From an uncultured Pelagibacteraceae bacterium (GTDB lineage: Bacteria > Pseudomonadota > Alphaproteobacteria > Pelagibacterales > Pelagibacteraceae), in the NCBI GenBank assembly GCA_902614905.1, contig CACMMN010000002.1, positions 45,001-109,000 of the forward strand: a DNA stretch of 64,000 nucleotides, given 5' to 3'. Positions 1 through 64,000 of this stretch are shown here, piece by piece. The notes below the pieces were generated by a model. That model saw nothing but the letters and a program-made list of their open reading frames with translations. It was not told where the DNA came from and did not search any database. How positions within the stretch are numbered: position 1 is the stretch's first letter; the number at the start of each line of letters is the position of its first letter. The translations under genes and the position numbers were made by a program.

Positions 1-498
<498 letters not shown>

Positions 499-644
499 TA
501 TGCACAGAAAAAAATTCTGTGTTTGAATCAAATTTTTATTCAATGTTTTAAATTAAAACATTTGTGATTGTTCATCTATTCGAACAATCGGATATAGATA
601 TTGATAATTTAAAATATTCACAAATAAAATAACTATGTGTTTCT

Positions 645-720
645 TGGTGGAGGATAGCGGGATCGAACCGCTGACCTCCTGAATGCAAATCAGGCGCTCT
701 CCCAGCTGAGCTAATCCCCC
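645..720 (-). tRNA. tRNA-Ala (anticodon TGC)
   Basis: A complete 76-nt cloverleaf on the minus strand. The acceptor stem is GGGGGAT-type, the anticodon loop TTTGCAT sits on a CCTGA/TCAGG stem, the T-loop is a normal TTCGATC, and CCA is encoded. It lies in the 16S-23S spacer, as in most Alphaproteobacteria. Confidence 0.96.
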
Positions 721-729
721 AGATAAGTT

Positions 730-806
730 TGGTGGGCCGAGATAGACTCGAACTATCGACCCCACCCTTATCAAGGGTGTGCTCTAACCAACTGAGCTAC
801 CGGCCC
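730..806 (-). tRNA. tRNA-Ile (anticodon GAT)
   Basis: A complete 77-nt cloverleaf on the minus strand with GGGCCGG/TCGGCCC acceptor arms, anticodon loop TTGATAA on a CACCC/GGGTG stem, a canonical T-loop and encoded CCA. It is the first tRNA after 16S in the operon and is separated from tRNA-Ala by 9 nt. Confidence 0.96.
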
Positions 807-831
807 TCATTGTATTTAAGAGAAACACAAA

Positions 832-872
832 AAATTAAGAAGAGAAATGCGGACGGTCAACATTAACCTGTT
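832..872 (-). other. 3' arm of the pre-16S rRNA processing stem
   Basis: This segment, between 16S and tRNA-Ile, is nearly the reverse complement of a leader segment just upstream of 16S (2467-2500). The shared core is AAGAGAAATGCGGACGGT on the plus strand. Such a pair brackets 16S and forms the long duplex that RNase III normally cuts. The pairing is read directly from the sequence; the RNase III role is inferred from other bacterial rRNA operons. Confidence 0.7.
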
Positions 873-913
873 AAATATTTAGAATAAAATTTAAAAAACT
901 TTATTCATCCTTA

Positions 914-2390
<1,477 letters not shown>

Positions 2391-2466
2391 AAAACGGCGC
2401 ACACTAGCTTCCATATAAATCTAAGAATAAATTTATATGTAGTTGAAGTGTGTACGACAAATTTTG

Positions 2467-2500
2467 GTAACCTTAACCGTCCACACTTCTCTTCTTAAAT
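2467..2500 (-). other. 5' arm of the pre-16S rRNA processing stem (rrn leader)
   Basis: This leader segment pairs with 832-872 on the other side of 16S, with a few G-U pairs and mismatches. Together the arms would close a long stem around the 16S precursor. The rest of 2391-2566 is untranslated rrn leader in which I see no gene. Confidence 0.7.
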
Positions 2501-2569
2501 TTCACTTTTAAAATAGCTAATTAGGCAAAAACCTAATAATAACAATATTTTTATTGTTTGGAGAAAATG

Positions 2570-2597
2570 CTTATAGTACAAATTGCCTCTAAATCAA
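2570..2597 (-). promoter_or_regulatory. Probable sigma70 promoter of the rRNA operon
   Basis: Read leftward, TTGATT (2597-2592) and TATAAG (2575-2570) are separated by 16 bp and lie about 180 nt upstream of the 16S 5' end. This is a normal distance for an rrn leader. No second strong candidate was seen between here and 16S. Assigned by consensus match only. Confidence 0.55.
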
Positions 2598-2647
2598 GAA
2601 TTATGATCGAAAAAATCTTTAAAAAAATCAATAAAAACAACATTTTT

Positions 2648-2676
2648 TTGACTTAGAAGCGATAATAAAATAAATA
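2648..2676 (+). promoter_or_regulatory. Possible promoter of the M23 peptidase gene
   Basis: TTGACT, a 17-bp spacer and TAAATA lie directly before the ATG at 2687. Transcription would start only a few bases before the start codon, so the mRNA would be nearly leaderless. Weak, because A/T-rich DNA gives many -10-like matches. Confidence 0.35.
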
Positions 2677-2686
2677 CCTCAATAAA

Positions 2687-3988
2687 ATGGATTTTATTCA
2701 ACTTAAAATTGTTAATTTCTTAAAGAAAAACATCGAGATCTTTTTATTAATATTTCTTCTAGTAATTACAACATTTATAACTCAATTATATAACCTAAAT
2801 AATCAAAAAGTTCAGAGAGATTATTTGGAAATTTTAAGAAACTCTTATTTCAAAAAATCTGTAAACTATTTTTTTTCTAATTTAAAACCAAAGTTCGAAG
2901 ATATTGAATATAAAATCAAAGCTGGTGATACAATTGTTAATATTTTAAACGAACTAGAAGTAAACAAACATGAAGTACAAAAAATTGCTAAAGTGTTAGA
3001 AAAAGCTAAAGCTCAAAATCTAACACAAAATCAAACCATAAAACTAACATTAGAAAATACAAATAAATTGAAAGAGGTTTCTAATATTTTAATACCAGTA
3101 AGTAAATCTAGAAAATTAGAAATACTAAAAGATTTAGAAAACAATACTTTTATTAAAAGAGAAATAATAACAAATTTAGAAAAAAAAATTATTTTGAAAG
3201 AAGGTATTATAAAATCAAGTTTATATAAAAGTGCAACACAAGAAAATATCAGTCCAAATGTAATTATTGAATTTGCAAGGCTTTATGGATTTCAAGTTGA
3301 TTTTCAAAGAGACATCAGAAAAAATGACTCTTTTCAAATAATATATGAAATTTTTGTAGACGAAAATGGAGAAGTTTTTGAAAATGGTAATATAATATAT
3401 GCAAACTTAATATTGCGTGGTCAATACAATCAACTATATTATTTTCCAAAGAAAAATTTTAATGGTCACTATGATGAAAATGGTAAGAGTATAAAAAAAG
3501 CGTTAATGAAGACTCCAATCAATGGGGCAAGATTATCTTCATCTTTCGGAATGCGAAAACATCCTATTCTTGGTTACAACAAAATGCACAGAGGAACTGA
3601 CTTTGCAGCACCAGAAGGAACACCAATAATGGCGTCCGGTGATGGTGTTATAATTAAAGCTGGTTGGTGTGGCGGTGGAGGAAACTGTGTAAAAATAAAA
3701 CATAACAAAACTTATCAAACTGTATATGCTCACATGAAAAATTTTTCTAACCTTGCAGTTCCAGGAAATCGTGTGAAACAGGGACAAGTAATTGGTTACG
3801 TGGGCTCTACTGGGATGTCTACAGGTCCACATTTGCACTATGAGGTTTTAGAAAATGGAAAGAAAATTAATTCACAACTTCTTAAGCTTCCTCCAGGAAA
3901 ATCGTTAGAAGGATCTAACAGAAAAAATTTTGAAATAGTTAGATTAAAAACAGATGTGTTGAAATCTGATTTGGTTGCAAAATTTTAA
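2687..3988 (+). CDS. M23 family (LytM-type) peptidoglycan endopeptidase
   Basis: A 433-residue protein with one N-terminal transmembrane segment (about residues 17-33), a middle region rich in Lys/Asn/Glu, and a C-terminal LytM/M23 domain. The zinc-site motifs are visible: H301-x3-D305 in the stretch HRGTDFAAPEG, and H382-L-H384 near the end of the domain. Family members cut peptide cross-links in the murein sacculus, or act as inactive activators of amidases; the intact metal ligands favour an active enzyme. The membrane anchor places it in the periplasm. The gene stands alone next to the rrn operon, and its end overlaps the convergent DUF4167 gene by 4 bp. Confidence 0.9.
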   Translation: MDFIQLKIVNFLKKNIEIFLLIFLLVITTFITQLYNLNNQKVQRDYLEILRNSYFKKSVNYFFSNLKPKFEDIEYKIKAGDTIVNILNELEVNKHEVQKIAKVLEKAKAQNLTQNQTIKLTLENTNKLKEVSNILIPVSKSRKLEILKDLENNTFIKREIITNLEKKIILKEGIIKSSLYKSATQENISPNVIIEFARLYGFQVDFQRDIRKNDSFQIIYEIFVDENGEVFENGNIIYANLILRGQYNQLYYFPKKNFNGHYDENGKSIKKALMKTPINGARLSSSFGMRKHPILGYNKMHRGTDFAAPEGTPIMASGDGVIIKAGWCGGGGNCVKIKHNKTYQTVYAHMKNFSNLAVPGNRVKQGQVIGYVGSTGMSTGPHLHYEVLENGKKINSQLLKLPPGKSLEGSNRKNFEIVRLKTDVLKSDLVAKF

Positions 3989-4308
3989 TTTGTATCAAAA
4001 GAATTTTGTGTTTTATCTTTTTGTTTTTCTTTTTGCTCAATAGAAATTCTTAAAAAATGATCCGCATATTGATAATAGTTTTCAGAGAGAATTTTATCTC
4101 CATTTGAAAGTGCTTCCCTAGCTAACTCATTATACTTAGTTATTAGTTTGTCAACATTGCCATTATTTCTATTATTTTTTCTTCTAAAACCATTTTCTCT
4201 GTTGCCAAAATCTGAGTTTAACCTGCTAATTTCATTTGATCTTTTAAATGACCTATCTTGCATACCTCTGTTTCTGTTTCTTTTCTGGTTATTTTTAAAT
4301 GGTCTCAT
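3985..4308 (-). CDS. DUF4167 domain protein
   Basis: A 107-residue protein with an N-terminal half full of Arg, Asn and Gly (likely RNA- or DNA-binding and disordered). A helical core follows, with the sequence KLITKYNELAREALSNGD and a YYQYADHFLRI stretch typical of the alphaproteobacterial DUF4167 family. Its function is unknown to me. In Alphaproteobacteria this gene commonly sits next to prmC and prfA, as it does here (8 bp from prmC), which suggests a translation-related role. That role is inference. Confidence 0.8.
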   Translation of the reverse strand: MRPFKNNQKRNRNRGMQDRSFKRSNEISRLNSDFGNRENGFRRKNNRNNGNVDKLITKYNELAREALSNGDKILSENYYQYADHFLRISIEQKEKQKDKTQNSFDTN

Positions 4309-4315
4309 TAGAATG

Positions 4316-5155
4316 TTAATTTAATTTTGTGGAAACTATGCATCTATCATAATTCGATAAATCTTTTACTATTTTATTTATATAAAATTTATTTTTTTTT
4401 AAAATTCTAGTCACTATGTATTTTTGATCACTACCAATTTCAACAATTAATTTTCCATTAACCTTTAATAACTGTGATGATTTATTTATCACTTTTATTA
4501 ACATCTCAATTCCATTAATGCCTCCATTTAAAGCTTTTAATGGTTCATACTCACTAACGCCCAAATATTTAAGTTGATGTTTGTCAATATAAGGAGGATT
4601 ACTTATAATTAAATCATATTTTCCTGAATTAAAATTGTCAACATCTGTTTTTATAATTTTGACTCTATTTGTAATGTGATGTAATTTTGCATTAATTTTA
4701 GCTATTTTTACAGCCTTCAAACAATTATCAATACCAATTGCGGAGCAGTTTTTTCTATCTTTCAATATAGATGTAATTAAACATCCTGAACCAATACCTA
4801 TTTCTAAAAGCTTTTTTTTTTGATTTTTTGAAAATATATTTAAAGTTTCCTCTACTAAATGCTCTGTTTCAGGTCTTGGGATTAGCACGTTTTTATTTAT
4901 ATAAAATTCGTTTTTCCAAAACTCCTTTTTTTTTAGAATATATGCAATTGGCTCATTTGCCCTTCTTCTCTCTATTTTTAACAAAAACTTGTTATAGCTA
5001 TCAATAGTAATCTTTTTTTTCAAGTTAAGTATCAATTCTTCTTTTGAGATATTTAAACTATCAGACAATAATAATTCTGAATCTATTTTATAGCTGGATA
5101 TGTTATTAGATTTTAATAAACCATAAGCAACATCTAATGCCTTAAGTAAATTCAT
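4316..5155 (-). CDS. prmC: Peptide chain release factor N5-glutamine methyltransferase
   Basis: A 279-residue protein with an N-terminal helical substrate-binding domain and a class I SAM-methyltransferase fold. The SAM-binding loop is [10 protein letters not shown] and the catalytic motif is NPPYI, the signature of enzymes that methylate glutamine in proteins. PrmC methylates the GGQ glutamine of release factors. Its start overlaps the end of prfA (the factor it modifies) by 4 bp, the usual bacterial pairing. Confidence 0.95.
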
Positions 5156-6228
5156 TTATCTAAACTATTAAGTTTCTCTTCTTGAGCATGTAAATTAAGA
5201 TTATCAGCTATTTCATCAAATATCTCACCTTCCATAAACTCTTCTAATTTATGTAAAGTAAGGTTTATTCTATGATCGGTAACTCTGCCTTGGGGAAAAT
5301 TGTATGTTCTAATTCTTTCTGATCTGTCTCCGCTTCCAATTTTGCTTTTTCTATCTTTTGATCTTGCATCCTCTAATTTTTTTCTCTCTAATTCGTACAC
5401 TCTAGATCTTAAAATTTTTAGACCTTTTTCTTTATTTCTAATCTGCGATTTTTCATCTTGCTGGCTTACAACTATCCCTGTAGGAACGTGTGTGATTCTA
5501 ACTGCTGAGTCCGTAGTGTTCACACTTTGACCTCCAGGTCCACTACTTCTGAACACATCAACTCTTAAATCTTTTTCATCAATTTTTACATCAACTTCCT
5601 CAGCTTCTGGTAAAACAGCTACAGTAGCTGCGGATGTATGTACTCTACCCTGAGTTTCAGTGTCAGGAACTCTTTGTACCCTGTGAACTCCACTTTCAAA
5701 TTTAAGTGATGAATAAATATTTTTTCCTTTAATGCTCGCTATTACTTCTTTAAGACCTCCTGCATCACTTTTGGAAATACTTATTAATTCTAATAACCAT
5801 TTTTTTTTATTGCTTACTTTTTCATACATTTTAAATAAATCTGCTGCAAATAAGCTTGCTTCTAAACCACCCGTTCCAGCCCTAATTTCTATTATTGCGT
5901 TTTTTTTATCAGCATCATCTTTTGGAAGTAAAAATAATTTTAATTTTTTTTCATTAAATAATTTTTTCTTACTTAATTCATCCATCTCAATTTTTGCTAA
6001 ATCCTTCATTTCTTGATCAGAATTTGAGTCATTTAATATTTTTTTTAAATCATTTACAGTTTCTTCAAAAGATAAGTACTGTTTTGCATTAATTAAGATC
6101 TCATTTAAGTCAGAATATTCTTTTGAAATTTTTGCGAAATTTTTTTTATCTATTTTATCTGAAGATAATTTGTTTTCTAATAGTTTGTGTTTAGAGACAA
6201 TTTCTCTTACTTTATCAATGGGTATCAT
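5152..6228 (-). CDS. prfA: Peptide chain release factor 1
   Basis: A 358-residue RF1 that recognises UAA and UAG stops in the ribosomal A site and triggers peptide release. The GGQ motif is present in [10 protein letters not shown], which is the target of PrmC. The length is normal. The gene is the middle of a tight leftward series ispG-prfA-prmC with 1-4 bp overlaps, so co-transcription is likely. RF1 is the factor that would compete at the UAG codons in the interrupted trxA of this window. Confidence 0.96.
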
Positions 6229-7331
6229 TATTGCTTTTTATTAAGAATTTCTGCTTCTTTTTTTTCTACAAGAGAGACTACTTGAGAAATAATTTCATTG
6301 TTTTTTATTTTTTTGTTTTGAAGACCATTTAGATACAACATATTGCTATCTTTGCCTCCACCAGTTATTCCAATTTCTGTTTGAGAAGCTTCACCAGGTC
6401 CATTTACCACACAGCCAATAATTGAGATTGTTATAGGTGTTTTTATATGAGCTAACTTTTCTTCCAACTTTTTTACAGTTTTTATGACATCAAAACCTTG
6501 TCTTGCACAAGATGGACATGAAATTATTTTAACTCCTCTTGATCTTAAATTTAATGACTTAAGGATTTCATTGCCAATTTTAATTTCTTGGACTGGATCA
6601 TCAGAAAGAGATACTCTTAAAGTATCTCCTATACCTTCTAACAATAGTACACCTAAACCTATAGATGATTTGACGCTTCCTGGAACAAAGCTGCCAGACT
6701 CAGTAATACCTAAATGTAATGGATAATCAGTTTTTTTTGATAGTTGTCTATAAGCTGCGATCGATAAAAAAACATCAGAAGATTTTACACTTACTTTTAT
6801 CTGATCAAAATTTTTATCCTCTATTAATTTTATATTTCTTAAAGCGCTCTCAACTAAAGCTTCTGGACATGGTTCTTTATATTTTTTTAATATATCTTCC
6901 TCCAATGATCCAGCGTTAACTCCAACTCTAATTGAGCAACCGTTATATCTCGCTGATTTAACAACCTCGTTTAATTTATCCTCGCCACCAATATTCCCTG
7001 GATTTATTCTTAAGCATTTGGCGCCATTATCTGCAGCCTCTAAGGCTCTTTTATAATGAAAATGGATATCTGCTATTATTGGAACTTTGGAATGTTTGCA
7101 AATTTCTTTTAAAGCTTGAGTTGATACTTCATCAGGACATGATACTCTTACTAAATCTGCTCCCTCATTTACAAGATCATCAATTTGTTTAATTGTCCCT
7201 ATTATATCATTGGTCAGCGTATTTGTCATTGATTGAACAGATATTGGATTGGAGCCCCCAATTTTTACATCACCAACTCTGATTTCTTTTGAATTTCTTT
7301 TTAAAATATCTCTATAAGGTCTTAGACTCAT
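6228..7331 (-). CDS. ispG: 4-hydroxy-3-methylbut-2-enyl diphosphate synthase
   Basis: A 367-residue cytosolic [4Fe-4S] enzyme of the MEP isoprenoid pathway, converting MEcPP to HMBPP. It has the N-terminal TIM-barrel region with QSMTNT and the C-terminal cluster domain with the [13 protein letters not shown] and [10 protein letters not shown] cysteine motifs. The length is typical of the short bacterial form. It abuts prfA (1-bp overlap) and lysC (4-bp overlap), all leftward. Confidence 0.96.
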
Positions 7332-8548
7332 AAATTATTACTTAATTTAAATTCTTGGTGAAGTATTTCAACAGATTTTTTTAAATTTTTTTTGTTAATT
7401 AAAACAGAAATCTTAATTTCTGATGTAGAAATCACCTCTATATTTATTTTTTTTTTTGCTAGAGCTTTGAACATTCTGTATGTAACTCCTGGTGTAGTGA
7501 TCATTCCTACTCCAATTATTGACACTTTTGATACATTTTTATTTATAATTAATTTTTTAAATTTGATTGATTTATTATTTTCAATAAGTCTTCGAGTTTT
7601 GATCAAGTCCTCAAGTTTTATAGTGAATGTCAAATCTGTCTCTCTTCTATTAGCTGATATATTTTGAACTACCATATCTACATTGATTGAATTTTCATAA
7701 AGAGGTCTGAAGATAGATGCTGCAACACCTGGTTTATCTTTTACACCTATCAGTGTTAATTTTGCATCATTTTTTGTAAAAGAGATTCCCCTTATAGTAT
7801 TTCTGCTAAAAATATTTTTTTTTTTTGTTATTGTTGTTCCTTTTACTTTAGAAAAAGTTGATCTCACATCAATTTCTATCCTATTTAGCCTTGCCTCTTG
7901 TATTGAAGCTGGTTGCATAATTTTTGCACCAAGAGATGCCATTTCTAACATCTCTTCATAGGATATTTTGTTTATTTTTTTTGCAGATTTTATTAGGTTT
8001 GGATCTGTAGTATAAACACCTTTTACATCAGTATATATTACACATTTTTTAGCATTAAAGAATTTTGCGCATAATATTGCACTTGTATCTGACCCACCCC
8101 TTTCGAGTGTTGTTACTCTAAATTCTGAGTTTATCCCTTGAAAACCAGTAATAATTGGTATTCCACCTACTTTGAGATAATTGATGATTTTAGTTTTTTG
8201 TATTTTTATTATTCTTGATGAACTGTAATTACCTTTGGTTATAATTGGTAATTGCCATCCTAGCCAAGATCTTGCCTTATATCCTAGTTCCTTAAGTTTC
8301 CCAGCAATTAAAGCACATGCAATTTGTTCACCAGTTGATAAAATAACATCCTTTTCATCATTTGGAAAATTTTGAGAGATTTGTTTAGTTTTTATTAATA
8401 ATTGATTTGTAACTCCACTCATCGCAGAGGATACAACAATTACTCTATATTTTTTTTTCACATAAGAAGTAATTATTTTGGCTACTTTTTCAATTTTTTT
8501 TATGGTTCCCACTGAGGTGCCACCAAATTTTAGGACAATAATTTTCAT
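7328..8548 (-). CDS. lysC: Aspartate kinase
   Basis: A 406-residue monofunctional aspartokinase. It catalyses the first step from aspartate to lysine, threonine and methionine, and feeds the dapD/dapE branch encoded later in this window. The N-terminal kinase domain opens with KFGGTSVG and contains [10 protein letters not shown]. Two ACT domains follow (about residues 265-400) and give allosteric feedback control in the family. It is first in a leftward series lysC-ispG-prfA-prmC and is divergent from ubiG across a 64-bp promoter gap. Confidence 0.95.
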
Positions 8549-8612
8549 TGATATATTTAATTTAAATTTTATATTTAGGTAAATATTATCATAAATAAAA
8601 AGTCAACTATCA

Positions 8613-9341
8613 ATGAAAAATATTACAATTAATAAAAAAGAAATTGACAAATTTTCAAAATTAGCGTCAGAATGGTGGGACCCTGAGGGAAAATTTAAAC
8701 CATTGCACAAATTTAATCCAGTTAGACTTAATTATATAAAAAAATGTATTGTTAAAGATATTAAAAAAAAAACTACTGCCAAACCTTTAAATAATATTAA
8801 AATATTGGATATTGGTTGTGGAGGTGGCCTCCTTTGTGAGCCTCTTTCAAAATTGGGTGCTAAAGTTGTAGGTATAGACGCCTCTGAGAAAAACATAAAA
8901 ATTGCTAAAACCCATGCGAAACGAAGTAATTTGAAAATAAATTATTATTGCGCTTCTCCAGAAAATTTTAATTTTAAAGAGAAATTTGACGTGGTATTGA
9001 ATATGGAAATCGTAGAACATGTGGAAAATGTGAGTTTATTTCTTAAGGAAAGTACAAAATTTTTAAAAAAGGATGGAATAATGTTTATTGCAACATTAAA
9101 CAAAACACTAAAGTCATATGTTTTTGCAATACTAGGTGCGGAATATATTTTAAGATGGTTACCAATTGGAACTCATGATTGGAATATGTTTGTAGAACCA
9201 CTTAAACTTAAACAAATATGTCAAAAAAATTCATTAATTTTAGATGAAATTCTTGGTGTTAAATACAATGTCCTTTCGAGTGATTGGGAACTCTCCCCAG
9301 ATTATGATGTAAACTATATAACAAGGTTCAAAAAAATTTAG
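8613..9341 (+). CDS. ubiG: Ubiquinone biosynthesis O-methyltransferase
   Basis: A 242-residue class I SAM-dependent methyltransferase. It performs the two O-methylations of ubiquinone synthesis at the inner membrane. The N-terminal FSKLASEWWDPEGKFKPLH stretch is diagnostic of UbiG, the SAM-binding loop is LDIGCGGGLL, and NRT-like residues are found near THDWNMFVEP. Length and start are normal. The end overlaps the convergent DUF1178 gene by 4 bp. Confidence 0.94.
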   Translation: MKNITINKKEIDKFSKLASEWWDPEGKFKPLHKFNPVRLNYIKKCIVKDIKKKTTAKPLNNIKILDIGCGGGLLCEPLSKLGAKVVGIDASEKNIKIAKTHAKRSNLKINYYCASPENFNFKEKFDVVLNMEIVEHVENVSLFLKESTKFLKKDGIMFIATLNKTLKSYVFAILGAEYILRWLPIGTHDWNMFVEPLKLKQICQKNSLILDEILGVKYNVLSSDWELSPDYDVNYITRFKKI

Positions 9342-9766
9342 TTTTTTTTATCCTCAATCCAAGGAAATACTTGAGTATCAATCCCCTCTTCCTGTAATTC
9401 TCTAATCTGTTTTTTTGAAGCTGTTCCATAAATACCTTTTGAATTTTTTTTGTGATTATAATGAATTGACCTTGCTTTATATGCAAAATCATTTCCAACA
9501 TCTTCAAAATTATTTTTTATAAAGTTTTGAAATTCTAAAATCCTTTTTTTTATTTTTTGACTATTGTTTATTTTTATTTTATTTTCTTTTCTGGTTTTTA
9601 AGCTTAATACATTTGGGGCCATTATAGTTTTTTTAATTTTACTAGAATTACATAAATGACAATTAAGCAATCTTTTCTTCTTTAGTCTTTCAAATTCGCA
9701 TGAAGATGAAAACCAGCTATCAAAAGAATATTTACAGCTTATGCAATATAATTTATATCTAATCAT
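9338..9766 (-). CDS. DUF1178 family protein
   Basis: A 142-residue protein with two CxxC pairs in the first 45 residues (YCISCKYSF and CHLCNSSKI), indicating a small zinc ribbon. A basic middle and the conserved C-terminal GIYGTASKKQIRELQEEGI follow. This matches the alphaproteobacterial DUF1178 family, whose role I do not know. It is directly downstream of argJ (no gap), so it is probably co-transcribed with it. Confidence 0.8.
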   Translation of the reverse strand: MIRYKLYCISCKYSFDSWFSSSCEFERLKKKRLLNCHLCNSSKIKKTIMAPNVLSLKTRKENKIKINNSQKIKKRILEFQNFIKNNFEDVGNDFAYKARSIHYNHKKNSKGIYGTASKKQIRELQEEGIDTQVFPWIEDKKN

Positions 9767-11068
9767 TTAACTTCTGTAGTCTGAATTAATTTCTAAATAT
9801 TTTTTTGTAAAATCCATAGTATAACAAGTAAAATTTTTTTTACCTAAATTAATATCTAATGTAATTTTTATGTAATCATTTTTCATATAATCCTTGAGAT
9901 TATTTTCAGAGTAAGTCTTGGAAATTTGTCCTTTTTCAAAAACTTTGTGGTCACCAAACATTAAACTTAGGGAGTTTATATTAAATTCTACATTATTCTT
10001 GCCAGCCGCCATCATAACTCTTCCCCAATTAGGATCTTCGCCTGCAATTGCAGTTTTAACCAAAGGAGAGTTAGCTATCGAAAAAGCTATTTTTTTAGCA
10101 TCTTCTTCATTTTTACATTTTAGTACATCTATTTGAATAAATTTTGATGCTCCTTCACCATCACTGACTACTCTCTTAGCTAAATTTAATAATACATTGT
10201 TTACAGCTTTATCAAATTCTTTTAATTTTAAATCATTAATATTCGATACATATTTATTTTTTGCGCTACCAGTTGAAAAAAAGGTAATCATGTCATTTGT
10301 GCTTGTATCACCATCACAAGATATTGCGTTAAATGTATCATTAATATTTTTTTTTAAAATTTTTTTTAAAATAGTTGAAGATAAATTTGCATCTGTAAAA
10401 ATATAAGCAAGTGTTGTAGCCATATTTGGAAATATCATTCCAGAGCCTTTGGCAATGCCATAAATTTTTACCTTTGTATTGCCTATTTTGCATTCTTCCA
10501 TTGATAATTTCGGTTTTAAATCAGTTGTAAGAATACTCATTGCTGATTTTATCCATAAATATTTGTTTTGAGTATATTTTATTTTATCAACTAAATTTTT
10601 AATTGACGATTTAATTTTAGTTACAGGAAATGGTTCTCCTATTGTGCCAGTGCAACCAAATAAAATGTCTTTAGATGTAATTCTTTTTGGATTATCCTCA
10701 TCACATTTTTGCTTGATACTTAAGAGTCTGGCGGCTTCATCTGCAATTTCTTTCAAAGAATTATATCCTTTTGAACCTGTCAAACAATTTGCATTTCGTG
10801 AATTCACTATCAGTGCTTTAATTTTTTTATTCTTTATTGAAAGGTTCCACTTAATATTTTCTGAAATAACCTTCGATTGAGTATATACTGATGCGTATTC
10901 AGCTCCATTTCTAAAATAAAAAAGTACAAGGTCGTCCCTGTTATTATTATATAAATTTGCGGAAGTTACAGAAATTGACAACCCATCCAGGTGATCCAAG
11001 TCTTGAAAGTCCCCCATTTTTGACCTGTCTTTTTTAGAAATCAAAAAATTGCTTAAATTTATAGCCAT
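9767..11068 (-). CDS. argJ: Bifunctional glutamate N-acetyltransferase / ornithine acetyltransferase
   Basis: A 433-residue ArgJ. It transfers acetyl from N-acetylornithine to glutamate in the cyclic arginine pathway. Family members cleave themselves at an Ala-Thr bond and use the Thr as nucleophile; here the site is in the PNMATTLAYIF stretch. The C-terminal NPNWGR-type motif appears as EDPNWGRVMMAAG. The length is slightly long owing to Lys/Asn-rich loops. With argB, argD and argF in this window, most of arginine synthesis is covered. Confidence 0.94.
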   Translation of the reverse strand: MAINLSNFLISKKDRSKMGDFQDLDHLDGLSISVTSANLYNNNRDDLVLFYFRNGAEYASVYTQSKVISENIKWNLSIKNKKIKALIVNSRNANCLTGSKGYNSLKEIADEAARLLSIKQKCDEDNPKRITSKDILFGCTGTIGEPFPVTKIKSSIKNLVDKIKYTQNKYLWIKSAMSILTTDLKPKLSMEECKIGNTKVKIYGIAKGSGMIFPNMATTLAYIFTDANLSSTILKKILKKNINDTFNAISCDGDTSTNDMITFFSTGSAKNKYVSNINDLKLKEFDKAVNNVLLNLAKRVVSDGEGASKFIQIDVLKCKNEEDAKKIAFSIANSPLVKTAIAGEDPNWGRVMMAAGKNNVEFNINSLSLMFGDHKVFEKGQISKTYSENNLKDYMKNDYIKITLDINLGKKNFTCYTMDFTKKYLEINSDYRS

Positions 11069-11136
11069 AATATTTAAATTTATTTGTTAATAACTATATA
11101 ATTAATTAATTATTAATGTATATGAAAAATTAAAAA

Positions 11137-13686
11137 ATGCTTAATCCTTTAAGTTTTATAAGTAAAATTTTTAAAAGCGACAACCAGAATGAATTGGATA
11201 AAATCCAGCATCTTCTAAAGAGAATAAATGACCTCGAAAAAGAAATTTCAAAATTGGATGACAAAGATTTTCCCGAAAAAACCAAAAATCTTAAATCAAA
11301 ATTAATTAATGGATCTATTAATAATGAAATACTTTGTGAGGCATTTGCATTAGTTAGAGAGGCCTCTAAAAGACAAAGAGGTGAAAGACATTTTGATGTT
11401 CAAATCTTAGGTGGCATAGTTTTACATCAGGGAAAAATTGCAGAGATGAAAACTGGTGAGGGCAAAACGATTACTATTGCCTTGGCTGCTTACCTTAATT
11501 CGCTAATTGGTAAAGGGGTTCATATTGTTACTGTTAATGATTATCTGGCCAAAAGGGATTGTGAAAATATGTCAAAAATTTATAATTTTTTAGGTGTGAG
11601 TTGTGGTTTTATTAACAATAATCAAAATGATGAAGAAAGGTTAAAAAATTATAAATGCGATATTACTTATGCTACTAATAGCGAACTTGGTTTTGATTAT
11701 TTGAAAGATAATATGAAACTTTCCTTAAATCAAATAGTTCAAAAAAATCGATCTTATGCGATAGTTGATGAAATAGACTCTTGCTTAATTGATGAAGCGA
11801 GAACACCTTTGATTATTTCTGGTCAAGCAGAAGATATGAGTAATCAGTACAGGTCTATAAATAATTTTATTAAAAAATTAAGTTCATCTGACTTCGAGAT
11901 AGATGAGAAAGATAGAACAATCATACTAACTAACAGTGGCATAGATAATGTAGAAAATATTTTAGCTAAAACTGGTATTCTCAAAAATAATAATTTTTAC
12001 GATCCCGGTAATCTTCATATAGTTCACCATGTAAATCAAGCGTTGAAGGCAAACTTTTTGTTCAAAAAAGATAAGGATTACGTTGTTGTAAATAAGAAAA
12101 TTAAAATCATAGATGAAATCTCTGGCAGAATACTTGAAGGAAGAAGATATGCTGACGGATTGCACCAAGCAATTGAAGCGAAAGAAAATGTTAATATTGA
12201 AATAGAAAATCAAACTCTTGCATCAATTACTTATCAAAATTATTTTAAGTTATATGATAAAATAGCTGGCTGTACTGGAACAGCATTTACTGAAAGCCAA
12301 GAGTTTTTCGAAATCTATAACTTAAATGTAGTCTCGATACCAACAAATAAGAAAATGATTAGGAAAGACTATAATGACAAAATTTTTAGGACAGAGAAGG
12401 AAAAAAAAATAGCTATTATCGAGCTGATATCAGAGTGTAATAAAAAAGGGCAGCCAGTTTTAGTTTTTACATCAAGTGTAGATAAATCCGAAATATACTC
12501 CGATCTATTAAAAAAGAAAAAAATTGAACATACTGTTTTAAATGCAAAAAACCATGAGAAAGAGGCTGAAATAATTGCAAATGCGGGAAAATTAAACTCA
12601 GTAATAATAACAACGAGTATTTCTGGCAGAGGTGTTGATATCCAGCTTGGTGGAAAAAAAATTAATGCTGATAAAACTGAAAATAATGAATTAATTAAGG
12701 AAAAAGAAAAAGTAAAATCTTTAGGTGGTTTATATGTGATAGGAACAGAAAGAATGGAGTCTCGTAGAGTTGATAACCAAGCAAGAGGTAGATCTGGAAG
12801 ACAAGGAGATGAGGGAAATTCGATATTTTTTGTAAGTTTGGAGGATGATTTAATGCGAATTTTTGGATCAGAATCTATGAACAATATGCTGGAAAAACTT
12901 GGACTTAAAGATGGTGAAAGCATTGATCACCCATGGATTAATAAAGCTTTAGAAAGAGCTCAGCAGAAAGTTGAGGCTAGAAATTTTGATATTCGAAAAT
13001 CACTTTTAAAATTTGATAATGTTCTTAATGATCAAAGACAAGTAATTTTTGGTCAGAGAAAAGAGGTTTTGAGCGCAGATGAAATAACACACTTTATTGA
13101 TAAACTGTTGGATGATGAAATTAATCAAGTTTTAAATGAGAAAATTAAGTCTATTGATTTAGATAAGAATAAAGTTTTAAAGGGCAAATTTGAAGTCTTG
13201 CTTCAAAATAAAGATGATCAATATTTGAATAAAATTCTTTCATCTAACCAAGGTATTATAGCAGAAAAGATAAAAGAAAAATTTTTTGAAAAAAGAAGTC
13301 AAAGAGTGTCTAAAATATCAAAAATCGGTAATCAAGATCTTGAAAGAAAAATATTTTTACAAATAATCGACTTAAATTGGAAAAATCATATTCAGTATCT
13401 TGAGCAGCTTAGACAAGTAATTGGTTTGAGATCTTATGGGCAAAGAGATCCCTTAATCGAATATAAGAAAGAGTCATTTCAGCTATTTGAAAAATTATTG
13501 GAAAAACTAAGACAAGATACACTATCAATTTTATTAAATATAAGAATTGAAAATAATTCAAATTTAACTACGAAAAGAATAAATCCTGAGAATAAATCAA
13601 AGAAAAAGATTGGTAGAAATGAACTTTGTTATTGTGGATCAAATAAAAAGTTTAAACATTGTTGTGGATCTTTATCAAAAATTTAA
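11137..13686 (+). CDS. secA: Protein translocase subunit SecA
   Basis: An 849-residue motor ATPase of the Sec export pathway, acting at SecYEG on the inner membrane. Walker A is in MKTGEGKTI, the DEAD-like box is IVDEIDSCLIDEART, and the second nucleotide-binding half has GTERMESRRVDNQARGRSGRQGD. The C-terminal SEC-C zinc motif CYCGSNKKFKHCCG, used for SecB and ribosome contacts, is intact. The gene stands alone, divergent from argJ; its end overlaps convergent accA by 4 bp. Confidence 0.97.
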   Translation: MLNPLSFISKIFKSDNQNELDKIQHLLKRINDLEKEISKLDDKDFPEKTKNLKSKLINGSINNEILCEAFALVREASKRQRGERHFDVQILGGIVLHQGKIAEMKTGEGKTITIALAAYLNSLIGKGVHIVTVNDYLAKRDCENMSKIYNFLGVSCGFINNNQNDEERLKNYKCDITYATNSELGFDYLKDNMKLSLNQIVQKNRSYAIVDEIDSCLIDEARTPLIISGQAEDMSNQYRSINNFIKKLSSSDFEIDEKDRTIILTNSGIDNVENILAKTGILKNNNFYDPGNLHIVHHVNQALKANFLFKKDKDYVVVNKKIKIIDEISGRILEGRRYADGLHQAIEAKENVNIEIENQTLASITYQNYFKLYDKIAGCTGTAFTESQEFFEIYNLNVVSIPTNKKMIRKDYNDKIFRTEKEKKIAIIELISECNKKGQPVLVFTSSVDKSEIYSDLLKKKKIEHTVLNAKNHEKEAEIIANAGKLNSVIITTSISGRGVDIQLGGKKINADKTENNELIKEKEKVKSLGGLYVIGTERMESRRVDNQARGRSGRQGDEGNSIFFVSLEDDLMRIFGSESMNNMLEKLGLKDGESIDHPWINKALERAQQKVEARNFDIRKSLLKFDNVLNDQRQVIFGQRKEVLSADEITHFIDKLLDDEINQVLNEKIKSIDLDKNKVLKGKFEVLLQNKDDQYLNKILSSNQGIIAEKIKEKFFEKRSQRVSKISKIGNQDLERKIFLQIIDLNWKNHIQYLEQLRQVIGLRSYGQRDPLIEYKKESFQLFEKLLEKLRQDTLSILLNIRIENNSNLTTKRINPENKSKKKIGRNELCYCGSNKKFKHCCGSLSKI

Positions 13687-14786
13687 ATCAAGTAATATAA
13701 AGATAAAAAAATTACAAATATTAATATAATAATATAATATTTTTTTTTATTTAATTTATTACGAAAATCAAAAAATTTGCTGACACTATCATTAAATAAT
13801 TCGTTAGATGATAAAGTTGGATTAGAAAGACCTTTATCTCTTCCAATATTTAAATACTTTTTTTTTCTTTGTTCAATAACATCCTGTCTTGACATAACAG
13901 TTAACTCCCCTAAATTTCTACTAATTGATTTTCTCAAATCTTTCAACATTTTGTCTCTGTCTCTATGCGCTCCACCGCTTGGCTCTAAAATTATTTCATC
14001 AATTATTTTAAGTTCTAATAAATCATTAGAAGTGAGTTTCATTGCAGTGGCCGCCTCTAAAGTTTTTTTTGGATCTCTCCACAAAATAGATGCGCACCCT
14101 TCCGGGGAAATTACAGAATATATTGCATTTTCAAACATTAATATTTTATTAGATGAAGCTAAAGCAATTGCTCCTCCGGATCCACCTTCTCCAATGATAA
14201 CTGAAATTGTCGGTACACTAAGAGACAAAGAACATTCAATTGATTTAGCAATGGCTTCGGCCTGACCTCTCTCCTCCGCTCCAACACCTGGGTAAGCACC
14301 TGGTGTATCAATGAATATTATTACAGGTAATCCGAATTTATCCGCAATTTTCATCAATCTAATAGATTTACGGTATCCTTCTGGTTTCATCATTCCAAAA
14401 TTTCTCTCTATCCTTGACTCCAGGTCGTCTCCTTTTTCTTGTCCAATAACCATTACTGATTGTCCTTCAAAGTTAGCAAGTCCGGCTAGAGAAGATTTAT
14501 CCTCTCCAAATAATCTATCTCCTGAAAGAGGAAAAAAATTATCAAAAAGATTATCAATGAAAAATTTAGATTTTGGTCTATTCTCATGCCGCGCTACTAA
14601 AGTGGTCTGCCAAGGGTTAAGGTTTGAATAAATTTCTTTTAATTTTTTATCAAGTTCAGATTGTAACTTATCGATTTTGTCTGTATCTACGGTAGATATG
14701 CCCTCATTGTTATAAGGATCTTTTAATCGATCTATTTCTAATTCAATATTTTTAATTTCATTTTCGAAATTTAAATAGTTTTTCAT
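13683..14786 (-). CDS. accA: Acetyl-CoA carboxylase carboxyltransferase subunit alpha, with C-terminal membrane segment
   Basis: A 367-residue AccA. With AccD (encoded at 36.4 kb) it forms the carboxyltransferase that makes malonyl-CoA for fatty acid synthesis. The crotonase-fold core has GDRLFGEDKS, DTPGAYPGVGAEERGQAEAI and GEGGSGGAIAL. Family members end near residue 320. This one continues with a polar linker and a hydrophobic stretch (about residues 350-367: YYIIILIFVIFLSLYYLI), which looks like a tail anchor. That extension is unusual for a cytosolic enzyme. Confidence 0.94.
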   Translation of the reverse strand: MKNYLNFENEIKNIELEIDRLKDPYNNEGISTVDTDKIDKLQSELDKKLKEIYSNLNPWQTTLVARHENRPKSKFFIDNLFDNFFPLSGDRLFGEDKSSLAGLANFEGQSVMVIGQEKGDDLESRIERNFGMMKPEGYRKSIRLMKIADKFGLPVIIFIDTPGAYPGVGAEERGQAEAIAKSIECSLSLSVPTISVIIGEGGSGGAIALASSNKILMFENAIYSVISPEGCASILWRDPKKTLEAATAMKLTSNDLLELKIIDEIILEPSGGAHRDRDKMLKDLRKSISRNLGELTVMSRQDVIEQRKKKYLNIGRDKGLSNPTLSSNELFNDSVSKFFDFRNKLNKKKYYIIILIFVIFLSLYYLI

Positions 14787-14891
14787 ATGTAATAATATTC
14801 ATTATAATTTAAAAAAGGCAACATAATGATTGCGGTATTATTAATAGAAATAATCCTTGTAAATATGGAATTAAATAAAATATGATAAGTT

Positions 14892-17042
14892 ATGAATAAA
14901 ATCAAAAATCAATACCTTTTAGTAGGAAAATTGTTTGTAAGTAAAATTTTATATAACTTTGTTAACAAAGAGCTTTTAAAAAAAACAAAAATTAAGTCTA
15001 AAAAATTTTGGTCGGGGTTAGAAAAATCTTTATATTTTTTAAGAGATAAAAATGAAAAATTGATTGAAACTAGAAAAGAACTACAAAATCATATAGATGA
15101 ATGGCACTTAAAAAATAAAAAATTTAATATTAAAAAATACAAAAAGTTTCTTTTAGAAATAGGATACTTAAAAAAACAAACTTCTAATTTTAAAATTCAA
15201 ACAAACAACGTCGACAACGAAATAGCAAAAATACCTGGGCCTCAATTAGTTGTACCAATATCTAATGCCAGATATGCTCTGAATGCGGCAAATGCAAGAT
15301 GGGGAAGTCTTTATGATGCTCTTTACGGAACAGATGCTATTGGTTCAGAAAAATTAGACAATAGATATAATCCTGTGAGAGGCGGCAAAGTAATTAGATA
15401 CTGTAGAGATTTTCTTGATGAAATATTCCCTCTAAAAAACGGTTCCTGGAAAAAAATTAACTCCTTAAAAATAATAGATCATAAACTTTCTTTAAAAATT
15501 GATAAAAAAAATATAAAACTTAAAGAGCCTAAGCAATACAAAGGTTACAGATCGGTTGATAAAAAATTAAAAGGTGTTCTTCTAGTAAATAACAACCTAC
15601 ACGTTGAGCTAATTATAAATCCTTATGCCTTTAGTGCAAACAATGACCCTATAGGTCTTAGTGATTTAGTGATAGAATCTGCAGTTTCAACAATTATAGA
15701 TCATGAGGATAGTGTTGCAGCAGTTGATGCTGAAGATAAAGTTTTGGGATACCGAAATTGGTTGGGACTAATGAAAGGAGATCTAAAAGTAAAATTTGAA
15801 AAATTAGGAAAAAAATATGAGAGATTTTTGAATTCTGACAGAAATTATATTTCTTCTAAAGGAAAAGGAATTAAATTACATGGACGAGCTTTACTGTTAA
15901 ATAGAAATGTTGGACATCTAATGAAAACTCCAGCAGTTCTGTTTTCAGATAAATCCCAAATCCCAGAAGGTATCTTAGATGCTTTTATAACATCAGCAGC
16001 TTGTCTTCATGATCTAGAATTAAAAAAAAATTCAAGAACAGGTTCTATTTACATAGTTAAACCAAAAATGCATGGACCAGATGAGGTTGCATTTGCTGAT
16101 GAGATATTTTCAAAAGTTGAGGAGGTTTTAAAAATAAAGAGTAATACTATTAAAATTGGAATAATGGACGAGGAAAGGAGAACCAGCTCAAACCTCAAAC
16201 ATTGTATAAAAAAAGTAAAAAAAAGAGTTGTTTTTATAAACACAGGATTTCTAGATAGAACAGGGGATGAAATGCATACATCAATGGAAGCAGGACCAAT
16301 GATGAAAAAAGGTGATATGAAAAATTCTAATTGGATAAAAGCTTATGAAAATAATAATGTGAAAATTGGATTAGAGTGTGGATTTTCGGGAAAAGCTCAA
16401 ATTGGAAAAGGAATGTGGGCTGCTCCAGACAAAATGCAGGATATGTTGAGCCAGAAAATTGAACATCCCAAATCCGGGGCTAATTGTGCATGGACACCGT
16501 CACCTACTGCTGCAACGTTACACGCTATGCATTATCACAAAATAAATGTTTTTGATGTTCATAAAAAAATTGAAAAAAAACTTAAGTTTAATTTAGATGG
16601 ACTTTTATCGATACCAATAATTTCAAAACCACTTTGGAGTATAGATGAAATTAGAAATGAGTTAGAGAATAACTGTCAAGGAATACTGGGTTATGTTGTA
16701 AGATGGATTAATAGTGGCATAGGTTGTTCAAAGGTTCCGGACATTAACAATATAGGTTTAATGGAGGACAGAGCAACTTTGAGAATTTCATCACAGCACA
16801 TTGCCAATTGGTTACATCACAATATATGTACCACATTCCAAGTTTTAGAAACTCTAAAAAAAATGGCAAAAATAGTAGACGATCAAAATAAAAACGATCA
16901 AAACTATGAAAAAATGTCTCCGAATTTTGATAACTCTATTGCTTTTAAAACAGCATGTGATTTAATTTTCAAAGGAAAAGATCAACCATCTGGATATACA
17001 GAACCATTATTGCATGCAAACAGATATTTAAAAAAGAATTAA
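14892..17042 (+). CDS. glcB: Malate synthase G
   Basis: A 716-residue single-chain malate synthase. It condenses glyoxylate with acetyl-CoA to malate in the glyoxylate shunt and glycolate use. Conserved pieces include the IPGPQLVVPISNARYALNAANARWGSLYDALYGTD region (about residue 112 on), MNTGFLDRTGDE-like sequence, and SGFSGKAQIGKGMW. The length is normal for the G isoform. In Pelagibacter ubique this gene is described as controlled by a glycine riboswitch. The 105-bp upstream gap here is too short for, and lacks, the aptamer core. The end overlaps convergent recR by 4 bp. Confidence 0.95.
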   Translation: MNKIKNQYLLVGKLFVSKILYNFVNKELLKKTKIKSKKFWSGLEKSLYFLRDKNEKLIETRKELQNHIDEWHLKNKKFNIKKYKKFLLEIGYLKKQTSNFKIQTNNVDNEIAKIPGPQLVVPISNARYALNAANARWGSLYDALYGTDAIGSEKLDNRYNPVRGGKVIRYCRDFLDEIFPLKNGSWKKINSLKIIDHKLSLKIDKKNIKLKEPKQYKGYRSVDKKLKGVLLVNNNLHVELIINPYAFSANNDPIGLSDLVIESAVSTIIDHEDSVAAVDAEDKVLGYRNWLGLMKGDLKVKFEKLGKKYERFLNSDRNYISSKGKGIKLHGRALLLNRNVGHLMKTPAVLFSDKSQIPEGILDAFITSAACLHDLELKKNSRTGSIYIVKPKMHGPDEVAFADEIFSKVEEVLKIKSNTIKIGIMDEERRTSSNLKHCIKKVKKRVVFINTGFLDRTGDEMHTSMEAGPMMKKGDMKNSNWIKAYENNNVKIGLECGFSGKAQIGKGMWAAPDKMQDMLSQKIEHPKSGANCAWTPSPTAATLHAMHYHKINVFDVHKKIEKKLKFNLDGLLSIPIISKPLWSIDEIRNELENNCQGILGYVVRWINSGIGCSKVPDINNIGLMEDRATLRISSQHIANWLHHNICTTFQVLETLKKMAKIVDDQNKNDQNYEKMSPNFDNSIAFKTACDLIFKGKDQPSGYTEPLLHANRYLKKN

Positions 17043-17635
17043 ATTTGCGTCCTATTTTTAAAAGCTGAAAATAATGTGCCATCGTCGAGACTTTCAATCT
17101 CTCCGCCTACTGGAAGTCCCTGAGCTAATTTAGAAATTTTTACTTTCGTATTTTTAAGAGTGTCCTCAATATAGTAAGCAGTGGTTTGCCCCTCAACAGT
17201 TGCACTTGTTGCTACGATAACCTCCTCTATTTTTTGTTTTTTTACCCTTTCTATTAGTGACTCTATTAATAATCTTTGACTTTTTTCTACTTTTCCTGAA
17301 ATAGTTCCACCAAGAATATGAAAATAACCATTAAAAATATTAGTACTTTCAATGCTCCATTGGTCAGCAATATTCTCAACAACGCAGATTTTAGATAATT
17401 TTTCTTTTGAATTTTCGCAATTGTTACACTCATTTTTTAATGATCTTAATGCACCACAATAATCACATCTTGATATGTTTTTATATACGTTAACTAATGC
17501 ATTTATTGTAGGTTTCATTATCTCATCTTTATTATTAATTAGTTTTAATATAATTCTTTTTGCAGACTTAGGTCCCAATCCAGGAAATTTAGATACTGCT
17601 TTTATTAGTTCATCAATTTCTTTAATTTCTGTCAT
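17039..17635 (-). CDS. recR: Recombination protein RecR
   Basis: A 198-residue RecR. With RecF and RecO it loads RecA at single-strand gaps. The N-terminal helix-hairpin-helix (FPGLGPKSAKRI), a four-Cys zinc finger (CDYCGALRSLKNECNNC), a Toprim domain and the C-terminal Walker B-like LAQGLPVGGEIE are all present. It is the last gene of the leftward dnaX-ybaB-recR series, a classic bacterial grouping, with a 3-bp gap to ybaB. Confidence 0.96.
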   Translation of the reverse strand: MTEIKEIDELIKAVSKFPGLGPKSAKRIILKLINNKDEIMKPTINALVNVYKNISRCDYCGALRSLKNECNNCENSKEKLSKICVVENIADQWSIESTNIFNGYFHILGGTISGKVEKSQRLLIESLIERVKKQKIEEVIVATSATVEGQTTAYYIEDTLKNTKVKISKLAQGLPVGGEIESLDDGTLFSAFKNRTQI

Positions 17636-17638
17636 TTT

Positions 17639-17956
17639 TTATAATGGCCATTTAAACCCTGGTAAACCAAAACCGCCTGTGACCTTAGAAAGTTCGTCTG
17701 AGGTTTTTGATTTTAAATTATTTTTTGCATTGTTATGAGCTGCAATTATTAAATCTTCCAAAATGGATTTATCTTCCCTAAATAAATCATCTGAAATAAA
17801 TAAACTAATAATTTCGCCATCACCATTTAGAGTTACCTTAACGTTTCCCCCACCAGAAGAACCGTCAACTTTGATACTCTTTATTTTTTCTTGGCTCTCT
17901 TTAACTTTGGATTCTATTTCTTTGGCTTTTTCTAAAATTTTGCTAAAGTCAGTCAT
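17639..17956 (-). CDS. ybaB: YbaB/EbfC family nucleoid-associated protein
   Basis: A 105-residue small dimeric DNA-binding protein with the family core VKVTLNGDGEI and the C-terminal GGFGLPGFKWPL. The ATG at 17956 (MTDFSKILEKAKEIESK) is preferred because family members start just before this amphipathic helix. A longer form from 17983 is open but would overlap dnaX by 35 bp rather than 8. It lies between dnaX and recR, as in many bacteria. Confidence 0.9.
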   Translation of the reverse strand: MTDFSKILEKAKEIESKVKESQEKIKSIKVDGSSGGGNVKVTLNGDGEIISLFISDDLFREDKSILEDLIIAAHNNAKNNLKSKTSDELSKVTGGFGLPGFKWPL

Positions 17957-19628
17957 TATCTTGCTCATCTGAATTTTTAACATTTATAACCTCAATATCT
18001 GGAAATAAATTAATTGCTTTTTTGTAAGTTTCAGACTCTTTTAAATCCTGTAAAATTCGATTTTTATCTTGGGACTTAATCTCCCTCATTGTTTTGGATC
18101 CGGGCTTTTTAGATAGCAATATAATCCATCTTTCGCCTGTCCAATCTAATAATTTAGACGTCAAATTTTTAATAAAATTTTTGTCAAGGTTTTCATTGAA
18201 AGAAATTTCAATATTATTATTTTTAAAACTTATCAAATTTACATTATTCTCTAATTCATATTTTAATTCTATCTCCCTCTTGGAAATACATTCTGATATT
18301 AAGTCTGAAAAAGAATTTATTTTTGTTTTATTTTGTAGTTTTTGTTCATCAAAAGAAATTTTTTGCTGCTCTTGAGAAGAAAATTTTATTTGATTAATCG
18401 TTTTATTGCTTAACAAGTCATTGTTAGCTTCATTTTTGAAGTCCTTTTTTGTTGATACTGGTTTATTTGTTTCAGTTGATTCATTTAGGTTTTTATTAAA
18501 TATAATTTCATTCGAAGAATCTTTTTTAAGGTACATCAATCTTATTAAAAACATTTCTACAGCCAAATGTTGATTTGATAATAAATTTAATTCTCCCATA
18601 ATATCCAGAGAAAATTCCCAAAACAGTAGTAGTGTTTTAGTATCAATTTTTTGAGATAGTTGATCGATTTTTTTTAAGTCAGCGTCTGTAAAATCTAAAG
18701 ACGAATTTGACCCTTTGATATGTTTATAATTTTTTAGATAGTAAATTATTTCAAGAAAATTATCAATAAACAATTTGGGTTCAATACCTTGGTCATAAAT
18801 ATTTTTATATAACTCTAAAACTCTTTTCTCATTACCTTGTAGCAATTCAGAAAAAAGTTCTAAGAAATAACTTTTATCAAAATAACCAAATATTTTCTGA
18901 GCTGATTTTAGATCAAGTTTATTATTTTCGTCATTTTCACTTAAAAATATTCTATCTAGTAAAGATAATGAATCTCTTACAGATCCTTCTGATATTTTAA
19001 CAATAAGTTTTAATATATCCTCATCTAAGTTTTTTTTTTCTAATGATATTATATTTTTTAAGAAAATTAAGAGATCATCAAAACCAATTCTCATAAGATC
19101 AAACCTCTGACATCTTGAAAGCACAGTGATCGGTATTTTATTAACTTCAGTGGTAGCAAAAATAAATTTCAAATATTCCGGTGGTTCTTCAAGAGTCTTA
19201 AGTAAAGCATTAAATGCTTGCTTACTTAGCATGTGAACCTCATCAATTATAAATATTTTATACTTAGATGAAGTTGGTCCATATCTTGAAAATTCAATAA
19301 GATCTCTCACATCATCAACACCTGTTTTGCTTGCAGCATCCATTTCAAGCACATCTATATGTCGTGAGTTGGCGATTTGCTCACAATTAGCACATTGTTC
19401 ATTTGAGCAACCATTTTTTTCTGGTTTTAAGCAATTAAGTGACTTAGCTAGAATTCTAGCAATAGTAGTTTTGCCAACGCCTCTAATGCCTGTGAATAAG
19501 AAAGCATTAGGAGTTTTATTTAACAAAATTGATTTTTTTATTGCTTGAACAATTATGTTCTGTCCAACCAACTCGTCAAAAACTTGCGGTCTATATTTTA
19601 TTGCTAATACTGTTTTATTACTGCTCAT
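17949..19628 (-). CDS. dnaX: DNA polymerase III subunits gamma/tau
   Basis: A 559-residue clamp-loader subunit. The AAA+ domain has Walker A (GIRGVGKTTIARILAKSLNC), four zinc-binding cysteines in the CLKPEKNGC...C..C region, DEVHML (Walker B) and the SRC sensor motif (LSRCQRFDL). A Lys/Asn-rich linker and a short tau-like C-terminus follow. The start at 19628 (MSSNKTVLAIKYRP) is chosen because a longer frame would enter the SRP RNA gene. No obvious slippage heptamer for a separate gamma form was looked for exhaustively. Confidence 0.95.
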   Translation of the reverse strand: MSSNKTVLAIKYRPQVFDELVGQNIIVQAIKKSILLNKTPNAFLFTGIRGVGKTTIARILAKSLNCLKPEKNGCSNEQCANCEQIANSRHIDVLEMDAASKTGVDDVRDLIEFSRYGPTSSKYKIFIIDEVHMLSKQAFNALLKTLEEPPEYLKFIFATTEVNKIPITVLSRCQRFDLMRIGFDDLLIFLKNIISLEKKNLDEDILKLIVKISEGSVRDSLSLLDRIFLSENDENNKLDLKSAQKIFGYFDKSYFLELFSELLQGNEKRVLELYKNIYDQGIEPKLFIDNFLEIIYYLKNYKHIKGSNSSLDFTDADLKKIDQLSQKIDTKTLLLFWEFSLDIMGELNLLSNQHLAVEMFLIRLMYLKKDSSNEIIFNKNLNESTETNKPVSTKKDFKNEANNDLLSNKTINQIKFSSQEQQKISFDEQKLQNKTKINSFSDLISECISKREIELKYELENNVNLISFKNNNIEISFNENLDKNFIKNLTSKLLDWTGERWIILLSKKPGSKTMREIKSQDKNRILQDLKESETYKKAINLFPDIEVINVKNSDEQDND

Positions 19629-19634
19629 TTTTAA

Positions 19635-19720
19635 GGGACCAACCAACCTGGAAAATACTCATTACCCTTGCTCTTTTTCAAGCCTGGGGGAGTTTATGGT
19701 AATACCACCTGATTGGCCCC
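19635..19720 (-). ncRNA. ffs: Signal recognition particle RNA (small bacterial 4.5S type)
   Basis: On the minus strand an 86-nt RNA starts GGGGCCAATC and ends TTGGTTGGTCCC, which pair as the terminal helix. The apical part has the SRP signature: CAGG, then CUU-GAAA-AAG (a GNRA tetraloop), then AGCA, that is the symmetric CAGG/AGCA internal loop bound by Ffh. It lies just upstream of dnaX, as in many Alphaproteobacteria. The tetraloop is GAAA rather than the common GGAA. Ends are approximate. Confidence 0.88.
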
Positions 19721-19725
19721 AGTTT

Positions 19726-19755
19726 ATTATAACAGTTATATTTTCCAGTCTACAA
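19726..19755 (-). promoter_or_regulatory. Promoter of the SRP RNA (and probably dnaX)
   Basis: Read leftward, TTGTAG (19755-19750), an 18-bp spacer and a perfect TATAAT (19731-19726) end five bases before the first G of the SRP RNA. Because dnaX starts 7 bp after the RNA gene, read-through from this promoter probably supplies dnaX-ybaB-recR as well. Confidence 0.7.
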
Positions 19756-19768
19756 TAAAAGTTTTAAA

Positions 19769-20602
19769 TTATTTGATATTTCTGTACTCACTTGCTTCGT
19801 AAACACCAAGTATATCTAAATTGACGGTGTGAAAACCTAATTCTTCTAGAGATTTTTGAATTTTTGGATCTTCGATATGACCATACATATCACAAATAAA
19901 TAAATATTGTTCAAAACTATTTTGGTCTGAAAAACTCTCTAATTTGCTTAAATTAACATTGTTGGTTGCAAAACCTCCAAGGCATTTGTATAGAGCAGCT
20001 GGTTTATTTTTCACCTTAAATATACAACTTGTAATATAGTTTTTATTTTTAAACTCTGGATGTGATTTTTTTTTTCCCATTATTAAAAATCTCGTAACAT
20101 TACTATTATTGTCCTCAATATTTTCTTTTACAATCTTTAAATCATAAATTTTAGCAGCAAGCTCGGAAGCAATGGCAGCCTCACTTTTTATTTTTTTTTC
20201 GCTTATATACTTAGCACTTCCAGCCGTATCAGCTGCAATTATAGTTTCAAATTTGTAAGAGTTAATTAATTTTTGACATTGCGAAATAGCTTGAGAATGC
20301 GACCTTACTGACTTAACATTTTTAAGTTCATTGTCTTTTAAAATTATTAAATTGTGTTTTATTTCCTGAAAATGTTCTGCGTAAATTTGCAGTTTATACT
20401 TATTAATCAAATATTGAATATCTGCAACTCTTCCTGCTATAGAATTTTCTACTGGTATTATTGTCTTATGTTCCTCATTTTCGTTGCAATGCTTAAAACA
20501 ATCTTCAAATGTATTATAAGGTATGAACTCATATTCTGGGTAAATTTTCTTTGCAGCTAAATGAGAATAAGCACCGGGAGATCCTTGATAAACAATTTTC
20601 AT
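19769..20602 (-). CDS. pheA: Prephenate dehydratase
   Basis: A 277-residue monofunctional prephenate dehydratase of phenylalanine synthesis (prephenate to phenylpyruvate). The substrate domain starts IVYQGSPGAYSHLAA and has the conserved TRF motif (SNVTRFLIMG). A C-terminal ACT domain with KPAALYKCLGGFATNNVNLSKLES binds phenylalanine in the family, suggesting feedback inhibition. The start overlaps the end of kdsB by 4 bp, so both are probably on one leftward transcript. Confidence 0.94.
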   Translation of the reverse strand: MKIVYQGSPGAYSHLAAKKIYPEYEFIPYNTFEDCFKHCNENEEHKTIIPVENSIAGRVADIQYLINKYKLQIYAEHFQEIKHNLIILKDNELKNVKSVRSHSQAISQCQKLINSYKFETIIAADTAGSAKYISEKKIKSEAAIASELAAKIYDLKIVKENIEDNNSNVTRFLIMGKKKSHPEFKNKNYITSCIFKVKNKPAALYKCLGGFATNNVNLSKLESFSDQNSFEQYLFICDMYGHIEDPKIQKSLEELGFHTVNLDILGVYEASEYRNIK

Positions 20603-21345
20603 AATTTCTTGATTTTATATTCCATAATTTTTTTTATTTCCACATAATCCTCAACTGTATCAATGCCAAAAGACTTATTTTTACTATATACAACATCAAT
20701 GTTAATACCATTTTCAATAGCTCTTAACTGTTCAAGTCTATGTTTAATTTCATTCTTGGATTGTCTTAAATTTACAAATTTTCTTAGAATGGATGTCCTA
20801 AATTGATATATCCCAATATGACCGTAAGCATTTTTTTTGGGATGTTTGCATTTCCTTAAAAATTCTTTTGCTCTAGATATTTTTTTTTTTTCTATATTGT
20901 TATAGGTAATTACTTTAACAATACTCATATCTATAAAATCGGCCTTAGTGATTTTATTTCCAATTGTGCCAATATCTGAATTTTTTGAAATTATATTATT
21001 ATTTAAATTTACAATATCTTTAGGATTAATAAAAGGTTCGTCCCCTTGAAGGTTAATGATATATTCACAATTTAATTTTTTACTGATTTTTTTATATGCT
21101 TCAAATATTCTATCTGTGCCAGTTTTGTGTTTTTTTTTGGTTAAAATAAATTTACCTTTGATTTTTGAAATCTCATTAGCAATTTCCTTATCTCCTGTGG
21201 CTACATAGACCTTGCCAACTTTAGATTCTATTGCTCTTTTATAAACATGCTGAATTATTGATAAATTACCTATTTTTAATAAAGGTTTATTTGGAAGGCG
21301 AGTTGCGCTCAATCTTGACGGTATTATAATGATAGTTTTAGACAT
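20599..21345 (-). CDS. kdsB: 3-deoxy-manno-octulosonate cytidylyltransferase
   Basis: A 248-residue CMP-Kdo synthetase, which activates Kdo for the lipopolysaccharide core. The N-terminal nucleotide-binding motif IPSRLSATRLPNKPL and the NLQGDEPFI motif are clear. The start at 21345 (MSKTIIIIPSRL) is chosen over an upstream ATG at 21378 because family members begin at the first beta strand. Kdo pathway partner kdsD lies at 27.3 kb. Confidence 0.94.
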   Translation of the reverse strand: MSKTIIIIPSRLSATRLPNKPLLKIGNLSIIQHVYKRAIESKVGKVYVATGDKEIANEISKIKGKFILTKKKHKTGTDRIFEAYKKISKKLNCEYIINLQGDEPFINPKDIVNLNNNIISKNSDIGTIGNKITKADFIDMSIVKVITYNNIEKKKISRAKEFLRKCKHPKKNAYGHIGIYQFRTSILRKFVNLRQSKNEIKHRLEQLRAIENGINIDVVYSKNKSFGIDTVEDYVEIKKIMEYKIKKL

Positions 21346-21439
21346 AAATTGTAAAATTTGTGCGTCTATGAGACGCAAACTTTTTTTTAGATAGCATTTT
21401 TTTCAATTAACATGTTATACGTAATTTATACATAGAATA

Positions 21440-21985
21440 ATGGACTCGTTTGAGATAAACAAAATCATAGCTTCAATACTTCTCGTAGCACTATTAATAA
21501 TTGGTATTAGTAAAATTTCAAATATCATATTTAAAGTAGATAAATTAGATAGCTCTGCTTATAAAGTAGAGCTTACTGATGATGGCGCTAAACAAATAAG
21601 TGAGGAAAACACCATGAAAGCTGATGAAAAAGTAGATATCTCGGCTCTAATGGCTTTAGGTGATATCGCACATGGTGAAAAGGTTTTTAAAAAATGTTCA
21701 GCTTGTCATTCAATCGAAGCAGGTGGAGGTAATAAGATCGGGCCAGCATTATATAATGTGGTAGGTAGAAAAATTGCAGCTTTGGAAGATTATAAATACT
21801 CAAAAGCGTTAGTCGAATACCAAAAAAATTGGTCTTTTGAAGAGCTGAATGGTTTTTTGATAAAACCACAAAAATGGATTAAAGGTACAAAAATGGCTTA
21901 CGCAGGATTGAGAAAAGAAAAAGATAGAGCCTCAGTTATTTTATATCTAAATAAATATTCAGATAATCCACTTCCTTTACCTTAA
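21440..21985 (+). CDS. cycM: Membrane-anchored c-type cytochrome (CycM-like)
   Basis: A 181-residue protein with an uncleaved N-terminal membrane helix (about residues 9-32), a polar linker, and a class I cytochrome c domain. The haem motif is C86-SA-C89-H90 and the likely Met axial ligand lies in KGTKMAYAG. Family members shuttle electrons from the bc1 complex to the aa3 oxidase on the periplasmic face. It is a single gene, divergent from kdsB; its end overlaps convergent argF by 9 bp. Confidence 0.9.
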   Translation: MDSFEINKIIASILLVALLIIGISKISNIIFKVDKLDSSAYKVELTDDGAKQISEENTMKADEKVDISALMALGDIAHGEKVFKKCSACHSIEAGGGNKIGPALYNVVGRKIAALEDYKYSKALVEYQKNWSFEELNGFLIKPQKWIKGTKMAYAGLRKEKDRASVILYLNKYSDNPLPLP

Positions 21986-22921
21986 TTTTCCAAAACAATA
22001 CAATAATATACTTTTTTGAACGTGAACTCTATTTGAGGCTTGTTGCCAAACGCAAGATCTCTTACCTAAAAAAATTTCATCTGTAACTTCATTACCACGA
22101 GGTAAGCAATGTAAAAAAATACAATCTTTTTTTGCATAGCTAAATAATTTCTTGTCAATTTTAAAGTTTTTAAATTCTTTTAATTTATTTTTTTTATTAA
22201 CTTTATCATTAAGAGATATAACCTTATCAGAAAATATTACATCAGCATTTAATGCTGCTTTTTTAGGGTCTTCATAAATATAAATTTTTTTCTTATTTTT
22301 TTTAACCCAGTTTAAAATATCTAAATTTGGTTTAAACTTTTTAGGACAGCCTATTCGCAACTTAAATGAAAATTTTACGGAGGCTGCAATTAAACTATTT
22401 AAAACATTATTTGAGTCACCGATCCAGCAGATATCTAAATTTGAAATAGATTTTTTTTTAATTTCTTCAACTGTGAAGATATCTGACAGCACTTGTGTTG
22501 GATGAGATGATGGACTTAAACCATTAATTACTGGAATTGATAAATATTTTTTGAAATTTTCTACTTTTTCATCATCATCAGTTCTAAGCATAAATCCATC
22601 ACCATAGGTAGACAAAATTTTAGCCGTATCTGCTATACTTTCTCCCCCTTGTCCAAGATGTAGTTCGTTTGATCTCAAAGTAATTGTGCCACCACCCAAT
22701 TGTTTGATAGCTAAATAAAAACTCAGTCGAGTTCTTAAGCTTGGTTTTTCAAACATCTGTACTAATATTTTACCTTTGAGAGGGGATCCTTTGTCGACTT
22801 CTAACGTATTTAATGTCTTTCTTAAGTTTTTTCTTTTTTTAGCATCTAAAATAATTTTTCTAAGATCTTTGGTTTTGATATCTTTTAAATTTATAAAATG
22901 ATTCATCTTACTTAAGATCAT
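21977..22921 (-). CDS. argF: Ornithine carbamoyltransferase
   Basis: A 314-residue OTCase, which makes citrulline from ornithine and carbamoyl phosphate. The carbamoyl-phosphate loop appears as FEKPSLRTRLSF, then HPTQ appears as SSHPTQVLSD, and the ornithine site is the C-terminal FLHCLPRGNEVTDE. The start overlaps the end of argD by 14 bp, an argD-argF operon typical of Alphaproteobacteria. Confidence 0.96.
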   Translation of the reverse strand: MILSKMNHFINLKDIKTKDLRKIILDAKKRKNLRKTLNTLEVDKGSPLKGKILVQMFEKPSLRTRLSFYLAIKQLGGGTITLRSNELHLGQGGESIADTAKILSTYGDGFMLRTDDDEKVENFKKYLSIPVINGLSPSSHPTQVLSDIFTVEEIKKKSISNLDICWIGDSNNVLNSLIAASVKFSFKLRIGCPKKFKPNLDILNWVKKNKKKIYIYEDPKKAALNADVIFSDKVISLNDKVNKKNKLKEFKNFKIDKKLFSYAKKDCIFLHCLPRGNEVTDEIFLGKRSCVWQQASNRVHVQKSILLYCFGKLR

Positions 22922-24074
22922 TACAAACTTTGGAGATAATTTTTACTGCAATGTCTAATTCTTTTTTTTTAACATTTAAAGGGGGCAATATTCTAATAAC
23001 ATTCTCAGCAGCACGAATAGTTAATAATCTATAGTCCATTAGTTTTTTTATAAATAAAGTTGGATTATTATGAAGTTGAATACCAATCAATAATCCTCTT
23101 CCTCTTATTTCTTTTATAATATCTGGGTGTTCAGATTTAATACTATTCAATTTTTCTAAAAAATATTTAGACAATTTTTTTATGTTGTTTAAAAAACTTC
23201 TTTTTGAAACTATATCCATAACTGTATTGCCAACAGTCATAGCTAAAGGATTTCCTCCAAAGGTTGAGCCATGGGAGCCCGCAGTCATACCTGATGCAAC
23301 TTTTTTGTTCATTAAAACTGCTCCTATGGGAAATCCTCCACCAATTCCTTTAGCAATTGGAACAATGTCTGGTTTTACCTTGGATTTTTCAAAGGCAAAA
23401 AAATCACCAGATCTTGCTACTCCACATTGAACTTCATCAAGAATTAATAAAATTTTTTTTTTATTGCACAATTGTCTTAATTCTCTCAAACACCAATCAG
23501 GTATTATTTTAATTCCTCCCTCTCCCATAATAGTTTCCACCATTATTGCGGCAGTATTCTTATTTATTTTTTTTTTTAAAGAATCATGATTTCCAAATTT
23601 AAAATGGTCAAAACCTGGTATTTTAGGACCAAATCCCTCTGTCATTTTTTTTGATCCACTAGCAAAAATTGCAGCCAATGTTCTTCCATGAAATGAATTC
23701 TTTACACATAATATTCTATTTTTTTTTGGTTTTCCTATTGAATAAAAATATCTTCTTGCAACTTTAACAGCAGCCTCAGTTGCCTCCGCGCCACTATTTT
23801 GAAACATTACAAAATCTGCAAAAGTTTTTTTACATAACTTTTCAGCAAGTATTTCACCCTCTGGAATTTGAAAAGCATTTGAAACGTGCCAAAGCTTCTT
23901 GGATTGGATTTTTATTGTTTCTATGAGTTTAGGGTGTGAATGACCCAAAGAATTTACAGCTATACCCTGAACAAAATCAAGATATTTTTTTTTGTCAGTA
24001 GAAAACAAATAACTGCCTTTTCCAAATTTAAAAGAAATTTTTTTTCTATTATAATTTTTTGCTAAATAACTCAT
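22908..24074 (-). CDS. argD: Acetylornithine aminotransferase
   Basis: A 388-residue PLP-dependent class III aminotransferase. It converts N-acetylglutamate semialdehyde to N-acetylornithine and may also serve the DapC step of lysine synthesis, since dapD and dapE are in this window and no other candidate is. Recognisable are NSGAEATEAAVKVARR, the Asp of LILDEVQCGVARSG, and the PLP lysine in PIAKGIGGGFPIGA. It overlaps the upstream permease gene by 4 bp. Confidence 0.94.
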   Translation of the reverse strand: MSYLAKNYNRKKISFKFGKGSYLFSTDKKKYLDFVQGIAVNSLGHSHPKLIETIKIQSKKLWHVSNAFQIPEGEILAEKLCKKTFADFVMFQNSGAEATEAAVKVARRYFYSIGKPKKNRILCVKNSFHGRTLAAIFASGSKKMTEGFGPKIPGFDHFKFGNHDSLKKKINKNTAAIMVETIMGEGGIKIIPDWCLRELRQLCNKKKILLILDEVQCGVARSGDFFAFEKSKVKPDIVPIAKGIGGGFPIGAVLMNKKVASGMTAGSHGSTFGGNPLAMTVGNTVMDIVSKRSFLNNIKKLSKYFLEKLNSIKSEHPDIIKEIRGRGLLIGIQLHNNPTLFIKKLMDYRLLTIRAAENVIRILPPLNVKKKELDIAVKIISKVCNDLK

Positions 24075-24883
24075 GATTTTATTTTATAACCTTTTTTGTA
24101 TAAATAGTATGCAGTACACCAGAAGATTAAATTAAAAGATAGTAAATACAATAACCCAAATATTGTTGATCCATCGCTAGTTCCAATCATAGAGAATCTT
24201 AACCCATCTATCATATGAAAAAAAGGGTTGTAATTACTGATTGTTTTCAAGAAATCTGGTAATCTTTCGATTGAATAAAATGCACCGGATAAAAAAGATA
24301 ACGGTACTATAATAAAATTAGTCACTGTAGCCATATTATCAAATTTTTCTGCCCACATACCAGCTATGAAACCCAATGAGCCCATAAAAAAAGATGAAAA
24401 TATTAAGTAAGCAAAAAAATAATTATAATTTAATACTTTTACATCCACTAATAAATTGAAGCAAATTATTGATACTATACAAATAATAAATGATCTTGTA
24501 ACTGATGCCAAAACAATAGCCAAGGTAACTTCAGCAGCAGACAATGGACTTCCAATTAAATCAACAATATTACCCATAACTTTGCCCATTAGTATAGATG
24601 ATGAGGAGTGTGAGAAAGCTTGTTGGATTACTTGCATGGATATAAGTCCAGGAGCTAAGAACTCTATAAAAGGTAAGCCCAACACCTCCCCCCTATCATC
24701 GCCCCATGCAATAGATATTACAATCAAAAATAGAATTCCCGTTAACACTGGTCCTATAATTGTTTGTCCAAATACAATTAAAAATCGTAAAGTTTCTTTT
24801 TTGTATAAAGAATAAAAACCTATCCAATTTATTAATCCAAATCTTCTTTTTCCAATTTTGTATTTATTATTTAATTCAACCAT
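24071..24883 (-). CDS. ABC-2 type transporter permease
   Basis: A 270-residue integral membrane protein with about six hydrophobic segments and the ABC-2 signature region near MIDGLRFSMIG. The N-terminal part (KKETLRFLIVFGQTIIGPVL) resembles the NodJ/YadH branch of exporters. No ATPase gene is adjacent, so the partner must be elsewhere. The substrate is unknown. It overlaps argD by 4 bp and is probably the first gene of a leftward permease-argD-argF transcript. The 122-bp gap to gcrA must hold divergent promoters. Confidence 0.85.
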   Translation of the reverse strand: MVELNNKYKIGKRRFGLINWIGFYSLYKKETLRFLIVFGQTIIGPVLTGILFLIVISIAWGDDRGEVLGLPFIEFLAPGLISMQVIQQAFSHSSSSILMGKVMGNIVDLIGSPLSAAEVTLAIVLASVTRSFIICIVSIICFNLLVDVKVLNYNYFFAYLIFSSFFMGSLGFIAGMWAEKFDNMATVTNFIIVPLSFLSGAFYSIERLPDFLKTISNYNPFFHMIDGLRFSMIGTSDGSTIFGLLYLLSFNLIFWCTAYYLYKKGYKIKS

Positions 24884-25005
24884 AAATATAATTCTTAATA
24901 ATTTAAAAAAACTGTTAGGAAATAAAATAATATGCTTGTTAAAAAATTAAATATATTTAAGCTATATATTGTATTTAATAAAAATTAAATAACAAAATGT
25001 AGTTA

Positions 25006-25494
25006 ATGAGTTGGACAGATGAAAAAGTCGCAAAATTAAAAGAGCTTTGGGGCAAAGGTAGTACTGCAAGCCAAATAGCTGAAATATTAGGTGGCGTCAG
25101 TAGAAATGCAGTAATTGGAAAGGCTCATAGACTAAATTTATCTGGTAAAATTATTGCAAAAAAAGGGCCTCTTAACCAAAAAAACGATAAGTTAAAAAAT
25201 TTAAATGTGAGAAAGGCGCGAAGAGGAAAGTTTAAATCTTTAGTAATTGAAAAAGATTTTGAACCGGAAAATCCAAAACAGCTTGAGGAACTTGATGATA
25301 ATACATGTAAATGGCCTATCGGACATCCAAATGAGGAAGGTTTTTATTTTTGCGGTAGAACTTCCCTAAAAGATTTTTCATACTGCCGTCTCCATTTGCT
25401 CTACGCGTTTCAGCCGAAAAATAAAAAGGAAGAAGTTGTTGATAAGGACAGTGAAGTTCCAAAATTTATACAAAAGAAAATTAAGTCAGCTTAA
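25006..25494 (+). CDS. gcrA: Cell cycle regulator GcrA
   Basis: A 162-residue GcrA-family protein. The N-terminal helix-turn-helix begins MSWTDEKVAKLKELW and includes GVSRNAVIGKAHRLNLSG. After a basic linker the C-terminal sigma70-binding domain has CKWPIGHP and CGRTSLKDFSYCRLH. In Caulobacter GcrA recruits sigma70 holoenzyme to promoters methylated by CcrM. Whether that applies here depends on a CcrM homologue that is not in this window. The family is restricted to Alphaproteobacteria, which supports the taxonomic call. Confidence 0.93.
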   Translation: MSWTDEKVAKLKELWGKGSTASQIAEILGGVSRNAVIGKAHRLNLSGKIIAKKGPLNQKNDKLKNLNVRKARRGKFKSLVIEKDFEPENPKQLEELDDNTCKWPIGHPNEEGFYFCGRTSLKDFSYCRLHLLYAFQPKNKKEEVVDKDSEVPKFIQKKIKSA

Positions 25495-25728
25495 CAGTTT
25501 TTTTTTTGCAATATTAAATTCTTTTTTATCAATTGTTCCATCGTCATAAAGTTTTTTTAATCTTATTAATTCACCGGTTATATTCTTAGGAGAATTTGAC
25601 TTTTTTTTGGAATTATTTGATTTATTTGCATTTTTTGCTTTAACTCCTCTATCAATTCCCAGTATAGCTAAATACAGAACAAAAAATAATATAGCAGCAA
25701 CGATAATGTAAATAATCCAAGTAATCAT
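25486..25728 (-). CDS. Small SHOCT-domain membrane protein
   Basis: An 80-residue protein: one N-terminal membrane helix (about residues 4-24), a Lys/Asn/Ser-rich linker, and a C-terminal SHOCT motif (LIRLKKLYDDGTIDKKEFNIAKKKLL). SHOCT is a short oligomerisation module found at the ends of many proteins; function cannot be predicted. It lies 3 bp after the leftward epimerase gene and overlaps the end of convergent gcrA by 9 bp. Confidence 0.75.
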   Translation of the reverse strand: MITWIIYIIVAAILFFVLYLAILGIDRGVKAKNANKSNNSKKKSNSPKNITGELIRLKKLYDDGTIDKKEFNIAKKKLLS

Positions 25729-25731
25729 AAT

Positions 25732-26688
25732 TTAAATATCAAGGTTTTTTTTTGCATATTCTCCAGTTTCTTTCCACATATAACAATATTTTTCAACTTC
25801 ATTATCAAATTTTAACACAAAATCTTTTCCAATATCAAAATTAGTTTTATATTTTCCTGAAGGTATGTTGTCATAGTATAGCAATTTAATTTGATCTCTA
25901 GTAATCAATGGTTTAGGTAAAATTTGAAAAAAAGTAGCCATTGTATTTGCCACAAATAGCGGGATCGGAATAAATAATCTTTTCTTTTCAATTAGTTTTA
26001 GTAATTTTTCGATAATTTCCTTAAAAGTTAATTCATCTGGCCCAACACATTCTATTGTTATTTCAGTGGTGTCATTTTCAATTAAATCTAATATTAAATT
26101 ACATATATCAACACAATGTAACGGCATAAATTTAGTTTTCCCACCATAATATAAAGGGAAAATTGGCAATAGGTTGAGCAGCCCCATTAACATTGTTGTA
26201 AAATTATCGTCTACAGAATAAATAATTGATGGTTTTAAAATAATGGTGTCTTTAAAGTTTTGTCTAACTGCAATTTCACCTTTTAATTTGCTAATAGCAT
26301 ATTTCGAGTCTTTTGCATTTTCTATTCCTAATGCCGACAGGTGTATAAATTTATCTATTTTGTGTTTATTACAAAGGCTAGAAATCATGCTAGGAAATTT
26401 TTCGTGAATATTGATAAAATTATTAGAACCCTTCTCAAATAAAATTCCAACTAAATTTATACATACATCTGCTTTTTCTATTAATTGCTCTATTTTGTTA
26501 ACGTCGAATATATTGCTCTCTACGATGTCTATATAACCAGGGTTTGCTTGAGTTTTTAATACATAGCCTTTTTGATGTAAGTTTCGTGTGACAGCGGTAA
26601 CTTTTAAATTTTTTTCTGTAAGTCTTCTTATTAAGTTCCGACCGATCTGGCCAGAGGCGCCAAAAATTAGACAATTTTTTGGTTTCAT
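25732..26688 (-). CDS. NAD(P)-binding epimerase-like protein of the NDUFA9 type
   Basis: A 318-residue atypical short-chain dehydrogenase. The N-terminal Rossmann motif is LIFGASGQIGRNLIRRL, and YAISKLKGE holds the Tyr-x3-Lys pair. The sequence order (HLSALGIENAKDSKYAISKLKGE, then KPSIIYSVDDNF) fits the bacterial relatives of the complex I assembly/accessory subunit NDUFA9. Its role may be quinone or complex I related, or a sugar/NAD-linked reaction. The functional call is tentative; the fold is secure. Confidence 0.8.
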   Translation of the reverse strand: MKPKNCLIFGASGQIGRNLIRRLTEKNLKVTAVTRNLHQKGYVLKTQANPGYIDIVESNIFDVNKIEQLIEKADVCINLVGILFEKGSNNFINIHEKFPSMISSLCNKHKIDKFIHLSALGIENAKDSKYAISKLKGEIAVRQNFKDTIILKPSIIYSVDDNFTTMLMGLLNLLPIFPLYYGGKTKFMPLHCVDICNLILDLIENDTTEITIECVGPDELTFKEIIEKLLKLIEKKRLFIPIPLFVANTMATFFQILPKPLITRDQIKLLYYDNIPSGKYKTNFDIGKDFVLKFDNEVEKYCYMWKETGEYAKKNLDI

Positions 26689-26711
26689 AATATAAAGTTA
26701 TAAAAAATTTT

Positions 26712-27317
26712 ATGGATATTAAACTTCACAAAAATGATTTACCAAAAGATTTGGAGTTTGGCAATAAGATTGCCATAGACTGTGAATTTATGGGTTTAAA
26801 CTTTTTAAGAGATAAACTGTGCCTTGTGCAAATTTCATCTGGTAAATCTGATGCACATATTGTTCAGTTGGATAGAGCTAAATACAATGCTCCAAATCTA
26901 AAAAAAATTTTGTCAAATAATTCCATAATAAAAATTTTTCATTACTCAAGAGCCGATTTAGTTTTTATAAAAAAATATTTACAGGTTGATGTAAATAATA
27001 TTGAAGACACAAAATTACAGTCTAAATTAATAAGAAAATATACTGATAAACACGGTTTAAAAGATTTAGTTAAAGAATTTATTGGAGTAGATATCAGTAA
27101 ACAACATCAATCATCAGATTTTGGTGGAGAATTGTCATCTGCTCAAATTAAATATTGTGCAAACGATGTTTTATATTTACATAAAATAAACGAAGCATTG
27201 AATAAAATGCTGGCTAGAGAGAATCGTATCAATCTATACAAAGATTGTTTAAAATTTATTAACACCAGAGTAAATTTAGATCTAGAATGTTTTCCTGATG
27301 ATATTTGGTCACACTAA
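26712..27317 (+). CDS. rnd: Ribonuclease D, short form without HRDC domain
   Basis: A 201-residue 3'-5' exonuclease with the DEDDy core: IDCEFMGL (Exo I), HYSRADLVF (Exo II) and YCANDVLYLHKI (Exo III, catalytic Tyr). E. coli RNase D is about 375 residues with C-terminal HRDC domains; this short alphaproteobacterial form lacks them. It probably trims tRNA and other RNA 3' ends. Its stop codon overlaps the next start (TAATG), coupling it to kdsD. Confidence 0.9.
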   Translation: MDIKLHKNDLPKDLEFGNKIAIDCEFMGLNFLRDKLCLVQISSGKSDAHIVQLDRAKYNAPNLKKILSNNSIIKIFHYSRADLVFIKKYLQVDVNNIEDTKLQSKLIRKYTDKHGLKDLVKEFIGVDISKQHQSSDFGGELSSAQIKYCANDVLYLHKINEALNKMLARENRINLYKDCLKFINTRVNLDLECFPDDIWSH

Positions 27318-28297
27318 TGAAAAAAAATAAATTTAAAAAAGTTGCTCAAGATGTAATTCTAACTGAAATAAAATCTTTAAAAAAACTAAAAACGTCTATT
27401 GATAACAACTTTCAAAAAGTAATCGAAACAATAATAAACTGTAAAAAAGGTAAAATAATTTTATCTGGTGTTGGAAAATCTGGAATAATTGCAAAAAAAA
27501 TATCATCTACACTATCGTCAGTGGGAACTCCATCTTTTTTTGTTGACGCTAGTTCATGTTCTCATGGAGATTTAGGCCAAATTAGTTCTAATGACGTACT
27601 TATTTTAATTAGTAACAGTGGGGAATCTTCTGAATTAAAAAATATCATACAATACGCAAATAGAAATAAAAACATAATTTTAATAGGAATTGTCTCGAAA
27701 AAAAATTCATTGCTATACAAAAATTCAGATTTAAAAATATTATTACCAGAGGTAAAAGAAGCGGGACCAGGAAATATCGTGCCGACTTCTTCAACAATAA
27801 TGCAATTAGCTATTGGTGATGCAATAGCCATATCAACTATGAAACAAAAAAATTTTGGTGAAAAAGAATTTAAAAAATTTCACCCCTCCGGAAGCATTGG
27901 TGCTAAACTAAAAACAGTTGAAGATTTGATGTTAAAAGGTAAAAAAATACCATTTATAAATGAAAATATTAAAATGAGGGCAGCTTTAAAGATTATTTCA
28001 AAAAAGAAACTTGGTGTGCTAATTGTTCAAAACAACTCTAAGATTACTAACGGCATTATAACAGATGGTCAGATAAGAAGAGTTAGTGAAAAAAAAGGAA
28101 ACCTAGACAATCTAAGAGTTAAAAATGTAATGACAAAAAACCCAATATCCATAGATCAAGAGGTTCTAGCTGCGCAAGCATTATCTTTAATGAACGAAAA
28201 AAGAATAACATCTTTATGTGTGCATAAAAATAAAATTAAGAATAAAACTGTAGGGATAATACATATTCATAATATTTTAGAAAACAATATTCAATAA
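27317..28297 (+). CDS. kdsD: Arabinose 5-phosphate isomerase (KpsF/GutQ family)
   Basis: A 326-residue protein: a SIS sugar-isomerase domain (SGVGKSGIIAKKISSTLSS, then SNSGESSELKN) and two C-terminal CBS domains. It converts ribulose 5-phosphate to arabinose 5-phosphate, the first step to Kdo. ATG 27317, overlapping the rnd stop, is preferred to a TTG at 27305. Downstream order is kdsD-lptC-lptB; the kdsC phosphatase that often follows kdsD is absent here. Confidence 0.93.
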   Translation: MKKNKFKKVAQDVILTEIKSLKKLKTSIDNNFQKVIETIINCKKGKIILSGVGKSGIIAKKISSTLSSVGTPSFFVDASSCSHGDLGQISSNDVLILISNSGESSELKNIIQYANRNKNIILIGIVSKKNSLLYKNSDLKILLPEVKEAGPGNIVPTSSTIMQLAIGDAIAISTMKQKNFGEKEFKKFHPSGSIGAKLKTVEDLMLKGKKIPFINENIKMRAALKIISKKKLGVLIVQNNSKITNGIITDGQIRRVSEKKGNLDNLRVKNVMTKNPISIDQEVLAAQALSLMNEKRITSLCVHKNKIKNKTVGIIHIHNILENNIQ

Positions 28298-28897
28298 ATG
28301 GATAGAAAAACTTATCTTCAAATTTCAATTATTTTTTTGATAATTTTTATAATGATTTACATATATGTTGATTATTTTAGAAACTCAAACAAGAAAATAG
28401 TCGAGGTAAACGAACTGGACCCAAAATTAAATATTGTCAAAGGAACTGAAGATTTGATTACTGAAATGTCTTATTTTTCAGAAGATAATAAAGGTAACAC
28501 ATACGAGATTAAATCTGAATATGGTGTTATAAATCCTGATAATTCAAATTTAATATTGATGGATAAAGTTAACGCTATAATTTACTTAGTTGATGGGGAA
28601 AAAATTTTAATTAACTCTGAAAAAGCACAATACAATGACAATAATAATGATACAATTTTTAAAGGTTCTGTAGAAATGATTTATATTGACCACAAAATCA
28701 ACTCGGAAAATATGGATCTATCTTTTAACGATAAAACAGTAATCTTATATGATAACGTAAGATATAACAGTCTTATCTCTAACATAACTGCGGACAGGAT
28801 ATTTGTAGATCTATTAAATAAAAATACAAAAATTCAAATGAATGATGATAACAGTAATATTTTAGTGAGGAGTATAATAAATAGTGGTAATAATTAA
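28298..28897 (+). CDS. lptC: LPS export protein LptC
   Basis: A 199-residue bitopic protein with an N-terminal membrane helix (about residues 8-27) and a periplasmic beta-jellyroll-like domain, as in LptC. LptC links the LptBFG ATPase to the periplasmic LptA bridge. Divergent at sequence level; the call rests on topology, length and position between kdsD and lptB. The usual lptA gene between lptC and lptB is missing. Confidence 0.75.
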   Translation: MDRKTYLQISIIFLIIFIMIYIYVDYFRNSNKKIVEVNELDPKLNIVKGTEDLITEMSYFSEDNKGNTYEIKSEYGVINPDNSNLILMDKVNAIIYLVDGEKILINSEKAQYNDNNNDTIFKGSVEMIYIDHKINSENMDLSFNDKTVILYDNVRYNSLISNITADRIFVDLLNKNTKIQMNDDNSNILVRSIINSGNN

Positions 28898-29660
28898 AAA
28901 GTTTCGAATTAAAAGCTTTAAACAAAAAAGAACTATATTAAAACTTCAAAACATAAGTTTGTCTTTTCAAAAAAGGCAAATATTGCAAAATATTAGTTTT
29001 GATATTAATCAAGGTGAAATTTTTGGTATGTTGGGTCCAAATGGTGTTGGCAAATCTACAATTTTCAACTTAGTTACTGGTTTAATAAAGCCTGATAAAG
29101 GGGACATAATTATTAAAGATGAGCGTGTTAATGATTACCCAATATTTATGAGAACAGCCAAATTCAAAATAGGATACGTTCCACAATACGGTGGTTATTT
29201 TTATGATTTAACATTATTCGAAAATTTAAAAGCTGTTGCTGAAATTTTAGTGAAAGATCAAAGAAAAAGAGCTGAAAAAATCAATTTTTTAATATCGAAA
29301 TTTGATTTAAGTCAAATTAGAGACATTAAAGCCAAATTTTTATCAGGGGGCCAAAAAAAAAAATTGGTAATCGCTATGGCTTTGTTGGGTGATCCAGAGT
29401 TACTTCTGCTAGACGAGTGTTTTGCTGCTTTAGATGTGATGACAATTAAAATGTTACAACAAATTATTGTAAACTTACAATTTGAAAATAACATAACAAT
29501 ATGTATATGTGATCATCAAGCAAGAGATTTACTAACATGTGTTGATATTGCTATGGTGCTTTCGGAAGGAAAAGTGATTGCAAAAGGAACACCGACAGAA
29601 ATTATAAACAATCAAAACGCTAAAACTGCATATTTTGGGGATTCTTTTAAATTTAATTAA
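28884..29660 (+). CDS. lptB: LPS export ABC transporter ATP-binding protein LptB
   Basis: A 258-residue ABC ATPase. Walker A is GPNGVGKSTIF, the Q-loop is in GYVPQYGGYFYDLT, the signature is LSGGQKKKLVIAMAL and Walker B is LLLLDECFAALD. It powers lipopolysaccharide extraction by LptFG. It starts with GTG at 28884, 14 bp inside lptC, suggesting translational coupling. It carries about 15 extra N-terminal residues, so the true start could be later. rpoN, often next in proteobacteria, is not here. Confidence 0.9.
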   Translation: MVIIKKFRIKSFKQKRTILKLQNISLSFQKRQILQNISFDINQGEIFGMLGPNGVGKSTIFNLVTGLIKPDKGDIIIKDERVNDYPIFMRTAKFKIGYVPQYGGYFYDLTLFENLKAVAEILVKDQRKRAEKINFLISKFDLSQIRDIKAKFLSGGQKKKLVIAMALLGDPELLLLDECFAALDVMTIKMLQQIIVNLQFENNITICICDHQARDLLTCVDIAMVLSEGKVIAKGTPTEIINNQNAKTAYFGDSFKFN

Positions 29661-29665
29661 ATTTA

Positions 29666-30988
29666 ATGGTCAAAATATTAATTAAAAAGAAAATAAAAAA
29701 TTTTAATAAAGTTATTAATGTAGATGGAGATAAAAGTATATCTATAAGATCATTATTGATAGCCTCACAATCATATGGGGTTTGCAAAATAAAAAATTTA
29801 CCTAAGTCTGAAGATATTTTAAGCACAATAAATGGACTTAAAAAATTAGGTATTAAAATATTTTTTAAAAAAAAGACCTGTTTTATACATGGCAATGGAT
29901 TAAATGGTTTTAAATATAAAAAAAATATTATTATAGATGCGGGCAACTCTGGAACTTTTGCAAGACTTTTGTTAGGTCTTTTAGTGAGGACGCCTTATGA
30001 AGTAAAAATTATAGGAGACAGAAGCCTTTCAAAAAGAGACTTTCAAAGAATTATTGATCCATTAAATCAATTTGGAGCAAAATTTGTTTCAAGCAATAAT
30101 AAAAAACTACCTTTGAAAATTTTAGGTTCGAATTACTTAAGGCCAATTAATTATTTTGAAAAAAAGGGATCCGCTCAATGTAAAAGCTCTGTGATTTTTG
30201 CTGCTCTTAATACTCCCGGAAAAACAATCATAAACGCAAAAAAATCAAGAAATCATACTGAATTATTTTTGAAATACTTAAATTTGCCCTTAAAAGTAGT
30301 GAGTAAAAAAAAAATTGATTTAATTGAGGTGTTTGGAGAAAAACAATTTAAATCTTTTGAATACATTGTTCCAGGTGATATAAGTTCAAGTGCTTTTTTT
30401 ATAGTTCTAACTCTTCTTGCAAAAAATTCTAGACTTAAAATTAAAAACGTAAATATAAATCCTTCAAGAACAGGGTTCATCAAAATAATAAATAAAATGG
30501 GGGCAAAAGTAAAATTTATTAACAAAAAAAATATTTGTGGTGAACAACTTGCGGATATATGTGTTAAAAGCCAAAAAAATTTTAAGCCAATACATTGTCC
30601 TATTGAACTTAACAGTAATGCGATAGATGAATTTTTAATAATTTTTTTGTTAGCATCTAAAGCTTCGGGGATATCATATTTTAGAAAACTTGAGGAATTA
30701 AATAAAAAAGAAAGTCCTAGACTGAAAATAGTATCAAAAATACTTAAGCAAATGGGTGTAAAAATAAAAGCTGACGATTGCTCGATAAAAATTTTTGGAA
30801 ATCCTGAATTAACTATAAAAAAAAAAATTTTTATCAAAAATTATCATAAAGATCATAGAATTTTTATGACATCTGTTATTGCGGCATTGTGCCTTGGAGG
30901 CGAATGGGTAATTGAGGATATGGAGTCGTACAAAAGTTCTTTCCCCTCTTTTATCAATATTTTAAGAAAAATAGGTTACATCTTTTAA
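29666..30988 (+). CDS. aroA: 3-phosphoshikimate 1-carboxyvinyltransferase (EPSP synthase)
   Basis: A 440-residue EPSP synthase of the shikimate pathway, joining shikimate 3-phosphate and PEP. The conserved active-site pieces are VDGDKSISIRSLLIA, DAGNSGTFARLLLGLL and the RTGF-containing stretch. Some motifs are drifted (LPKSEDIL for LLxGEDxxxT). It is 5 bp after lptB. In most Alphaproteobacteria cmk lies between aroA and rpsA; here only a 120-bp gap follows. Confidence 0.93.
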   Translation: MVKILIKKKIKNFNKVINVDGDKSISIRSLLIASQSYGVCKIKNLPKSEDILSTINGLKKLGIKIFFKKKTCFIHGNGLNGFKYKKNIIIDAGNSGTFARLLLGLLVRTPYEVKIIGDRSLSKRDFQRIIDPLNQFGAKFVSSNNKKLPLKILGSNYLRPINYFEKKGSAQCKSSVIFAALNTPGKTIINAKKSRNHTELFLKYLNLPLKVVSKKKIDLIEVFGEKQFKSFEYIVPGDISSSAFFIVLTLLAKNSRLKIKNVNINPSRTGFIKIINKMGAKVKFINKKNICGEQLADICVKSQKNFKPIHCPIELNSNAIDEFLIIFLLASKASGISYFRKLEELNKKESPRLKIVSKILKQMGVKIKADDCSIKIFGNPELTIKKKIFIKNYHKDHRIFMTSVIAALCLGGEWVIEDMESYKSSFPSFINILRKIGYIF

Positions 30989-31109
30989 ATACTTAAAAAA
31001 AAGGTAAATTGGGCCTAAAATTGTTGAATTTTTAGTAATTTAACTTTTTTTGTTTCTTGATTAATTTAACAAATTTCTCTAAAAGATTTTTTTTTAAAAT
31101 ATTTAATTA

Positions 31110-32843
31110 ATGGAAATATATAAAAGTACAGATACTGCAGCATCCAAAGAGTTTGAGAAACTTCTTAATAACCAAATATCAAAAACAAAAAACCTAATCG
31201 AAGGAAAAATAATTGAGGGCACAGTAACTAAAATTGGAGAAAAATATGTATTTTTGTTTATTGAAGGTTTAAAGTCAGAACCATTGGTAGATATCAATGA
31301 ACTAAAAACTTTAGGCCAAGAAAATAAACTAAAAATTGGAGAAAAAATTCAGGTATTGCTTGAAAGAATTGAAGATAAAAACGGTGAAGTCATAGTGTCA
31401 GCAAGCAAAGCTCAAAAAATAAAAGGCTGGGATACTCTGGTCAAAGCTTTTGAAAACAATGAGCCCATTATGGGTAAGATAACTAGTAAGTGTAAAGGGG
31501 GTGTTATAGTTGAACATATAGATACTGGTTCGCTAATGTTTTGCCCTGGCTCTCAAATATCAGACATACCAGTTAAAGATATATCTCATCTAATCAATGA
31601 GCCACAAAAATTTGCATTAATAAAAATGGACAAAATCAGAGGAAACGCATGTGTATCAAGAAGACAAATTATTTCATCTGGTAAAAAAGAGGATAAAGCT
31701 AAAATAATTGAAAAATATAAGGAAGGAGATATTATTAAAAATGCAATTGTAAAAGGATATAGCTCATTTGGTTGTTTTTTTAATGTAAACAATGAACTTG
31801 ATTGTCTAGTACACCTTCAGGAAATAAGTTATTCAAGGGTAAATCACCCTGAAGAAGTATTTAATATTGGAGATAAACATGATCTCTTAGTAATTTCTGT
31901 TGATAAAGAAAAACTTCAGATAGGCTGTAGCATAAAACAACTTTCACCAGATCCATTTGATAAAATTTCAAATTATGAATTGAATAAAAAGTATGAAGTT
32001 AAAGTAATAAAAATTATGGATTTTGGAGTTTTTGCAGAATTAGAACCGGGGTTAACCACTCTACTTCATTCAAGTGAAATTAGTTGGTCTAGAAAAAATG
32101 TTTCTCCAAAAAAATTTTTTAAGGTTGGTGACAAAATAGAGTGTGTTTTAACTGAGATAGATAAAGATAAAAGAAGAATAGCGATTTCTTATAGGCTAAC
32201 AAAGGAAAACCCTTTTGATCAAATCCAAAAAAATAATCCTGTTGGTTCAGAGGTAAGTGGTACGATAACTAGCATGAATGAATATGCTATATATTTGAAA
32301 TTAGACAATTATGAAATAGACGCGTTTCTTCATTTCAATGATTTAAGTTATACAGGTATTCCTGAAGAAATAGCAAAAAATTACAAATTAAAAGATAAGT
32401 TGAAAGTTAAGGTTCTTGAAATAAAAAAAGATACACAAAAGGTTAGAGTTGGATTAAAACAAACTCAAAAGGATCCCTTTGATTATTTTATTGATAAAAA
32501 AGTTAATGATACAGTGACAGTTAAAGTTCTTTCCTCAGATAATAAAGGGCTAGTGGTACAGCCAGAAGGTTGTGATTTAAATTTAACAATTAAAAAATCA
32601 CAAATAGCCGTATCTTCTACTGACGCTAGACCATCAAGATTTGTGGGTGGAGAAAGAATAGATGCAGCAATTTCAGAACTAAATATTGAAAAAAGAAAAG
32701 TTTCACTAAGTATTAAACTTTTAGAGGAACTTCAAAATAAAGAGGCTGTCTCTAAGTTTAGCTCTCCATTGTCAGGAAAAAACTTACCTTTTTCATCATT
32801 GTCTGATAAGCTGACGAATAAAAATAAAAAAGTTAAAAAATAA
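31110..32843 (+). CDS. rpsA: 30S ribosomal protein S1
   Basis: A 577-residue S1 made of six OB-fold S1 motifs (for example EGTVTKIGEKYVFLFIEG at the start, and VKVIKIMDFGVFAELEPG in the middle). It binds mRNA and helps 30S initiation on structured or weak leaders. The length is normal for Proteobacteria. It is followed after 15 bp by ihfB, the common rpsA-ihfB pair. Confidence 0.96.
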   Translation: MEIYKSTDTAASKEFEKLLNNQISKTKNLIEGKIIEGTVTKIGEKYVFLFIEGLKSEPLVDINELKTLGQENKLKIGEKIQVLLERIEDKNGEVIVSASKAQKIKGWDTLVKAFENNEPIMGKITSKCKGGVIVEHIDTGSLMFCPGSQISDIPVKDISHLINEPQKFALIKMDKIRGNACVSRRQIISSGKKEDKAKIIEKYKEGDIIKNAIVKGYSSFGCFFNVNNELDCLVHLQEISYSRVNHPEEVFNIGDKHDLLVISVDKEKLQIGCSIKQLSPDPFDKISNYELNKKYEVKVIKIMDFGVFAELEPGLTTLLHSSEISWSRKNVSPKKFFKVGDKIECVLTEIDKDKRRIAISYRLTKENPFDQIQKNNPVGSEVSGTITSMNEYAIYLKLDNYEIDAFLHFNDLSYTGIPEEIAKNYKLKDKLKVKVLEIKKDTQKVRVGLKQTQKDPFDYFIDKKVNDTVTVKVLSSDNKGLVVQPEGCDLNLTIKKSQIAVSSTDARPSRFVGGERIDAAISELNIEKRKVSLSIKLLEELQNKEAVSKFSSPLSGKNLPFSSLSDKLTNKNKKVKK

Positions 32844-32858
32844 AAATTTGCAAATAAA

Positions 32859-33146
32859 TTGTCAGTATCAAAAACAGACTTAATTAAACAATTAAAAAAA
32901 ATCTATCCAAATTTATTAAAAAAAGATTTATTAAAAATTTTTGACATATTTTTAGATGAGATAAAATTTGCCTTAAAGAATGATGAAAGAGTTGAGTTAA
33001 GAGGATGGGGAATTTTTTATCAGAAAGTCCAAAAAGGTAGAAATTCGAGGAACCCCAAAACCGGGGAAATATTTTACACGCCTGAAAAAAAAAATATCAA
33101 TTTTAAGATGAGTAAAGAACTATTTAAAACAATAAATGAAAAATAA
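32859..33146 (+). CDS. ihfB: Integration host factor subunit beta
   Basis: A 95-residue HU/IHF-family DNA-bending protein with the arm motif RNPKTGEIFYTPEKK and a MSVSKTDLIKQL start. The start codon is TTG (32859), which fits the position of family N-termini. IHF beta pairs with IhfA, not in this window. It overlaps pyrF by 11 bp. Confidence 0.9.
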   Translation: MSVSKTDLIKQLKKIYPNLLKKDLLKIFDIFLDEIKFALKNDERVELRGWGIFYQKVQKGRNSRNPKTGEIFYTPEKKNINFKMSKELFKTINEK

Positions 33147-33807
33147 AATTTTTATTGCAATTGATACAAAAAATCAAAAAAAGGCACTTAACATTATTAA
33201 TCAGATTAAATTAAAAAATTTTAAAATTGGGTATAAATTTGGTTTAGAATTTTTAAATTCAAAAAATGGAAGAAATTTTATATCAAAATTGAGAAATAAA
33301 ATAATTTTTATTGATCTAAAACTTCACGATATTCCAAACACGATGTCATCTGCTTTTTTAGCTTTAAAGGATCTTAGAATAAATTATCTGACAGTTCATA
33401 TATCATCAGGTTTAAAAGCTTTGAAAAATATAAAAAAAATTTCTGGAAAAACAAAAATTGTTGGAGTTACAACTTTAACATCTTTAGATGATAAAGACTT
33501 AAAAAGCATCGGTCATGAAAAATCTCTAAAAGAAATTATACAATTACAATCAAAATTAGCAAATAAGGCAAATCTTGATGCTATTGTTTGTAGTCCACAT
33601 GAAGTAAAACTTGTTAAAAAGTTTTTTAAGAAAGAAATAATAACACCTGGCATAAGATTTTCTGCAAAAATAAATGATCAAAAAAGAATTATGACCCCTT
33701 TAGATGCCTTTAAAGAAGGCAGCAACTGGATTGTAATAGGTAGAGATTTAACTAAAGGAAGTATCAAAAAAAACTTAAAAAAACTGAGTGATCATTTAAG
33801 TCAATGA
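33136..33807 (+). CDS. pyrF: Orotidine 5'-phosphate decarboxylase
   Basis: A 223-residue type I OMP decarboxylase, which makes UMP. The catalytic Asp-Lys-Asp array is in FIDLKLHDIPNT, and the C-terminal phosphate loop appears as GSNWIVIGRDLTKG. It opens a run of overlapping genes (pyrF-trpF-trpB-trpA-accD-folC) with 4-bp junctions, implying one transcript. Confidence 0.94.
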   Translation: MKNKIFIAIDTKNQKKALNIINQIKLKNFKIGYKFGLEFLNSKNGRNFISKLRNKIIFIDLKLHDIPNTMSSAFLALKDLRINYLTVHISSGLKALKNIKKISGKTKIVGVTTLTSLDDKDLKSIGHEKSLKEIIQLQSKLANKANLDAIVCSPHEVKLVKKFFKKEIITPGIRFSAKINDQKRIMTPLDAFKEGSNWIVIGRDLTKGSIKKNLKKLSDHLSQ

Positions 33808-34421
33808 CGCTTGAGTGTAAAATATGTGGCATTTCCGATATTGATACACTAAATTTTATTATCAACCACAAACACCCTCCTAAATATATTGGTTTTATTG
33901 TAAACTATACTAAATCTAAACGTTTTGTGGAAATTGAAAAACTCAAACAATTAATAAACATTGAAAAAAAAAAATCTAAATTTGTTGCAGTTTTAGTAAA
34001 GCCAAAAAAAGATATCTTAGAAAAAATAAAATTTTTGGACTTTGATTATTATCAAATTTACGATTGTACTCCAAATGAGATTAATTTAATCAAAGAAAAA
34101 TATAACAAAAAAATTATATCAGCTTTAACTGTTGGAAGTAAAATAGATTTGATAAAGTACAAAGATTTTTTGCCCTATTCTGAAATAATTCTATTTGACT
34201 CTAAAGGATACGAAAAATCTATGAACTTTGACCATAGTTTATTGGAAGGTATACCATCTAATTTTAAGAAAATGATTGCAGGAAATATTAAAATTGACGA
34301 TATTTCAAATTTTAAAAACAAGAAATATATTATTGATATGAGTGGAGGTTTAGAAGATATTTCTGGTAAAAAATGTAAAAGTAAAATTGATAAATTTTTA
34401 ATTGAAGTTAATAAATTATGA
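33804..34421 (+). CDS. trpF: Phosphoribosylanthranilate isomerase (divergent)
   Basis: A 205-residue TIM-barrel protein of the tryptophan pathway. The N-terminal KICG with the catalytic Cys, the SKRFV loop, the Asp in ILFDSKG and the C-terminal IDMSGGLEDISGKK phosphate-binding end match PRA isomerase. The usual VQLHG strand is replaced by YQIYDCT, so it is a divergent member. Position between pyrF and trpB supports the call. Confidence 0.82.
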   Translation: MTLECKICGISDIDTLNFIINHKHPPKYIGFIVNYTKSKRFVEIEKLKQLINIEKKKSKFVAVLVKPKKDILEKIKFLDFDYYQIYDCTPNEINLIKEKYNKKIISALTVGSKIDLIKYKDFLPYSEIILFDSKGYEKSMNFDHSLLEGIPSNFKKMIAGNIKIDDISNFKNKKYIIDMSGGLEDISGKKCKSKIDKFLIEVNKL

Positions 34422-35650
34422 AATTAAAAAAAAATATATCTGTTCTAGATCAACATGATAAATTTGGATTTTGGGGAGGTAAATTTGGAGGTAATTTTGT
34501 CCCTGAAACTCTTAAAAAACCTATAAATGATTTAGAAGCACTGTTTGATAAGTTAAAAAAAAATAAGAAATTTTTAAGTGAAAGGGATTATTATTTTAAA
34601 AATTGGGTGGGAGCTCCAACTAGATTTATAAAATTGAGCAATCTCACAAAACATGTGGGTGGAGCTGAAATATGGTCAAAAGTAGTATCTGACGCAAATG
34701 GAGGTGCTCACAAAATTTATAACGCCACAGTCCATTGTCTTTTGGCAAAAAAATCAGGTAAACGAATTATTTGTGGAGATACAGGCGCTGGCTATGCAGG
34801 AAAAATGTTAAGCATGGCAGCGAAAAAATTTGGGCTAAAATGCAAAATTTTTATGGGTGCAAAGGATATTAAAAGACAACAACCAAATGTTAAAGCTATT
34901 AAAAGTAATGGTGCCGAAATTATCCCAGTTTATTCGGGTAGTCAAACTTTAGTGGATGCTGTCTCTGAATGTATGAGATTTTGGGTGGCTAACTGTGATA
35001 CAACAGCTATGTGTGTTGGTTCGACAGTTGGTCCTAATATATTTGTTAAAATTTGCGGTTGGTCTACTAGCCAAATTTCAAGAGAATTAAAAATTCAAAT
35101 ACTTAATGAATTTGGAAAAATACCAAAAAGACTTAAACTTTATAATTGTGTTGGTGGAGGTAGTTCGAGTTTTGGTTTTTGGCACGAATTTATGGATTAC
35201 AATAAAAAGCAAGTTGAATTTATTGGAGTTGAGGCAGGTGGGCCGTCAAAAAGTAAAAAACATGCTGCGCCGTTAACTTATGGATCTAAGGTAGGTGTTT
35301 TACATGGAGCTGCGCAATATGTAAATCAAAACTTAGAAGGTCAAATTGAAGAAACAGAATCAATTTCTGCTGGTCTGGATTATCCAGGAGTATCTCCACT
35401 TCACTGTTTTTTGAAAGATACTAAGAGAGCAAGATATACTGCAGCAAGTGATGAGGATGCCCTAAAGGCTTTTAAAATTGTATCAAAGTATGAAAGCATA
35501 AGACCTTCGTTAGAACCAAGTCATGCCTTTTCAGTTGCAATTTCAGAGGCTAAAAAACTTTCTAAGAATACTATAGTTATAGTTAATAGTTGTGGAGATG
35601 CATATAAAGATAGGAAAATTTTAAAAAAAAAATTAGGCGTAAAATTATGA
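34418..35650 (+). CDS. trpB: Tryptophan synthase beta chain, atypical active site
   Basis: A 410-residue PLP enzyme that joins indole and serine. The PLP lysine is kept (GGAHKIYNA) and the phosphate cup is GGGSSSFG. However, several near-invariant positions differ. The catalytic-Glu motif ETGAGQHG is DTGAGYAG, GRPTPLY is GAPTRFI, and the C-terminal GRGDKD is SCGDAYKD. The overall fold and context (trpF-trpB-trpA) make TrpB the best name, but activity may be altered. Confidence 0.8.
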   Translation: MKLKKNISVLDQHDKFGFWGGKFGGNFVPETLKKPINDLEALFDKLKKNKKFLSERDYYFKNWVGAPTRFIKLSNLTKHVGGAEIWSKVVSDANGGAHKIYNATVHCLLAKKSGKRIICGDTGAGYAGKMLSMAAKKFGLKCKIFMGAKDIKRQQPNVKAIKSNGAEIIPVYSGSQTLVDAVSECMRFWVANCDTTAMCVGSTVGPNIFVKICGWSTSQISRELKIQILNEFGKIPKRLKLYNCVGGGSSSFGFWHEFMDYNKKQVEFIGVEAGGPSKSKKHAAPLTYGSKVGVLHGAAQYVNQNLEGQIEETESISAGLDYPGVSPLHCFLKDTKRARYTAASDEDALKAFKIVSKYESIRPSLEPSHAFSVAISEAKKLSKNTIVIVNSCGDAYKDRKILKKKLGVKL

Positions 35651-36447
35651 TAAATGCAATTTCTAAAGCTTTTAATTTGGCAAAAAAAGAAAGTAGACCA
35701 GCTTTGCTTACTTATACAGTCGCTGGAGACAACACAAAAAAAAATTCTTTAAAAATTTTAAAAGCTATATCTAAGTACGCTGATATTTGTGAGGTTGGAT
35801 TTCCACATAATACACCAATTGCTGATGGAGGCCAGATACAAACAAGCTCTTTTAGAGCAATAAAGAATGGTGTCAAAATTAAAGATGTTTTCAAAATTGT
35901 TAAGGATTTTAAATTAAGTGAATTTTCGAAACCAGTTATTTTAATGGGATACTTTAATATGGTGTTACAGTATGGTCAAAATAAGTTTTTAAATGATTGT
36001 AAGAAAAATAAGATAGACGGATTAATAATAGTTGATTTACCTTGGCCAGAAAATAAAAAATTTGCTAACAGGTGTAAAAAAAGATCTATTTCTTTTGTTC
36101 AGCTTATTTCACCTACTACATCAAAAAATAGATTAAGTTCAATAATAAAAGAATCTCACAACATGATTTATTATATTTCAATGCTGTCTACAACCGGGGG
36201 TAAGCTTAAAGTTTCACCTAAGAAAATTATTTTAAATTATAAAAAAATAAAAAGAATCAATCCCAAAAAAAATTGTGTTATTGGTTTTGGTATTACTGAA
36301 AAATCTATTTCAAAATTGAAATCTGCAGATGGACTAGTTGTAGGAAGTGCGATTTGTAAAGAGATAACCAGCAGTTTAAATAATGGACAAAATCCTGTCA
36401 CAAAGGTTAGCAATATGGTAAAAAAATTGAAAAATAAAATTTTATGA
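35647..36447 (+). CDS. trpA: Tryptophan synthase alpha chain
   Basis: A 266-residue TIM-barrel subunit that releases indole from indole-3-glycerol phosphate and channels it to TrpB. The catalytic Glu is kept in ICEVGFPHNTP and the Asp in PIADGGQIQ. The canonical PFSDPxADGP loop reads PHNTPIADGG, so the subunit has drifted along with TrpB. It overlaps trpB and accD by 4 bp each. Confidence 0.88.
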   Translation: MINAISKAFNLAKKESRPALLTYTVAGDNTKKNSLKILKAISKYADICEVGFPHNTPIADGGQIQTSSFRAIKNGVKIKDVFKIVKDFKLSEFSKPVILMGYFNMVLQYGQNKFLNDCKKNKIDGLIIVDLPWPENKKFANRCKKRSISFVQLISPTTSKNRLSSIIKESHNMIYYISMLSTTGGKLKVSPKKIILNYKKIKRINPKKNCVIGFGITEKSISKLKSADGLVVGSAICKEITSSLNNGQNPVTKVSNMVKKLKNKIL

Positions 36448-37373
36448 ATTGGTTAAAAAAAACACTAGATTTTGGCGAAAAAATTAAGAGGTTTCTAAAA
36501 AAAAGACCGTCGCGTAAAGATATGGAAGAGAGTGATTGGACATCTTGTTGTAAAGGTCCAATTTTAAAAAAAGATTTAGAAAATAATTTATGGGTTTGTC
36601 CTGACTGTAACAAACATCATCGAATTAACCCTAAGCAAAGATTTGATTTGTTATTCGGAAAAGATAATTACCAGGTTCTTAAAACACCAATGCCGCCAGA
36701 TGATCCTTTAAATTTTACAGATTCAAAATCATATAAGGATAGGCTTAGTAGTGCTCGAAAAAAAACAGGTTTAAATTGTAGCATGGTAGTTGCCGATGGT
36801 TCTATAAATAATATTAAATTAACAGCCATCGCATCTGATTTTAATTATATGGGAGCTAGCATTGGAGCAGCAGAGGGTGAAGCTTTTTTATTTGCAGCCC
36901 AAAATTCTATTTCAAACAAACAACCTCTTTTAGTTGTTGCAACAGGCGGTGGAATGAAAATGCAAGAGTCCATTATTTCGTTGAATCAAATGACTAGGAC
37001 GACGCTAGCTATAAATGAACTTAAGAAAAATAAAATTCCATATATTGTATTGTTTGCTGACCCGGTCGCAGGAGGTATCACAGCTTCATACGCAATGCTT
37101 GGTGATATTCAAATTGCTGAGCCAGGTGCTTTAATTGCTTTCGCAGGAAGACGGGTAATTGAGGGAACTGTTAAAGAAGAGTTACCAGAAAATTTTCAAA
37201 AATCAGAGCATGTTCAAGCTTGTGGTTTTGTAGATGCAATAATTCAAAGAAAAGATTTGCCAGAAAAAATTGGTGTTTTGTTAACTATCTTGCTAAAGAA
37301 ACAATCTGAGGTAAAAAAAGATGATGGAGACAAAACTTCAGAAGATAATATCGAAAATAGAGAAGCGTCATAG
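36444..37373 (+). CDS. accD: Acetyl-CoA carboxylase carboxyltransferase subunit beta
   Basis: A 309-residue AccD, partner of the AccA subunit at 13.7 kb. The N-terminal zinc ribbon has the pairs SCCKG and CPDCNKHHR. The crotonase-like core has VATGGGMKMQESIISLNQM and GGITASYAMLGDIQIAEPGALIAFAG. Length normal. Its last 53 bp overlap the start of folC in another frame, a longer overlap than elsewhere in this operon. Confidence 0.95.
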   Translation: MNWLKKTLDFGEKIKRFLKKRPSRKDMEESDWTSCCKGPILKKDLENNLWVCPDCNKHHRINPKQRFDLLFGKDNYQVLKTPMPPDDPLNFTDSKSYKDRLSSARKKTGLNCSMVVADGSINNIKLTAIASDFNYMGASIGAAEGEAFLFAAQNSISNKQPLLVVATGGGMKMQESIISLNQMTRTTLAINELKKNKIPYIVLFADPVAGGITASYAMLGDIQIAEPGALIAFAGRRVIEGTVKEELPENFQKSEHVQACGFVDAIIQRKDLPEKIGVLLTILLKKQSEVKKDDGDKTSEDNIENREAS

Positions 37374-38589
37374 TAAGAAGATTGATCTCTCGCTGGACAG
37401 AACTTTTAATCTGTTAAATAAATTAGGTAATCCGCAAAATAAAATAAAAAATGTTGTAACTGTAGTTGGAACAAATTCTAAAGCTTCTATGGCTACTGCT
37501 TTAAGCACAATTTTGAAAGAAGCTGGATTCAAATATAACTTATATACCTCTCCTCATTTACAATCGTACACAGAAAGATTTGTTTTTAATAATAAAGAAA
37601 TAAGTGAAAACGATCTTGCAAATCTCTTAGAAGATGTCGATAAAATACTAGGAAATGATAATGCAACAGTTTTTGAAATATTAACAAGCGCCTTTATAAA
37701 ATATGCTGAAAATTTTAAAGATAATGTTAATATAATAGAGGCTGGTCTATTTCACAGATTTGATAGTACAAATGTATTTAAGCAAAATTTGCTTACCCTT
37801 TTAGGAGTAATCCACTTAGATCATTTAAATTGGTTGGATAATAAAACAATTGATGGTGTAATTTATGAAAAAACTAGTGCGTTACCAACATCTAACATAT
37901 TCATTAACAGTCAGATGAATTCAGAAATAAAAAAAAAAATTAAAAAATCTTTAATAGAAAACAAATCTAAAAAATATTTTTTTGGTGATGACTTTGATGT
38001 AGCAAAATCTGGAAACAGTTTTATTCATTATCAAGATGAATTAGGAGAAATAATACTACCTCAGCCTAATTTAATGGGTGATCACCAAATTTATAATATC
38101 AGCACTTCAATTGCAGCTGCTAGAAAAATATTTAATATATCTGATGCTAATATCAAAAATAGTATAAAAAAAATGAGATTAAAAGGACGTTTAGAAGAAA
38201 TAAAATCAGGTAAATTAAAAAATTTAATAGGTGAAAATAGGCTAGTAATAGACGGGGGACATAATATTAATTCAGCAATTTCAATTTCTAATTGGGTTAA
38301 GCAACAACACGAAAAAGTACATCTTATTTGCGGTATGATGAATGACAAACCTCATAAAGAGTTTGTTAAACAATTTGAGAATTCTGTAAATTCAATAACT
38401 CTTATAGATATTCCTAATCAAGAGGGTTCTATCTCTAAAGAAGAATTTAAAAAGAAACTTAATAACAAAAATATTCTTACTGCTGGTAGCATAGAAGAGT
38501 CTTTATTAATGAATAACAAAGATAAAAATTGCATTTTTTTATGTGCGGGGAGTCTTTATTTAGCTGGTGAAGTTTTAAATCTTAATTAA
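37321..38589 (+). CDS. folC: Folylpolyglutamate synthase / dihydrofolate synthase
   Basis: A 422-residue Mur-ligase-family enzyme that adds glutamate to dihydropteroate and folates. The ATP-binding loop, normally GTNGKGS, is GTNSKAS here. Lys is kept but both flanking glycines are changed. Later motifs fit Fol[21 protein letters not shown]. The start at 37321 lies inside accD but is supported because residues 15-40 ([21 protein letters not shown]) match the FolC N-terminus. It overlaps trxA tail to tail by 4 bp. Confidence 0.88.
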
Positions 38590-38696
38590 ATATTTTCTTT
38601 AATCCAAGATACAATATTAGATTTTGTGGTTGCTCCAACTTTAGTTGCTTTTAATTCTCCGTCTTTAAACAAAAGCATTGTTGGTATACCTCTAAC

Positions 38697-38745
38697 TCCT
38701 TTAAAAGACTAGTCCCCCTTTCTGCTGAAAGGGGGACTAGCCCCC
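38697..38745 (-). other. Palindromic insert 2 in trxA (46 nt, position uncertain by 3 nt)
   Basis: Between the Phe and Val codons of KFGVRG there are 49 nt instead of one Gly codon. The core 38709-38740 is a perfect 14-bp inverted repeat (arm CTAGTCCCCCTTTC) with a 4-nt AGCA loop. An alternative fold pairs GGGGG with CCCCC around CTAGT, putting the in-frame TAG in the loop. The segment is far more G+C-rich than its surroundings and ends in AAAGGA next to the Val codon. Confidence 0.85.
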
Positions 38746-38871
38746 GAATTTTGTTGGCTGGTTAGGATGTTCATCAATATTGTGTTTTGCAACAATCAAT
38801 TGATCTGACATCTCGTTAGATATTTCCTCTAAGATTGGTCCAATCTGTTTACAAGGACCACACCATTCTGC

Positions 38872-38899
38872 GCATTTTAATTGAAGCCCCTAAGGGCTA
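38872..38899 (-). other. Palindromic insert 1 in trxA (28 nt)
   Basis: It lies between the codons of W27 and A28 in the restored protein. On the coding strand it begins TAG and contains the hairpin AGCCC-TTAG-GGGCT, followed by an A/T-rich stretch that ends TGC just before the Ala codon. Its length is not a multiple of three, and the stop is immediate. Confidence 0.85.
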
Positions 38900-38901
38900 C
38901 C

Positions 38902-38942
38902 AGAAGTCCACTAGAACAGGCTTGCTGTTCTTAAGGACTTCT
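38902..38942 (-). repeat. 41-nt palindrome inside the trxA coding sequence
   Basis: Arms AGAAGTCC/GGACTTCT (8 bp) and AGAACAG/CTGTTCT (7 bp) are separated by a 3x3 internal loop, with a 5-nt apical loop. It encodes residues 14-26 (EVLKNSKPVLVDF), a genuine thioredoxin strand, and its 3' arm stops at the W27 codon beside insert 1. Its codons end mostly in C or G, unlike the rest of the gene. Confidence 0.8.
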
Positions 38943-39064
38943 CCATCAAAGTTCTCATCTGTTACATTTATTGTTGGCATAATTTTTTATAAAAAAATAT
39001 AAAGATTAAATCAATAATTAAATAAAAGTTATATCTATTTTTTAACAACCTAGAATTTAAATTT

Positions 39065-40258
39065 TTAATTCAAATCTTTCTTGTCCGGCTCTTCATTTCC
39101 TTTAAAACTTAATAATTGGTCTTCTATTTCATTTGTTTTAGGAATTGGATTTTTTGGATTAATACCTTGGTCTTTTAATTTTTCAATTCTTTGTTCCAGA
39201 CTACCCTGTCCTTGCCAAGTTCCCTTGATCACATTTTGAAGATTTTTTCCGTGAGCGTTAAAGCTTGTCATTGTTTTAATCAAGTGTGATTTTACTAATG
39301 AGTACTTATCCATTAAGTTAGTTGCTATATCCGTAATCGTCTTAACTCCTTTTATTTGTTTATCTTTATCTTGTATTGTCTGGATTATTGAAATAATTGC
39401 GAACAAATTTTTTGGACCGACTAGTAATATGTTTTTTTTGTAAGCATACTCATATAAATCTGGATAATGTTCTAGTGCCGCTAAATAACTTGCTTCGTGA
39501 CACATGTACATAACTACCTTAGGAAAAACGTTTTTCTTGACGTTTTTCATATAGTCTTTTTTAGACAAATTATCGATATGTTTTTTTACAGCTGCAGCAT
39601 GTTTCTTAAATTCTTCGTCTTTCTCGATATCAGTTTTTGCGTTAACAAATTTTTTCCAATTATCTAAAGATACTTTTGAGTCACAAACTATATAATTTTC
39701 ATCAGTCAAATTTATATATATATCAGGATTACTTGCTTCAATATTATCGTTATCTAAATTATAAACTTGTTCTTTTTTTTGTTTTGTGTAATCGATATTT
39801 TCTTTAAAACCGTGAATTTGTAAAGATTGTTCTAGAAATTTTTCTCCAAAGTTCCCTTGGTATTTTGCATTACCAGTTAGTTTATCAATGAAGTCTTGCT
39901 GATTCTGAATTTTTTTTTTACTATCTTGCATGTCAGAGGTTACTGTAGTCTTCCAAGACTCTACATTTTTTAATGTCGACAAAGTGATTTTTGAGCTTTC
40001 TCTTTCAGTTGTGAGTGTATCTTGTAAATTATTTTTTATTTTTTCAACACTTATATATTTTTCGTTTAAGAGTTTAATTTCATTTGTGTGGCTGATTTTA
40101 ATTTTTTCAATTTCGTGATCTTTTTCTTTTAATTCCTCATCTTTTGTCCTTAAGGCTTCGACTTCAGCAGAATTATCTTTTTTGTAAAAAAATTTTATAA
40201 ATATAACCCACAAAGCTGATGTTATAATTCCAGTAATAAGTATAATTAAAATATCCAT
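39065..40258 (-). CDS. rmuC: RmuC family protein
   Basis: A 397-residue protein with an N-terminal membrane helix (about residues 3-24), a long Glu/Lys-rich coiled coil (about 28-140) and a C-terminal RmuC domain. The domain has GNFGEKFLEQSL and the nuclease-like NPDIYI...IVCDSKVSLDNW (a PD-(D/E)xK arrangement). RmuC proteins limit recombination at inverted repeats in E. coli; the mechanism is not settled. It is the last gene of a leftward three-gene set, 12 bp after a small unknown. The 84 bp between it and trxA hold nothing I recognise. Confidence 0.85.
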   Translation of the reverse strand: MDILIILITGIITSALWVIFIKFFYKKDNSAEVEALRTKDEELKEKDHEIEKIKISHTNEIKLLNEKYISVEKIKNNLQDTLTTERESSKITLSTLKNVESWKTTVTSDMQDSKKKIQNQQDFIDKLTGNAKYQGNFGEKFLEQSLQIHGFKENIDYTKQKKEQVYNLDNDNIEASNPDIYINLTDENYIVCDSKVSLDNWKKFVNAKTDIEKDEEFKKHAAAVKKHIDNLSKKDYMKNVKKNVFPKVVMYMCHEASYLAALEHYPDLYEYAYKKNILLVGPKNLFAIISIIQTIQDKDKQIKGVKTITDIATNLMDKYSLVKSHLIKTMTSFNAHGKNLQNVIKGTWQGQGSLEQRIEKLKDQGINPKNPIPKTNEIEDQLLSFKGNEEPDKKDLN

Positions 40259-40270
40259 TATTTAGATCCT

Positions 40271-40663
40271 TTATTGTATTGTATGATTTTCTGCGTCTGA
40301 TTTCAACTCGGGAAAGTTTTCTTTTTGATATTTAGCTAAATTTTTAACCACTTCGTTAGATGATGCATCATTTGCTGATTTATATAAACCGTAAGAAACA
40401 TTTAAAATTGTTCTTTGTTTTAAATGGAATAAAAAATGATAGTAAGCATAATCAGCACTTAATTTTGACTCTATCACAAATCTATCGATTTCATCACAAA
40501 TTTTCCTAGCAAAAGCATTTGTTCTTTTTCTCTCTTGCTCTTCAACTTCTTCGGTACTTAAGATTTTTTCCTCATTTTCTAATGTTTTAAGATCTTTTCG
40601 AATTGGAACTATATTTGAGTGTTTTTTATTTTTACTTTTTGGACTTTTTTTAACTTTTGGCAT
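40271..40663 (-). CDS. Hypothetical protein
   Basis: A 130-residue protein with a strongly basic N-terminus (MPKVKKSPKSKNKKHSN), then an acidic helical section, then an aromatic-rich helix (SADYAYYHFLFHLKQR). I do not recognise a family. ATG 40663 is preferred to an upstream start at 40678 because GGGAGT lies at the right distance before it. It overlaps the preceding gene end slightly and is 12 bp from rmuC, so the three genes are probably co-transcribed. Confidence 0.6.
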   Translation of the reverse strand: MPKVKKSPKSKNKKHSNIVPIRKDLKTLENEEKILSTEEVEEQERKRTNAFARKICDEIDRFVIESKLSADYAYYHFLFHLKQRTILNVSYGLYKSANDASSNEVVKNLAKYQKENFPELKSDAENHTIQ

Positions 40664-40970
40664 TGTTTTTACTCCCATTGATTATTTGTTGATTATTATT
40701 GTATTTGTTAATTTCTTGCCTAATTATTTCAATCTCTAATAGGGTTTTATTATATTCAGAGTATTGTCTAATCTTAGATAAGAAATTTAGTGTGATGGTT
40801 GGTAAATTAATAGCTTTATAAATAAGGTAAATTATTAGATTATTTTTAAAAGTTTCTCTCTCTGCTTTTTCTTTAAGTTGTCTAAATCTAAAGAATATTT
40901 CTACATTTTTTATCCACTCTTGTCTGCTTGATAAACATTCTTTTAAAACATAATAATATTTATCTTTCAT
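40650..40970 (-). CDS. Hypothetical protein
   Basis: A 106-residue protein that is mostly helical and rich in Lys, Asn, Ile and Tyr, with a basic N-terminal half (WIKNVEIFFRFRQLKEKAERE) and a moderately hydrophobic centre (NLIIYLIYKAINLPTITL). No family recognised. An AAAGGGA ribosome site precedes ATG 40970. It is first of the leftward set, with its leader in the palindrome at 40983-41045. Confidence 0.6.
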   Translation of the reverse strand: MKDKYYYVLKECLSSRQEWIKNVEIFFRFRQLKEKAERETFKNNLIIYLIYKAINLPTITLNFLSKIRQYSEYNKTLLEIEIIRQEINKYNNNQQIINGSKNNAKS

Positions 40971-40982
40971 GTATTCCCTTTA

Positions 40983-41045
40983 AAATTGAAAGCTAGGCCC
41001 CTAGAAAGGAGATTATAGAAAGATAAGAAAGGACCTAGCATTTCA
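40983..41045. repeat. Imperfect 60-nt palindrome between divergent gene sets
   Basis: The left arm TTGAAAGCTAGGCCCC and the right arm GGACCTAGCATTTCAA pair with one bulge and one mismatch around a 30-nt centre of AGAAAG repeats. It lies 13 bp upstream of the leftward set and 115 bp before the rightward regulator gene. It could be an operator for that regulator or a leader hairpin. Confidence 0.6.
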
Positions 41046-41160
41046 ATTAATATTAACATTAAAATCACCATATATAATAATAATACTGTTGTCAACAGCA
41101 AAAAAATATATTTACAAATAAAATTTACTGCTATATAAAGTATATATAAAGAATCAAAAT

Positions 41161-42333
41161 ATGCCTATAAATAACGATTATAACCGAAGTCTACTGTTAA
41201 CTTTACTTAAACTCTCTAAAGTAACGAAAAAACAATGTAGTTTTTTATTAAATAAACATGAAAATTCCCTAGATAGTTATATTTATAGATTTGGAGGACT
41301 AACGTTTCCCCCTAGTTTTGCTTATTTCTTTTTGAGTTCAATTGCTGAAACCTCGTTACCTCTTTACGAAGATAATAAAACACAACCTGACTTTAATATT
41401 GGAAAATCATCTTATGAACTAAAGATCAAAAAAGGGTCTCCTAGGATACAAAAATTTAATTATTTTAAACGTATAGACCATGTAGAGAAAAAAGAGTTTT
41501 TTAAAGTTTTAAAAAAATGTGAAAATCTAGATATTGAAAAGAAATTAATATTACCTTCTGTAGAGTTTCATTGTCTGCTTTTAATGAAATTATCAAATTC
41601 TGAATTTATTCATGACGAAGAAAATCTCCTTGAGGAATATATAAATCAAACAGTTCCAGAAGCTCAAGAATATTTAGAAGAATATTCTAATTTAGAAGGT
41701 GGACAAGATTTTTCTATTGCATTTAAAAATGCACATAAACATATTCAGGCACTTTCTTTGATCAGATCAATTAAAAATTTTTTTCCAATAGTTGAGAACT
41801 TAAGAAAAGAATTTATGCCAAATTTTGTGGCTCCCAACGAAACTTTTAAATTGCCTGTTTTAAATTCTAAAGAAAAAATATTATTCTCAAAAAGTTTTGT
41901 AAAAAGAAATTTAAATATAAAAAAATATAATGATTTAATATTAATGAATGTTGGTGAAAATAATATGGATGGAACAATTAATAAAGGTGACTTAGCTCTT
42001 ATAATTAAATTTGAAAATAAGCTTAAGCCTAAATTTAATAATGGGATATTTGCAATAAAACTAAGCGGTAAAATAGTTATACGAAGATTGCATTTTTCTG
42101 AATTTACGAAAAGAACATTGGTGCATATTATTTCTGATAACAAAAATTATGTTAGTGAACAGGTTTTGCTAGAGGATTTAGAGATTTTTGGTGAAGTTGT
42201 TTGGAAATGTAATAATTTTCAAAATATTCAATTTCTTAAACATGAAGGAAACGAACCAGACCTATTTTCTAATAAGGATATCGAAATCCCAGAATTTATA
42301 AAATCTAAAAAAATTGGAAAGGAAATTGCTTAA
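41161..42333 (+). CDS. LexA/CI-fold (S24-like) regulator without catalytic dyad
   Basis: A 390-residue protein. The C-terminal 130 residues fit the S24 fold shared by LexA and phage repressors: NVGENNMDGTINKGDLALI, then IFAIKLSGKIVIRRL. In active members the first motif has Ser before Met and the second has Lys before Arg-Leu. Here they are N268 and R308, so self-cleavage is unlikely. The N-terminal 60 residues are helical and could hold a helix-turn-helix, not clearly recognisable. It is the first gene of a rightward six-gene series, suggesting it controls it. Confidence 0.7.
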   Translation: MPINNDYNRSLLLTLLKLSKVTKKQCSFLLNKHENSLDSYIYRFGGLTFPPSFAYFFLSSIAETSLPLYEDNKTQPDFNIGKSSYELKIKKGSPRIQKFNYFKRIDHVEKKEFFKVLKKCENLDIEKKLILPSVEFHCLLLMKLSNSEFIHDEENLLEEYINQTVPEAQEYLEEYSNLEGGQDFSIAFKNAHKHIQALSLIRSIKNFFPIVENLRKEFMPNFVAPNETFKLPVLNSKEKILFSKSFVKRNLNIKKYNDLILMNVGENNMDGTINKGDLALIIKFENKLKPKFNNGIFAIKLSGKIVIRRLHFSEFTKRTLVHIISDNKNYVSEQVLLEDLEIFGEVVWKCNNFQNIQFLKHEGNEPDLFSNKDIEIPEFIKSKKIGKEIA

Positions 42334-43772
42334 TGAATTATATATTTTTCGATACTGAAACTAACTCAGGTAGATTGACAGCAGACATTTTGGATTTATC
42401 AGCCTTTTTCTGTGACAAAGATTTTAATGTTATTGAAGAATTTAATATAAAAGCAAGATTACGTAAAAGTAGAGTTTATGAGATTGATAGTTTTTTAGTA
42501 AACAATCTTGATCCATTTGATGTTGACAAATATGAAAATTCAAACTTCGATTTGACAAAAAAAACATATGAAAAATTTACATCATGGATAAATAAAGGAG
42601 ATGTGAGATTTATTGCTCATAACGGTTATTCTTTTGACTACATGCTATTCTCCCAACATTTATTTGCAAACTTGTTTACTTGGCCCTGGATTTTCGGATC
42701 TGGCAATGCAAAACAATTAGATTCATTGCCAATAATTCAAAACTTTGATTTCTATCAACCAAATATGATAGCAACAGAACTTAACGAGCGTTCAAATAAA
42801 ATTTTTAAGCTTGGTAGTCTCTGTAAAATAAATGGTTTTGATATTGGCAAAGATTTACATACTGCAAGAGGTGATGTGATAGGAACTAAAAATTTAATAA
42901 AATTAATCCAAAAAAAAAATCCTGAATTTTTCAATAAAAGTATAGGTTTTACTAATCAAAATGATGTTCTATCAACTATGAAAAACGTAAATTATTTTTG
43001 TCATCCTGAAACATTTTTTGGTCGTACTCGTCAATTTACATCAAGCTATATATGTGAGCACCCTGTATATAAAAGTTATCATTTAGTTGCAGATTTAAAA
43101 CATGATTGGGAAAAATTTTTATCCGAAAAATCTGACAACGTTTTGGATAAAGTGTTAAATTCTGCGCCAAAGAAATATCGGATTATTAAAGCCAAAAAAA
43201 ATCCTCTTATAATAGAAAAAAAATTTGCAACGAATTTTAATGATGAATATTCTAAGCTCGGGCATGAAATCTTACAAATTAGAGCCCAATTCATTAAGAA
43301 TAATAGAAAAGAAATATCAAACAGACTTTGTAATATCATAAATGATAAGTTTCAAGACAACAGCATAGATCAAACTCCATTAGAGCCTGAACAAATGATT
43401 TTTTCTTTAAACCCTTCACCAGACGAAAAAAATTTAATGAATCAATATGTTCTTGCAAATAATATTGATGAACAATTAAAGATTCACAAAAAATTTAATG
43501 GTCCGGTAAAACACTTATCGGAAATGGCTTTATTAGATAAATACGACAAAGACGGATTTTCCGATGCAGATTATAAAAGAGTTCGTTCTAATGTAAGCAA
43601 AAGATTGCTATCAACTAATAAAGAAGTTTTTCCAACTATTCCTGAAGCAATGGAAAGAATCGATACTTTAAGAGAAAAAAATAAAGATGATAAAGAAAAA
43701 ATTAAAATTCTAGAAAATATAAATGCCCATTTAGATGGAATTACTAAAGACCACGAGAGATACTTAAAATAA
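42333..43772 (+). CDS. Exonuclease I-like DEDD 3'-5' exonuclease
   Basis: A 479-residue protein. The N-terminal 190 residues form a DnaQ/ExoI-type nuclease domain: IFFDTETNSG (D7, E9), AHNGYSFDYMLF and HTARGDVIGTKNL. The middle (about 220-390) resembles the accessory part of exonuclease I, and a helical Lys/Glu-rich tail follows. E. coli ExoI (SbcB) is 475 residues, a good length match. It degrades single-stranded DNA in that family. ATG overlaps the preceding stop by 1 bp. Confidence 0.78.
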   Translation: MNYIFFDTETNSGRLTADILDLSAFFCDKDFNVIEEFNIKARLRKSRVYEIDSFLVNNLDPFDVDKYENSNFDLTKKTYEKFTSWINKGDVRFIAHNGYSFDYMLFSQHLFANLFTWPWIFGSGNAKQLDSLPIIQNFDFYQPNMIATELNERSNKIFKLGSLCKINGFDIGKDLHTARGDVIGTKNLIKLIQKKNPEFFNKSIGFTNQNDVLSTMKNVNYFCHPETFFGRTRQFTSSYICEHPVYKSYHLVADLKHDWEKFLSEKSDNVLDKVLNSAPKKYRIIKAKKNPLIIEKKFATNFNDEYSKLGHEILQIRAQFIKNNRKEISNRLCNIINDKFQDNSIDQTPLEPEQMIFSLNPSPDEKNLMNQYVLANNIDEQLKIHKKFNGPVKHLSEMALLDKYDKDGFSDADYKRVRSNVSKRLLSTNKEVFPTIPEAMERIDTLREKNKDDKEKIKILENINAHLDGITKDHERYLK

Positions 43773-43773
43773 T

Positions 43774-43992
43774 ATGGCAATTATTAAAGCTGATAAAATA
43801 GAAATTGAAATTCAAAAACAAACCATGGATAAGCCTGGATCAAATTACTTTATTTTAATTAAGTCTGAGAAAGCAAATAATAATTTTCTTAAATTATTTG
43901 CTTCAAATAAAAAACCCATAATCAAATTCACTGAGGATAATGGAAATTTTGTTAAAAATAATTTTTTTACAAACAATGAAATGGAATATTAA
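43774..43992 (+). CDS. Small hypothetical protein
   Basis: A 72-residue protein with no recognisable family; alternating charged and hydrophobic residues suggest a small beta-rich domain. It starts 2 bp after the exonuclease gene and overlaps the next start by 17 bp, so it is translated in series with them if real. Confidence 0.55.
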   Translation: MAIIKADKIEIEIQKQTMDKPGSNYFILIKSEKANNNFLKLFASNKKPIIKFTEDNGNFVKNNFFTNNEMEY

Positions 43993-44677
43993 TAACCAAT
44001 TTTCTTATCCTAAATCCACTAGATCTCTCTATAATGGTTCTAGGCATTATATGATTAACGGGGAAAGGTTGCCATCTGTAACAAATATACTTCAGCTTAC
44101 TAAAAGTTCTGAAGATAAAAAAGCTTTAGAAAAATGGAAAAAAGATAACAAAGATAGTGAAATGATACTAAGGGAATCGTCAAGTCGTGGAACTTTAATG
44201 CACAGTTATTTATCTGAAACATTAATGGGTAGAATGAATGGTGAACTTATAGATGAAGTGAACTTACCGAAAAAAATGGCGGAAACTATAATATCGAATG
44301 GATTGAATGATTATGTAAAAGAGGTTTACGCGAGTGAGGAGTGTGTTTACTCTTTAAAATATAAATACGCGGGCACTATGGATGCATTAATCAGCACTCA
44401 TAAAGATAAACTACAAATTTGTGATTTTAAGCAAAAGAACTCTCCTGCTAAAAGAGAATATAATTCAATTAGAGATTATTTCACACAAATTTTGTTATAT
44501 GCAACTGCCCATAACGAAATTCATGGGACAAATATCCAATCTGGCATTATTTTAATGTGTACACCAAATTTAATTTTTCAAAAATTTGAAATAGAAGGTC
44601 AAGAGTTTGTTGATCTTCAAAAAGAAGCTTTAAAGAGAGTTGAAAAATATCACAAAATAATTAATCAAAATATATGA
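43976..44677 (+). CDS. PD-(D/E)XK nuclease, Cas4/MGME1-like exonuclease
   Basis: A 233-residue protein with the motif order of RecB-like single-strand exonucleases: GTLMHSYLSETLMGR (a conserved His), then YAGTMDALIS (Asp), then LQICDFKQKN (Asp-x-Lys), then YFTQILLYATAHNEIHG (Gln/Tyr motif). This fits the MGME1/phage exonuclease branch. Cas4 cysteines are not seen, so no iron-sulfur cluster is expected. ATG 43976 is preferred to an in-frame ATG at 43940, which would add a hydrophobic stretch. It overlaps its neighbours by 17 and 4 bp. Confidence 0.78.
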   Translation: MKWNINNQFSYPKSTRSLYNGSRHYMINGERLPSVTNILQLTKSSEDKKALEKWKKDNKDSEMILRESSSRGTLMHSYLSETLMGRMNGELIDEVNLPKKMAETIISNGLNDYVKEVYASEECVYSLKYKYAGTMDALISTHKDKLQICDFKQKNSPAKREYNSIRDYFTQILLYATAHNEIHGTNIQSGIILMCTPNLIFQKFEIEGQEFVDLQKEALKRVEKYHKIINQNI

Positions 44678-45276
44678 AAGATTATCAAAGGCGAACTTTT
44701 TTAAAAGAGACTGAGGGAAAAATAAAATATAAAACTTATACTAAAGATTCTTTTTTTTATAACTCAGATAAAAAGCTCTGGGGTTGGAAACAAGAGTCAA
44801 AAGGCATCATTCATTATGCAAGAAATATAGAGGAATTAAAAAAAATCAAAAAAAAAGAATTTATAGGTAAAGGAAATTATGATCATTCAGTAACACATGC
44901 TTGGCAAAATTCAGAATATATGGGGACAGATGAATTTGCAAATAAATGTGGAATTAAAAATAGAGAAGGTAAACCGTGTACAAAAAATTATATCAGTTTG
45001 CTCCTAAAAAGAGGTGTTAGTCCACTTAATGAATACGATGAAAGTTTAAGAGGTGCGGGTATCCATAAGGCTACAACAAGAAAAAAGAGTGGGCAGAAAT
45101 TTTTAAATTGTCTTAAAAAATCAAATATTGAATATAAAAATGTATTTCCAAATGAAATTTATAAAAGTAAATTTAGTAAAAATAACTATATTATGAAACA
45201 GAAAATATGGGTATTTAAAAACGCAACTGAAAATAATTTGAGAATTTTTAAAAAACTTTGGTATGAAAAAAATTAA
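44674..45276 (+). CDS. Hypothetical basic protein
   Basis: A 200-residue, strongly basic protein. It is not recognised. The centre (MGTDEFANKCGIKNREGKPCTKNYISLLLKRG) could be a helix-turn-helix-like module, and RKKSGQKFLNCLKKSN follows. The charge and the neighbours suggest nucleic acid binding. It overlaps both neighbours (4 and 14 bp). Confidence 0.6.
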   Translation: MKDYQRRTFLKETEGKIKYKTYTKDSFFYNSDKKLWGWKQESKGIIHYARNIEELKKIKKKEFIGKGNYDHSVTHAWQNSEYMGTDEFANKCGIKNREGKPCTKNYISLLLKRGVSPLNEYDESLRGAGIHKATTRKKSGQKFLNCLKKSNIEYKNVFPNEIYKSKFSKNNYIMKQKIWVFKNATENNLRIFKKLWYEKN

Positions 45277-45772
45277 AAGAAAGATAATAAATAAAATCAG
45301 AGAGGTTACTGATTATGATTATGTAGATGATCCTAGAAGAAAAAAAGCTCCAAAAAATGCAAAATTCAAAATAGTTTTTTATAAACCTAAGCCTGGTGAA
45401 GACTCCAATATACCAATTAAATTTCAAGGAGTTCAATATTACACTAACAAATCTGAGGCAGATTTAGCTTTAAAATATAGGTTAGAACTAAAAGAGAAAC
45501 TAAAACTAAAGAAATCTAAGGATATGATTGGTAATAATAGAAATCCTAATCTCAAAAATGTTGGCGTAAGGTTTGGTAAAGATAACGGATATACAATTAA
45601 TCAAAAAAAAGAATTTAATAAAAAAGTTAAAATTGCAAAAAAATATCTTAAATCAGGTCATACTAAAATGGAAACTCAAAGAATTATTAATAAAAAATTC
45701 AAATTGAATAGAGATGAAAATTCCGGTACTGGTAGATATGTAAGAGTGGCATCTGATTTACTTGATAAGTAA
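45263..45772 (+). CDS. Hypothetical basic protein
   Basis: A 169-residue Lys-rich protein. The middle VQYYTNKSEADLALKYRLELK and a late KMETQRIINKKFKLN helix pair are the only features; the latter could be a helix-turn-helix. It is the last gene of the rightward series and overlaps convergent hisG by 15 bp, so the accessory block ends abruptly at a core gene. Confidence 0.6.
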   Translation: MKKIKRKIINKIREVTDYDYVDDPRRKKAPKNAKFKIVFYKPKPGEDSNIPIKFQGVQYYTNKSEADLALKYRLELKEKLKLKKSKDMIGNNRNPNLKNVGVRFGKDNGYTINQKKEFNKKVKIAKKYLKSGHTKMETQRIINKKFKLNRDENSGTGRYVRVASDLLDK

Positions 45773-46447
45773 ATTAATCAGTTTCTTTACACCTTTTTTC
45801 TTCGAATTTTTTCTAGAACTAAAAATACAAGCTTGAGATTTTAATATTTCTCCATCAGATAGTATTTTAAGGTTATTTTGTTTTAGCGTCGTCATTGTTT
45901 GAGTTATGTCAGATATAAGCTGAGCAGTGTTCATGGCACACATCAGTTCAGTACTGCCTAATGATTTAACTATTGTAAAGTTGGTTACCCCTCTTGAATA
46001 CAGGAATTCTCTAGTAAGATTTGGATATTTAGTACCAATTTTTAATAATGATTTGTTCTTTTTTTTATATTCATCAGCAACTTCATCTAGATCTAGTGTT
46101 GTAAATAAATCTATAAATTCATTTCTACAGGCCAATACCAGTGATGCGTGACCAAAATTAAGTTCCTTTTCTAATTTAATATTTTTTTGAATATTAATCT
46201 CAGATTCTTTTAATAAATCAAACCCACTGATCCCAATATCTAAATTTCCAATTGATAATTGCTCTAAAATTTCTCTTGCATGTAAAAATAGAATTGAGAT
46301 ATCAGGTCTACCTTTAACTTTGCCAATTAATTCTCTTTCACCTCTATCAAAGAAAATTTTAAGCTTCTTTTTAACTAAAATTTTTTCAGATTGTTCTTTC
46401 AATCTACCCTTAGATACAATTCCTATGTTTATTTTTTCTTTACTCAT
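45758..46447 (-). CDS. hisG: ATP phosphoribosyltransferase, catalytic subunit (short form)
   Basis: A 229-residue HisG, catalysing the first step of histidine synthesis. It begins MSKEKINIGIVSKGRL, and the phosphate loop and SLGSTELMCAMNTAQLISDITQT stretch are typical. The short form lacks the C-terminal regulatory domain and needs HisZ, encoded immediately upstream. ATG 46447 is chosen because a longer frame to 46636 lies wholly inside hisZ and has no HisG similarity. Confidence 0.93.
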   Translation of the reverse strand: MSKEKINIGIVSKGRLKEQSEKILVKKKLKIFFDRGERELIGKVKGRPDISILFLHAREILEQLSIGNLDIGISGFDLLKESEINIQKNIKLEKELNFGHASLVLACRNEFIDLFTTLDLDEVADEYKKKNKSLLKIGTKYPNLTREFLYSRGVTNFTIVKSLGSTELMCAMNTAQLISDITQTMTTLKQNNLKILSDGEILKSQACIFSSRKNSKKKGVKKLINLLIK

Positions 46448-47501
46448 AAACTCCAAGATTAATTGCACAACCAACTGCAGGTATTTTACGTAAACCAAGA
46501 TTTTTTGATGTAAGATCATTAAATCTTCCACCTGATATAAAGGTCTTTTGTTTATTTTTAATTTTAATATCAATTGAAAATATAAATGAGCTGTAATACT
46601 CAATTTCTCTTCCTCCATTGTCTGTGGAAAATTCAAACTTAAAATTTTTTTGTTTAAAATTTGTTATTGGAAAGAATTCTTTGCCAACCGAAATATTCAA
46701 GTTATATTTTTTATAAAATTTGTTTAATATTTTTGGTGCATTTTTAAGAGAACATTTAATCTTTAAAAATTCTTTAATAATTTTACAGCTTTGTTTTCCT
46801 GTTTTAGTAACTCTAGGATCGTTAATTTTCTTCTCATATCTATCAAGTATTTCTTTATAACTTCTTCCAGCAATTAACTTATTTGGGTTTTCTTTTTTCA
46901 TTTTAAGATAAGTTTTATGATCTCCTGCGACGACAAATGAATCTATATCTAAGTTGCCTTCAAGTCTCTTAAGTAATTCTGAAAAATAATTACTATTCCA
47001 GTAAAATTTAATTAATCTTTTTTTCCATCTTTCAGGAATTGAAAGTTTTTGGATCAATAATTCAAATAATTTAAAGTTACCTATTTTAACTTTTGCACTT
47101 TTTATCCCAGCTTTTTTTAGAATTGTTATTGATGTATCAATGATTTCTTTGTCATCCTTTTTTTCATTTTGAGATGAGAAAATCTCTAATCCTAATTGTC
47201 TAATTACAACTTTATTTTTATTATAGGATTTTCTAAATGCACTTCCTGTATAAAAAACCTTTTCTTTAGAATTTTTTTTGCTTTGCGCATATCTTAAAAT
47301 ACTTGAGATCGATAGATCGGGTATTAAGGTTAGTTCTTGTGCATCAGAGTTATAAAAAGAAAACAAATATTTTCTAAAATTTTCACCTGATCTTTGTAAT
47401 ATAAATTTAGATTCTAAAACTGGGTCTAGTTCTATTTTCTTAAAACCTTTTGTTTTCAAAGTTTTAATTATTCTATTGTAATTTTGAGATTTCATTAACA
47501 A
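46440..47501 (-). CDS. hisZ: ATP phosphoribosyltransferase regulatory subunit
   Basis: A 353-residue paralogue of the histidyl-tRNA synthetase catalytic core without aminoacylation function. It forms a hetero-octamer with short HisG. Class II-like motifs remain (LTLIPDLSISSILRYAQ, VFYTGSAFRKSY, FISGGRFNDL). The true start may be the ATG two codons later (47495). It overlaps hisG by 8 bp and hisS by 29 bp. Confidence 0.88.
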   Translation of the reverse strand: MLMKSQNYNRIIKTLKTKGFKKIELDPVLESKFILQRSGENFRKYLFSFYNSDAQELTLIPDLSISSILRYAQSKKNSKEKVFYTGSAFRKSYNKNKVVIRQLGLEIFSSQNEKKDDKEIIDTSITILKKAGIKSAKVKIGNFKLFELLIQKLSIPERWKKRLIKFYWNSNYFSELLKRLEGNLDIDSFVVAGDHKTYLKMKKENPNKLIAGRSYKEILDRYEKKINDPRVTKTGKQSCKIIKEFLKIKCSLKNAPKILNKFYKKYNLNISVGKEFFPITNFKQKNFKFEFSTDNGGREIEYYSSFIFSIDIKIKNKQKTFISGGRFNDLTSKNLGLRKIPAVGCAINLGVYE

Positions 47502-48861
47502 GATCTTTTCTATTAATCACTAATTGATCGTTTTCTTTAGATGAGTTTAGTTTTTTAATAGTTAGTTTTTCATCTTTAAATTCATTTTCACCACAAATGA
47601 TTACAAGATTTAATTTCTTTCTATCTGCGTATTGGAGTTGTTTTTTTAGATTTTTATTTTGGTCTAGATATATTTCAGATGCTATATTATTTGCTCTAAG
47701 TTCGTTAACTATTTCATAATATTTTTGAATAAAGCTTTTATCTAAAATGCAAACTAAAACTGGTTTATTTTGATTGACTTTAATCTTACCTAGTTGGTTA
47801 ACAGCGTATAATAGTCTATCGATCCCAATAGACATTCCCGTGCCTTTGTAGTCTACACCTTTAAACCTTGCAATTAAATTATCATAACGACCCCCCGATG
47901 CGACGCTGCCAATATTTATTTCTTTTCCCTTTGCATTTGTAACTTTAAAATTAAGATTTGTTTCAACTAAGTACGAATTGTAGTACGATAATCCGCGCAC
48001 CTTAGTCGACTCAACTTTTACAGAGTCTAGATTGTTTCCGTATGACAACACTTCAAACAATTCCTCTAACTCATTTATGCCTTCTAAAGATAATGGATTT
48101 TTTAGATAAGTCTTCAAATCATTAATTCCTTTTAAATTTAGAAAATTTATTATCTCAGATGCTTGATTATCTGATAGTTCGCACCCTTTAGTGAATGCTC
48201 CTGACTGATCTTTTCTACCTTGTTTTAATAATTCCTCTACGCCCTTCGTTCCTAATCTATCTAACTTATCAATTGATTTTAGTACTTTATATTGTCTGTC
48301 TTCTTCAATTTTTAGTTCATTGATTAAACCTAGTAGAATTTTTTTGTTTGAAACATTTATTGTAAACTGGTCTTTGGATAGACCAATTTTTTTAAAAGAA
48401 TCTCCAATTATATTGCATATTTCTGCATCTGCTTGAGATTGATTTGCATCACCAATTATATCTGCATCAAGCTGCCCAAAGGCACGGTACCTTGCAGAAT
48501 CCACCTTTTCCTGCCTGAACACATTACCATAAGCAAATCTTTTGTATGGAAAAACTAAATTTCTGAAATTCTCTGCACAAAAACGAGCAAGTGGGGCACT
48601 TAAATCATATCTTAAAGTTAAAGACTCTTTTTCATCTACGAATGAAAATACATCGCTCATAGGATTACTTTCATCCTCAGCTAGAAATGAACCTATATTA
48701 ACACTCTTTTCAAATTCCGGCGTTTCTAATTGCTCAAAGCTGTAATTAATAAATACTTCTTTTATAGTGTCTACTAATTTATTCTTAAGAGCTAATTCAT
48801 CACCCCATCTATCTTTGAAACCCTTAGGTAAAGAGGCCTGCAATTTATTTTCATTATTCAT
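47473..48861 (-). CDS. hisS: Histidine-tRNA ligase
   Basis: A 462-residue class IIa synthetase. Motif 2 region: RFAYGNVFRQEKVDSARYRAFGQLDADIIG; histidine motif: VRGLSYYNSYLVETN; motif 3: ASGGRYDNLIARF; C-terminal anticodon domain. It differs from the E. coli form (QLGVE-type region reads QLDADIIG), as expected for the alphaproteobacterial enzyme that charges tRNA-His without G-1. That tRNA lies 32 bp upstream on the same strand. Confidence 0.93.
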   Translation of the reverse strand: MNNENKLQASLPKGFKDRWGDELALKNKLVDTIKEVFINYSFEQLETPEFEKSVNIGSFLAEDESNPMSDVFSFVDEKESLTLRYDLSAPLARFCAENFRNLVFPYKRFAYGNVFRQEKVDSARYRAFGQLDADIIGDANQSQADAEICNIIGDSFKKIGLSKDQFTINVSNKKILLGLINELKIEEDRQYKVLKSIDKLDRLGTKGVEELLKQGRKDQSGAFTKGCELSDNQASEIINFLNLKGINDLKTYLKNPLSLEGINELEELFEVLSYGNNLDSVKVESTKVRGLSYYNSYLVETNLNFKVTNAKGKEINIGSVASGGRYDNLIARFKGVDYKGTGMSIGIDRLLYAVNQLGKIKVNQNKPVLVCILDKSFIQKYYEIVNELRANNIASEIYLDQNKNLKKQLQYADRKKLNLVIICGENEFKDEKLTIKKLNSSKENDQLVINRKDLVNEISKLQ

Positions 48862-48892
48862 CTTTTCATCCTGAAAAGTTATGTGTCGTCGG

Positions 48893-48966
48893 TACGCCTG
48901 AGTGGAATCGAACCACTTTCGCGTGCTCCACAGGCACGAGTCTTAAAACCAATAGACGACAGGCGC
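48893..48966 (-). tRNA. tRNA-His (anticodon GTG), lacking G-1
   Basis: A minus-strand cloverleaf with acceptor GCGCCTG/CAGGCGT, anticodon loop CTGTGGA on a CGTGC/GCACG stem and a normal T-loop. Position -1 is T and the discriminator is A73, where most bacteria have G-1 and C73. Loss of G-1 is a known alphaproteobacterial trait. CCA is not fully encoded (CCG follows). It is probably co-transcribed with hisS. Confidence 0.93.
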
Positions 48967-49138
48967 ATATCCTTTCTTTTATACTAATTATTGTTAAATT
49001 TAAATTTTTATATGATTAATTTGATAGCATGAAGCTACCATGGAAATTATGGTGACTTTTGTTATTTACAAATATTTTAGCATTTTTAATCATTAAAAGT
49101 TAAATAACATTTAAATTTTAAAATGCAAGAGGTTTGAG

Positions 49139-49180
49139 TAGGGATAAATAAACTTTTTGTTAAGTGGTTAAATATCCCTA
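49139..49180. repeat. 42-nt hairpin downstream of the cold-shock gene
   Basis: Arms TAGGGATA and TATCCCTA enclose a second pairing block (TAAACTT with AAGTGGTTA) and a TTTGTT loop. It lies in the 235-bp gap between tRNA-His and the cold-shock gene, about 20 bp after the latter's stop. It may act as a terminator or a stabilising 3' hairpin. I see no gene in the rest of this gap; weaker hairpins occur at 49024-49053. Confidence 0.5.
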
Positions 49181-49202
49181 ATCAAGATTAAATGAATATA
49201 TC

Positions 49203-49418
49203 TTAAGAAATCTTCTTGAGATTTATTGCACTAGGGCCCTTGCCTTCAGAATCTGAAATCTCAAATTCCAAAAGATCTCCCTCATTTAAGAATCGAAGAT
49301 TGGCTTCCCGAACTTGACTTGCATGAACGAAACAATCCTTTTCACCATCTTCTCTCTCTATAAAGCCGTAGCCCTTCTTACCGTTGAACCACTTAACTTT
49401 TCCTTTTAACGTACTCAT
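49203..49418 (-). CDS. cspA: Cold-shock protein (CspA family)
   Basis: A 71-residue single cold-shock domain with RNP1 (KGYGFIERE) and RNP2 (DCFVHASQV). Such proteins bind single-stranded RNA and melt secondary structure. The upstream leader (49419-49490) contains an AAGCTT-ATT-AAGCTT hairpin on the transcribed strand, possibly a temperature-responsive leader as in other csp genes. Confidence 0.93.
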   Translation of the reverse strand: MSTLKGKVKWFNGKKGYGFIEREDGEKDCFVHASQVREANLRFLNEGDLLEFEISDSEGKGPSAINLKKIS

Positions 49419-49544
49419 ACTCTTTACTCTTTCTTGTTAGTTAACTTAAGCTTAATAAGCTTGAAGAGTTGATATTAGATTTATAAATTTAATGCAAGTA
49501 AATAAAATAGACCAAGTGTCACTTCAAAAATTATTTGATATTAA

Positions 49545-49620
49545 TGGTGGTCTAGGTATGACTTGCACATACGACACCGTCCTTTTCAGGGACGTGCTCT
49601 ACTACCTGAGCTACTAGACC
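49545..49620 (-). tRNA. tRNA-Phe (anticodon GAA)
   Basis: A 76-nt cloverleaf on the minus strand, acceptor GGTCTAG/CTAGACC, anticodon loop CTGAAAA on a CGTCC/GGACG stem, encoded CCA. The T-loop reads TGCAAGT, a slight departure from TTCAAAT-type loops. It lies 1 bp after the end of infA. Confidence 0.94.
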
Positions 49621-49621
49621 A

Positions 49622-49837
49622 TTATAGCCTGAATATGATCCTACCCTTTCCAAGATCATATCCCGAAGTTTCGATTCTGACTTTATCACCAGCTAAACAA
49701 CGTATCCTTGCGCGTCTGAGTTTTCCACCAGTGACACAAGTTACATAGTGCCCGTTGCTTAATTTTACCTTAAACATTGCATTAGGCATAACATCTGTAA
49801 TAACACCTTCAAATGTTAATTTTTCTTCTTTTACCAA
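49622..49837 (-). CDS. infA: Translation initiation factor IF-1
   Basis: A 71-residue OB-fold protein (FEGVITDVMPNAMFKVKLSNG, then GDKVRIETSGYDLGKGRI) that blocks the A site during initiation. Full length. It directly follows hisD (1 bp), in the alphaproteobacterial murA-hisD-infA cluster. Confidence 0.96.
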   Translation of the reverse strand: MVKEEKLTFEGVITDVMPNAMFKVKLSNGHYVTCVTGGKLRRARIRCLAGDKVRIETSGYDLGKGRIIFRL

Positions 49838-49838
49838 A

Positions 49839-51134
49839 TTATTTACTCCTTAATGCTTTAGTTTTAATAGACAAACTATGTCCTCTCAACTTTTCTTCTT
49901 CTGCCAAGATGTATCCTGATTTTGAAAGAAATTTCAAGCCTTTTTTACTTAACTCATTTACGCTAATGTACTTACTAAAATCGCTAACGTTAAGACCGCC
50001 TGAATATCTTGCACTTCCACTAGTAGGTAAGGAATGTTGTGTTGGTCCATAGTCAGATAAAGCCATGCTACTAAATGGACCAGCTGCTATACTTCCTGTT
50101 GTATTTAATTTTGGATGTAATTTATTAATATATCTTTTATAATTTTTTATTTGCAACTCCAAATGTTCTGGACTTATATATTCAATACAATCAAGAATTT
50201 CTTGATCTGATTTTGCGTGTATAAGATATCCATTTTTTTTTAGGCTGTTGGATATAATTTTTTTTCTTGGTAAATTGTTTATCAATAATTTTAGTTTATT
50301 TTGTACTTTTTTAATTAATTTAAAGTTTTTTGAAATCATAATTGAAAGCACACCATCAGAGTGTTCACTTTGCGCTAACAATGAATACGCAATTTCATTA
50401 GGTGAAGCAGTATCGTCACACCAACAAACAATTTCGGACTCCCCTGCATACATTCTTTCTTGCGCAATTAAATTTTTATAGGATAAAATTCTTTTTGCAA
50501 TTGCTACATATTTCGATCCTGGTCCAGTTATTATATCTACTGGTTTTATTTTTTTTGTTCCTATAGAAAGTGCTGTAATTGCACTTGCGCCTGACAAATT
50601 TATAATTTCATTTACATTGCATAATTTTGCTGCATACATAACGGACCCATTTAGCTTTCCGTTCGTCGCTGGTGTGCATAAAACTACTCGTTTAACGCCT
50701 GCAATCTTTGCTAAAGCACAGTTCATTAAAGCAGTGCTTGGTAAATTACCTGGGCAATATATCGCTGCAGATTTTAACGGTCTATTTATATATTGAAATC
50801 TATTACCAAATTTATCCTTTTGATAAATATCTCTCTTGTTTTGAAGTTTGTGCCAACCTGTTATTCTATTATAAGTATCTTTTATAGCTTTTTTCAATTC
50901 AGGTTTTAAATTACTAATGGATCTTTTAATTTTGTCTTTAGTTGGAATAATGTTAGAATTATTATTGAATCTTTTCTCGTATTTAATTAGGGCTCGATCA
51001 CCATTTTTCATTACATCCTTGATTATTTTATTTACTATAAATTCAGTTTTTATATCAATCTGATTTCTGTTGTGAGTTATTTTATTTAACAAACTTCTAA
51101 AATTTTTTTTATTTAATCTTAATAATTTTGACAT
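49839..51134 (-). CDS. hisD: Histidinol dehydrogenase
   Basis: A 431-residue zinc-dependent dehydrogenase, the last two steps of histidine synthesis. Conserved pieces include YCPGNLPSTALMN, GPGSKYVAIAKRIL, AGESEIV and the C-terminal PTQHSLPTSGSARYSGGL. Length normal. It lies between the DUF2948-like gene and infA. Confidence 0.95.
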   Translation of the reverse strand: MSKLLRLNKKNFRSLLNKITHNRNQIDIKTEFIVNKIIKDVMKNGDRALIKYEKRFNNNSNIIPTKDKIKRSISNLKPELKKAIKDTYNRITGWHKLQNKRDIYQKDKFGNRFQYINRPLKSAAIYCPGNLPSTALMNCALAKIAGVKRVVLCTPATNGKLNGSVMYAAKLCNVNEIINLSGASAITALSIGTKKIKPVDIITGPGSKYVAIAKRILSYKNLIAQERMYAGESEIVCWCDDTASPNEIAYSLLAQSEHSDGVLSIMISKNFKLIKKVQNKLKLLINNLPRKKIISNSLKKNGYLIHAKSDQEILDCIEYISPEHLELQIKNYKRYINKLHPKLNTTGSIAAGPFSSMALSDYGPTQHSLPTSGSARYSGGLNVSDFSKYISVNELSKKGLKFLSKSGYILAEEEKLRGHSLSIKTKALRSK

Positions 51135-51137
51135 AGT

Positions 51138-51518
51138 CTATTTTAAATCTTCAAGTGTTACTTCTATTGTTTCCGATGTTAAGGTTATAAGGCCATTATT
51201 TGAAAACAACAAATTAAAATTATAATTGTTATTATTTTTTGTCACATTTATTGCAAATATTTCGAGCTCTTTATTAGTATATAATTGATTGATTTTCCTT
51301 GATTTTGCATCATCAATGAATTCAAATTTACAAACACTTAGAACTTTTTTATTTTTTTCTTTAACAGAATTTCTTTTCATGGACATTATAAATATTTTAT
51401 TTTCTTTTAAGTATTTGATTTCTGAAATCTTAACGATAGCCTTATGTATATGAAGAGAGATGATGTTTAAGCCATTAATATCCCTGGCTAATATTTTAGC
51501 TAAATATTTTTTAGACAT
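51138..51518 (-). CDS. DUF2948-like protein
   Basis: A 126-residue protein with an alternating beta-strand pattern and no motif I can assign a reaction to. In many Alphaproteobacteria a DUF2948 gene sits exactly between murA and hisD, with the same size and a similar N-terminus (KYLAKILARDINGLNIISLHI). The name rests mainly on that position. It abuts murA by 1 bp. Confidence 0.6.
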   Translation of the reverse strand: MSKKYLAKILARDINGLNIISLHIHKAIVKISEIKYLKENKIFIMSMKRNSVKEKNKKVLSVCKFEFIDDAKSRKINQLYTNKELEIFAINVTKNNNNYNFNLLFSNNGLITLTSETIEVTLEDLK

Positions 51519-52786
51519 TATTTTTTTAATTTAATTTTAATACCTAATTTTTTTAGTTTCGGTTGTAAGTTTTCATAACCCCTTAAACCATGGTAAATTC
51601 TAGATATTGTAGAAGATCCCTCTGCTGATATAGCTCCTAAAATTATTGAAAATGTGGTTCTCAAATCTGATGATATACAATCTGCTGCATTTAATTTTTT
51701 TTGTCCAATAATAAATGCTTTATTTTTTTTTATCGATATTTTTGCACCCATTCTTTTTAATTCTGGTACGGCCATAAATCTATTGGAGAATATTGTTTCT
51801 TCAATTGTGCTTTTTCCTGGTATCTTTGTTAGAACTGCAAGTATAATTGGCATGTTGTCAGTGGCTAATTTTGGCCAAGGACCAGTTTTAATTGAAATAG
51901 ATTTTAATTTTTTAGCTGGTGAAAGTATTATTGAATTTCCATTAATCGTAATTTTGTATCCAATTTTTTTAAGTATGTTCAATTCTGTAAGTAAATAATT
52001 TGGGTTAATTTTTTTTACTTTAATTCTCCCATTAGTCATTGCGCCTACACATAAATAACTAAAGGCCTCAATTCTATCTCCTATAATCGTATGGTCACCA
52101 TTTACAAGCTCATCAACACCGCGAATTTTTAAAGATCTTTTTCCTATAAATTTAATATCTGCTCCAGAATTATTTAAGAATTTAATTAAATCTTTTACTT
52201 CTGGTTCTATGGATATATTTTTAATTATATGGACACCTTTTATAAAAACCGATGCCATTATTAAATTTGAGCTACCAGTAACAGTAATTTTTGGAAATTT
52301 AAAAATATTTCCTTTTAAACCCTTTTTTGACGAAATATTTACGTAACCTTTGCTAAGAGTATTATCTGCGCCAAGACTTTTAAATCCTGAAAGATGCCAA
52401 GATGTATCTCTAATACCAAGGGCACAACCTCCTCCTAAGGCAACTCTAATTTTATTTTTTGGATATCTTGCTAACAAAGGTCCCATAGTTAAAACTCCTG
52501 CCCGCATAGTAGAAACTAAATTATATGGAACAATTAGTTTATGTTTCTTTTTATTTGTAATTTTTATAGTTTTTTTTTCTTTTATGAGTTCAACTTTTGA
52601 ACCTAAAGATATAAGCAGATCTTTCATGGTTAAAACATCTTGCACAAAAGGGACATTTCTTAAAATGACTTTTTTCTTAAATAATATTGATGCTGCCATT
52701 AGCGGAAGGCACGAATTTTTTGCACCACTGATATCTATTTCACTTTTAATAGCTCTATTAGGCCCACTAATTAAAAATCTTTTCAT
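51518..52786 (-). CDS. murA: UDP-N-acetylglucosamine 1-carboxyvinyltransferase
   Basis: A 422-residue enzyme of the first committed peptidoglycan step. It opens with IDISGAKNSCLPLMAASILF (the catalytic Lys-Asn) and has MRAGVLTMGPLLARY. The fosfomycin-target loop reads ALGGGCALGIRDTSWH, where the Cys is present. It is upstream of hisD and abuts dcd. Confidence 0.95.
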   Translation of the reverse strand: MKRFLISGPNRAIKSEIDISGAKNSCLPLMAASILFKKKVILRNVPFVQDVLTMKDLLISLGSKVELIKEKKTIKITNKKKHKLIVPYNLVSTMRAGVLTMGPLLARYPKNKIRVALGGGCALGIRDTSWHLSGFKSLGADNTLSKGYVNISSKKGLKGNIFKFPKITVTGSSNLIMASVFIKGVHIIKNISIEPEVKDLIKFLNNSGADIKFIGKRSLKIRGVDELVNGDHTIIGDRIEAFSYLCVGAMTNGRIKVKKINPNYLLTELNILKKIGYKITINGNSIILSPAKKLKSISIKTGPWPKLATDNMPIILAVLTKIPGKSTIEETIFSNRFMAVPELKRMGAKISIKKNKAFIIGQKKLNAADCISSDLRTTFSIILGAISAEGSSTISRIYHGLRGYENLQPKLKKLGIKIKLKK

Positions 52787-53338
52787 CTATTTTGATTTTG
52801 CAAGAGTAATTCCAACTTGGCCCTGATATTTACCTTTTCTATCTGAATAAGAAACTTCTGGTTGATCTCCTTTAAAAAATAATATTTGTGCAGCCCCACT
52901 GTTGGCATAAAGTTTTATAGAGTTACTTGTGTGATTAGAAAACTCTAAAACTAAATTTCCATGCCATCCTGCTTCTAAAACTGTTGGGGGAGTACCTAAT
53001 CCACATCTAGCGTATGTTGATTTTGCAGTTACAAGTCCTGTAACATTTCTAGGCATTTTAAAATATTCTAAACTACTTGCTAACGCAAAAGAGTTTGGTG
53101 GTATTAATATGGATTCTTCTCCTTTTACCGTTATAAAATTATCTTCACTGAAATTTTTTGGATCAGCGGTAGCGCCTTTGATATTTGTGAATATCTTAAA
53201 TTCAGCACCACACCTTAAATCATAACCAAAAGAGTTAAGACCATGGCTTATTCCTTTTGATATACTTTCTGAAACAAAAGGGCTGATCATATCTTCTTCT
53301 TTTGATAATTTTTTTATTTGTTTATCATTTAGTATCAT
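52787..53338 (-). CDS. dcd: dCTP deaminase
   Basis: A 183-residue deaminase of the dUTPase fold, producing dUTP for thymidylate synthesis. The catalytic region reads GTPPTVLEAGWHGNLVLEFSNHT, and the motif NSFALASSLEYFKMPRNV is diagnostic. The start overlaps the small upstream gene by 14 bp and the end abuts murA. Confidence 0.94.
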   Translation of the reverse strand: MILNDKQIKKLSKEEDMISPFVSESISKGISHGLNSFGYDLRCGAEFKIFTNIKGATADPKNFSEDNFITVKGEESILIPPNSFALASSLEYFKMPRNVTGLVTAKSTYARCGLGTPPTVLEAGWHGNLVLEFSNHTSNSIKLYANSGAAQILFFKGDQPEVSYSDRKGKYQGQVGITLAKSK

Positions 53339-53435
53339 TTTTTTTTCTTGGCTTTTTGAAAATCTTTCTTTTTCTTAAATTTTGACGTAATGCCCTCTCA
53401 AGATCAAGCTTTGTGGGCTTCCTTTTACTGTTCAT
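53325..53435 (-). CDS. Small basic protein (36 residues)
   Basis: ATG 53435 to TGA 53325 encodes MNSKRKPTKLDLERALRQNL followed by a run of Arg/Lys. It is extremely basic and overlaps the dcd start by 14 bp in another frame, and a second small basic gene lies 5 bp upstream. The helix-forming DLERALRQNLRKRK section and tight spacing argue for a real gene. Could be a nucleic-acid or ribosome-associated peptide; no family recognised. Confidence 0.5.
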   Translation of the reverse strand: MNSKRKPTKLDLERALRQNLRKRKIFKKPRKKNDTK

Positions 53436-53440
53436 TTTAA

Positions 53441-53635
53441 TTATTTTTTTTCGGGATTTGTTAAGTGCTCTAAAGTTACTACTTGATCTAAAGGAATTGT
53501 ATCATCCTCTTTTTTATTTAAGCCGGACTTAAGTTGCTTTTTTGCTCTTTTTTCTGCAAGCTTTTTTTCTCTTTTAGCTTGCTTCTCCATAGCTTTAGCA
53601 CCTCTTGTAGATTTGTAATCGTAATGAATTCCCAT
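53441..53635 (-). CDS. Small basic hypothetical protein
   Basis: A 64-residue protein: MGIHYDYKSTRGAKAMEKQA, then a Lys/Arg-rich helix and an acidic-hydrophobic tail with VVTLEHLTNPEKK. Short lysine-rich proteins with this layout are seen in Alphaproteobacteria but I cannot name a function. First of a leftward set with the 36-residue protein, dcd and murA. Confidence 0.65.
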   Translation of the reverse strand: MGIHYDYKSTRGAKAMEKQAKREKKLAEKRAKKQLKSGLNKKEDDTIPLDQVVTLEHLTNPEKK

Positions 53636-53688
53636 AAATTTCCTAATCAGATTTATACTTTATTAAAAAAAAAAATTAAGGCAATAAT

Positions 53689-53717
53689 TTGAATAATTTT
53701 ATTTTTTACACTATCTT
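53689..53717 (+). promoter_or_regulatory. Promoter of the tRNA-Thr gene
   Basis: TTGAAT, a 17-bp spacer and TATCTT end 8 bp before the first base of the tRNA. Good spacing and location suggest that the atypical tRNA is transcribed. Confidence 0.55.
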
Positions 53718-53725
53718 AAATGCAT

Positions 53726-53800
53726 GCCCTTGTAGTTTTAGTGTCAAAACAGGCCCTTGGTAAGGGTCAGTCATGAGTTAGATTCTCATCGAGGGCACCA
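53726..53800 (+). tRNA. tRNA-Thr (anticodon GGT), atypical D- and T-loops
   Basis: A 75-nt cloverleaf with acceptor GCCCTTG/CGAGGGC, anticodon loop TTGGTAA on GGCCC/GGGTC, T-stem ATGAG/CTCAT and encoded CCA. Position 14 is T rather than A, the D-loop has G18-T19 instead of G18-G19, and the T-loop is TTAGATT, with A at position 56. The usual G19-C56 contact is therefore replaced by T19 and A56, a compensating pair. It could be a functional deviant or a decaying gene. Confidence 0.8.
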
Positions 53801-53806
53801 TAGATT

Positions 53807-54523
53807 TTACTTATATAATTTCTTTTTTAAGAAAATACTAATTACGACTATTATTAGAAAGAATATTAAAGGTAAATATATCTCCTTTGACGCGATAATT
53901 TCAAAAAATGAAGGAGGGGTTGTATTTGCTTTTATTATTTTTTCTAAACCGCTACCAATTGAAACTATTATAAATAATTGTGGGATCATTCCTATTAATG
54001 TACCAAAAAAATAGTTTATAATTTTTACATTAAAAATTACTGGTAAGGTATTATGAATGAAAAAAGGTAAGCCTCCGATAAATCTATAAATTAAAAAATA
54101 TAAAAATTCGTTTTTCTTAAATAATTCTTTTAGAAAAACCATCTTATTCCCAAGTTTTTGTTGAATTAAATCTTTAAAAAAGAAAATAGCTATTAAATAT
54201 AGAATTAAAGAACCTGCAGATAAGGATATTGCTATTAAAATCGTTCCAACCCATTTACCAAATATAAAACCAGACAATAAAGCAACTGGTGAACCAAAAC
54301 CAAGCAACAAAACCCATATGACAACAAATAAAAAAAATAAAGATAATAAAGCAAAGTAATTATTATTTTTTATTTTAGAAAAATAATTAATATTATTTTT
54401 AATGAATTCATAACTTGATAATTCTTGTAAAGAAAAATTGGCGAAAAAAAAATATAGGAATGTAGATACCAATATAATATATGAAATTCCTAAATAAATT
54501 TTTAATTTTTTTGTATTTTCCAT
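53807..54523 (-). CDS. TVP38/TMEM64 (DedA-superfamily) membrane protein
   Basis: A 238-residue protein with about six hydrophobic segments and the VTT-domain pattern: GFGSPVALLSGFIFGKWVGTI, then YRFIGGLPFFIHNTLPVIFNVK. Family members are inner-membrane proteins linked to lipid scrambling or transport; the substrate is unknown. ATG 54523 (MENTKKLKIYLG) is chosen because the upstream in-frame start at 54583 adds an unlikely polar stretch. Confidence 0.85.
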   Translation of the reverse strand: MENTKKLKIYLGISYIILVSTFLYFFFANFSLQELSSYEFIKNNINYFSKIKNNNYFALLSLFFLFVVIWVLLLGFGSPVALLSGFIFGKWVGTILIAISLSAGSLILYLIAIFFFKDLIQQKLGNKMVFLKELFKKNEFLYFLIYRFIGGLPFFIHNTLPVIFNVKIINYFFGTLIGMIPQLFIIVSIGSGLEKIIKANTTPPSFFEIIASKEIYLPLIFFLIIVVISIFLKKKLYK

Positions 54524-54607
54524 ATATAAAGTATTATAAAAATTTTCTGTACTTATACATATATATTTTCTATAACTAGCCAAAATTTTATAATTTAAAT
54601 ATTACCT

Positions 54608-54742
54608 ATGAAAAGAACTTATCAACCAAGTAGGCTTGTTAGAAAAAGGCGTCACGGCTTTAGATCAAAAATGAGAACCAAAGGTGGTAGAAAACTGCTA
54701 TCAAGGAGAAGGAAAAAAGGTAGAAAAAAACTAACCGTATAA
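54608..54742 (+). CDS. rpmH: 50S ribosomal protein L34
   Basis: A 44-residue, highly basic ribosomal protein: [20 protein letters not shown], ending in KKLTV. This is a perfect L34 layout. Its stop overlaps the rnpA start (TAATG), the classical rpmH-rnpA pair. Confidence 0.97.
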
Positions 54743-55083
54743 TGGGTATTAAAATTTTAAGCCTTTCTAAAAACGAAGATTTCAAAAAAGTTTTATCTGG
54801 TAAGAAAATAAATAATTATTATTCTACAATTTTTTTTAAAAAACTGACAAATAAAAGTAATAATAGATTAAATTTAAGTATTATTACTAAAAAAAAACTT
54901 GGAAGGGCTGTTCAAAGAAACAAAATTAAAAGAAGATTAAAAAATATAATTAATTATATTCTAAAATCTATAAAAATAAATTTAAAATATTCATACTTAA
55001 TTATTGCTAAAAAAAATGTTTTAGATAGTAAGTACAGTAATATTAAAGAAACAATGCTTGTAGATTTTAAAAAAATTTTATGA
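54742..55083 (+). CDS. rnpA: Ribonuclease P protein component
   Basis: A 113-residue protein cofactor of RNase P, which matures tRNA 5' ends. The family motif appears as GRAVQRNKIKRRLKNIIN (consensus A-x2-RN-x2-KR-x2-R). Context rpmH-rnpA-yidD-yidC confirms it. The RNA subunit gene is not in this window. Confidence 0.95.
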   Translation: MGIKILSLSKNEDFKKVLSGKKINNYYSTIFFKKLTNKSNNRLNLSIITKKKLGRAVQRNKIKRRLKNIINYILKSIKINLKYSYLIIAKKNVLDSKYSNIKETMLVDFKKIL

Positions 55084-55322
55084 TTAAATTTATTAATATT
55101 ATACTAATAAAAATTATTAAATTATATCAATATCTAATTTCCCCGTTGCTAGGAAATAACTGTAGATATTTTCCATCTTGTTCAGATTACTTTATTGATT
55201 GTTTAAAAACTTATGGACCATTGAAAGGTTCTATTAAAGGGTTTCTTAGACTGATAACTTGCCACCCAATTAAATTTTTAGGTGGAGGAGAAGGTTACAG
55301 ACCTTTAAAAAATAAAGAATAA
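55080..55322 (+). CDS. yidD: Membrane protein insertion efficiency factor YidD
   Basis: An 80-residue protein with the family core YQYLISPLLGNNCRYFPSCSDY and a GPLKGSIKGFLRLITCHP continuation. The conserved cysteines are present. It supports YidC-dependent insertion and is encoded between rnpA and yidC with a 4-bp overlap and a 2-bp gap. Confidence 0.95.
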   Translation: MIKFINIILIKIIKLYQYLISPLLGNNCRYFPSCSDYFIDCLKTYGPLKGSIKGFLRLITCHPIKFLGGGEGYRPLKNKE

Positions 55323-55324
55323 TT

Positions 55325-57001
55325 ATGGATACAAAAAATATAATAGCCGCTATATCACTTAGTTTAGCTATAATAGTAATATGGAGCTTATTTTTTCAAC
55401 CATCACCGGAAGAAATAAAAAAAAGAAAAGAGAAAGAAAAAATTGTTAATAGTAGTGATGCTCCAAATATAGACACCACTGAAAAAATTACCAATCTCTC
55501 AAGAGAAGAGGCATTAAAATTAGATGACAGATTTTATTTCGAAAATGAGAGCATTAAGGGCTCAATTTCATTAAAGGGCGCAACAATAGATGATTTAATT
55601 TTTAAAAAATATAAAACTCAACTTGATTCTGATCAATTCGTAACTTTATTAAATCCCAAATCAACTTCAAATGGTTATTATGTTGAGTCTGGTTGGGCAT
55701 CTAACAATAAAAATATAGATATTCCTGATAATAAAACAATTTGGAAAATTGAAGGTAATTCAAAACTTACACCAAATGATGATGTGACTCTTATTTGGAA
55801 AAATAATCAGGGACTAACTTTTGAAAAGATTATAAAAATTGACAATCAATATTTATTCACCATAGAACAAAAAATTAAAAATAGTTCAGATAAGATTTAT
55901 AGTTTTTACCCATACGCACAAATTATTAGAACTAAGATTCCAGAGATTATAGACTTTTTTATTTTACATGAGGGGCCTCTTGGAGTTTTAGATGATCAAC
56001 TGATCGAAAAAGATTACAAAGACATTTTGGACAAGAAATATTCAAAAAATGCTAATAATGGATTTTTAGGAATAACTGATAAATATTGGTTAACAAGTAT
56101 AATTCCGCAAAAAAATAAAAAATTTAGAGCTGACTTTGAATATAATGAAAAATTTAAAGTAAACTACATAGAAACAGACTCCTATGACTCTAAACCAAAT
56201 GCCCAAATTAGTAATATTGTTAATGTGGTTGTTGCAGCAAAAGAAGTAAATGTTATTGATGGTTACAATGAGAGCTTAGGTCTTAAAAAGTTTGATCTTG
56301 TAATTGATTGGGGTTGGTTTTATTGGATAGTAAAACCTCTGTTTTTTTTAAATGATTATTTCTTTAAACTCGCAGGTAATTATGGGATCGCGATAATACT
56401 AATAACTGTCTGTCTAAGATTAGCATTTTTTCCATTAAATAATTATGCCTTTAAATCAATGAGCCGTATGAAGTTAGTTCAGCCTGAGATGGCTCGTCTA
56501 AAAGAAATTCATAAAGACGATAAAATGAAATTACAACAGGCAATGATGCAACTATATAAGAAAGAAGGCATTAACCCAGTATCAGGCTGTTTGCCAATTT
56601 TGATTTCTATACCCTTCTTCTTTGCAATTTACAAAATGTTATTTGTAACAATTGAAATGAGACATCAACCATTTTTTGGATGGATAAAAGATTTATCTGA
56701 AAAGGACCCAACTTCAATTTTTAATTTATTTGGTTTAATTCCATGGGATCCACCATCTTTCATGATTATTGGGGCTCTTCCCGTAATGATGGGTTTTACA
56801 ATGTGGCTGCAGCAGAAACTAAATCCAGCCCCTCAGGACGAAATACAAAAAAAAATTTTTATGTTCTTTCCATTATTTTTAACAATAATTTTAGCTCCTT
56901 TTCCATCTGGACTTGTGCTGTATTGGACCGCAAACAATATTCTTACTATGGCTCAACAGTACGTAATTATGAAAAGAACTACTGTTAAAACTGCCTCTTA
57001 A
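55325..57001 (+). CDS. yidC: Membrane protein insertase YidC
   Basis: A 558-residue insertase with an N-terminal membrane helix, a periplasmic beta-domain (about 60-330) and the C-terminal five-helix insertase core (NYGIAIILITVCLRLAFFPL, then GCLPILISIPFFFAIYKML, then GLVLYWTANNILTMAQQYVI). It inserts and folds inner-membrane proteins. The engB gene that often follows in Alphaproteobacteria is absent and argB starts at once. Confidence 0.96.
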   Translation: MDTKNIIAAISLSLAIIVIWSLFFQPSPEEIKKRKEKEKIVNSSDAPNIDTTEKITNLSREEALKLDDRFYFENESIKGSISLKGATIDDLIFKKYKTQLDSDQFVTLLNPKSTSNGYYVESGWASNNKNIDIPDNKTIWKIEGNSKLTPNDDVTLIWKNNQGLTFEKIIKIDNQYLFTIEQKIKNSSDKIYSFYPYAQIIRTKIPEIIDFFILHEGPLGVLDDQLIEKDYKDILDKKYSKNANNGFLGITDKYWLTSIIPQKNKKFRADFEYNEKFKVNYIETDSYDSKPNAQISNIVNVVVAAKEVNVIDGYNESLGLKKFDLVIDWGWFYWIVKPLFFLNDYFFKLAGNYGIAIILITVCLRLAFFPLNNYAFKSMSRMKLVQPEMARLKEIHKDDKMKLQQAMMQLYKKEGINPVSGCLPILISIPFFFAIYKMLFVTIEMRHQPFFGWIKDLSEKDPTSIFNLFGLIPWDPPSFMIIGALPVMMGFTMWLQQKLNPAPQDEIQKKIFMFFPLFLTIILAPFPSGLVLYWTANNILTMAQQYVIMKRTTVKTAS

Positions 57002-57850
57002 ATGGAACTAGAAAAAATTTTACCAAAAGATGGTCCTCCTATTGAGGAAGTTCACAAATACGTTCAGAAATATAAAAATGAATTAATAGTAATAAAATAC
57101 GGCGGTAACGTATTTATCGATAGAGAAATTTTTAATAATTTTATATCTGATTTAAAAATATTAAACGAGTTAGGACTTTCTGTTATTGTAGTACACGGTG
57201 GAGGTCCTAGAATAAAAAGAGAATTAGATAAATCAAACATTAAATCAAAGTTTATAAGAGGTTTGAGGGTAACCGACAAAAAAATCATAAATATTGTAGA
57301 AAATGTTCTTATAGATTTTAATAATGATATTGTTAAATCATTAGAAGAAAAAGGGACAAAAGGAGTTCCAATTAATACAAAAAATAACAATGTTATTCAT
57401 GTTGATCCAGAGTCAAGTGAATTAGGTTTTGTTGGTGTGCCTAAAAAAATTGAACATAATGTTATTAATAAAATATTAAATGAAAATTTTATTCCTGTAA
57501 TTTCTCCTTTAGGATTAGGAAAAGATCTAAAAACTTATAATATAAACGGAGACACTGCTGCAGGTGCAATAGCTAAATCGCTTAAATCAAGAAGATTGCT
57601 TTTAATGACTAATGTAGAGGGAGTTTTAGACAAAAATAAAAAGCTAATACAAGAAATTTCCTCTTCCAAAATTTTAGAGATGATCAAAGATGAAACAATA
57701 ACCGAGGGGATGATACCAAAGATTAATACATGTTTAGACGCTATTAACAACGGAGTAACCGCTGTTGCAATAATTGATGGTAGGAAAAAACATTCAATTT
57801 TATTTGAAATTTTTTCGGATAAAGGATCAGGTACTTTAATCAGAAAATGA
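57002..57850 (+). CDS. argB: N-acetylglutamate kinase
   Basis: A 282-residue amino-acid kinase, second step of arginine synthesis. IVIKYGGNVF, VVHGGGPRIKRELDK and NGDTAAGAIAKSLKS are typical. An N-terminal helix precedes the kinase core, a feature of the arginine-inhibited hexameric forms, so feedback control is likely. It starts right after the yidC stop and overlaps the HAD gene by 4 bp. Confidence 0.95.
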   Translation: MELEKILPKDGPPIEEVHKYVQKYKNELIVIKYGGNVFIDREIFNNFISDLKILNELGLSVIVVHGGGPRIKRELDKSNIKSKFIRGLRVTDKKIINIVENVLIDFNNDIVKSLEEKGTKGVPINTKNNNVIHVDPESSELGFVGVPKKIEHNVINKILNENFIPVISPLGLGKDLKTYNINGDTAAGAIAKSLKSRRLLLMTNVEGVLDKNKKLIQEISSSKILEMIKDETITEGMIPKINTCLDAINNGVTAVAIIDGRKKHSILFEIFSDKGSGTLIRK

Positions 57851-58539
57851 AAGATTTTAAAAAAATGAAATATCTATTATTAGATCTTGATGGAGTATGT
57901 TACGGAAAACATAATAATTATTCATTAGAAAAAGTATTTGGCCAAGTATCCAATCGTATGACACAATTTATTTCAGAAAGACTTAAAATAAATCGAGATG
58001 AAGCTAAAAAATTACAAACTGATTATTTTTACAAGTATAACACAAGTTTAAATGGGCTCATGATACATCATGATATACCACCTCAAGAATTTTTGAAATA
58101 TGTACACACAATCGATCTCTCCTTTATGAAAGAAGATAAAATTATGAGAGATGAATTGATTAATTTAGATATGGAGAAGTTTATTTTCACTAACGGGAGT
58201 GCTGAACACGCTGAAAATATATTATCACACCTTGGAGTATATGATCTTTTTGGGAGAGATAAAGTATTTGATATTCAAGATGCTGGATATGTCCCAAAAC
58301 CTGAGGCAAAGACTTTTGATCTAATGCTCAATAAATTTAAGATAAATCCAAAAGAAACGATTTATATTGAAGATATTGCGAAAAATTTAAGTATTGGTCA
58401 CGAAAGAGGATGCTATACAGTTTGGCTAATTAATGATGAGTATTTTGGCAAGATAGACTCTAATAAAGATTATATTTCTCATAAAATCGAAAATCTGTCT
58501 TTATTTCTTAAAGAAATAAGGCTATTAAAAAACAAGTAA
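57847..58539 (+). CDS. HAD-family hydrolase, pyrimidine 5'-nucleotidase type
   Basis: A 230-residue HAD phosphatase. Motif I is LLLDLDGVCYG (nucleophile Asp), motif II is FTNGSAEHA, and motif III/IV is IYIEDIAKNL. The cap pattern fits the SDT1-like pyrimidine nucleotidase branch often found beside dapD in Alphaproteobacteria. The substrate is not certain. Confidence 0.82.
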   Translation: MKDFKKMKYLLLDLDGVCYGKHNNYSLEKVFGQVSNRMTQFISERLKINRDEAKKLQTDYFYKYNTSLNGLMIHHDIPPQEFLKYVHTIDLSFMKEDKIMRDELINLDMEKFIFTNGSAEHAENILSHLGVYDLFGRDKVFDIQDAGYVPKPEAKTFDLMLNKFKINPKETIYIEDIAKNLSIGHERGCYTVWLINDEYFGKIDSNKDYISHKIENLSLFLKEIRLLKNK

Positions 58540-58542
58540 ATT

Positions 58543-59370
58543 ATGTCTTTAGAAAAAATTATTAACGATGCCTGGGAAATTAAGGATCAAATTAGCCCTA
58601 GCTCAGATCCAAAGCTTAAAGATGCAATTAATCAAATAATTGCAGACTTGGATAGCGGAAAAGTTAGAGCTGCTGAAAAAATAAATGGTCAATGGATTGC
58701 TCACCAACACATTAAGAAAGCAATAATGCTTAGTTTTAGAATATATCCAATGGAAAATTTAAATGGTCCTTATAGTAGTTGGTATGACAAAGCTCACCTG
58801 TTAAAAGGTAAAACTGCTGGATGGTCTAAAGAAGATCATGAAAAAGCTGGCTTTAGAATGGTTCCTAATTCTCCAGTTAGAAAAGGATCTTTTGTTGGGA
58901 AAAATGCTGTATTAATGCCTTGCTATGTAAACATAGGTGCATACATTGATGAAGGCACAATGATAGACACCTTCGCAAGAGCTGGCAGTTGTTGTCAAAT
59001 TGGAAAAAATTGTCATATATCCGCAGGGTCTGGAGTTGGTGGAGTTTTGGAACCGGCTCAAGCGTTGCCTACAATTATTGAAGATAACGTTTTTTTAGGT
59101 GCAATGTCCGAAGTAGTTGAAGGAGTAATCGTTGGTGAAGGATCAGTTTTGAGCATGGGAATGTACATTGGTCAATCAACTAAAATTGTAGATCGGAAGT
59201 CAGGAAAAATATCTTATGGTAAAATACCTCCTTACTCAGTTGTTGTACCAGGAACCTTACCAGATAAAAATAATTCGTCAGCTGCATCGCTATACTGCGC
59301 AGTAATAATTAAACAAGTTGATGAAAAAACAAGATCTAAAACTTCGGTAAACGATCTTTTAAGAGAATAA
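58543..59370 (+). CDS. dapD: Tetrahydrodipicolinate N-succinyltransferase
   Basis: A 275-residue left-handed beta-helix acyltransferase of the succinylase lysine/diaminopimelate route. GAYIDEGTMIDTFARAGSCCQIGKNCHIS and NVFLGAMSEVVEGVIVGEG show the hexapeptide repeats. Next gene dapE acts two steps later. Confidence 0.95.
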   Translation: MSLEKIINDAWEIKDQISPSSDPKLKDAINQIIADLDSGKVRAAEKINGQWIAHQHIKKAIMLSFRIYPMENLNGPYSSWYDKAHLLKGKTAGWSKEDHEKAGFRMVPNSPVRKGSFVGKNAVLMPCYVNIGAYIDEGTMIDTFARAGSCCQIGKNCHISAGSGVGGVLEPAQALPTIIEDNVFLGAMSEVVEGVIVGEGSVLSMGMYIGQSTKIVDRKSGKISYGKIPPYSVVVPGTLPDKNNSSAASLYCAVIIKQVDEKTRSKTSVNDLLRE

Positions 59371-59372
59371 AA

Positions 59373-60530
59373 ATGCAAAAAATTAATGAGCTTGAGTTAG
59401 CTAAAGAGCTAATTAGATTTCCATCTATTACACCTATAGACGCAGGGGTGATGAGTTTTCTTGAAAAAAAATTAACTAAATTAGGTTTCAAAACTAAGAT
59501 AATTACCTTTAAAGATAAAACACATAAACCCGTAAAAAATTTGTATGCAAGATTAGGAAATAAAGGTCCAAATTTTTGTTATGCTGGACATTTGGATGTT
59601 GTGCCTCCAGGTAATTTAAATGACTGGACTGTGAACCCATTTAAACCAAAAGTTAAAAATGGTCATCTAATTGGCAGAGGTGCTAATGATATGAAAAGTT
59701 CAATTGCAGCTTTTGTATCTGCTGTAAGTATTTTTTTGACAAAAAATAAAAATTTAAAAGGTTCAATAAGCTTTTTGATTACAGGGGATGAAGAAGGCGA
59801 TGCGGTTAATGGAACAAAAAAGCTAGTAGATTATTTAAAAAAGAAAAAAGAAAAAATAAATTTTTGTTTAGTTGGGGAACCAACCAATCCTAATAAATTG
59901 GGTGAAATGGTTAAAATTGGTAGAAGGGGTAGTTTAACTGGAAAGATAGTTATTAATGGTGTTCAAGGGCATGTTGCATACCCACACCGAGCTAATAATC
60001 CATCTACAACTATAGTAGAAATTTTAAAGAAATTAAAAGATATAAAATTTGATAGTGGTACAAAGAATTTTCAGCCAACTAATCTAGAAGTTACAAGTAT
60101 AAATATAAATAACGATATAGATAATATTATTCCAGGTTCTGCGGGGGCCACTTTTAATATACGATTTAACAATAAACATACATCAAAATCTTTAAAGAAA
60201 AAACTAAATACAATTTTTTCAAAGATATGTGGGAAGAAAAAATCTAAATATGAAATTGAATATAAAGTATCTGGAGAGGCATTTTTATGTGAACCGAGTA
60301 GTTTTGTTTATAAAATTCAGAATATTATTAAAAAAAATACAAAAATTAAACCGAAACTATCAACATCGGGTGGAACATCTGATGCAAGATTTATAAGAAA
60401 GATATCACCTTGCCTTGAGTTTGGTTTAGTTGGCAAAACTATGCATAAAATAGATGAGGCAGTATCCTTAAGAGATTTAAAAAACTTAACTAAAATTTAT
60501 GCAGAAATATTAGAAGAATACTTTAAGTGA
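59373..60530 (+). CDS. dapE: Succinyl-diaminopimelate desuccinylase
   Basis: A 385-residue M20 metallopeptidase-family enzyme. Zinc-ligand motifs: AGHLDVVPPG, RGANDMKSS, GDEEGDAVNG and the late His in VGKTMHKIDE. It releases diaminopimelate for peptidoglycan and lysine. It starts 2 bp after dapD and overlaps the deacetylase gene by 4 bp. Confidence 0.94.
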   Translation: MQKINELELAKELIRFPSITPIDAGVMSFLEKKLTKLGFKTKIITFKDKTHKPVKNLYARLGNKGPNFCYAGHLDVVPPGNLNDWTVNPFKPKVKNGHLIGRGANDMKSSIAAFVSAVSIFLTKNKNLKGSISFLITGDEEGDAVNGTKKLVDYLKKKKEKINFCLVGEPTNPNKLGEMVKIGRRGSLTGKIVINGVQGHVAYPHRANNPSTTIVEILKKLKDIKFDSGTKNFQPTNLEVTSININNDIDNIIPGSAGATFNIRFNNKHTSKSLKKKLNTIFSKICGKKKSKYEIEYKVSGEAFLCEPSSFVYKIQNIIKKNTKIKPKLSTSGGTSDARFIRKISPCLEFGLVGKTMHKIDEAVSLRDLKNLTKIYAEILEEYFK

Positions 60531-61450
60531 GTACTGCAATAATAACATCCGATACATCAGAAGATCACATTACTGGTGATGGTCATCCAGAACAACCAAA
60601 AAGAGTTTCGGCGGTTGTTAGAAGATTAAAAAAGAGGAAAAATCTATTGTGGGTTAAGTCAGAAAAGTTTGACCTAAAAATATTAAAAAAAGTTCATGGG
60701 TCTGATTATATTGATAGCATAGAAAATTCATTTCCGTCTAGCGGTTTAAAATTTTTAGATGGAGACACAATTATATCTCCCGGAAGTAAGAAGGCAACAT
60801 ACGACGCAGTAGGTTCTATAATTAAAGCAATAGATGGTGTAGAGAGCAAAAAATTTAATAATGTATTTTGTGCTGTAAGGCCTCCTGGGCATCACTGTGA
60901 AAAAAATAAAGCTATGGGTTTTTGTATTTTTAATAATGCAGCAATAGGGGCTCAATATTTAATTGAAAAATATAATTACAATAAAGTATGTATCATAGAT
61001 TTTGATGTTCATCATGGTAATGGCACCCAAGACATTTTTTACGATAATAAAAAAGTTTTATATATATCAACTCATCAGTATCCTTTTTATCCTGGAACTG
61101 GATCTGAGAATGAGAAGGGCAAGTTTAATAACATATTTAATATACCTTTGCCAGCTGGCACATCTTCTGAAAATTACTTTGATGCATATAATCATGTGTT
61201 AAAAAAGTTATATGAATTCAAACCTGAGTTTTTAATTTTTTCGGCAGGTTTCGATGCACACCAGGATGACCCTCTTGCACAATTTAAACTAAAATCGAAA
61301 GATTTTTATGAAATTACAAGAAGAACACTTCTTGCAACAAATAAATATAATAATAGAAAAGTAGTTTCGATCTTAGAAGGTGGTTATGATTTAAATGCTC
61401 TAGCAGAAAGTGCTGACGAGCATGTTAAAGCATTACAGCAAAATAAATAA
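60527..61450 (+). CDS. Histone deacetylase-family (acetylpolyamine amidohydrolase-like) protein
   Basis: A 307-residue zinc hydrolase. The catalytic stretch has RPPGHHCEKNKAMGFCIFNN, the zinc motif is DFDVHHGNGTQ, and the late GGYDLNALAESADEH fits. Bacterial members remove acetyl or related groups from polyamines or other small substrates; the real substrate is unknown. GTG start at 60527 overlaps the dapE stop. Confidence 0.88.
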   Translation: MSTAIITSDTSEDHITGDGHPEQPKRVSAVVRRLKKRKNLLWVKSEKFDLKILKKVHGSDYIDSIENSFPSSGLKFLDGDTIISPGSKKATYDAVGSIIKAIDGVESKKFNNVFCAVRPPGHHCEKNKAMGFCIFNNAAIGAQYLIEKYNYNKVCIIDFDVHHGNGTQDIFYDNKKVLYISTHQYPFYPGTGSENEKGKFNNIFNIPLPAGTSSENYFDAYNHVLKKLYEFKPEFLIFSAGFDAHQDDPLAQFKLKSKDFYEITRRTLLATNKYNNRKVVSILEGGYDLNALAESADEHVKALQQNK

Positions 61451-61461
61451 AAAATTACATA

Positions 61462-61488
61462 TTGAAAATTTTAAAATAGTTACCATAT
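61462..61488 (+). promoter_or_regulatory. Sigma32-like heat-shock promoter of the Hsp20 gene
   Basis: TTGAAA (61462-61467), a 15-bp spacer and CCATAT (61483-61488) fit the RpoH consensus (CTTGAAA and CCCCATNT). It lies 55 bp before the ATG. The gene type makes a heat-shock promoter expected. Confidence 0.65.
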
Positions 61489-61527
61489 AACTTTAAGTGT
61501 TGCCTAATGGGACACAAAATAACCTTG

Positions 61528-61540
61528 CTAACAAAGGAGG
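61528..61540 (+). promoter_or_regulatory. Possible RNA-thermometer stem covering the Hsp20 ribosome site
   Basis: CCTTG and CAAAGG in the leader pair (one bulged A) around a CTAA tetraloop. The AAAGG part belongs to the AAAGGAGG ribosome-binding site 5 bp before ATG. A short stem that melts with heat is a known mode for small heat-shock genes; this one is only 5 bp, so tentative. Confidence 0.4.
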
Positions 61541-61544
61541 AAAA

Positions 61545-61991
61545 ATGACAAGTAAGGATCTATCAATCTTTAATTCATTAAGACCATTTTCTGTTGGTTT
61601 TGATGATATGTTTGAGCAATTTGAAAACATGTTAGGAAATGGAAGTTTGACAACTCAGTCAAATTACCCACCATATAACATTAGAAAAACTGGTAAAGAC
61701 AGATACTCAATTGAGGTAGCTCTTGCGGGATTTAACAAAAAAGATGTTGAAGTAGAATATGAAGACAATCTTTTAACTGTAAGAACCAAACAAGTTGAAA
61801 AATCTGATAACACTGTCGAAAATGGAGAGATTATACACAAAGGAATATCTCAAAGACAATTTACTAGATCATTTAAAATTGCTGAAGACGTAAAAGTTGG
61901 TGAAGCAAATTTGAAAGATGGGCTTTTAACTATTGAATGTGAAAGAATAGTTCCAGACTTTAAGAAAAAGAAGTTAATTCAAATTAAATAA
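61545..61991 (+). CDS. Small heat-shock protein, Hsp20/IbpA family
   Basis: A 148-residue alpha-crystallin-domain chaperone. The N-terminal part (SLRPFSVGFDDMFEQFE) is IbpA-like; the core has YNIRKTGKDRYSIEVALAGF and the strand motif AEDVKVGEANLKDGLLTIE. ATG 61545 is chosen because AAAGGAGG precedes it; the upstream in-frame start at 61497 lies near the predicted transcription start. Holds unfolded proteins in the cytosol. Confidence 0.93.
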   Translation: MTSKDLSIFNSLRPFSVGFDDMFEQFENMLGNGSLTTQSNYPPYNIRKTGKDRYSIEVALAGFNKKDVEVEYEDNLLTVRTKQVEKSDNTVENGEIIHKGISQRQFTRSFKIAEDVKVGEANLKDGLLTIECERIVPDFKKKKLIQIK

Positions 61992-62002
61992 CCTAAACCT
62001 TG

Positions 62003-62025
62003 CTTGTGGGGTAAAGCCCCACAAG
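62003..62025. terminator. Hairpin between convergent Hsp20 and lipoprotein genes
   Basis: A perfect 9-bp stem (CTTGTGGGG with CCCCACAAG) with a 5-nt loop sits between the two convergent stops. No strong T-run follows in either direction, so it may stabilise 3' ends or act with factors rather than be a classical intrinsic terminator. Confidence 0.5.
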
Positions 62026-62337
62026 TTAAAAACATCCTTTTGAAGAATAACCTACAACAAAATCACTTTCATCAATTTCAAAACTTCTTTGACATTTAAT
62101 CCCGTATTTTTTTGAAATATATATAATTTTTCCTGAACCAGGTGGTTCTCCATCATTTGGCATTGTTAAATCTGGGTATCCAAATTCTGCAATCAACAAA
62201 TCTTTTTTTTTGTTTAGAAATTTCATTAAATACTTATCTTCTTTTTGAATAACTTCATCAGCTTTATTCTGCACCGTTTTACAGGACGATAAAGAAACAA
62301 ATGACAAAATCAAAAATATATTAATTATTTTTTTCAT
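62026..62337 (-). CDS. Small lipoprotein, unknown function
   Basis: A 103-residue protein with a signal peptide and lipobox (FVSLSSCKT, lipidated Cys near residue 20), then a soluble domain with GYPDLTMPNDGEPPGSGKII. ATG 62337 (MKKIINIFLIL) is preferred to 62355 since it starts a normal signal peptide. The domain is SmpA/BamE-like in size but I do not assign it. Confidence 0.75.
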   Translation of the reverse strand: MKKIINIFLILSFVSLSSCKTVQNKADEVIQKEDKYLMKFLNKKKDLLIAEFGYPDLTMPNDGEPPGSGKIIYISKKYGIKCQRSFEIDESDFVVGYSSKGCF

Positions 62338-62461
62338 TAGGCGGAATATTAGCATAGGAGAAATTATTAAAAATAAACTTGTAGTTGAATATTGTGAATA
62401 AAGAATATTTTATTAAGGAATTATTTTATTAATCTGATAATTTTTTTTAAAGGGAGGAATT

Positions 62462-63772
62462 ATGCTAGATAAATATTTCGAATACAAAAAACATAAAACA
62501 GATTTTAGAACTGAGGTTATTGCGGGTGTGACTACATTTCTAACAATGGCCTATATAATGTTCCTAAACCCTTTTATTTTATCGGGGGAATTCGCTGGAC
62601 CTGAAAAAGGTTTTTTTGATTTTGGCGCAGTATTTACGGCCACCATTTTAGCAACCGCTCTTGCTTGTTTCATAATGGCTTTTTACGGAAAGACTTGGCC
62701 AATAGGACTTGCTCCAGGAATGGGAATAAATGCTTTTGTAGCTTTTGGTGTAGTTGCGGGTATGGGTTACACTCCACAAGCTGCTTTAGGTGCAGTTTTA
62801 GTAGCTGGAGTATTATTTTTGATTATTTCTCTTACACCTTTAAGAGCATGGTTAATAAACTCAATTCCAAAAAGTTTAAAATTAGGAATTGGAGCAGGTA
62901 TAGGATTGTTTTTAGCTATAATAGGATTGGAAATTATGGGAGTTGTTGGAGATCATCCAGTTACTTTAGTAACTCTCGGTGATTTAAAAAATCCTTTAGT
63001 GCTATTAGGGTGCTTGGCTTTTGTTGCTATGGTTGTTCTTGAAAAACTTAAAGTTAAAGGAAATATTATAATTGGAATTATTGCTTTTAGTATAATTGCA
63101 TGGGTAACTGGTTTAGCAAAATTTAATGGAGTAGTAAGTTCACCTCCGCCAATGACATATTTATTTGATTTTGATTTAAAAGCAGCGTTATCAGCAAGTA
63201 TGTCAACTGTAGTCTTTACGTTGTTATTTATCGATTTTTTTGATACTGCAGGAACATTAACATCTGTTGCTAATGTTGCTGGAAAAGTAGATAGCAAAGG
63301 TAGAGTTACAGATATAAATAAAGCCATGATGTCTGACAGTGTCGCTACAGTTGCTGGTGCTATGATGGGCACAACGACTGTAACAAGTTATGTAGAGTCA
63401 GGTGCTGGTGTTAAAGCGGGTGGAAGAACAGGTATGACCTCTTTAGTAATTGGAGTCCTGTTTTTATCATGCTTATTCTTTTCTCCTCTTGCAACAAGTT
63501 TGCCTAAGGAAATTGACGGAGCTGCACTTCTATATGTTGCTGTTCTTTTTGTGAGAAACATTACAGATATTGAGTGGAATGATATTGCAGAATCTGCTCC
63601 CTCAATCGTAGCAATGATAACAATGCCACTTACTTATAGTATTAGTAATGGAATTGCTTTAGCTTTTATATCTTATGCTTTGATTAAAATATTTACTGGA
63701 AAAATATCTAATACTTCTCCTGCTATTTGGTTAATAGCAGTTTTGAGTGTAATAAGTTTTCTTGTAGCTTAA
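62462..63772 (+). CDS. NCS2-family (AzgA-like) purine permease
   Basis: A 436-residue membrane protein with about 12 hydrophobic segments. The start DYFEYKKH-type motif (KYFEYKKHKTDFRTEVIAGVTTF), APGMGINAF, the DFFDTAGTL motif and TTTVTSYVESGAGVKAGGRTG are diagnostic of the AzgA branch, which imports adenine, guanine or hypoxanthine with protons. A strong AAAGGGAGG precedes the ATG. Single gene. Confidence 0.92.
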   Translation: MLDKYFEYKKHKTDFRTEVIAGVTTFLTMAYIMFLNPFILSGEFAGPEKGFFDFGAVFTATILATALACFIMAFYGKTWPIGLAPGMGINAFVAFGVVAGMGYTPQAALGAVLVAGVLFLIISLTPLRAWLINSIPKSLKLGIGAGIGLFLAIIGLEIMGVVGDHPVTLVTLGDLKNPLVLLGCLAFVAMVVLEKLKVKGNIIIGIIAFSIIAWVTGLAKFNGVVSSPPPMTYLFDFDLKAALSASMSTVVFTLLFIDFFDTAGTLTSVANVAGKVDSKGRVTDINKAMMSDSVATVAGAMMGTTTVTSYVESGAGVKAGGRTGMTSLVIGVLFLSCLFFSPLATSLPKEIDGAALLYVAVLFVRNITDIEWNDIAESAPSIVAMITMPLTYSISNGIALAFISYALIKIFTGKISNTSPAIWLIAVLSVISFLVA

Positions 63773-63780
63773 AATTTAAA

Positions 63781-63808
63781 AGGGGCTGGCCAATAAACTA
63801 GTCCCTTA
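63781..63808. terminator. Imperfect hairpin between the permease and the next gene
   Basis: AAGGGGCT and AGTCCCTT (one G-T pair) flank an 11-nt loop after the permease stop. It overlaps the stop codon of the convergent partial gene. It may end transcription from either side; no strong T-run. Weak. Confidence 0.35.
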
Positions 63809-64000
63809 CTTCAATTCTTTTTTTAAATATTCTATAGAAATTAATTCTCTTAATTCGTAAGGAAACACAATCCAAGGATTATCTTGTAAATTGTGAACTA
63901 TATAATCTGATTTAAAGTTAGATTTTTCTTTTTTATAAAGCACAGCTGATTTGAAGTTAATTTTTTTATCCTTAAAATCTTTATAATTTTCTAGCCATTT
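63806..64000 (-). CDS. Unknown protein, C-terminal part (truncated by window edge)
   Basis: A leftward frame is open from the window edge to a TAA at 63806-63808, giving 64 residues including DYIVHNLQDNPWIVFPYELR and an ending in EYLKKELK. Coding-like composition, no family recognised. The 5' part is outside the window. Confidence 0.6.
   Translation of the reverse strand, partial: KWLENYKDFKDKKINFKSAVLYKKEKSNFKSDYIVHNLQDNPWIVFPYELRELISIEYLKKELK

Follow-up and report, generated by a model that had tools for sequence, protein, structure and literature searches.

A divergent nuclease locus beside trxA in Pelagibacteraceae, at a chromosomal slot that holds addAB elsewhere in the Alphaproteobacteria

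SAR11 bacteria recombine frequently, and a 2025 study (PMC12374537) reports representatives that lack the genes for RecBCD and, in part, RecF. How DNA ends are processed in these organisms is the question addressed here. The same study suggests that RecOR may start recombination, and its main text does not contain the word 'exonuclease'. The DNA analysed (the window) is a 64,000-nucleotide stretch of a contig from an uncultured Pelagibacteraceae bacterium. It contains a six-gene run at 41161-45772 that encodes an S24-like protein, an ExoI-like protein, sm72, nuc, b200 and b169, with rmuC, u135 and u106 (39065-40970) on the opposite strand. The 3' part of the run, 43774-45772, comprises the genes named here for their 72-, 200- and 169-residue products (sm72, b200 and b169) and the nuclease gene, nuc (Table 1). 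Among open-licence papers, none could be recognised from its title or abstract as an account of this locus.

Table 1. Features of the trxA-hisG interval, in window coordinates
Feature	Coordinates	Strand	Description	Profile match
trxA	38586..38980	-	reading frame broken into three; marker of the slot	
rmuC	39065..40258	-		PF02646, E 3e-50
u135	40271..40678	-	no assigned function; relatives in 8 other loci read	
u106	40650..40970	-	no assigned function; recurs near several different systems (14 other loci read)	
S24-like gene	41161..42333	+	S24-like regulator	PF00717, E 1.5e-6
exoI	42333..43772	+	ExoI-like DEDD exonuclease (predicted), divergent version	PF08411, E 3.5e-8, over cut-off
sm72	43774..43992	+	72-aa putative accessory protein	
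nuc	43976..44677 (longest ORF from 43940)	+	MGME1/phage-type PD-(D/E)XK nuclease (predicted)	
b200	44674..45276	+	basic protein, predicted DNA-binding	
b169	45263..45772	+	basic protein, predicted DNA-binding; domain also in viral proteins	
Likely exchange boundary	45197		inside the 3' end of b200; DNA similarity to L086, L087 and L049 resumes	
hisG	45758..46450 (longest ORF to 46636)	-	flank of the variable interval	

The preliminary description had placed the 72-, 200- and 169-residue genes in close series with the nuclease. The open reading frame list bears this out (72, 245, 200 and 169 residues for sm72, nuc, b200 and b169, all on the forward strand), with one correction, the start of nuc. 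As the shortest open reading frames of most nuc relatives open at or near 'MKWN', comparison of sequences indicates that nuc probably starts at the ATG at 43976, from which it overlaps sm72 by 17 nt, compared with 53 nt from the longest-frame start. Gaps within the run range from -16 to +3 nt. The order exoI-sm72-nuc-b200-b169-hisG is kept in three further Pelagibacteraceae contigs (L085, L086 and L087); L085 and L087 also carry the S24-like gene and rmuC-u135-u106, and L086 starts inside exoI, with nothing upstream visible. Pairwise pN/pS was 0.26-0.35 for sm72, 0.08-0.23 for nuc, 0.21-0.49 for b200 and 0.27-0.46 for b169, values that are rough because most pairs approach saturation at synonymous sites. 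The three small genes are real and conserved, and are under purifying selection.

Their tight overlap had been taken as a sign of a shared complex. Among the co-directional neighbour pairs outside the operon in the window, however, 20 of 38 overlap and 30 of the 38 are no more than 10 nt apart (longest-start frames were used, so overlap is somewhat inflated). Overlap is therefore the base rate here and was rejected as an indicator of a complex; b200/b169 and sm72 also occur without nuc. The two larger proteins are very basic, as had been noted: the computed pI is 9.8 for b200 (45 Lys and Arg residues against 21 Asp and Glu) and 10.2 for b169 (47 against 19), and that of sm72 is 8.9. None of the three belongs to a named family as far as curated Pfam and NCBIfam cut-offs go, in line with the initial reading; PHROGs gave nothing better than E 0.07 and PADLOC gave no match. 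Homology to ordinary housekeeping proteins and a lack of protein-level conservation were both looked for, and neither was found for the small genes; nuc, however, belongs to a near-core locus.

The nuc product matched the phage exonuclease family phrog_298 in a profile search (E 1.1e-31) and human MGME1 (PDB 8xa9) at E 3.4e-4, and scored just under the Pfam PDDEXK_1 cut-off (21.1 bits against 22). It matched 220 phage records, including Pelagibacter phage HTVC027P. His88, Asp148, Asp162, Lys164, Gln183 and Tyr187 are identical in 41 rows of a 42-row alignment that counts the window twice, the remaining row being gapped; the assignment of catalytic residues presumes the general PD-(D/E)XK motif. 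Judged from its sequence, nuc is a predicted MGME1/phage-type PD-(D/E)XK exonuclease with its presumed active-site residues intact. The resemblance to MGME1 and the phrog_298 exonucleases extends over most of the protein, but nuc differs in its setting, a bacterial chromosome with rmuC and an ExoI-like gene alongside. The earlier label 'Cas4/MGME1-like' thus holds for MGME1 and fails for Cas4: the protein has three cysteines and no CxxC pair, where the iron-sulphur centre of Cas4 needs four cysteines, and its best PADLOC model, Cas4b, reached E 0.0011. Matches to nuc were found in 166 of 201 genomes of the genus (its own included; a weak match in G038, E 7.9e-5, was not taken as a member) and in 27 of the 29 with completeness of 90% or more and contamination of 5% or less, which makes the gene near-core. 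The two exceptions among the 29, G022 and G178, gave no match.

The exoI product exceeds the cut-off for the C-terminal domain PF08411, and its alignment contains DEDD-type motifs, judged by the general ExoI motifs; against the SbcB equivalog NF008746 it scored 62 bits, where the cut-off is 260. In the S24-like protein, the Ser and Lys of the LexA-type protease pair, located by the general family motif, appear in the alignment to be replaced by Asn and Arg. The exoI and RmuC proteins also score against the PADLOC reverse-transcriptase-associated models RTasSbcB (E 3.1e-27) and RTasRmuC (E 6e-38). The reverse transcriptase that a DRT system requires was not found by Pfam among the nine window proteins scanned.

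The chromosomal position of these genes is informative. Among the same-genus loci read, the usual order in most is hisS-hisZ-hisG, rmuC, nuc, exoI, trxA, folC, accD; L009-L032 were picked because nuc had been found there and L059-L078 mostly for large gaps or a missing or divergent nuc, and class counts are accordingly not frequencies. In the window, nuc, exoI and rmuC likewise adjoin trxA-folC-accD. Among the matches listed (150 for each gene), 120 genomes had hisG and folC on one contig, and the interval between them was 3-4 kb in 97 and above 5 kb in 17. Elsewhere in the Alphaproteobacteria the neighbour of trxA is addAB: trxA lies within the 1.5-kb flanks of addA in 27 of the 30 best-scoring loci. 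Of 57 genomes of the class, the window's own among them, 41 scored over the AddA cut-off, compared with none of 61 genomes of the order, and AddB was found in none of the same 61 at E<=0.001; these absences, like those of RecJ, are weakened because many genomes are incomplete (the window's own is 82% complete). Weak AddA matches occurred in 49 of the 61 and, among the matches listed, fell mostly in frames of 656-755 residues, the size expected for UvrD. In G019 the weak match to the nuclease end of AddA was nuc itself.

In the sister family, rmuC-exoI adjoins trxA in all five loci of sufficient length, one of which (L165) has exoI broken into two frames; nuc was undetected in those five. RecJ was present in 14 of 16 sister-family genomes. 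Of 25 genomes of the genus, the window's own among them, 4 had RecJ, two of these with scores below the cut-off; among near-complete genomes it was one of four. Two of the 4, G012 and G016, carry both RecJ and nuc. Because nuc is missing from the sister-family slot and RecJ is mostly present, rmuC-exoI is older there than nuc. The set thus shares with AddAB the slot beside trxA, and with AddAB and RecBCD a RecB-type PD-(D/E)XK nuclease fold and a presumed role in end processing. AddAB and RecBCD are helicase-nucleases, whereas the window set consists of separate small nucleases with no helicase, and AddA and AddB were not found in the 61 genomes of the order.

The trxA gene of the window occupies three frames owing to two short insertions relative to the intact gene of L009. 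The first, of 28 nt, begins with TAG immediately behind the TGG codon that precedes the active site and holds a small hairpin; the second, of about 50 nt, contains a perfect 14-bp inverted repeat. The trxA of L087 (3968-4370) shares the first insertion, its second site being occupied by a different hairpin insertion, and that of L085 (3982-4380) has one hairpin insertion flanked by GGT on both sides. Translational-bypass elements occur in T4 gene 60 and as the byps of yeast mitochondria. The trxA insertions recall such elements, a pseudogene or an error being the alternatives.

The content of the slot varies. All five nuc-less loci read have a different PD-(D/E)XK-type protein close to rmuC-exoI: Cas4-like proteins of 258-273 residues in L171, L172, L064 and L066, and in L057 only a 600-residue end fragment of an RNase H/helicase family. 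Fuller members of that family show a Cas4-type end, over the Pfam cut-off in L172 and under it in L171 and L066. CxxC pairs are present in the Cas4-like relatives of L171, L172, L090, L091 and L099. Within the genus the exoI tree splits into two deep groups, the window falling in one (the exoI and nuc trees are midpoint-rooted, with no support values shown). Compared with L009, the window's folC is 86% identical and its exoI 25%; compared with L025, hisS is 89% identical and exoI 26%. With flanks so close and exoI so distant, the locus seems to be swapped en bloc between its flanks, and the window carries a deeply divergent version. Against L086 the DNA is 92.9% identical over 9,726 nt from 45197 onward and 81% identical over 43532-44946; the encoded b200 proteins are 57% identical and the b169 proteins 95%. 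Replacement flexible genomic islands (PMC4033161) similarly hold differing gene sets between shared flanks, which fits exchange by homologous recombination; those islands encode exposed surface structures, whereas DNA-processing and defence-like genes are found here.

The hisG-trxA interval is also a hotspot, for example in L049 and L068-L077, where MORC/Z1/DUF4420 and NurA-HerA-AAA15 sets lie next to hisG. A third set beside hisG includes a 646-724-residue protein; the one scanned had no Pfam or PADLOC match. A conserved protein of 529-530 residues lies between rmuC and u106 in L057 (3536-5125), L063 (4558-6150) and L171 (8165-9757), loci of the window's exoI group without nuc; the L057 copy had no Pfam or PADLOC match.

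The sm72 gene follows exoI in the window, in L085-L087, in L059 and in L171, where nuc was not found. In all six NurA-HerA islands (L071-L076), an sm72 relative lies one or two small open reading frames downstream of HerA; HerA and NurA were called by Pfam in L076 and by BLASTP to L076 in the other five, and HerA is split in L071. The window protein resembles its counterparts in the islands modestly (phmmer E 6.5e-6 to 9.6e-4). The window set shares an sm72-type gene with these islands but has neither HerA nor NurA. Viral sequences had been suggested as a place to search, and sm72 relatives were found in 16 viral contigs. Among the contigs listed the gene comes just after an HTH-type gene, and most of those listed look, on a reading other than by profiles, as if they carry PD-(D/E)XK exonuclease-like and Erf/Rad52-type annealing genes. 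Most likely, sm72 is a small modulator tied to ExoI- or HerA-type machines.

A scan of one genome per species by pattern search, which gives a lower bound, found b200 in at least 15 contigs, all of Pelagibacteraceae. At E<=0.001, matches to b200 occurred in 7 and to b169 in 8 of 201 genomes, own and weak matches included; a weak b200 match in G122 (E 4.2e-4, in a 493-residue frame) was not counted as a member. With the window there are 16 b200 loci (the contigs of L049-L053 reappear as several of L085-L099), and in 11 of these b200 lies at the hisG edge. The adjoining cargo there is exoI-nuc in four, MORC/Z1/DUF4420 in two, DISARM-like in two, and a type I-like restriction system, a Z1 protein and an unclassified set in one each; 'DISARM-like', which presumes the general DISARM architecture, refers to helicase, MZB and C5-methylase domains, and L094 and L097 received their labels solely through resemblance to those proteins. 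The other five comprise three near Cas4-like nucleases with u106 and b169 (L090, L091 and L099), one near an RNase H/helicase protein and one near a 699-residue LRR protein. Between L092 and L094, b200-b169-hisG is 98.9% identical in DNA over 1,684 nt, and beyond a further 401-nt stretch the cargo cannot be aligned at the DNA level. Because this pair shares the two genes with different cargo, and because identity between the window and L086 shifts at 45197, b200 and b169 are most likely a DNA-binding edge module of this and other nuclease or defence loci, and not fixed subunits of nuc.

Structure prediction, which had been proposed as a check, yielded models of b200 and b169 and weak fold matches. 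The AF2 model of b200 (mean pLDDT 72.5) has three strands and a helix (residues 27-62), HTH-like helices and an alpha-beta-beta-alpha end; that of b169 has a mean pLDDT of 80.1. Foldseek returned no match at E<=0.001 for either model, with KH domains and BLM RQC among the low rows for b200, and saposin and PadR among those for b169. The two models were compared with arm-type/AP2-like and HTH DNA-binding proteins. VIA, which re-ranks Foldseek rows, so that absence from its list is little informative, aligned b200 22-69 weakly, in its best row, with the N-terminal domain of lambda integrase (Z 3.0, rmsd 2.8, 47 residues), and b169 111-169 with TrpR (Z 5.1, rmsd 1.8, 47 residues) and saposin A (Z 4.9), below the safe level. 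PDB sequence searches with alignments of sm72, b200 and b169 gave only E>=0.42. From the charge, the weak fold matches and the viral HTH neighbour we infer that b200 and b169 bind DNA.

The viral search was positive for b169 as well, whose domain was found in 11 viral contigs by alignment search; a single-sequence search of the viral contigs gave no match. The proteins read are of 531-868 residues, and HTH_24 exceeded its cut-off in one. The b169-domain proteins are carried by L100-L104, L107, L108 and L110, and in several contigs they lie between putative terminase large subunit and portal genes. For b200 nothing credible emerged: a 36% match within an ATPase-like protein in L048 is attributed to chance, because the alignment search of viral contigs gave none. 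Among 50,697 phage records, sm72, b200 and b169 had no match at E<=0.1.

The explanation that best fits these observations is that the segment forms the 3' part of a divergent form of the DNA-end-processing locus found in Pelagibacterales beside trxA-folC-accD, the addAB slot in other alphaproteobacteria, and that the nuclease set stands in for AddAB; with the roles proposed below, we regard this as evenly balanced. RmuC, an ExoI-like 3'-5' exonuclease and one PD-(D/E)XK nuclease (MGME1-like here, Cas4-like in some relatives) would trim or degrade broken and foreign linear DNA without AddAB. The ExoI-like enzyme would trim 3' ends and nuc would cut single-stranded ends, with RmuC assisting and a cellular helicase such as UvrD opening the ends; MGME1 prefers single-stranded DNA and cuts in both directions (PMC6237815). 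The S24-like protein, its protease pair seemingly lost, might regulate without self-cleavage, sm72 might tune ExoI, and b200 and b169 might bind DNA for this or neighbouring systems. Counted against this explanation are the lack of a helicase in the set, the incomplete genomes, the sister family with RecJ and without nuc, the genomes with both RecJ and nuc, and the weak fold matches of b200 and b169.

Alternatively, the locus could serve mainly in anti-phage defence, the window version (the S24-like gene, u135, u106 and the small genes) being one of several types exchanged at the hotspot. Restriction- and defence-like systems in the hisG-trxA interval or near b200/b169, the scores of exoI and RmuC against reverse-transcriptase-associated models, and the exchange of versions as blocks all favour such a role; we nevertheless consider it rather unlikely, given a near-core nuc (27/29), the reach of rmuC-exoI beside trxA into the sister family and the lack of a reverse transcriptase among the nine window proteins scanned. 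That b200, b169 and sm72 are passengers, selfish or regulatory remnants of phages or islands that linkage preserves at a site prone to recombination and that play no part in end processing, seems improbable. Their viral relatives (16 contigs for sm72, 11 for the b169 domain) and patchy presence (7/201 and 8/201 for b200 and b169) would suit passengers, but pN/pS is below 0.5 in every pair and the genes recur near nuclease and DNA-processing genes. A prophage was rejected for the locus as a whole on account of its chromosomal slot and flanks and the near-core status of nuc, though nuc and sm72 have phage or viral relatives.

The dedicated complex of nuc with the three small proteins suggested at the outset is the most doubtful of these readings. 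The same order and tight spacing recur in three other contigs, and b169, b200 and u106 form a tight series with a Cas4-like nuclease in L090, L091 and L099. Against a complex, overlap is the base rate in the window, the exchange boundary falls inside b200, b200/b169 occur without adjoining nuc in L089, L092, L094, L095 and others, sm72 occurs without nuc in L171, and most of the genus has nuc without the small genes. The gene arrangement first described is confirmed and its interpretation partly supported; the finding at the level of the slot is the most useful part.

The stand-in for AddAB can be extended, more tentatively, to the proposal that SAR11 swapped AddAB at its own slot for a set of small exonucleases without a helicase (RmuC, an ExoI-like enzyme and, interchangeably, an MGME1- or Cas4-like nuclease), whose deeply divergent, block-exchanged versions and fast-evolving DNA-binding accessories may be favoured by phage anti-nucleases. 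The present analysis places concrete genes, with a testable role, at the slot of the missing enzyme, and the three small genes among accessory proteins common to nuclease and defence-like loci. If the proposal is true, the set would be the end-resection and linear-DNA-degradation machinery so far missing from some of the ocean's most abundant bacteria.
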